A DNA stretch of 20,655 bases from a virus. Below the pieces are notes generated by a model that made no database searches, had not been told where the DNA came from, and worked only from the letters and a program-made list of their open reading frames with translations. The DNA lies in IMG/VR virus record IMGVR_UViG_3300022752_000471, positions 1 to 20,655 of that record. One strand, 5' to 3'. Shown here piece after piece: positions 1 through 20,655 of the stretch (positions are counted from its first letter, which is position 1; the number at the start of each line of letters is the position of its first letter). The position numbers were made by a program, and so were the translations under genes.

Positions 1-75
1 CCAGCCCTGCGAAAACGCAAACGGCTGGGCGAGCGGGCTTTGCAGGACGTGAACCCGAATCGAGACGATTTTCAT
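1..75 (-). CDS. N-terminal fragment of an enolase-superfamily (mandelate racemase/muconate lactonizing-like) protein
   Basis: Only the first 25 residues are in the window, beginning MKIVSIRVHVLQSPL and reaching the phrase PFAFSQGW. This matches the typical opening strand and capping-domain start of mandelate racemase/muconate lactonizing enzymes (beta-strand MKI..., then a PL..PF.FSQGW pattern before the substrate-specificity loop). The start at 75 is preferred over the ATG at 81 because a GGAG lies 8 nt upstream of it. The gene is unlike anything in the phage late region and is separated from the lysozyme stop by about 110 nt, so it is probably host chromosome next to the prophage end. Substrate cannot be inferred from so little sequence. 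A phage cargo gene is the alternative. Confidence 0.6.
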   Translation of the reverse strand, partial: MKIVSIRVHVLQSPLAQPFAFSQGW

Positions 76-115
76 GCGCATGACTCCACAGATGGTCTGG
101 ATGCTTTGCCATCGA

Positions 116-144
116 ATAATGAGGCTTTTAAGAGAACTTGCCCA
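116..144 (-). promoter_or_regulatory. Weak sigma70-like promoter candidate for the enolase-superfamily gene
   Basis: On the minus strand a TGGGCA hexamer (139-144) is followed after 17 nt by CATTAT (116-121). Each matches 4 of 6 consensus positions. It lies between the lysozyme stop and the start at 75, where a promoter for a host gene would be expected. The match quality alone is not strong. Confidence 0.25.
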
Positions 145-188
145 GCCTGTCTGCGCCGTAGCGCCGTTGCCTTTACCTGAGTTCGGGC

Positions 189-644
189 TCACAAGATGAG
201 CCTGCACTCAACCTCCCGCCGCGCAACCAGACCCGGCAGGACCCTCCCACCACCATACACCCAGCGCCTCAATTCCGAGGCGGCTTCTGGCCATTCCCTC
301 TGATTCACCCGGCGCCGCAGCGTTGATGTCTGCAACCGACCAGCACCGAGATTGAAGGTAAAGTCGATAATAGCTGCCAACCGAGACTCTGACTCCGAGG
401 CTAGTACCGGACAGAAGCGAAGGGTGGCTTTCATAGCGATGATCAAGTCTTGTGTCAGGTAGGCTTGCGCCTTAGCCTCGGTGATCGCTGGGTGACCAGG
501 ATCACAAAGCCTGCCATAGCCAATCGTCCAGTAACCCGCGGGACAGATGTAGGGATGAGCGCGGCCCGGATCGTACCTTGGAACACGATGAAAGCCCTCG
601 AAGCGCTTAGCTAAGTCGACGGCAGCCTCGGGCACCACCATCAT
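189..644 (-). CDS. Phage endolysin, GH24 lysozyme
   Basis: This 151-residue protein is a soluble muramidase-type endolysin that cleaves peptidoglycan glycan strands at the end of the lytic cycle. The N-terminal helix carries the catalytic glutamate in KRFEGF (E16). The beta-hairpin has C34-x5-T40 inside CPAGYWTIGYG, the Glu / Asp-or-Cys / Thr triad typical of phage GH24 enzymes; D25 is an alternative second residue. The spacing between E16 and C34 is longer than in T4 lysozyme. The C-terminal half (FNLGAGRLQTSTL, GLVARREVECRL) fits the family. There is no signal peptide or signal-anchor segment, so export should depend on the upstream holin. Its start overlaps the holin stop in an ATGA (641-644). 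It is the last phage gene on this strand; no spanin gene was seen after it. Confidence 0.93.
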   Translation of the reverse strand: MMVVPEAAVDLAKRFEGFHRVPRYDPGRAHPYICPAGYWTIGYGRLCDPGHPAITEAKAQAYLTQDLIIAMKATLRFCPVLASESESRLAAIIDFTFNLGAGRLQTSTLRRRVNQREWPEAASELRRWVYGGGRVLPGLVARREVECRLIL

Positions 645-1114
645 GACCTGACTCGGTCAAAGACGCGCCCGAGAAACCAGAAGTTCAAAACGCCCGCCCA
701 AAGCGCCTGATCGGCCTCAGTCCATAGCTGCGAGATCGCGCTCACCCAGGGATCATGCGTCAGGTAGATAAAAAAGGCTGCCGTTTTTGCTGCACAAAAA
801 AGTGCCATAAACCAGTACGTAATAATAGGTCGCACACTGGCAGACAGCCCATCGACCCACTTCACACCGCTTCGTTGCGCTTGCGCAGTCACGGACGCCT
901 TCAGCGCTTCGATTGCACCCACATTCCACGCTGCATCGGATTCAGCACCAAGTTGTTCCATGCGCTGGGCGCCGCGCAGCTTCTCAAAATCAAGCGCCTT
1001 GTCTTGCATAGCCAGTTCGTGACTACGCTCTCCCTTACGGTCAAACCACTTGAGGATTTCGGGTGCCAAACGGAAGGCCCCACCGAGGAAGCCACCAAGC
1101 AAGGTCTCGATCAT
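641..1114 (-). CDS. Three-TM holin-like membrane protein (GTA/phage 3TM holin family)
   Basis: The protein has 157 residues from the ATG at 1114, which has GGAGG 7 nt upstream and overlaps the preceding stop as ATGA; longer in-frame starts lack this support. It has an N-terminal hydrophobic stretch (LLGGFLGGAFRLAPEILKWF), a charged middle helix, then KWVDGLSASVRPIITYW followed by two hydrophobic segments (about 115-135 and 140-155). The K-W-V-D-G-L..SVRP-x-x-T-Y phrase is characteristic of the 3TM holin family first named from gene transfer agents. Placed directly before the lysozyme with overlapping start/stop, it most likely permeabilises the inner membrane to release the lysozyme. The holin role is family- and context-based. 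Confidence 0.8.
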   Translation of the reverse strand: MIETLLGGFLGGAFRLAPEILKWFDRKGERSHELAMQDKALDFEKLRGAQRMEQLGAESDAAWNVGAIEALKASVTAQAQRSGVKWVDGLSASVRPIITYWFMALFCAAKTAAFFIYLTHDPWVSAISQLWTEADQALWAGVLNFWFLGRVFDRVRS

Positions 1115-1410
1115 TGCGGGCCTCCCATAAGCTTTAGTTTGATGGCCGTGCCGACCAGCAGCACCGCCAGCACGCCAGTCGTAATCACCCGAATGGCTGT
1201 CCGCCAAGCCGTACGACGCGCATCACGCCACGCCTCCAGCAGATCCCGCAGGTCGCGGATGTCCTTGGCGGCGCTACCGTTCTCAAGTCCCAGATGGGCA
1301 AGGCAACGTTCGGCGCCGCGCTCGGCAGCGTTGTTGAGCATCTCGTCGAAGTCTTCCTTGCGCATGAGAAGCATGTTCTCGACGAGTACGGCTTTCTCGG
1401 AATCAGTCAT
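1111..1410 (-). CDS. DUF6127-like small membrane protein of the lysis cassette
   Basis: A 99-residue protein from the ATG at 1410, preceded by GGAGG at optimal spacing; an upstream in-frame start at 1449 would lie inside the terminator stem and is rejected. The N-terminal part is acidic and helical (residues 1-60, including AAERGAERCLAHLGL and DIRDLRDLLEAWRDARRTAWRT). It is followed by one transmembrane helix (about 74-92) and a short tail. This layout resembles the DUF6127 family that often sits beside phage holins. It may be a second holin-type or antiholin-type component. Function is unproven. Its stop overlaps the next start as ATGA. Confidence 0.75.
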   Translation of the reverse strand: MTDSEKAVLVENMLLMRKEDFDEMLNNAAERGAERCLAHLGLENGSAAKDIRDLRDLLEAWRDARRTAWRTAIRVITTGVLAVLLVGTAIKLKLMGGPQ

Positions 1411-1426
1411 AGTGGCCTCCAAAATG

Positions 1427-1460
1427 AAAAAAAGCCCGCGCTGGCGCAAACCAGGCGGGC
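1427..1460 (-). terminator. Strong intrinsic terminator after the radical SAM gene
   Basis: On the minus strand GCCCGC-CTGG (1460-1451) pairs with CCAG-(C)-GCGGGC (1444-1434) around a 6-nt loop, with a single bulged base at 1440. Seven T residues follow immediately (1433-1427). This is a textbook rho-independent terminator. It closes the tail/fibre-modification transcript and sits just before the ribosome binding site of the lysis cassette. Confidence 0.9.
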
Positions 1461-1479
1461 GGGATGAGTGTGGTTAAGG

Positions 1480-2838
1480 TTAGGCGGCGACGACAGGAAT
1501 CGGGAACGGTTTGACGGCTCGCGCTGGCGCCTTGGTGCCGGCCTTTGTAAAGCCGAAAATATCTTTGCGATCATCTGGCAGGGCACCGTCGATGTAGATC
1601 GGCACCCATCCAGTCAGGAACTCGATTCCTGCAGCAAAGATCGGCAGCGCGTCCGAGTAGGCGTTGTTGCAGGACACCTCCCACAGAGGACCTTCTAGGA
1701 ACATGCACGATCCCTTGCAGATTTGCAGCACCGGACACCTCGGGCACTCCGCACGCTTCGACCAATGCGTTGCGGTTTTCAGGGCAACAGCGCCTAGGTC
1801 GCTGGTGTGCCCGATCCGATGTGGTTCGCCGTTCGGGGCGTTCGCCCTGGCACTAACGTTCTGGCAGGTCAGTACGTTGCCGCGCAAATCGACGGCAACA
1901 GAATCCGGATGGTCCATGCCGCACTTTTGCCCAAGAGAACTTGCGGGACGACGCGTGCGGATCGAATTGACGAAGGATGCGATCCTGTCCTTTATCGCTG
2001 CGAAATTCGCAGTCTGACCGGTTCTAATCTCCTGGAAGGCTCGGGTGCGAAAGGGATGAAAGTCGTTCGGGCCGAGCGAAGTGGCAAGTCCACCCTCGTC
2101 GTAGGCATCAACGACCGATCCCTCGCCGATCGGAACATCCTGATCGCCCGTCAGCTGTACAAAGAATCGGACCACCTCAGCGCGCGAGACGTTGTGCCGG
2201 TTCATCATGGCGTTAAAGCTTACTCGGCGCTTGGGAGCAAGGTGCCGATAGAGATCCAGGATCGCCGCACGGTGCTCCGGATTGGCCAGGGGATCAGGGC
2301 CGCGCACATGCTGCCCGGGGCCGTCATGGGAGATGCCGACGTTGAAACCGAGCTCGTCGAGCCACTCGTTGATCTCCGGCGAAAGCAAAGACCCGTTGGT
2401 GATAATCCCGAAGGACGCGTCCGGGTACTTGGCACGCAAGGCATCTGCTAGCGGTCGAAGTGTCTTGATGTAGACGAGCGGCTCACCGCCCCAGAATTCA
2501 ACGCGCTCTGGTTGAGCAGTCACCCACCGATCAAGGTCACTAAGAAACCCCTCTACGTCGCCAGGATTGGTCTCATCGGCGCGAGGCACAAAGCGCTGGG
2601 AGCAGTATTCGCAAGAGTAGTTGCAGGACAGTCCGAGAGAGATTTTCAGCACCCGCGGGGTGATCTTGCCGAGGGGCTCGGCACGAGAAGTACGCGCGGC
2701 TACGGGCCGTTCGGCGACCCCGTGCGCGGGAACGAGTGCCTGGCCTTCCGCGTCGGTTAGGTCCCCGGTCTGGTTGTCATAAAAGATCGCACGACGCTCT
2801 CCGGTCGACGGCCGAAGGGCATGGATAGTGAATTTCAT
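1480..2838 (-). CDS. Radical SAM/SPASM-domain enzyme, putative protein maturase
   Basis: This 452-residue protein has the radical SAM cluster motif CNYSCEYC (C72, C76, C79), the SAM-binding WGGEP motif at 116-120 and an ITNGS strand at 146-150. Its C-terminal SPASM domain is complete: C306...G320-x4-C325, then C365-x2-C368-x5-C374-x3-C378, and C390. That is the layout expected for two auxiliary 4Fe-4S clusters. SPASM enzymes typically modify peptides or proteins (thioether or C-C crosslinks, Cys/Ser to formylglycine). About 60 residues precede the core and may be a substrate-recognition segment; I do not recognise a standard RRE there. The start overlaps the upstream oxygenase stop as ATGA, with AAAGGG 6 nt upstream. 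The substrate is unknown; the Cys-rich fibre tail encoded in the same unit is the obvious candidate. Confidence 0.9.
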   Translation of the reverse strand: MKFTIHALRPSTGERRAIFYDNQTGDLTDAEGQALVPAHGVAERPVAARTSRAEPLGKITPRVLKISLGLSCNYSCEYCSQRFVPRADETNPGDVEGFLSDLDRWVTAQPERVEFWGGEPLVYIKTLRPLADALRAKYPDASFGIITNGSLLSPEINEWLDELGFNVGISHDGPGQHVRGPDPLANPEHRAAILDLYRHLAPKRRVSFNAMMNRHNVSRAEVVRFFVQLTGDQDVPIGEGSVVDAYDEGGLATSLGPNDFHPFRTRAFQEIRTGQTANFAAIKDRIASFVNSIRTRRPASSLGQKCGMDHPDSVAVDLRGNVLTCQNVSARANAPNGEPHRIGHTSDLGAVALKTATHWSKRAECPRCPVLQICKGSCMFLEGPLWEVSCNNAYSDALPIFAAGIEFLTGWVPIYIDGALPDDRKDIFGFTKAGTKAPARAVKPFPIPVVAA

Positions 2839-3515
2839 GGCTGCCCTTTCAACGGACGATAGAGATCGGTGTAGTTGTGAGACGTCACGCGTAAGGTGAT
2901 GGCGAGGAGCGTGCGGCTGCCCTCGGATGTGAAAGCGTTCGTCTCATGCCAGATCGGCGCCGGGTGAAGGATCACGAGCCCCGGAAAGGGGTCGATGAAC
3001 CGTGTCTTCTCCCAGAAGGGAAACGACGCCATCGGCCGCGGATCGCAGAGGATCAGTTCTCCGTCTCCTACAGAGCGTTCGCGCTCTGAAAAAGGTTTCC
3101 GGTTCGAGCCAGTCTCCAAATACACGCAGAGCACGTGGTCGCAGGTGTGGTGATAGTGAGGAAGCGTGCGACGACCTCGCTCAAGATGGACAACCGGCAA
3201 GATGCGCACGACGAACTCGATCTCTTGGGCGTTGCGCACCTCAAGTGCCTCGCGCAGATACCGTCGGTAGATCTCATCGATGTAGTCCTGCAGCCGACCG
3301 AAAACCGGCTGTGGCGCAAGCGCTCGGTACGGCTCCATGAGCAGATTGAATTGGTGGCTGAGCGCCATGTTGACGTCAGGTAGAGAACAGGTTGAGCCAC
3401 CTTCGTGAAACAGGGTGCGTGCGCGTTTGGCGAACTCGGAGAGCGCCTGGATCTCGTCGTCAGCGAATGGAGCGACCTCACGCAGGACCGGCGTAGGCCA
3501 GAGATACTCAATCAT
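2835..3515 (-). CDS. Putative 2OG-Fe(II) oxygenase (PF13759-like)
   Basis: A 226-residue protein from the ATG at 3515, which has GGAGG 7 nt upstream; the much longer in-frame extension lies inside the neighbouring gene and is rejected. The opening IEYLWPTPVLREV resembles the start of the 2OG-FeII_Oxy_5 family. A double-stranded beta-helix is suggested by LPHYHHTCDHVLCVYLE (candidate ligands H120/H122/H123, also D126), GDGELILCDPR, and the distal PAPIWHETNAF (H190) followed by R201 in GSRTLLAITLRV as possible 2-oxoglutarate anchor. The first metal site is not a clean HxD, so active-site assignment is tentative. It overlaps the preceding oxygenase by 8 nt and the radical SAM gene by 4 nt, indicating coupled translation and a shared job. 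Confidence 0.7.
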   Translation of the reverse strand: MIEYLWPTPVLREVAPFADDEIQALSEFAKRARTLFHEGGSTCSLPDVNMALSHQFNLLMEPYRALAPQPVFGRLQDYIDEIYRRYLREALEVRNAQEIEFVVRILPVVHLERGRRTLPHYHHTCDHVLCVYLETGSNRKPFSERERSVGDGELILCDPRPMASFPFWEKTRFIDPFPGLVILHPAPIWHETNAFTSEGSRTLLAITLRVTSHNYTDLYRPLKGQP

Positions 3516-4107
3516 TGGCGACCTCCAGACCAAAACTGATGGCAACCCGCAGTGCCGGGCAGTAACGGGAAAGAGGACGTGCGCCGTGAAGCGCCGTGCC
3601 GTCGAAAACGACTGCGCGATTCGGGCGTACAACAACGCTTCGTACGATCTCTCGAGCACCGTCAAACAAGCAGAAGTCGCCGCCCCATTCGGGATCCCAC
3701 GTCGGCACCGGGTACCAGACCACGGTTCGCGATTGCCCTGAATAGGTTTCGGGGAAATCGCGATGGATCGCTGCCTCGTCCCCAAAAGACTGGGCATTGA
3801 CCCATACCCGTGTGAGCCCACGACCGGCAAAAAATCGCTCGCTGATGCGGGTAGCGACGCGCGAAAGCGGGGTGTCAGCGTCAACAAAGCGCTCGAAAGT
3901 CATCGTAGGATCGACCGCACGGTCTTCGTAGTGGTGGGAATGGATTCCTGGCAGGACGTAGTTGCGGTGCCAAAAGGTCCCACTCGAGTCGCGCCGCGCC
4001 TTCCAGCCAAACAGCAAGGTCTGTCCGGCTAGCCAAGCGGTGGTGGCATCGGTGAGCACAGGGTCGATCGCCTCATCGACGATTTCCATCGGGCCTACAG
4101 GGCGCAT
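3508..4107 (-). CDS. 2OG-Fe(II) oxygenase, prolyl/aspartyl-hydroxylase-like
   Basis: A 199-residue protein with the canonical dioxygenase signature: H115-x-D117 in AAIHRDFPE, distal H174 in VVFDGTALHGARPLS, and R187 in ALRVAISF as the 2-oxoglutarate carboxylate anchor. The WVNAQSF strand and the WGGDFCLFDGA turn fit the prolyl-4-hydroxylase-like double-stranded beta-helix fold. Such enzymes hydroxylate protein side chains or small molecules using Fe(II), O2 and 2OG. The start at 4107 follows a GGGGTGG; an alternative ATG at 4089 exists. It overlaps the preceding gene by 13 nt and the next oxygenase-like gene by 8 nt. It is only distantly similar to that neighbour, so the two are probably not a recent duplication. 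Confidence 0.88.
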   Translation of the reverse strand: MRPVGPMEIVDEAIDPVLTDATTAWLAGQTLLFGWKARRDSSGTFWHRNYVLPGIHSHHYEDRAVDPTMTFERFVDADTPLSRVATRISERFFAGRGLTRVWVNAQSFGDEAAIHRDFPETYSGQSRTVVWYPVPTWDPEWGGDFCLFDGAREIVRSVVVRPNRAVVFDGTALHGARPLSRYCPALRVAISFGLEVAND

Positions 4108-4796
4108 TCGGCCACCCCGGTGAAAAAGCGAAACCCGACCTTGACCTTCGCCCCGTTAACCGGGGAGATCACGGTATTGGTGGCAATGTTGGCCGCGACT
4201 GGCGTGCGGGCGGAGCGAAGCCATCCACCTGTGCATTCCCAATAGAGTTCAGTGCCCGTGAGGTCGAACGGCTGATCGCCACGGGATACGGTAGCGGTCA
4301 GTTCAATGCCATTGGCCGTCGTCACTCGGGCCAGCGAAATCCGTGGAAAAAATTCGCGAGAGAGGTCCCGCCACTGGGCTGCACTGAGCACTTCGTCCAC
4401 ACCGAGTGCAGAAACGTCGTCCGACTCAGCGACAGTTATACCCAGCGCCGATTCGGTAGGTGAGGCAACCAGGAGGACCGATCTCCAAAGTGCACCGCCC
4501 AAGAATCGTGCGAGTGGCCTTTTGTCGATATAAGTGGCCGCATAGACGTTTACCGGATCGACGTCATCAGTGCCCATTGCCCAGACCGAATAAGCGTGTT
4601 TCGGTTGCCCCGCGAGTGCGCTGAAGATTTCGAGGTCGATCGTCGATGTGCGCTTTGTAGCGTCTGGGGATGATTCACCTTCACTGGAGGCTTCGGTGGT
4701 GACATCTGCGCCAACAACCTGGGTCAGCATCGATCCCGAGCGCGACCATTGCCGGCGAAGCGGATTGTCGTAGCGGCGGACTGCATAGAGCTTCAT
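4095..4796 (-). CDS. Hypothetical protein between tail fibre and oxygenases
   Basis: A 233-residue protein that I do not recognise. The start at 4796 has GAGGAG 8 nt upstream, and the longer in-frame start overlaps the fibre tail codons. The N-terminus is basic (KLYAVRRYDNPLRRQW). A low-complexity acidic/Ser/Thr linker lies around 32-50. A mixed region follows, then a C-terminal beta-rich segment (about 155-233: ELTATVSRGDQPFDLTGTELYWEC, KVKVGFRFFTG) recalling Ig-like or baseplate upper-protein beta-sandwich domains. Only two cysteines are visible near the end. It lies 11 nt after the fibre and directly before the modification enzymes. It could be a fibre chaperone, a second virion component or an adaptor for the enzymes. 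Confidence 0.8.
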   Translation of the reverse strand: MKLYAVRRYDNPLRRQWSRSGSMLTQVVGADVTTEASSEGESSPDATKRTSTIDLEIFSALAGQPKHAYSVWAMGTDDVDPVNVYAATYIDKRPLARFLGGALWRSVLLVASPTESALGITVAESDDVSALGVDEVLSAAQWRDLSREFFPRISLARVTTANGIELTATVSRGDQPFDLTGTELYWECTGGWLRSARTPVAANIATNTVISPVNGAKVKVGFRFFTGVAECAL

Positions 4797-4807
4797 GACC
4801 GGTCTCC

Positions 4808-5770
4808 TCAGGCGCCGCCACAGCAATTGCAGTTGCAATCGCAGTTGCAGTTGAAGTTATACCGAACGGATCGAAGCTGGAGCTGACTGCCGTTATCAAT
4901 CAACTCAGTGCGCACTGTTGCGACGTTCCCGCTTCCGTAGCAATTGATCGGCACCTCGGGAATACAGTTACCAGCGTTGCCGTTGCAGTTGACCAGCGTA
5001 GGCGCGCAATTTGAGACGGATGAGAAGAAGTAGTCGTGTAGCCATCCATAATTGGCAGTCCACATCGAGCCGCTGTTGTTCATGTACATGTCCCAGTTGC
5101 CGTCGGACTTCAAGAATCCCATCAGGTTGCTGTTGACATGCAGATAGCGGGTCACGTTGTCCGTGTCCTGCATGTTGATGGTCGGGGCGGTGTTCTGAAT
5201 CGTCAGATTGCCCGTCATCGTGTCGCCGGTCTTTGCGACCCGGCTCGACAGGTCAATGTTGACCGTCGCGTTCCCAGCGGCGTCAGGCCCGGCACCATTG
5301 ACGGACCTCACAAACGCGGTGGAGTCATAGCCATCGAGCTTGTCGGCGTCGGCGGCCTTGGCGGTGATGCCGAGATAGGCGGCGTTGTGGTTGTGTGTGC
5401 TCGACGCAAAAGCGCTCGCGTGTTGACCATCAAGCAAGTCGGCATCCAGCCCAGTACCCGCACCATCCACAGTCAGCAGCTTCGCCAGAACATCGGCTGC
5501 CGTGTAGCTCGCGGCATTGAGCTTGGCTGCGAACTGGGTATCGATGCCGCTCGCCAAATCCATGATGAAGCGCCAGTTGTCCGGGTTGGTCCCGATCAAC
5601 TGGTAGAGCTTCAACTGATCCGTGCGGTAGCACAGCATCCCGATCTGAAGGTTGGTTGTTGGGAAGGTGGTGCCGCTGTTGCACGAGCTGGCGGTCTTGT
5701 CGTTGTTCAGAATCTCGATCAGAGAATCGGACAGCGTTCTGGACGACGGTATGTCGGTGAAGTTTTGCAT
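4808..5770 (-). CDS. Tail fibre protein with Cys/Asn-alternating C-terminus
   Basis: A 320-residue tail fibre. Two LDG repeats (DADLLDGQHASAF about 109-121 and DADKLDGYDSTAF about 141-153) and KTGDTMTGNLTI (180-191) are standard fibre-shaft motifs. The distal part (200-300) is rich in Asn, Gly and aromatic residues, consistent with a receptor-binding head. Cysteines cluster at 254, 262, 269 and 277. The chain ends with C308, C310, C312, C314, C316 and C317 alternating with Asn/Asp, then GGA. Such a tail is very unusual for an extracellular fibre and would be expected to chelate metal, form disulfides or be enzymatically modified. The gene abuts the preceding stop with no gap and leads the unit containing the oxygenases and the radical SAM enzyme. 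Confidence 0.85.
   Translation of the reverse strand: MQNFTDIPSSRTLSDSLIEILNNDKTASSCNSGTTFPTTNLQIGMLCYRTDQLKLYQLIGTNPDNWRFIMDLASGIDTQFAAKLNAASYTAADVLAKLLTVDGAGTGLDADLLDGQHASAFASSTHNHNAAYLGITAKAADADKLDGYDSTAFVRSVNGAGPDAAGNATVNIDLSSRVAKTGDTMTGNLTIQNTAPTINMQDTDNVTRYLHVNSNLMGFLKSDGNWDMYMNNSGSMWTANYGWLHDYFFSSVSNCAPTLVNCNGNAGNCIPEVPINCYGSGNVATVRTELIDNGSQLQLRSVRYNFNCNCDCNCNCCGGA
4811..4858 (-). other. Cys/Asn-alternating C-terminal tag of the tail fibre
   Basis: Residues 305-320 read NFNCNCDCNCNCCGGA. Six cysteines alternate with Asn/Asp at strict two-residue spacing. The codons vary (AAC, AAT and GAT; TGC and TGT), so amino-acid selection rather than simple DNA slippage probably maintains it. It is a candidate metal-binding knot or modification site. 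Confidence 0.8.
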
Positions 5771-7123
5771 CTAGTACCCCTGTGCAATCCAGGTGAAGGA
5801 GCCGGTCACGCGGGTGCCGGAACTGTTTTCGAGGACGGCTGTGAAGCCTGTCGTTGTGACTGCACCGAGCAGCCGAGGGATCGCCACAGCTGTGCCGCCC
5901 TTGTGGGTCATGGTCACCTCGGGTGGCACGCGGAAGCTGCGTGTGAAATTGATCACTGCGCCTGCGGCCGCATCGGTGATCTGTGCAGTGCCGCGATCGA
6001 AGATGTCGGGGACATCCACGGTGACGCGTAGACCGTCGATGTAGCCGCGGTCGGAATTGCGCGAATTCAGGATGGCCCGGAATAGCGCGCGACGGTAGGT
6101 GTAGTCGCCCTGAATGAAATCCCTGAAGTCGGTGTACCCGGGCGGGTGACCGGCCTCGACGATGGCAACGAAGTCCTGTTCGGTGATCTCCGTACTGCCA
6201 ACGATCATGTCGCTGATCACGCCGTTAGCATGTCTGCGGTACTGCTCGGCAAGAAGCAAGGCCTCCTGCGCGGTCAGTCTCACCGCTTTGCGCAGCGCAT
6301 CAGAAACCGCAAAGCCCTGAGCCAGATTTCGGCGGTAGGCCACCGTGCGGCCCAGTGCCTCGCCTATCGTGATCGCCTCAGCGACGCGCTTGACCGTCTG
6401 CCTTGCAGCCTTGTCGGTCGTACCAAAGGCCTCGGAGAAGGGTTTGCGTACCTGCTTGGCGCCCAGGTCGCTTACACCCAGACTTTCGCTGATGCGCAAA
6501 ATGAAGGCGATCAGATCGGTGTAGGTTTCGGCAAACGCGACGGCCTCCGAGATGCGCTTGGTCATCTGCCGATCCAAGTCGTCACTCAGCCCAAAGGCTT
6601 CGTAGGAATTCTTGGTGACCCCGCGTTGCGGGAGCTCAGAAATCGGCAGACTTTCGGCCAGGCGCTTGACGCCTCCCTTGCGAATCACATCACCCCAGGC
6701 TAGGCTCTCCGCGGTGGTCTTTGTAAGCACTCGGGTTAGATAGTCGGATGCCTGGAAGGACTCCTGCACCTCCTTGCGACTGGCTTTCCCGAGAGCCTTG
6801 CCAAAGGACATCGTTTCCACCCAACGAAGTACATAGGCGATCAGGTCTGAGTAGGTTTCCCCAAACCCAATTGCTTCTGATTCGCGCAGGATCAATTGCT
6901 TGGCCAGCTTTTCTGCAAGGGCCAGCGTTTCACTCGATCGCTTCGTCCACTGCCTACCGGTAGCCTCAACGAAGGCCAGCGTCACAGCCACTGCTACGTT
7001 GTAGACAGCAGGATAGGCCGTGGTCCAGTTCTTTCCGGCGCTGGCGCTCGACCATGCAAAGCCGGCGGTTGCCCAGGTGTACCTCGCTCCCTGGGTCTCG
7101 CTGACCGTCACCGTATCGGGCAT
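5771..7123 (-). CDS. Tail fibre/shaft protein with 18-residue tandem repeats and lectin-like C-terminus
   Basis: A 450-residue virion protein in three parts. Residues 1-60 form a Tyr/Ala/Trp-rich N-terminus. Residues about 61-297 are some 13 tandem units of about 18 residues with consensus K-R-x-x-E-A/S-L/F-x-x-S/G-D/E-x-L-x-R/K-x-x-x. Residues 318-450 hold a short helical segment and a beta-sandwich-like domain ending GSFTWIAQGY, resembling the H-type lectin or similar fibre-tip domains. The protein lies between a small tail-tip protein and the 320-residue fibre and abuts the latter's start. It is likely an extended shaft with a carbohydrate-binding tip. The family name is uncertain; virion location is inferred from position. 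Confidence 0.75.
   Translation of the reverse strand: MPDTVTVSETQGARYTWATAGFAWSSASAGKNWTTAYPAVYNVAVAVTLAFVEATGRQWTKRSSETLALAEKLAKQLILRESEAIGFGETYSDLIAYVLRWVETMSFGKALGKASRKEVQESFQASDYLTRVLTKTTAESLAWGDVIRKGGVKRLAESLPISELPQRGVTKNSYEAFGLSDDLDRQMTKRISEAVAFAETYTDLIAFILRISESLGVSDLGAKQVRKPFSEAFGTTDKAARQTVKRVAEAITIGEALGRTVAYRRNLAQGFAVSDALRKAVRLTAQEALLLAEQYRRHANGVISDMIVGSTEITEQDFVAIVEAGHPPGYTDFRDFIQGDYTYRRALFRAILNSRNSDRGYIDGLRVTVDVPDIFDRGTAQITDAAAGAVINFTRSFRVPPEVTMTHKGGTAVAIPRLLGAVTTTGFTAVLENSSGTRVTGSFTWIAQGY
6233..6943 (-). repeat. Coding tandem repeat, about 13 units of 18-20 residues
   Basis: Conserved Glu residues fall at 65, 83, 103, 121, 139, 157, 175, 193, 213, 231, 249 and 287 of the 450-residue protein, with one unit (near 268) lacking it. 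Spacing is 18 except for two 20-residue units, which carry the near-identical phrases ETYSDLIAYVLR and ETYTDLIAFILR exactly 110 residues apart, suggesting a six-unit block duplication. The units have diverged at DNA level, so the array is old. Confidence 0.85.
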
Positions 7124-7128
7124 CTCGA

Positions 7129-7575
7129 TCAGCTCATCGTGAAGGTGAAGACCGCGGTTAGGCTGTCATCTGCACCCTTGTTGACCACCGGGAATACCAC
7201 CCGGTCGAGCATGATGCCCCCAGTCGATGCGTTGAACACCCCGGCTTCGGTCAGAGCGCCGGTGCTGTCGCCTGCCAGGAAATCCGCGCTGAAAGTGAAG
7301 GTCTTGGTGCCTGCCGTGTGCGCGTAGGTCGCGGCATTACGGTCAATTTCAGTCACCAGCGCCGACTGAGTGGCAGCCGCCGCAGTCGTGCCGGTACCCA
7401 GCGCGATGAAGCCCATCACGCCGGGTCGGCTTGCAGCTTTGCCAATGGCGTCGGCGATGAAGTCAAAGCCAACGTTGACGATGATGTTGTCCTTGTGGAC
7501 CGTCTCAACCTCACCGTTTGCGCGGCGAAGAATCAGGGTCATTGCGCCGTGAAGCTGCATGGATTCGTCGATCAT
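7129..7575 (-). CDS. Small tail-tip/fibre-associated virion protein
   Basis: A 148-residue beta-rich protein starting at 7575 with GAGGA 7 nt upstream. It shows the pattern of a common phage tail-region family: NIIVNVGFDFIADAIG, then GFIALGTGTTAAAATQSAL, then LTEAGVFNASTGGIMLDR, and a final strand ending FTFTMS. Members usually sit between J and the fibre genes, as here, and are thought to be structural. No enzymatic motif is visible. It is the first gene after the hairpin that follows J and precedes the repeat protein by 5 nt. Confidence 0.72.
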   Translation of the reverse strand: MIDESMQLHGAMTLILRRANGEVETVHKDNIIVNVGFDFIADAIGKAASRPGVMGFIALGTGTTAAAATQSALVTEIDRNAATYAHTAGTKTFTFSADFLAGDSTGALTEAGVFNASTGGIMLDRVVFPVVNKGADDSLTAVFTFTMS

Positions 7576-7604
7576 GGAAAGTCCTCGTGAAATGGAAATG
7601 GATA

Positions 7605-7639
7605 AAGAAATGGCGCTGTCTCTTTCGAGGGCAGCGCCA
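7605..7639 (-). terminator. Hairpin with short U-rich tail between J and downstream fibre genes
   Basis: On the minus strand TGGCGCTG (7639-7632) pairs with CAGCGCCA (7618-7611) across a 13-nt loop. The following bases read TTTCTTT. The stem is strong but the T tract is interrupted, so this may be a partial terminator that attenuates expression of the genes after J. It lies in the 93-nt gap between the J stop and the next ribosome binding site. Confidence 0.55.
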
Positions 7640-7668
7640 CGGTTGGGGATAGATTGAAAAGCTGCGGT

Positions 7669-10600
7669 CTAGTACAGCCGCAAACTGGTAAAGGCTCCGA
7701 TTGGCGCGAGCGCCGAACTGGCTGACTCCACATCGCCGCCCATCCGACCGACAAAAAGCCGTCGCTCGGTGGCGGTCTGGCACACGCCGATGCACACGCG
7801 ATCTGTGCTCGATATCCCGAAGGGCACGCTCACTCGCCTGGACAGTTGGTCCTCCAGAAAAAACGCTGCCGTTGTGGCGTCATAGCCCACGAGGAGCGAT
7901 CCTGCGGGGCCAATGGCCGCCCAGATCACGCAGGTGGTGACCTCTGCCGGTATGAACCAAAAGGAAGTGTGAAACACCGACGGGATGCTCACCGACCAAG
8001 CCACGCGGGTGGTATCTCTGACCATGAGACCGTCGCCATACCGGCCGGCGGCATAGGCGACGCCTGCGGCCTGGCTTGAGACTGGACTGCCAAATCCACC
8101 GTCAAGGCCTGCGGTAGAACCGTTAAGACGCCAGCCGTAGACCTCACCGGCTTGCAGTGCATCTTCCCTGGCGATCTGAAACCGGGCATCCACGTTGGCA
8201 ATCGCACCGTCATAAGCCCACTGGCGCTTTGCCGCATCGCTGCTCCAAGGGAAATTCGCCTCCAGCCAAGTGGTGCGGTCATCGACCGAAGCCCCGAGGC
8301 TATTGAGCAGCGTGTTCTGCGCGTGGATGGGTGAGACAAGATCCACCTCAAACAGGTACTCAGCCACCTGGGCACCGGTGCTCATGCGCAGCACATTGCG
8401 ACCGTTGACCGAGACGACAGAAGCGAAGTGCTTGATACCAGGAAATCCCAGCGCCTGCTCATCGCGCGCCAGGATCAAATTGGCGTTCTGCGGCTGGGCA
8501 ACGACGGTTGAGACAAAGGTCGGCGTGTCGCTGTAGATGCCTGGGGAGGCAATCGCCTTGATCCAAAACTTGCGCTCTCCATCAAACCCCGAGGGCAGCG
8601 TGTAACTGGTGGACTTGACCTCAGCCACAAAGAGCGAGGCATCCCAAGCCGCACCCTCACGAAGCTCGTACCCTACGACTTCAGGCTCTGGATTGGGCTG
8701 CCACCGAAACTCCAGCCGGTTGGCCGACTGCACCACATCGAACTGACGCACGGTAGTGGGCGCTTGCAGGCTCAGCACGAAGGTCGTGACGTGGGCGCTG
8801 TAATTGCCTGAGGTGTCGTAGGCCCGAATGTGATACGGGTAAAGGCCAGCCGCGCTTTGGTCGTGGACCATCTGCGTGCCCGCGGTCTTGGCCACCAACT
8901 GCCCGTTATCCCAGCCAGCACCCACGCGGACCTCGTAGCCTGAAAGGTCTGCATCCTGGAGTTCATCCCAGGAAATCAGCAGATCGGAGACCCGGCGCTG
9001 CACCAAGAAGCCCGTGACATCCGACGGCGGCAGGGTCTTACCCAGAACCGTTGCGCTCAGGGTCGCAGGAACGCTCTCCTTGCGCGTGATACCGATCGCA
9101 CGCAGGCTGAATTCATACGCGCCTTCTTGCGCATCCCGGATTTCGACGTAGTTAGCGCTGGTGAGCGGCAGGCTCACGAAGTTGCCGCCTGCCACCCGGT
9201 AGGACAGCCGGTAAGCGACTGCGGTCTGCACCTCGCTCCAGGACACCTGAACCAACACCTGCGCCTGGTCTTTGACCCGGTACAGGCTCTCTTGCATGGA
9301 GAGCCCTGTCGGTGCTGGTGGCATATCCGAAAGGACGGTGATCGAGCGGGGCTGCAATGCCAGCCCCTTTTCAATCGCATCGAACTTGCTCGGGTTGTAA
9401 GCGAGTGCGGTGACTTCGTGAACCCCAGGATCCCGCTCGGCGACCGCAACCACCCGAAAGAGTTGCGGCTCGATGATGGTCGATGAAAGCACCCAAATGG
9501 CGCCAGCCTGCGGCACCGCACTGAACGGGATCGTCACCGTCAAGGCTCTGCCCGAAATCGGACCCACCAGGCGTTCCTCAACCGCCCCAGTGGGCAAAAT
9601 GACCGATAGCCGCCATGGGAGATCCGCTGGCAGGTCGTGATCCAAGGTGACCGTGCTGGCAGTTGCCGCAGCGATCCGGCCCCCAAGACGCATGCCTCCT
9701 CGAACCGGGTCGGCGACTTTGATGACGTCCCCCGGGCGCACCACGGCACCCTCCAGGCCCGTGCGGAAGGTAACGATCTCGGATTCCGACTGCTCGGAAT
9801 ACAAGAGCCACTTACCGACCCGGTGCGCCTGCCCCCTTGAGGTGCATCCCAGCGCCACCACTTCGCTTTGCACGATGCCGTAGCGGGCGATACCGGCGGC
9901 GTCCTCGACGTACTCCACCTTCTGGCGGTAGAAGTCTTCGGGGTCGTTCCAGGTGACCAAGGCCACCGTGTGCCTCGCCTTGGCCGATGACCCCTGGTAG
10001 GCAAATTCGCCATCCACGACATTGCTGGGCGCAAATTGGTAGACCGGATCGGCAGGCGCATCCTGCGTGACCGTGATCGCACCACCGGACCAGTACACCA
10101 TGCCCCGAAAGATCGAGGCCATGTCCTGCACGACCTTGTAGGCCTGCTCCCGCGTCTGCAAGTACAGGTTGCAGGTAAAGCGCGGCTCAAAGCTGCCCAG
10201 CCCGTTGGGAACCAACTGGTCGCAGTATTGAGCTACCCGATAGAGCGCCCACTTATCGACCTGGGCCTCGGGGATGTAGCCACCCAAGCCATAGCGGGTA
10301 CTGGTCACCAGGTCGTAAAAGCACCAGGCAGGGTTATCGGTCCAGGCGATCTTGAAAGTGCCATTCCACACACCGCTGTAAGCGCGCGTGGCTGGGTCGT
10401 AGTTCACAGGAACACGTACCCGCAGCAACTTCATGTCGTAGCTGCGCCGCGGGATGTTCGAGAACTGGGATGCATCGACCCGAAGCGCCACCAAGGCACT
10501 GTTGGGGTAGCGCAGCTTGCTCTCGATGACCTCGGTGTATGAATCTACGAAGGTCTTGTTCTGAATCGCACTTGAGGTCGAGTCCGCCGTGATCCGGCGC

Positions 10601-11181
10601 ACACGGATATCCCAGGGGCCACTGCCCGTGAGCGGCACGTAGTAGCTGCGCTGGTACTTGGTCGTGGTCTTGCCGGAGATCGTGTCGTTGATCATCTCGA
10701 CGAACCCACCGCCGTTCACTTGGCGATCGATCGCAAAGTTCACCGTGCTGCCATTGAGATCGCCGTTGGTCGTGTCCTGGTTGGTCAACTGCGGCACGCT
10801 GACCTTGATCCGCACCGCATCCACATCCGGATCAGTGATGGAGCGCACCACCGGCTGGCTCGCCTTGACCTCGACGCCAACGACCACCTCGTTTTCAACA
10901 GACGAGAACCCGGGGACATAGCTTTGCTGCTGGCTGCCGTTGCGGGTCTCCAGGGTGACGCCAGAGAAGTTGGTCGAGCCATCAGGGTTCTGAATGGGCG
11001 TGTCGTCCAGGTAGACCGATTGCAGGCCGTCGACCAGCCCTTCGATCTCGCCCTCGGAGATGAGGTCAACGACACGCGCGTAGGCTTTGGACCGCAGGCT
11101 GTCTGGGGCCTCTTGCGCCACACGGGCGCTTCCTCCACCGCCTTTGCCGCCACCGCCCGCACCAATGATGAGTTGGCTCAT
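7669..11181 (-). CDS. J: Tail tip / host specificity protein J
   Basis: A 1170-residue protein of the lambda gpJ family that forms the tail tip and carries receptor specificity. It begins with the typical Gly-rich segment (IIGAGGGGKGGGGSARVAQ) and the LRSKAYARVVDLISEGEIEGL phrase. The conserved tail-hub region occupies about 1-600, including WCFYDLVTSTRYGLGGYIP. Three fibronectin type III-like domains follow (about 620-715, 717-803, 804-895), each with a W...Y pattern. The last about 170 residues look like a concanavalin/LamG-like lectin domain (RYGDGLMV, HTSFWFIPA, ERRLFVGRMGG), which is not the usual lambda J end. The start overlaps the I stop as ATGA. The next genes encode further adhesion modules, so J may act with them in host recognition. 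Confidence 0.95.
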   Translation of the reverse strand: MSQLIIGAGGGGKGGGGSARVAQEAPDSLRSKAYARVVDLISEGEIEGLVDGLQSVYLDDTPIQNPDGSTNFSGVTLETRNGSQQQSYVPGFSSVENEVVVGVEVKASQPVVRSITDPDVDAVRIKVSVPQLTNQDTTNGDLNGSTVNFAIDRQVNGGGFVEMINDTISGKTTTKYQRSYYVPLTGSGPWDIRVRRITADSTSSAIQNKTFVDSYTEVIESKLRYPNSALVALRVDASQFSNIPRRSYDMKLLRVRVPVNYDPATRAYSGVWNGTFKIAWTDNPAWCFYDLVTSTRYGLGGYIPEAQVDKWALYRVAQYCDQLVPNGLGSFEPRFTCNLYLQTREQAYKVVQDMASIFRGMVYWSGGAITVTQDAPADPVYQFAPSNVVDGEFAYQGSSAKARHTVALVTWNDPEDFYRQKVEYVEDAAGIARYGIVQSEVVALGCTSRGQAHRVGKWLLYSEQSESEIVTFRTGLEGAVVRPGDVIKVADPVRGGMRLGGRIAAATASTVTLDHDLPADLPWRLSVILPTGAVEERLVGPISGRALTVTIPFSAVPQAGAIWVLSSTIIEPQLFRVVAVAERDPGVHEVTALAYNPSKFDAIEKGLALQPRSITVLSDMPPAPTGLSMQESLYRVKDQAQVLVQVSWSEVQTAVAYRLSYRVAGGNFVSLPLTSANYVEIRDAQEGAYEFSLRAIGITRKESVPATLSATVLGKTLPPSDVTGFLVQRRVSDLLISWDELQDADLSGYEVRVGAGWDNGQLVAKTAGTQMVHDQSAAGLYPYHIRAYDTSGNYSAHVTTFVLSLQAPTTVRQFDVVQSANRLEFRWQPNPEPEVVGYELREGAAWDASLFVAEVKSTSYTLPSGFDGERKFWIKAIASPGIYSDTPTFVSTVVAQPQNANLILARDEQALGFPGIKHFASVVSVNGRNVLRMSTGAQVAEYLFEVDLVSPIHAQNTLLNSLGASVDDRTTWLEANFPWSSDAAKRQWAYDGAIANVDARFQIAREDALQAGEVYGWRLNGSTAGLDGGFGSPVSSQAAGVAYAAGRYGDGLMVRDTTRVAWSVSIPSVFHTSFWFIPAEVTTCVIWAAIGPAGSLLVGYDATTAAFFLEDQLSRRVSVPFGISSTDRVCIGVCQTATERRLFVGRMGGDVESASSALAPIGAFTSLRLY

Positions 11182-11771
11182 GCGGCGATCTCATCCACGT
11201 CAATGCCGGCGCTGATCACCGCCGAGCCCACTATCAATCGGCCGTAACCCACCGGCACGGGATGCCCCTGGGCGGTGGTGTTGACCGCACCATTGAAGCT
11301 GTAGCTGGGCCTATTTTCTGGGCGCTCCGAGGGCTCGGTGGCTTTTGGGGTGGGCGCAATCATCTGCGCCACGCCACCCAGAATCATTGCGGTGCCCACC
11401 GAATAGAGCGTGGCCTGCGACAAAAACGCGCCCGACGCCGCCCAGCCAAGCGGGTTCCACCAGGCCACGGCCAGCAGGGCTGCGCCCAGCAAGATCTGAC
11501 CAAGGCCATTGCCACCCGCACCGGAGACCACCGGAGCAATCGTGATGCGGCTCTGTCCTGTCGGCTCATGCAGACGATCCAGCGTCAACGCCTCACGACC
11601 AGCCAGCACGCGGTACCCCACGCCACGCTCGCCTGAGGCAACCAATTCCCGCTCAAAGGCCGGGAAGTTGGCCGCAAGCGCCCGAATGGCCTCGGCAGCC
11701 GATGAGATGGCCAGGCTATGCCTGCGGCCAAAGCGGCGCCCAAGTTCACCGAGAAGAATGATCGTGACCAT
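11178..11771 (-). CDS. I: Tail assembly protein I
   Basis: A 197-residue protein from the ATG at 11771. VTIILLGELGRRFGRRHSL is the usual family opening, whereas the upstream in-frame starts (11822, 11819) add a 17-residue tail that does not fit the family. No strong ribosome binding site is visible; the 26-nt overlap with K suggests translational coupling. The ubiquitin-like N-terminal half (EAIRALAANFPAFEREL) is followed by a Gly/Ala-rich hydrophobic stretch (about 100-150) and a C-terminal segment ending HPVPVGYGRLIVGSAVISAGI, typical of lambda gpI-like proteins. It acts in tail-tip assembly together with J and K. Confidence 0.92.
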   Translation of the reverse strand: MVTIILLGELGRRFGRRHSLAISSAAEAIRALAANFPAFERELVASGERGVGYRVLAGREALTLDRLHEPTGQSRITIAPVVSGAGGNGLGQILLGAALLAVAWWNPLGWAASGAFLSQATLYSVGTAMILGGVAQMIAPTPKATEPSERPENRPSYSFNGAVNTTAQGHPVPVGYGRLIVGSAVISAGIDVDEIAA

Positions 11772-12465
11772 GCCTGAGGATGTGTGTTGTGACTTTTTGC
11801 CAGTAGCCGCCGTAGACATCACGGCTGGAAAGACGCCCCTGCAAGTGATGGAGGATCAGCCCGTCTCCGAGATAGACCGCTGCGTGATTCGGAACGGGCG
11901 ACGCCACCTGCATCAGAAAGCAGTCCCCAACCTTTAGTTCGTCCGCACCCACCGGAAAGAAGCCAGCCTGGGCAAAGTTCTCCAGGTAGAGGTTCTCCCC
12001 GCGATTCCACCAGTCGTCAAAGCGCGCGAAGTTGGGCAACTCCACCCCGCGCTCTGCTCGGAACCAGTCGCGCACCAGGGCGTAGCAGTCGAGCACGCCG
12101 TGAGACCATTCGCGGCCCACCAAGGGGGCGACGTAGCCCGAGGGCTCGACACTTGCCCAGGTGGCGCTTGGGACACTCACGATGTACCAGGGCAAGCCAC
12201 TGGCCTCGCACGCCACCCGGTCGGCCTGACTGGGCTCTGGCGGGAGCCCCGGGTGGCTGTGCACCACGGCAACGATCTGGCCCTGCTCATCGGCTTTGGC
12301 GTAGTCCTCGGGGTGAATCACGAACTGATCGGTTCCCACGCCCAGGTTTCGGCACGGCCAGTACACCTCCCGACCTTTTCGGATCACAAGCAGCCCGCAC
12401 GACTCGCGTGGGTAGGCCTGCCGGGCGTGATCGAGCGCCAGGGCTTGGTTCCCAGGTGACATCAT
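11746..12465 (-). CDS. K: Tail assembly protein K: JAMM peptidase plus NlpC/P60 domain
   Basis: A 239-residue bifunctional tail-tip protein. The N-terminal JAMM/Mov34 domain has E21 (RESCGLLVI) and H69-x-H71-x7-S79-x2-D82 (VVHSHPGLPPEPSQAD), the complete zinc-peptidase signature. The C-terminal NlpC/P60 domain has C127 (HGVLDCYALV), H194 (VPNHAAVYLGDG) and H206/H207, a Cys/His peptidoglycan hydrolase set. In lambda-like phages this protein helps tail-tip assembly and local cell wall cleavage during infection. The start at 12465 is chosen because AAAGG lies about 10 nt upstream; the longer frame to 12540 would cover the plus-strand promoter of the toxin-antitoxin cassette. The usual neighbour L is about 800 nt upstream because of that insertion. 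Confidence 0.93.
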   Translation of the reverse strand: MMSPGNQALALDHARQAYPRESCGLLVIRKGREVYWPCRNLGVGTDQFVIHPEDYAKADEQGQIVAVVHSHPGLPPEPSQADRVACEASGLPWYIVSVPSATWASVEPSGYVAPLVGREWSHGVLDCYALVRDWFRAERGVELPNFARFDDWWNRGENLYLENFAQAGFFPVGADELKVGDCFLMQVASPVPNHAAVYLGDGLILHHLQGRLSSRDVYGGYWQKVTTHILRHGHDHSSR

Positions 12466-12501
12466 CGGTTGATACCTTTGTCGGAGCAGCGGGGGCATAC
12501 T

Positions 12502-12529
12502 TTGACAACCAACCGATTTCGGACATAAT
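12502..12529 (+). promoter_or_regulatory. Sigma70-type promoter of the toxin-antitoxin cassette
   Basis: A perfect TTGACA (12502-12507) is followed after 16 nt by CATAAT (12524-12529, 5 of 6 matches). It lies 34 nt before the antitoxin start and points away from the tail operon. This gives the inserted cassette its own expression in the lysogen. Confidence 0.75.
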
Positions 12530-12536
12530 TCGTTCC

Positions 12537-12563
12537 GCACTAATTTAGTAAGGCACTAATTTA
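12537..12563 (+). repeat. Operator-like direct repeat between promoter and antitoxin start
   Basis: The 11-base GCACTAATTTA occurs at 12537-12547 and again at 12553-12563, 16 bp apart, between the -10 element and the ATG. Such repeats are typical binding sites for autoregulating antitoxins. The ribosome binding site (AAGG) falls between the copies, so a bound repressor would cover it. Confidence 0.65.
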
Positions 12564-12844
12564 TGACTGTGCTCACTTCACATGCTACGGTCAAGGTCAT
12601 TGGGGCAAACGGCCAAATTTCACTGGGCAAGCAGTTTGCGGGTCGTCAAGTGCTGGTCGAAGAGCGCGAACCTGGTGTTTGGATGATCCGTACCGCTACG
12701 GTCATTCCTGACAACGAACGCTGGCTGCATGCGCCAGGTGCTGCGGCGGACCTGCGTGATGCGCTAAGCTGGGCGGCAGCCAACCGGGCAACCGACAACA
12801 ACACGGAGATGCTCATGAAGCGGCTGAGCGATGGCATCGAGTGA
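12563..12844 (+). CDS. AbrB/MazE-like putative antitoxin
   Basis: A 93-residue protein on the strand opposite to all phage genes. Its N-terminal half resembles a SpoVT/AbrB swapped-hairpin DNA-binding domain (ATVKVIGANGQISLGKQFAGRQVLVEE, then VWMIRTATVIPDN). The C-terminal half is an Ala-rich helix plus tail (AADLRDALSWAAAN, MKRLSDGIE) suited to binding a toxin. It is preceded by a good promoter and by direct repeats that could be its own operator. It overlaps the next gene by 14 nt, the antitoxin-first order of type II systems. The antitoxin role is inferred from fold and context. A plain prophage regulator is the alternative. Confidence 0.75.
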   Translation: MTVLTSHATVKVIGANGQISLGKQFAGRQVLVEEREPGVWMIRTATVIPDNERWLHAPGAAADLRDALSWAAANRATDNNTEMLMKRLSDGIE

Positions 12845-13157
12845 GTCGTCTGACAAGGTCTTGCTTGACCTCAACAACCCAACGTTTCAGGCCAGTTTGT
12901 TCAGTTTGCAAAAAATAGAACGACACGCAGCACTGGATACGCTCAACAAGATCCGCCAATTAACCTGGGCCCAGTTGTACCGGGATAACGGAATCAAGTG
13001 GGAAAAAATCGTCAGCGTTCGTCCGCCCGAGGGAATCGACGCAATCTATTCGCTTCGTATCACGCAATCACGCAGGGCCACCGCATCTCGTGATGGTCGG
13101 CACATGCGCTTGCTCACAGTCGCTCCTGACCACGACAGCACATACGGCCACAAATAA
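12831..13157 (+). CDS. Putative toxin of the AbrB-like cassette (RelE/ParE-like size)
   Basis: A 108-residue protein whose start overlaps the antitoxin stop by 14 nt. Residues 40-100 (IRQLTWAQLYRDNGIKWEKI, IYSLRITQSRRATASRDG, MRLLTVAPDHDSTYGHK) form the alpha-then-beta pattern with basic residues and a conserved DHDSTYG end seen in small RelE/ParE-like toxins and related uncharacterised proteins. I cannot name the family with certainty. Context (second gene, overlap, opposite strand, own promoter) supports a toxin. Being inserted between two essential tail genes, it is a typical moron position; it may stabilise the prophage or act in superinfection defence. Confidence 0.68.
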   Translation: MASSESSDKVLLDLNNPTFQASLFSLQKIERHAALDTLNKIRQLTWAQLYRDNGIKWEKIVSVRPPEGIDAIYSLRITQSRRATASRDGRHMRLLTVAPDHDSTYGHK

Positions 13158-13264
13158 TTGGTGCAGTAAGACTTCTCGGTAAGCGGAGCCCTTCTGAGTG
13201 AGCCAAAATATCCATGGGCGGGGGGCAAGCGCCCAAAGTGGTTGCGTAGTGGCATTAGCGAAAT

Positions 13265-13969
13265 TCAACGAATCAGCCCAGCTGCCGGAAAGCCACCAAA
13301 AGGTAACTCAGCGTTCTGCCCAAATCGGGCCTTGCACGATGACAGGCGCTTGCCGCAGACATCCAGGCTGCTGGCGCCCACCGCCTGGTCATTGGCATCG
13401 AGGTAGGCCGTGCCGGTGTAACCGCACGCGGACCCGCGGTAGCGCCAGGGACAGACGTTTTGAACGATCTGCCGACGAGGGAGTGTGACCCCCTCCAGAT
13501 CGAATGATGCGGCCAACTCAAACTCGACCACATCCCTCGTTTCTCTGGACTTGCGGTCGACGTAGTACACGTCATCGGCAAATTCGGCCGAGGGGTCAGC
13601 CGTCGGATTGACGCCGCCTTCAAAGTTCACCGCATCGAGATACTTCGCAAGCGTCCTCTTACGCGTGATCTTGGCACCCACCAGGTCCTGGTAGGTGAGC
13701 ACCAGCGCCGTGATGGCGCCTGTGACATTGGCTACCCGCAGGCGCGGCCGAGGTACCTGGCCGTTCCCATTGAACTCGAAGCCTTCAACCTCGATAGGAA
13801 ACGCCTCATAGGCGTTGCCCTGCCATACAACCCGCTGCTGCAAGGCATTCGTCCCGGCATGAAAGCGCACCGGCCCCTGGCCAAACAGGGCCAGATCCAG
13901 CACAAAAAGTTCGATCACGCTGCTGGGCGCAAGCTTCTGGATTTCAGAGGTAATCGCAGCTGCGGTCAT
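13265..13969 (-). CDS. L: Minor tail protein L, iron-sulfur tail-tip protein
   Basis: A 234-residue protein of the lambda gpL family. The N-terminus (ITSEIQKLAPSSVIELFVLDL) and the middle beta domain (RPRLRVANVTGAITALV) are typical. The C-terminal part has four cysteines, C173 (NVCPWRYRG), C182 (ACGYTG), C205 (VCGKR) and C212 (SCKARFG), which in lambda gpL bind an Fe-S cluster. The protein joins the tape-measure initiation complex with M, K and I. Its start overlaps the M stop as ATGA. K should follow directly in this type of phage but is displaced by the plus-strand cassette. Confidence 0.95.
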   Translation of the reverse strand: MTAAAITSEIQKLAPSSVIELFVLDLALFGQGPVRFHAGTNALQQRVVWQGNAYEAFPIEVEGFEFNGNGQVPRPRLRVANVTGAITALVLTYQDLVGAKITRKRTLAKYLDAVNFEGGVNPTADPSAEFADDVYYVDRKSRETRDVVEFELAASFDLEGVTLPRRQIVQNVCPWRYRGSACGYTGTAYLDANDQAVGASSLDVCGKRLSSCKARFGQNAELPFGGFPAAGLIR

Positions 13970-14304
13970 GACAAATCGAATACCTGTTTGAAGGTAGCCC
14001 GCACCGATTCGACGTTGGGCTCATCCACGGATCGGCTCCACTCCTCGCACACAAACTTGGCAGCAGTGCCACCAGGAGGTGTCCAGTCAAATGCCTGCAC
14101 GGCACCCCGTGCACGCAAGAACGCATCGATTGCGGCAGCCTCGGTGCTGGTGCGCCCACGAAACTCCAGCGACCAAGCCTGGGGCTGGGTGTTGATGCCA
14201 AAGGCCAAGCGCTGCTCATAGCCGTCGCCAAAGGCCACGCGGCGTACGGTGGGCCGCATCGACAGGTTGGCTCCGACCGAAGGGGTCCAAGTAAATGTCG
14301 CCAT
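13966..14304 (-). CDS. M: Minor tail protein M
   Basis: A 112-residue lambda gpM-like minor tail protein. The family pattern is complete: TFTWTPSVGANLSMRPTVR, VAFGDGYEQRLAFGIN, WSLEFRG, FLRARGAVQAFDWTPPGG, then a final strand VRATFKQVFDLS. It is a tail-tip component that bridges the tail tube and L. It begins immediately after the tape measure stop and ends in an ATGA overlap with L, fitting the H-M-L-K-I-J order. Confidence 0.95.
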   Translation of the reverse strand: MATFTWTPSVGANLSMRPTVRRVAFGDGYEQRLAFGINTQPQAWSLEFRGRTSTEAAAIDAFLRARGAVQAFDWTPPGGTAAKFVCEEWSRSVDEPNVESVRATFKQVFDLS

Positions 14305-17139
14305 TTACACTGCCCTCCGGCCATCGAGCAGGCCACCGGCGCGCTTTTGTGCGAGCAGTTCTTGCCGCACGGCGCTGGCAATCGCCCGGCCAAGATCGCG
14401 TCCGCCCGGATCATCCCCGCGGCTTGACGCGCCCGCATCGGAGACGCTGACCGAAATGTTGAAGACATCCCCTCCGGAGGCGCCACCGCTCATCGTGACC
14501 GGAATGGATCGGCCGTCAGGCAGAGGCACATAGGCTTCTGGCCGGCTGCCTTCACCAAAGAGGGCCAACTGTGGCGAGTTGGCGATGCCACCCGAGGCAT
14601 AGCTGCGCAGCGCCATGGGGCCTGATCCGGTCATGACACCGCCGTTGGCAAAGCCAAAGAGGCCCATCATGGCGTTGGCCAACGGAATGGTGATCGCCCG
14701 CTGAATCTGGATCCGTATGAGGTCGGAGATGATCGAGTTGGCCAGACTTTTGAAGTCGAGCTTTCCGGTCATCACAAACTGCGTGAGCGCATCGGTCATT
14801 CCGTTGAAGGCCCGGCTCGTGATCGACTCGATCTGCTTGCCCATGGCTTCGGCATCTTCGATAAAGCTCTTCAGCCCCTTTTGAAATCCGGCCGTGAAGG
14901 GTTCAGCAACCTCCTTGGCGCGCTGCCCCAGTTCCTTGGCACCGGCAGCCGCAGTACGCGCCGCTTCGGCGATCTGGCGCATGGCTTCGGCAAAGCGCTC
15001 GTTACCAGGCGCAGCGTCAGCCACCGCACGCGCCTCGGAGGCCAACTGCTCAAGTTGCCGAGCACTTTCCTCTCTGGCGGTGGCCAGACGCCGCAAAGAC
15101 TCGAGTTCGCTGATCGCTCCCGACTCGCGCAGCAGCCTGACCTGCTCCTCGCGGGTCTTGAATTCCGATTCGGCTCGCGAGGCTCGCTCCTGGATGTCGC
15201 GCAACGCTTCAAAGGGACTGCGAATGGCGCGCTCCAGGGTGACCTGAGCGGCCTCTCGCTCCATGCGTTGGCGCTTGGCAGCCAGGGTGGCAAGCCGCTC
15301 CTCAATTTGTCGGCGCTGGTCAGCGGTTTTGGCAACCGTCTCCAGCGCCGTGCGCAGTAAGGCCTCTTCCTGGTCGAAGAACGTACGCGAGCGCTCCAGG
15401 TAGTCCTGCTGCGCGTTGGCCCGCAGATCGGTGGCCTCCCGAAACCGCAGGTAGCCCTGCTCCTGGTAAAGGTCAATGACACGCTGGCGGCTTCGCATGA
15501 TGGCCGCCTCATCGTCAGCCAGTGCCTGAAGCGCCTTGGATCGCTGCTCAATATCCACGAGCGTGGTCTTGAACGCTTCGCCGGGCTCCCGGATGTTTCG
15601 CTCAAGACCCGCCATCTGAACTTCACGCTCGAGTCGTGCGCGCCGGGACATCACCTCTTCGAGTCGCGCTGTGAGTCTGGCTTTTTCCTGGGTGGTCTTG
15701 GCAACGGTGGCCAGACCCCTTTTCAGGATGGCTTCTTCCTCGGCCATGTTGGCGCGAAGCCGCTCGGTGAAGTCCCCCTGCGCTGCAATCCGGGCAGCAC
15801 TTCCCTCCTGAAAGGTCAGAAACCCCTGGCCCTCATAAAGATCAATGATCCGCTGACGGTCTTTGAGCAGCGCGCTCTCGACATCGAGCGCATCCTGCAA
15901 TCGTTTGACGTCGCGCTCGATCCCGGCAAGTGCCTCTGCGCGGTTGGCGTCGCTTGCCGTGTTGTACTGCAGTGCGGGACGCTGCGGCTTGTCGCCCAGC
16001 GGGCTTACCCCTGCCTGCGCATTGCGGCGCATCTCCCCAAAGCGCTGGGTCACCGCATCAGCAAGCAGCGGCATGTTCCAGAGATCGACGTAGTTGCGGT
16101 TAGCCTCTTCGACGATCTGGTTGCGCTTATCGAGCGCCTCACGCAGCGCCTTGCGGTTGCTCTCCAGCACAAGGCCTGGCAATCCGCCGCGGGCAATGAA
16201 TCCGCCGGCCAGCTCAATGTCGGCCCAAACCGCCTGAAAGCTGCCGACGATCGCCTTGATACCCTGGAAGATGGCCCGGAGGCTATCTACGAGCACGGCA
16301 ACCGCATAGGCCGAAGTCTCAGCCCATTTGGCAAGCGTCCCATCGTCGCGCAGCCGACTGATGCCAGCAACCACGTTATCAGTCCCAAGCAGGATCTTCT
16401 TGAGTTCCTCGGCCAGCACCGAAAACGCCGGAATGGCGCTTGTCACCAGGGTCTGGGAGACAAAGCTGCTCTCCGCCCGCATCCGGGCCATGGCCTTGGA
16501 CGCCTTGTCGGCCTCCTCGATCTGCTGCGCTGTGAGCCAGATGTTGAGGTTTTGGTTTTCAGCAAGGTCCTTCAAGAAGGGCAGCATCGAGGCACCAGAC
16601 TTGCCAAAGAGGTCCATGGCAAGAGCCGTTTTGCCTGCACCATCCTCGAACTGGGCAAGTTTCAAAGCAACATCGTTGAGCACCTCTGCCGGATCGCGCA
16701 GATTGCCGCCAGAATCCTTGGCAGTGATCCCGAGAAACTGCAAGGCCTTGCTGGCGTCCGCCCCTTCGTCGTCCACGCCGGCAAGTGCCTTGGAGAGTTT
16801 TGAAAGATTGGTGCCGATCGTCTCCATGGCGGTGCCAGAGATCGTCGCAACGGGGGCAAGCCCTGACAAGGCCGTGGTGCTCGCTCCGGTCTGCTCGGAT
16901 AACTGCTGCAAAGCTGCCGTTGCCTCAATCGTGCGGTCAATGAAGTCGCGCAACGCGCCAACCGAGGCCGCACCGACCGCTACCGCGAAAGCGGTCTTGG
17001 CCACCGTTGCGACCTGCTGGAGCGAGGCCTTCATGTCATTGGCATGGCGGTCCAGAAGACGCGCGGTGCGCCCCAGATCCGCTCGAAACTCAGACGTCTC
17101 GGCCGAGAGCTTGACAACGAGAGAGCCGAGGTCAGCCAT
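14305..17139 (-). CDS. Tail tape measure protein
   Basis: A 944-residue protein that sets tail length and is ejected into the host cell. The N-terminal 200 residues are a tape-measure core region (ETSEFRADLGRTARLLDRH, hydrophobic AFAVAVGAASVGALRDFID). A long charged coiled-coil region (about 390-750) contains a 123-residue tandem repeat. Residues about 750-830 match the lambda-type tape measure C-terminal domain (SRAFNGMTDALTQFV, SLANSIISDLIRIQIQ), followed by Gly-rich GLFGFANGGVMTGSG. At roughly 0.15 nm per residue the tail would be about 140 nm, an estimate by analogy with lambda. There is no clear ribosome binding site; the start lies inside the end of T, suggesting coupling. Confidence 0.95.
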   Translation of the reverse strand: MADLGSLVVKLSAETSEFRADLGRTARLLDRHANDMKASLQQVATVAKTAFAVAVGAASVGALRDFIDRTIEATAALQQLSEQTGASTTALSGLAPVATISGTAMETIGTNLSKLSKALAGVDDEGADASKALQFLGITAKDSGGNLRDPAEVLNDVALKLAQFEDGAGKTALAMDLFGKSGASMLPFLKDLAENQNLNIWLTAQQIEEADKASKAMARMRAESSFVSQTLVTSAIPAFSVLAEELKKILLGTDNVVAGISRLRDDGTLAKWAETSAYAVAVLVDSLRAIFQGIKAIVGSFQAVWADIELAGGFIARGGLPGLVLESNRKALREALDKRNQIVEEANRNYVDLWNMPLLADAVTQRFGEMRRNAQAGVSPLGDKPQRPALQYNTASDANRAEALAGIERDVKRLQDALDVESALLKDRQRIIDLYEGQGFLTFQEGSAARIAAQGDFTERLRANMAEEEAILKRGLATVAKTTQEKARLTARLEEVMSRRARLEREVQMAGLERNIREPGEAFKTTLVDIEQRSKALQALADDEAAIMRSRQRVIDLYQEQGYLRFREATDLRANAQQDYLERSRTFFDQEEALLRTALETVAKTADQRRQIEERLATLAAKRQRMEREAAQVTLERAIRSPFEALRDIQERASRAESEFKTREEQVRLLRESGAISELESLRRLATAREESARQLEQLASEARAVADAAPGNERFAEAMRQIAEAARTAAAGAKELGQRAKEVAEPFTAGFQKGLKSFIEDAEAMGKQIESITSRAFNGMTDALTQFVMTGKLDFKSLANSIISDLIRIQIQRAITIPLANAMMGLFGFANGGVMTGSGPMALRSYASGGIANSPQLALFGEGSRPEAYVPLPDGRSIPVTMSGGASGGDVFNISVSVSDAGASSRGDDPGGRDLGRAIASAVRQELLAQKRAGGLLDGRRAV
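15124..15861 (-). repeat. 123-residue tandem repeat in the tape measure coiled coil
   Basis: Two adjacent copies start at residues 427 (DRQRIIDLYEGQGFLTFQE) and 550 (SRQRVIDLYQEQGYLRFRE) and stay in register through VAKTTQEKARLTARLEE / VAKTADQRRQIEERLAT and GLERNIREPGEAF / TLERAIRSPFEAL. A partial unit precedes copy 1. The copies have diverged, so the duplication is not recent. Confidence 0.85.
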
Positions 17140-17410
17140 GCTGTTTCACTTTGTGGGCAAACAGTGCCTTGAATCGGGCCACATTCAGGCGGGCATCGTC
17201 CTGGGGCTCGGTCCTCTCCACGAAGGGCATGAAGTCTTCCGGCGAAAACGCGCGGGCGTGTTTTACCCTGTTGGCGTTGGCAAAGGTTGAAGCAATCACA
17301 CCGCTTCTGAGATCGGCACGCATGTCGCCAAAAGGCTCGATTTGGTAGAAGGCCATCCACTCGGTGAGTTCGTCAGATCCGATACGAGCGAGCAACTCGC
17401 GCACCGGCAT
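17132..17410 (-). CDS. T: Tail assembly protein T domain, made as G-T fusion by -1 frameshift
   Basis: The C-terminal domain of the tail assembly chaperone fusion (DUF4035/minor tail T family): MPVRELLARIGSDELTEWM, AFYQIEPFGDMRADL. The -1 frame is open upstream of this ATG to the slippery site at 17473-17467, and the intervening 19 codons (GLKANPTRRFVFRLALALG) belong to the conserved domain, so independent initiation at 17410 would cut it. The expected G-T product has about 228 residues. In lambda the fusion recruits tail tube subunits to the tape measure. It overlaps the tape measure start by 8 nt. Confidence 0.9.
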   Translation of the reverse strand: MPVRELLARIGSDELTEWMAFYQIEPFGDMRADLRSGVIASTFANANRVKHARAFSPEDFMPFVERTEPQDDARLNVARFKALFAHKVKQHG

Positions 17411-17460
17411 CCCCAGCGCAAGCGCCAGGCGAAAGACAAACCGTCGGGTGGGATTGGCCT

Positions 17461-17817
17461 TTAGGCCTTTTTTGCGGCTGCCGCCTGCTCGGTGCCGATG
17501 CCGTTTAGCCGCTGGGCCACCGCAAAGACACGATCGAGCGCACGGGCGCTCTTGCGGCCCAGGGCAGCAATCTCGCCATCCTCAAAAAGGCGTGCACCGC
17601 TCTCATCACACAGGGTGAGTGCTACGAGCCGTGCTCGGACGTTTTCCATGCGACCGTCCCGCTCACCCTCGCGGGCGATGAGACTGGTCTCAAAGGCATC
17701 GCGATCGGTGCCGCACATCGTCCGCACGTACACATCGCCACCCCATTCGGGAACATGCACGGTTTCGCGCGGCAGGTCGTCAGCAGCCAGGATGGCGTCT
17801 TTGGAAAGAATATTCAT
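17461..17817 (-). CDS. G: Tail assembly chaperone G
   Basis: A 118-residue acidic chaperone of the lambda gpG type: NILSKDAILAADDLPRETVHVPEWGGDVYVRTM is followed by a helical region and an Ala/Lys tail (AAAAKKA). The start at 17817 has GGAGG 10 nt upstream; the ATG at 17826 is nearly on top of that site and is less likely, although it overlaps the tube stop as ATGA. The protein coats the tape measure before tube polymerisation. Its last codons form the slippery heptamer that yields the longer G-T product. Confidence 0.9.
   Translation of the reverse strand: MNILSKDAILAADDLPRETVHVPEWGGDVYVRTMCGTDRDAFETSLIAREGERDGRMENVRARLVALTLCDESGARLFEDGEIAALGRKSARALDRVFAVAQRLNGIGTEQAAAAKKA
17467..17473 (-). 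promoter_or_regulatory. Programmed -1 ribosomal frameshift site A AAA AAG
   Basis: In the G reading frame the codons GCA AAA AAG GCC TAA present the heptamer A AAA AAG, the same slippery sequence used by E. coli dnaX. Slipping back one base bypasses the TAA at 17463-17461 and enters the T frame, which is open to 17132. A short GGCC-TAAA-GGCC hairpin follows directly. Position and outcome match the conserved G/GT frameshift of long-tailed phages. Confidence 0.9.
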
Positions 17818-17822
17818 GCGCT

Positions 17823-18236
17823 TCATGCCTCCGTGATGTCGCCATCGATTTCAATCGTGACACTGGCCTCAACCACGGCGTCCACGCCACCCTGCACGCT
17901 GAACTGTGTCACGTAACCGTAAAAGGTCCAGGTGGCAGCTGGAGTGGAATCAGTGAAGGTGATCTTAAACTGACGACGGTTGCGGTTGGCCCGATCGGTA
18001 CGTAAACCTTGGTGAACCGTATCGTCGGGGTTATAGTGAATGCTCAGGGTCAGTTGGCCCTCATCACGAAGGCCAACCCGCTTCTCCTTGGAGGTCGAGG
18101 CGAGATTAGTCACATCAATGACCGATGCCTGGCCACCCGGCCCCTGAAACGAGACTACGTTAGGGATGGTTTCAAACGTGGTCATACCAAAGCGGGCAAT
18201 GGTTATGCCCTGCGCAGTGATGGCAGTACTTGGCAT
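17823..18236 (-). CDS. Major tail tube protein
   Basis: A 137-residue tail tube subunit that polymerises around the tape measure. The pattern is typical of siphovirus tube proteins: an N-terminal arm (TAQGITIARFGM), a T/S-rich loop with VIDVTNLASTSKEKRVGLRDEGQL, a beta-hairpin, and the closing strands TFYGYVTQFSVQGGVDAVVEASVTIEIDG. Position directly before the chaperone pair G/T is the conserved place for this gene. A good ribosome binding site (AAGGAAGG) lies 8 nt upstream, consistent with high expression. Unlike lambda gpV there is no extra C-terminal Ig-like domain. Confidence 0.93.
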   Translation of the reverse strand: MPSTAITAQGITIARFGMTTFETIPNVVSFQGPGGQASVIDVTNLASTSKEKRVGLRDEGQLTLSIHYNPDDTVHQGLRTDRANRNRRQFKITFTDSTPAATWTFYGYVTQFSVQGGVDAVVEASVTIEIDGDITEA

Positions 18237-18282
18237 TGAGAGCCTTCCTTGTGAAGAAGCAATTGATTCGCCCTAAAGCGCG

Positions 18283-18618
18283 TTATCTGTAGTAGCTGTA
18301 GTCCACAGAAATCCGATAAACACCGGCCTGCGGGTCGAATTCGGTCAGGCCCGTACGCACATCGGCCAAAGAATTTAAATCAGTCAATAAGGCAGAAAAA
18401 ACCTGTTCCTGTAATTGCTCGCACGCGAGCAGCGTGCGGGCATATGCGTCCACCTGAACCCTGGAGCGCCTGAGCGGGCTGGGGCCGTCCAGAGCCATGA
18501 CCCGCTCCTCGTCAATGGGCGTAACGACCAACGTAGGGTATTGAGCGTTCTGGGGGGCAATGACCGCATACACCTGACCACCCGCCAAATGCTTGATTGC
18601 GTCATAAATATTCTGCAT
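18283..18618 (-). CDS. Tail completion/terminator protein (DUF3168 family)
   Basis: A 111-residue protein that should cap the finished tail tube and join it to the head. The family features are visible: a short N-terminal helix (NIYDAIKHLAGGQVYAVIAP), TLVVTPID, the RRSRVQVDAYARTLLACEQLQEQV strand-helix core and a closing strand GVYRISVDYSYYR. It lies between the gp10-like protein and the tube gene, the usual place. The gap to the preceding stop is 2 nt, and 46 nt separate it from the tube gene start region. Confidence 0.88.
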   Translation of the reverse strand: MQNIYDAIKHLAGGQVYAVIAPQNAQYPTLVVTPIDEERVMALDGPSPLRRSRVQVDAYARTLLACEQLQEQVFSALLTDLNSLADVRTGLTEFDPQAGVYRISVDYSYYR

Positions 18619-18620
18619 CG

Positions 18621-19109
18621 TCAGCGCCCATTGAAAGCGTTTGCCTCGATCTCAATCAGCTGAAGCAAGCGTTCCTTGATGGCGTCGACCGCCTCTCGTC
18701 TTCGGAACTCGAGAGCTGGTCGAAGGAAGGGTCTTGCACGCATTTTTCGAGTACCGAACTCAACAAACCGCCAGTACCAGGCGTCTTGAGAAAGATTGCC
18801 GCGTCTGCCCTGGTTACGGTATTTCCTGCCTTGGCGAACCAAGACATAAAAGGTCTGGCGACCGCTCCCAGAGAGCTCACGGATGTGCTTCATCATCACC
18901 GAGCGCTTGAGTGTTCCAGGCGGGGGTTGCTTGGGTCCAAGGGACTGAGCCGCCTTTGGTGCGCGGCTTCGTGCCTCATCACGTATGACCTTTGCACCTG
19001 CATAGACGGAGGCTCTCAGTCCCCTGTTAGCGATGCGTTGAGGCAATTCGCGAAGCGCACGATCGAGTTGCGCCAGACCCTCAATGCTTACGATGTCTGC
19101 CCTAGCCAT
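18621..19109 (-). CDS. HK97 gp10-like head-tail joining protein
   Basis: A 162-residue, strongly basic protein. It shows the HK97 gp10 pattern: IEGLAQLDRALRELPQRIANRGLRAS, GAKVIRDEARSRAP, GTLKRSVMMKHI, DAWYWRFVEFGTRKMRARPFLRPALE. The WRFVEFGT..M.ARPFLRPA motif is diagnostic for this family. It connects the head completion proteins to the tail. A ribosome binding site AAGGA lies 8 nt upstream. It overlaps the head-closure gene by 8 nt. Confidence 0.93.
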   Translation of the reverse strand: MARADIVSIEGLAQLDRALRELPQRIANRGLRASVYAGAKVIRDEARSRAPKAAQSLGPKQPPPGTLKRSVMMKHIRELSGSGRQTFYVLVRQGRKYRNQGRRGNLSQDAWYWRFVEFGTRKMRARPFLRPALEFRRREAVDAIKERLLQLIEIEANAFNGR

Positions 19110-19452
19110 CTCTTAGTCCTTCGCTCGCGAGCAAGATAATGGCGACATTGGCCTCATCGTCGTTTCGTGCTGAATAAATCGAAAAAACACGCTCCCGAAA
19201 AAGCACACGCATCCGTGTAACGGACTGTGGATCATTGAGATCGGGTCGGTATCGAATAGTAATTTGATGCGTCAGCTCCGATGCCACACGATCTGCAATA
19301 CGAGCCTCTCGACCCGAAAGCGGCTTGATATCGGCCCAGACCTTAGCGAAATCCGCCCAGGTTTCAGTAGGTGCGCCCAGAGCATCCTTAGTCAAGACGG
19401 GCTGCTGGATACATACACGGTGTTTGAGGTTTCCGGCGCTAAGCGAGGACAT
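19102..19452 (-). CDS. Phage head closure protein (SPP1 gp16-like)
   Basis: A 116-residue protein from the ATG at 19452, where SSLSAGNLKHRVCIQQP gives the usual family opening; in-frame starts further upstream (19467 ATG, 19494 TTG) add an unrelated tail and no better ribosome binding site. The core (WADFAKVWADIKPLSGREA, THQITIRYRP, RMRVLFRERVFSIYSA) fits the head-tail adaptor family. It seals the connector after DNA packaging. It overlaps the next gene by 8 nt, but its upstream side faces an unusually long gene-free gap. Confidence 0.9.
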   Translation of the reverse strand: MSSLSAGNLKHRVCIQQPVLTKDALGAPTETWADFAKVWADIKPLSGREARIADRVASELTHQITIRYRPDLNDPQSVTRMRVLFRERVFSIYSARNDDEANVAIILLASEGLRDG

Positions 19453-19964
19453 ACAGTGCAGTTCCATGAACCATTCGAAGAAAACCTTCTTCAAGTCTGT
19501 CTTTGATAGCCTTTACTCTGGGTATGGCCTGCCCGCATAAACAGAAATTTTCAGCTGCCGTATTTAAACTTAACTCATCATTAACTTGCGAAAGGTTTTG
19601 TGTCAGTTAAAACAATCGGTATTGCTATATCGATATCATTAATATAACATTAAACCGTGTTTACCGCCGCATTGGTATTCGACTTTAGATTGCCCCATTT
19701 CCGTGACCTAATTACAACTCGTCTCAAATCACTTCATGCGAAGTTTTTGACATTCAGGGATATGCCAGTGATTAAGCTCGCTACTAGGAGACTGCGTTCT
19801 TAGTCATGCAAAACTATCTGAAGCCGTTCAGCCCTTTCCAATCAGGCGACCAGATCAAACTCTGATGCAAGAACACTATGAATGTCCTCATCGACTTTTG
19901 ACACACAATTGAAAAACGAGGTTACGCTGGCCTTCGGTCAATTAAGCATCATAAACTTCTGTTG
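19453..19964 (-). other. AT-rich gene-free gap inside the head completion cluster
   Basis: About 510 nt without any convincing gene on either strand, markedly more AT-rich than the flanking genes (for example around 19555-19680). It contains a 10-bp palindrome ATATCGATAT at 19627-19636. A TTGACA at 19747-19752 (plus strand) has no good -10 partner. The longest short frame noted, 19806-19865 plus (19 codons), has no ribosome binding site. In related phages these genes are usually adjacent, so this is probably an insertion or a decayed moron gene. Confidence 0.6.
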
Positions 19965-20615
19965 CTAATAAATACTTAGTCGGTAAGGGTCTAAGAGCCG
20001 ATCCATCATGGGAAGGCGCGACAGGGCCTTTGATGAATACTCCTCGCGGTTTTCATACATGGCACCAATTCTAAGAAGCATCCACACACGCAGTGCCGCA
20101 GGCGTTGCCCACCGACCCCCGTAGCCTGCCACATAGCGAACACAAACTGCCTGACCACTTGCATCAACCTCGGGCCAACCCTCGGGGCCCGGGTAGATAC
20201 GATCCACCCCTGTTACGTGATCACGGACATATGCATCAGGGGCGAGCGTCTGCCACTCACCGTTGTGATCTCGATAGCGAATGGATTCAACGGCCTGAAT
20301 CGGTCCGATGGGAAGCGTCAACCCAAGCCCCTGGCGCTTTGTGCGCGAAGCGGTGCGCGAAAGCATTAACACCTCCCCATCAAGCCCAGAGGACTCAAGC
20401 GCAAGCCTAGGAAACCGATCAAAGACGGTCTCCCAGGTTTGTGTGATCAAAACCCTTGAGGTGTTGTGCTCACAAATCTCGCGCACCGCTTCAATGTAGA
20501 CCTGCAGCAGTGCATCTTCTGCGCTTGTCTCGATGCGAAGGTGCTCCTTCACCTCGTCAAGGGACAAAGGCTCTGTGGTCGGCGGTACAACGCACCGCGA
20601 CGATGTAGGGTTCAT
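19965..20615 (-). CDS. Head-tail connector protein (HK97 gp6-like)
   Basis: A 216-residue protein of the gp6-like connector family, which forms a ring beneath the portal. The opening VVPPTTEPLSLDEVKEHLRIETSAEDALLQVYIEAVREICEHNTSRVLITQTWE is the diagnostic segment (helices packing on the portal). The middle strands include PIGPIQAVESIRYRDHNGEW and the C-terminal helix is AALRVWMLLRIGAMYENREEY. The start at 20615 follows GGGAGCGAGAAG; the same frame remains open upstream to the window edge, so a slightly earlier start cannot be excluded. Capsid and portal genes should lie beyond the right edge. Confidence 0.92.
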   Translation of the reverse strand: MNPTSSRCVVPPTTEPLSLDEVKEHLRIETSAEDALLQVYIEAVREICEHNTSRVLITQTWETVFDRFPRLALESSGLDGEVLMLSRTASRTKRQGLGLTLPIGPIQAVESIRYRDHNGEWQTLAPDAYVRDHVTGVDRIYPGPEGWPEVDASGQAVCVRYVAGYGGRWATPAALRVWMLLRIGAMYENREEYSSKALSRLPMMDRLLDPYRLSIY

Positions 20616-20655
20616 GATCTTCTCGCTCCCGATGGCGCCCTCTTCATGGGGCGCG
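20612..20655 (-). CDS. Possible C-terminal end of an upstream gene
   Basis: A minus-strand frame entering from the right edge ends RPMKRAPSGARRS at a TGA that overlaps the connector ATG as ATGA, the junction style used repeatedly in this operon. Only 13 codons are visible, so no product can be named and the frame may be chance. Confidence 0.25.
   Translation of the reverse strand, partial: RPMKRAPSGARRS

Follow-up and report, generated by a model that had tools for sequence, protein, structure and literature searches.

The question raised by this locus is what a radical SAM/SPASM enzyme and two 2OG-Fe(II) oxygenase-like proteins might do behind the gene of a phage tail fibre. The window, that is the whole stretch of DNA analysed, is a 20.7-kb IMG/VR viral record whose minus strand encodes a lambda-like tail module. 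This module includes the central tail tip protein J (7669..11181, minus strand; phrog_31, E printed as 0), to which the fibre is expected to be anchored. A unit of five genes on this strand encodes the fibre, a middle protein, 2OG oxygenases A and B, and the radical SAM/SPASM enzyme (rSAM); its gaps of 11, -13, -8, and -4 nt, listed in an earlier note on this DNA, are exact, and all five ORFs are open. The unit was also said to end in a strong terminator. A putative intrinsic terminator, an 8-pair stem followed by TTTTTT, is present downstream of the rSAM gene (1423..1452, minus strand), but the region has 6 such sites versus 5.8 in shuffled sequences, and since sites of this kind are no commoner than in shuffles, its designation as a strong terminator is only plausible.

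The fibre, of 320 aa (4808..5770, minus strand), matches tail-fibre families (phrog_7389, 3e-10; phrog_19602, 4e-8) and is related to the fibres of Achromobacter phages JWF and 2-1 (31% identity). From the N- to the C-terminus it comprises an attachment region, 'DADLLDGQHAS' fibre repeats, a knob, and a Cys-rich tip. Its C-terminal end is as had been claimed, NCNCDCNCNCCGGA; a longer stretch read from the sequence is RYNFNCNCDCNCNCCGGA, and the end as given in the full account is YNFNCNCDCNCNCCGGA. The Cys/Asn tail NCNCDCNCNCC, the proposed substrate, was placed by direct reading at residues 307-317 (4820..4852, minus strand).

Among the matches listed there are 73 distinct tails beside genes of the same rSAM family, in which the residues between the cysteines are N (66%), A (14%), and D (12%), and synonymous codons are mixed in 65 of the 73, indicating that selection acts at the protein level. 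In a close relative, L002, the tail protein is kept and the DNA changes are silent. The possibility that the tail is a chance run of Cys or a DNA-repeat artefact was ruled out by the mixed codons together with the loci in which the pattern falls outside ORFs. The proteins bearing such tails fall into about 20 unrelated N-terminal groups among the matches listed, including lambda-like fibres and short proteins of T4-like phages; in three loci (L023, L032, L101) tail proteins of 67-79 aa adjoin several rSAM genes. Single linkage merged 79 of 88 N-termini through the fibre repeats, and for this reason a coverage rule was used instead for the grouping.

The strip was observed directly either at the C-terminus, which is its usual position, or ahead of a further, in part self-processing, domain. 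The Cys run stops exactly on the last residue in 35 of 74 tails among the matches listed. A Hint domain begins at the Cys right after the strip in L009, L010, L041, L283, L304, and the bacterial L146 (PF05203 above the cut-off for L010 and L041 and below it for L304; the rest called by sequence), and the place of Hint is taken by a 'CSKIIC' domain in several T4-like phages. Hint domains usually cleave; if they do so here, the strip would be left as a new C-terminus.

The rSAM, of 452 aa (1480..2838, minus strand), scores 35.6 bits with PF04055 (cut-off 29.5) and 30.4 bits with the SPASM model TIGR04085 (cut-off 27), and falls clearly within phrog_1802 (2e-57); beyond JWF and 2-1 the phage collection gave only weak matches, in jumbo, Campylobacter, and unannotated faecal phages. 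Both the radical-SAM CxxxCxxC motif (C72, C76, C79) and the complete set of seven SPASM cysteines (C306-x13-G320-x4-C325, C365-x2-C368-x5-C374-x3-C378, C390), for which the pattern CX9-15GX4C...CX2CX5CX3C...C was used, are seen directly in the sequence and are invariant across the 21-22 aligned members. The closest fold to the AlphaFold (AF2) model of the enzyme (pLDDT 90.2) is that of CteB, solved as a thioether-forming maturase, with Z 24.2 over 357 residues, followed by ChlB (21.6), anSME (20.9), TigE (19.0), SkfB (15.6), viperins (about 15), and EpeE (13). The top of this list, obtained with a predicted structure, is dominated by peptide-modifying enzymes; a common fold is no proof of reaction, and as the nearest folds also include anSME, which converts Cys to formylglycine, and lower down the epimerase EpeE, the fold does not fix the reaction. 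Even the best-scoring RiPP maturase models stay far under their cut-offs (geopeptide 53 versus 400 bits, PapB 44.7 versus 340). The CteB alignment starts at residue 1 of the model, in which residues 1-55 form three strands only, and a full winged-helix (RiPP recognition) domain was not seen at this N-terminus.

Whether the enzyme and the tail belong together was assessed from both sides. Starting from the tail, viral contigs were scanned for DNA able to encode CNCNCNC, which yielded at least 120 loci; in 59 of them, among the matches listed, the motif is in frame and no more than 30 residues from the end of the ORF. An rSAM of the same family is present at 44 of these 59 C-terminal loci among the matches listed, in all 44 on the strand of the tail and downstream of it, the nearest rSAM gene lying anywhere from directly adjoining to 2.9 kb off. 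Nearly all of the 15 loci lacking it among the matches listed are cut off by the end of the contig or locus short of where the rSAM would be expected, and three of them (L014, L110, L116) are tiny ORFs, probably arising by chance. At the 53 loci among the matches listed whose CNCNCNC pattern falls outside any ORF, no rSAM was found.

Starting from the enzyme, loci were retrieved by rSAM peptide patterns only and pooled with the former set, giving, among the matches listed, 107 loci with distinct rSAMs on contigs that are fragmentary and partly redundant or related. A same-strand CxCxC protein lies within 4.5 kb at 89 of the 107 pooled loci among the matches listed. Where there is enough room upstream of the rSAM gene, 63 of 70 loci among the matches listed score by motif, one of them (L272) on the basis of a short, spurious-looking ORF. 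Reading the seven misses by eye revealed a Cys-rich tail protein in four, with a shorter motif in L309, L314, and L323 and past the distance limit from the best-scoring rSAM in L023, raising the count to 67 of 70 among the matches listed; L258, L279, and L281 are true exceptions, having an rSAM and no CxCxCxC anywhere in the contig. Of 102 control strands without rSAM, 5 contain CxCxCxC and 26 contain CxCxC, which on its own is therefore weak evidence; the longer CxCxCxC occurs at 53 of the 70 rSAM loci among the matches listed.

The two surveys agree (44 of 59 and 67 of 70 among the matches listed), and the rSAM is not an enzyme regularly found without a Cys-rich fibre nearby, the finding that according to the earlier note would have spoken against its proposal. 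In bacterial genomes DNA of the CNCNCNC type is mostly simple-repeat noise, with one rSAM at 118 loci among the matches listed, away from any tail, and the argument is therefore carried by the viral contigs; in the two clear phage-type bacterial cases, L146 and L214, the contig also carries the rSAM gene, at distances of 1.4 and 1.8 kb downstream. The constant pair, a direct observation, is the Cys/Asn tail and the SPASM rSAM. A search of the open-access full-text literature found no report that connects radical SAM enzymes with Cys-rich tails of phages.

The other genes of the unit are less regular companions. Oxygenase A (3508..4107, minus strand) matches PF13640 (35.4 bits, cut-off 27; 2e-8) and has the HxD/E...H metal triad, H115/D117/H174, and relatives of it, as seen in a search with this protein alone, are common in cyanophages. 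Oxygenase B (2835..3515, minus strand), which is PF13759-like with an HxH...H arrangement, is just over the cut-off (27.1 bits, cut-off 27). In 56 relatives of the latter two His are invariant, and the residue two positions after the first His is H in 71% and D/E in 25%, which leaves just the outer two His as certain; the phage collection contains no relatives of oxygenase B at E 1e-5. The oxygenases had been proposed to hydroxylate Asn and Asp of the tail. Genes for 2OG enzymes are present at 46 of 107 rSAM loci among the matches listed, and the residues between the cysteines do not differ between tails with and without them (N 0.67 versus 0.64, D 0.11 versus 0.13); with no correlation between 2OG genes and the Asn/Asp content of tails, the proposal of Asn hydroxylation is left unsupported. 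The same count (46 of 107 among the matches listed) rules out these enzymes as a constant, essential part of the system, in which they are retained as optional.

The middle protein, of 233 aa (4095..4796, minus strand), has no Pfam, PHROG, or NCBIfam match. Its family is present at 58 of 107 rSAM loci among the matches listed and is thus a regular member of the cassette, and an alternative middle protein occurs at nine loci among the matches listed. The AF2 model (pLDDT 82.8) is rich in beta structure at the N-terminus and has an Ig-like C-terminal domain resembling intimin 1f00 (89 columns, rmsd 3.0); a fold search retrieved nothing but this Ig-like C-terminus and unnamed phage proteins. The predicted Ig-like fold suggests an accessory or presenting protein, not an enzyme. 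The middle protein had not been weighed in the earlier interpretation of the locus.

A further optional member is a tryptophan halogenase. Strong homologues are encoded at five loci, and Trp is found in or beside the tail at four of these five versus two of the 84 others among the matches listed (Fisher 3e-5, for an association noticed post hoc in phages that are partly related). The tails end with CACACW in L007, CDCACW in L301, and CACW in L315, and L313 has CDCFW; in the two loci with Trp and no strong halogenase, Trp is located at the start of the tail. A weaker halogenase homologue, of the L321 type, is present without Trp in the tail. At the level of sequence the association is a lead, consistent with tailoring of the tail, and no proof of it.

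Tail proteins that are unrelated to one another share both the strip and the accompanying rSAM, which would be explained most simply if the strip were the substrate of the enzyme; maturation of the Cys/Asn fibre tail by this rSAM is considered likely. The strip, with Cys at every second residue and mostly Asn, Ala, or Asp in between, would be modified by the SPASM rSAM post-translationally, before or during assembly of the virion, most likely through a radical reaction at the cysteines that forms thioethers from the Cys sulfur to a nearby residue. The middle protein with its Ig-like C-terminus would probably serve in presentation or decoration of the tip, the 2OG oxygenases and, in some phages, the tryptophan halogenase may introduce optional further changes, and the receptor-binding tip so produced would be rigid and of unusual chemistry. 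The role of the tail as rSAM substrate, the thioether nature of the bond, and receptor binding by the tip are all inferred; the phages thus probably build, to judge from their genes, a chemically modified tip with which to grip the host. A fuller version, to which we give an even chance, is that of a RiPP-like cassette in tailed phages of many lineages, whose product is the phage's own receptor-binding fibre tip and in which the rSAM crosslinks alternating Cys-Asn strips; hydroxylation and halogenation of tryptophan would be optional, and a Hint domain would sometimes release the finished end.

Thioether formation is probably the chemistry involved, considering the predicted fold and the Cys/Asn/Asp pattern. 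The 14% of Ala between the cysteines was counted against this reading; to our knowledge, Ala is not a usual ranthipeptide acceptor. The SPASM-type enzyme PapB forms Cys-to-Asp/Glu links, and its substrates may have Cys-Xn-Asp spacings of n = 0-6 (PMC9413430), a range that makes the close C-N/D spacing of the tails chemically reachable. The case for the system as a whole is built from sequence and predicted structures, and it has to be weighed against four other explanations.

The strict alternation of Cys suits beta geometry, and with the Cys run ending at the last residue (the above 35 of 74 tails among the matches listed) it would also fit a metal-loaded tip, a trimeric beta needle whose alternate inward cysteines bind metal or Fe-S clusters, the rSAM helping to build the site or working elsewhere. 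There is a precedent in the T4 gp37 needle, in which a column of essential His from three chains holds seven iron atoms (PMC6957217). A dedicated SPASM radical enzyme is superfluous for a plain metal site, however, whereas the rSAM is the constant partner, and the tails of L312 and L329 are long and multi-segmented, unlike a needle; such a tip is regarded as unlikely, if worth keeping in mind. Very unlikely, in our judgement, is the oxidation of Cys to reactive formylglycine-like aldehydes which could attach the tip covalently to the host surface: the formylglycine-maker anSME is among the nearest folds, but it ranks after CteB and ChlB, and the sequence surroundings of anSME substrates are absent from the tail, which counts against this explanation. 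The pattern of alternate residues, the Asn-rich strip, and the nearby 2OG enzymes bear what we take to be a likeness to polytheonamide and would favour epimerisation, with the rSAM making alternate D-residues and the strip becoming a polytheonamide-like beta-helix; the epimerase EpeE is a clearly worse fit to the fold than CteB, and this route is highly improbable. It is scarcely credible that the rSAM and 2OG genes are cargo without any relation to the fibre genes, placed behind them by chance in variable regions: host-recognition regions of pelagimyophages are known to acquire cassettes, radical SAM included (PMC7029224), but the 0 of 53 controls versus 44 of 59 loci among the matches listed, the uniform strand, and the many unrelated tail proteins speak against coincidence.

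Maturation of the fibre tail by its rSAM partner would have several consequences. The system would be new as a kind, though assembled from known enzyme families. Phage receptor-binding tips have so far been viewed as plain folded protein, sometimes metal-bound; tailoring by radical chemistry would be a new layer of host recognition, would account for the presence of radical SAM genes behind fibre genes, and would offer a source of crosslinking enzymes working on protein ends. Receptor studies usually express fibres without the cassette, and such fibres may then miss the real tip. Achromobacter phages JWF and 2-1 are both cultured and allow direct testing.

Among known systems, the pelagimyophages, which are marine T4-like phages, carry radical SAM cassettes in their tail-fibre/host-recognition region, and the part of the source available makes no link between them and Cys-rich tails or fibre modification (PMC7029224). 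The T4 gp37 needle is similar in having a specialised C-terminal receptor-binding tip with regularly spaced side chains of the ligand type; these are His in gp37 and Cys here, and no sequence relation between the two was seen. We know of no modifying enzyme for gp37. As in the ranthipeptide/SCIFF maturases CteB and PapB, a SPASM rSAM gene stands beside a Cys-rich substrate, here a proposed one, CteB is the nearest fold, and Cys adjoins residues of the Asp/Asn type. In contrast to the small leader-bearing peptides of those systems, the proposed substrate here is the C-terminus of a 320-aa phage fibre, and it has alternating Cys-Asn instead of CX3D; some relatives are tail proteins of 67-130 aa. 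The likeness to RiPPs would be one of analogy, lying in the proposed working, whereas the maturase scores, the leader peptide, and the peptide size place the system outside that class. The closest parallel is found in JWF and 2-1, whose fibres, unlike that of the window, have a Hint domain after the tail and whose cassettes have no 2OG gene annotated; their enzyme, annotated merely as a radical SAM or sulfatase maturase, belongs to the same family, phrog_1802, and their genes follow the same order of fibre, middle protein, and rSAM.

In the phage tail proteins of six loci a Hint self-processing domain lies immediately after the Cys/Asn tail, the normally C-terminal strip proposed as the substrate of the radical SAM/SPASM enzyme (rSAM). 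These proteins are encoded at L009 (7823-9265), L010 (7700-9151), L041 (758-1585), L283 (2527-4041), L304 (3864-5297) and L146 (1340-2905), the last being a phage-type locus in a bacterial genome. A tryptophan halogenase (PF04820) is encoded 3' of the rSAM gene, within the cassette, at L007, L301, L315, L313 and L257, and in four of these five loci a tryptophan is located inside the Cys tail or ends it. Phage cassettes adjoining rSAM genes also code for a protein with an asparagine synthase-like WSGGIDST motif (L078, 4577-5614; weak match to PF00733; family in 14 loci) and a DctP-type solute-binding protein (L078, 5655-6602; PF03480, 3e-43; family in 10 loci).

The window's oxygenase-like protein 2OG-A (3508-4107) matches phrog_274, named 'DNA endonuclease V', while its Pfam match is 2OG-Fe(II) oxygenase; its cyanophage relatives bear the same endonuclease name, which, judging by these matches, is probably a spreading annotation error. 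Just 5' of the fibre gene, a 450-aa protein with repeated segments (5771-7123, minus strand), whose end weakly matches H-type lectin (7e-4), is possibly another adhesin. The tail module also encodes a tail protein with fused Prok-JAB and NlpC/P60 domains (11746-12540, minus strand, from domain matches) and, on the opposite, plus strand, two small genes (12563-13157) that by eye look like an antitoxin/toxin pair.

Salmonella phage SPN3US (L249) has two radical SAM genes, gp102 and gp103. Adjoining them, at about 9150-10180, are Cys/Gly/Ser-rich proteins with C-x3-C repeats (DCGGTCSWTCSNGCSHGCSSCSG... and DCGGTCSFSCSSCSGGC...), in frames differing from that of annotated gp100, which appears to be a misassigned reading frame. 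The C-x3-C proteins of SPN3US are possibly a second type of Cys-rich phage protein with an rSAM partner.

Follow-up and report, generated by a model that had tools for sequence, protein, structure and literature searches.

The tail fibre encoded in the window (the whole stretch of 20,655 nucleotides that was analysed, IMG/VR virus record IMGVR_UViG_3300022752_000471) ends in a ladder of cysteines, and comparison of related sequences shows that this cysteine tail is a conserved motif. The tail is associated with one family of radical SAM/SPASM enzymes, and the association holds in both directions, from enzyme to tail and from tail to enzyme. The association is one of linkage, not of catalysis, and on this basis we consider it probable that a RiPP-like maturation system for a phage virion protein modifies the tail, with the enzyme acting on it. 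Cysteine thioether cross-links are our tentative assignment for the product, based on the similarity of the predicted enzyme fold to known maturases and on the Cys-rich nature of the putative substrate. Our results suggest that chemical modification of the tip that touches the bacteria takes place in hundreds of phages.

The window fibre ends with NFNCNCDCNCNCCGGA (residues 305-320, encoded at 4811-4858 on the minus strand), and translation of the ORF confirms that the alternating cysteine run reported there by the first-pass annotation is real. That annotation described six cysteines at two-residue spacing, strictly alternating with Asn. The spacing applies to five of them (308, 310, 312, 314, and 316), the sixth (317) being adjacent to the fifth, and the alternation stands, with Asp rather than Asn as one of the intervening residues. 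Of the upstream cysteines that it listed, those at 262, 269, and 277 are correct and the first is at 255, not 254; Asn precedes all four. The protein stops three residues past the last Cys, with no Hint domain behind the tail, and the tail contains no His, hence no HxH, and has CxC instead. Codon variation, which was put forward as a sign of selection on the residues, is a weak argument within the window, where five cysteines are encoded by TGC and one by TGT, mostly as the hexamer AACTGC. The argument does hold across relatives, as the 51 distinct tails use TGC 253 times and TGT 32 times for Cys, and AAC 133 times and AAT 68 times for Asn. The AlphaFold2 monomer model of the window fibre was unusable (pLDDT 46.5, pTM 0.22).

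We collected 79 homologous fibre loci from IMG/VR and based the conservation profile on 61 related fibres. In these 61 fibres the five alternating tail columns contain Cys in 95 to 100% of the sequences, whereas residues 301-306 average 34% identity to the commonest residue and residues 246-300 average 52%. Alignment of homologous C-termini, the check proposed at first, thus gave a kept Cys spacing within a varying remainder, and the high conservation of the tail columns bears out the idea of a selected Cys-rich tip domain. Upstream of the tail, conservation in the same fibres is high for N254/C255 (95/95%) and N276/C277 (97/90%) and lower for C262 (64%) and C269 (36%). An origin of the tail by chance or as a simple repeat is ruled out by this conservation, by the synonymous variation, and by background counts: CxCxCxC occurred in 65 of 200,000 shuffles of the window fibre protein and in 72 of 1760 distinct ORFs of at least 90 aa at the collected loci, 71 of which are fibre tails and 1 a spurious repeat. 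Rapid loss of Cys positions among close relatives had been named as an argument against selection; the number of CxC units does shift, yet the two-residue spacing is retained. The sequences indicate that the last units of the tail change fast by repeat change while this spacing is kept. Loci L315-L338 show this: the enzymes there are about 90% identical to the query, and the partner fibres differ in the number and identity of the CxC units (CACACDCACGNG, CACACACNCK, and CACACQCACDCGNG).

The genes for the fibre, a 233-aa protein, two oxygenases, and the radical SAM enzyme have the same direction and are tightly packed (Table 1), with the radical SAM/SPASM gene 1.9 kb downstream of the fibre gene. 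Upstream of the fibre gene there are more fibre genes and a gene for tip attachment protein J. At many loci, ORFs related to the 233-aa protein are located between fibre and enzyme, and these relatives share a C-terminal region that looks Ig-like by eye, not by domain match. The neighbouring gene at 5771-7123 of the window encodes a repetitive-looking protein of 450 aa with a sub-threshold C-terminal H-type lectin match (20.1 bits versus 24).

Table 1. Features of the fibre and its gene cassette in the window
Feature	Position	Strand	Basis
Tail fibre protein, 320 aa	4808..5770	-	ORF; phrog_7389 and other tail-fibre PHROGs
Fibre parts: residues 1-245 conserved shaft; 246-300 variable tip domain; 305-320 Cys tail			Conservation profile
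(N/D-C)5-C tail, residues 307-317, presumed modification target	4820..4852	-	
Upstream Asn-Cys dipeptides, residues 254-277, variable tip domain	4940..5011	-	
233-aa protein, function not assigned	4095..4796	-	No Pfam/PHROG match
2OG-Fe(II) oxygenase A	3508..4107	-	PF13640, 35.4 bits vs cut-off 27
2OG-Fe(II) oxygenase B	2835..3515	-	PF13759, 27.1 bits vs cut-off 27; phrog_81
Radical SAM/SPASM enzyme, 452 aa, presumed tail maturase	1480..2838	-	PF04055, TIGR04085, phrog_1802

An enzyme alignment used to scan IMG/VR gave at least 559 relatives, and 83 loci were examined. At 66 of these, an upstream ORF on the same strand contains CxCxCxC. The other 17 consist of 14 loci whose upstream sequence extends over no more than 2.4 kb, two loci with shorter CxCxC tails beside the enzyme (...YNCNCACK in L120 and ...ACNCACCGCC in L122), and one rearranged contig (L004). 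The enzyme allele shared by L004 and L089 occurs in a context without an intact tail. A prospective test used the divergent enzyme L009 (about 40% identical) as the query, with the criterion fixed before looking; the tail was present at 23 of 26 new loci, and the other three had 0.15, 0.2, and 1.9 kb of upstream DNA. With a query from large myoviruses (L229), a CxCxC partner was found at 60 of 80 loci and an Asn-Cys-rich partner, often directly adjoining the enzyme gene, at 77 of 80. Because some of these partners have 9 to 11 scattered Asn-Cys pairs and no ladder, it may be the Asn-Cys dipeptide that is repeated. Asn precedes 69% of the cysteines in the partner proteins versus 4.6% in other ORFs of the same loci, the former value being inflated by the choice of partners with at least four NC. 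Over all the searches that started from the enzyme, practically every locus with sufficient flanking DNA encodes a structural protein next to the enzyme that has CxCxC or is rich in Asn-Cys.

The opposite direction was covered with a blind DNA pattern, AACTGC three times, which gave 120 IMG/VR stretches. The enzyme was present at 15 of the 24 loci with an in-frame NCNCNC and at none of the 96 out-of-frame controls (Fisher p=2.8e-13). On inspection, the nine in-frame exceptions turned out to be six spurious ORFs and three records ending before the expected position of the enzyme; L202, among these exceptions, matches L120, where the enzyme comes after fatty-acid desaturase-like genes. At 54 loci, divergence of the enzyme correlates more strongly with that of the C-terminal half of the fibre (r = 0.64, or 0.61 once the N-terminal half is controlled for) than with that of the N-terminal half (0.40 and 0.33, correspondingly). 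The C-terminal half adjoins the cassette, so genetic linkage alone could add to the C-terminal correlation. A general link of phage radical SAM enzymes to Cys tails is ruled out by the distant enzymes encoded in Campylobacter phage CP20 and in Salmonella phage SPN3US, which have no CxCxC neighbour beside them.

The tail is also found on proteins without detected N-terminal similarity (L008/L229, starting with MTLPSSG..., L138, L189, L196, and others), and from their sequences the fibre types that carry it are apparently unrelated. Single-linkage clustering joined 95 of 104 sequences through shared modules, so that fibre types need not correspond to independent origins. In the Achromobacter phages JWF and 2-1, a Hint autoprocessing domain directly follows the Cys tail; in JWF the junction reads ...NCNCDCNCNCS/CFPAGT..., with the Hint match (PF05203, 47.5 bits) starting at residue 308. 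The same arrangement is present in L043, L126, L181, L217, L229, L254, and L280, with Pfam Hint scores below the curated cut-off in L043, L181, and L229. Cleavage by the Hint domain would leave the Cys tail as the mature C-terminus, the state that the window fibre has without cleavage. Homologous fibres that lack the tail and keep the enzymes had been named as evidence against a selected tail; the fibres of JWF, 2-1, L043, and L126 do end differently, yet they retain the tail, followed by Hint. The fibre of Providencia phage PSTNGR1 also ends in a Hint domain, but whereas JWF has both the Cys tail and a radical SAM gene, PSTNGR1 has no Cys tail and no radical SAM gene annotated in the flanking region that was fetched. 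A Hint domain without a Cys tail rules out Hint as the reason for the Cys run. Among the NC-rich proteins of large phages (MTLPSSG...; L340-L419, for example L342:7491-8387, and L196:4335-5234), many have an extra C-terminal domain of about 165 aa, which comes directly after ..YNCNCACNCSKIICAKLYEFG..; that of L196, the one tested, has no Pfam match.

Because one radical SAM/SPASM family tracks the tail in both directions and on apparently unrelated fibres, we favour covalent modification. The first-pass annotation had suggested metal coordination even without enzymatic change, and this reading no longer leads. In the version considered here, the CxC ladders of the trimer would coordinate metal or Fe-S clusters along the axis as an unmodified needle, and the enzyme would serve another purpose. 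We regard this as unlikely, as it leaves the two-way link with the enzyme family unexplained; to our knowledge, T4-type iron tips need no radical SAM enzyme. In an extended chain alternate residues face the same way, so that a CxC ladder would put all thiols on one face, an arrangement that favours metal binding as well as cross-linking. Conservation of Cys next to a varying intervening residue (N 149, A 35, D 33) fits metal binding too. The CxC spacing equals that of the HxH motif of T4 gp37, a protein with seven bound iron ions (PMC11705849). The tip of this long tail fibre resembles the tail described here in having a repeated X-Z-X motif in a receptor-binding fibre; here, however, Cys replaces His, the motif is at the very C-terminus, and it is associated with an enzyme; the bound metal is an observation on the T4 tip.

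In another reading, which we consider very unlikely, the tip is stapled by disulfides between the tail cysteines, and the cassette has a different substrate, either some other virion protein or a component of the host. Extracellular fibres would indeed meet oxidising conditions, and further fibre-module proteins are encoded nearby in the window. However, the enzyme and the Cys tail stay together even at loci with other genes in between, and in five distinct tail-enzyme pairs there is no intervening ORF of at least 120 aa. Of 101 distinct pairs, 62 have a gene of the 2OG-oxygenase type located between the tail and the enzyme, a count that reflects cluster assignment, with Pfam confirmation for representatives of the larger clusters only. 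In L120 (5644-6393) and L086 (5453-7698), genes that by eye are fatty-acid desaturase-like lie between the Cys-tailed fibre and the radical SAM gene; the L120 gene has no Pfam match. In L055/L056/L121 and in L326/L327, two radical SAM genes of the family adjoin one Cys-tailed fibre.

The window enzyme belongs to the family described by phrog_1802 (2.4e-57, residues 56-407) and matches TIGR04085 (SPASM) with 30.4 bits versus a cut-off of 27. Ten cysteine positions do not vary among the 21 sequences compared, three in the radical SAM motif CX3CX2C (C72, C76, and C79) and seven in the SPASM domain (C306, C325, C365, C368, C374, C378, and C390). Two fully ligated auxiliary clusters need eight cysteines and the enzyme has seven, so one open cluster site is expected. 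Its AlphaFold2 model is of good quality (pLDDT 88.5, pTM 0.87). Among the matches listed, CteB is the solved structure nearest to it (Z 24.6, with an rmsd of 4.2 A over 360 residues), followed by ChlB (21.6), anSMEcpe (20.8), and TigE (19.1), and the epimerase EpeE scores 14.7; the comparison covers the listed families, and absence from the listing excludes no family. The enzyme stays below every NCBIfam equivalog cut-off, including those for the SCIFF maturase (TIGR03974, 20.9 bits versus 425) and PapB, and therefore we do not place it in any named maturase family. It has no RRE match, only a short beta-rich N-terminus (residues 1-50), and the alignment with CteB starts from residue 1. Viperins are not known to have a SPASM domain; the presence of this domain and the weakness of the viperin-domain matches (48 bits) rule out a defence/viperin function. 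The expected open site fits CteB, which has an open Aux I site; in the comparison made in the SkfB structure paper, the anSME clusters are fully ligated and the open Aux I site of CteB binds a substrate Cys (PMC6231123).

The enzyme could instead be a peptide epimerase that inverts alternate residues, giving a helix of alternating L and D residues whose period of two residues would equal that of the ladder. Asn-rich alternation with such a period is known from polytheonamide-type proteusins, which the tail recalls. Moreover, in L307 (G156:C40:29000-41000; 3839-4780 and 2478-3875) a radical SAM relative is encoded beside a protein in which an NHLP-type-looking leader (..LEQVAGGGG) comes with a core that is hydrophobic and V/A-rich and with a Hint domain, from its sequence possibly a Hint-released RiPP precursor; this neighbourhood speaks for the RiPP-like reading of the tail as well. 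Epimerisation is highly improbable nevertheless, as the EpeE match is far weaker than that to CteB and the conserved residue is Cys, not the alternating one. A reactive tip, made by oxidising cysteines of the tail to an aldehyde such as formylglycine, is extremely unlikely: the enzyme resembles the anaerobic sulfatase maturase anSMEcpe in sequence (2e-11) and in fold, and its JWF homologue is annotated as such a maturase, but in the alignment Gln follows the second SPASM Cys where anSME has the Asp that is its catalytic base, there are seven rather than eight conserved cluster cysteines, and the sulfatase_rSAM score is 36 bits versus a cut-off of 349.

For covalent modification of the tail, we propose the following sequence of events. 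The enzyme would bind the fibre tail, probably by way of an auxiliary Fe-S cluster in which one coordination site is free. Radical chemistry would join Cys sulfurs to carbons of neighbouring residues, and the resulting thioether staples would be like those made when SCIFF/ranthipeptides and sactipeptides mature. Many of these phages also have one to three 2OG-Fe(II) oxygenases, which may modify the tail further, plausibly by hydroxylating the alternating Asn or Asp. The variable receptor-binding domain would end in a tip that is rigid and redox-stable and that may contribute to contact with the host surface. In some relatives, the Hint domain would cut itself off behind the tail and thereby expose the tail as the mature C-terminus. 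We know of no thioether motif that consists of a strict CxCxC ladder with variable N, A, or D in between. Overall, we lean towards a widespread class of adsorption tips in which radical SAM enzymes and 2OG oxygenases cross-link and hydroxylate an (Asn-Cys)n tail and so make it the host-contacting point, which is released by Hint in some phages.

The nearest known systems are those of CteB, the closest fold, and PapB. These SCIFF/ranthipeptide maturases are likewise radical SAM enzymes with a SPASM domain, and their Cys-rich substrate is encoded next door. As in RiPP systems, the gene of a modifying enzyme is found here beside a putative substrate with a conserved core, judging from the adjacency and the motif. 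Unlike in the CteB and PapB systems, this putative substrate is a full-length phage fibre and the cassette contains oxygenases; instead of being a short precursor with a classical cleavable leader, the window fibre is a 320-aa protein with the tail at its own C-terminus. The same pairing of an oxygenase with a radical SAM/SPASM maturase is present in the NCBIfam families FlmC (2OG-Fe) and FlmE-OhkG (radical SAM), although oxygenase A matches FlmC weakly, its 46 bits being far below the cut-off of 240.

Radical SAM cassettes are known from the host recognition cluster, the tail-fibre region, of pelagimyophages, and a desaturase and a 2OG-Fe oxygenase are mentioned for freshwater pelagimyophages (PMC7029224). 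Marine T4-like phages contain up to 12 radical SAM genes together with Fe-S assembly genes (PMC5332604). The available portions of these two papers tie the radical SAM genes neither to a Cys tail nor to virion modification. Our search of the largely open-access journal literature found no description of phage fibres modified by radical SAM enzymes, and no reported substrates for phage radical SAM genes or for tail-module 2OG oxygenases. Neither the class of enzyme nor the RiPP logic is new; a virion tip as the substrate would be. If our proposal is true, several hundred or more phage genomes carry a cassette that remodels the host-contacting fibre tip, which would add a new layer to phage host recognition. 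Many phage radical SAM genes, and at least some tail-module 2OG oxygenases, would also gain a likely substrate, and radical SAM peptide chemistry would extend from small peptides to the virion surface.

Relatives of the enzyme are also found outside phages. Those in L305 and L306, which count against our proposal, are chromosomal and solitary, with no CxC protein near them in the fetched region. When the pattern was searched for across both genomes, one had no match and the other had one (L311). L308 (G112:C5:24000-40000; 13880-16000 and 3012-9662), a bacterial contig from a Burkholderiales sample, encodes two tandem proteins with a Tat-like signal, each with KKYNCNCNCNCCNCGDD followed by a Hint-like domain. 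It also contains five tandem radical SAM/SPASM genes and a gene for a protein resembling the 233-aa protein of the window, and from its gene content it is apparently a non-phage version of the system.
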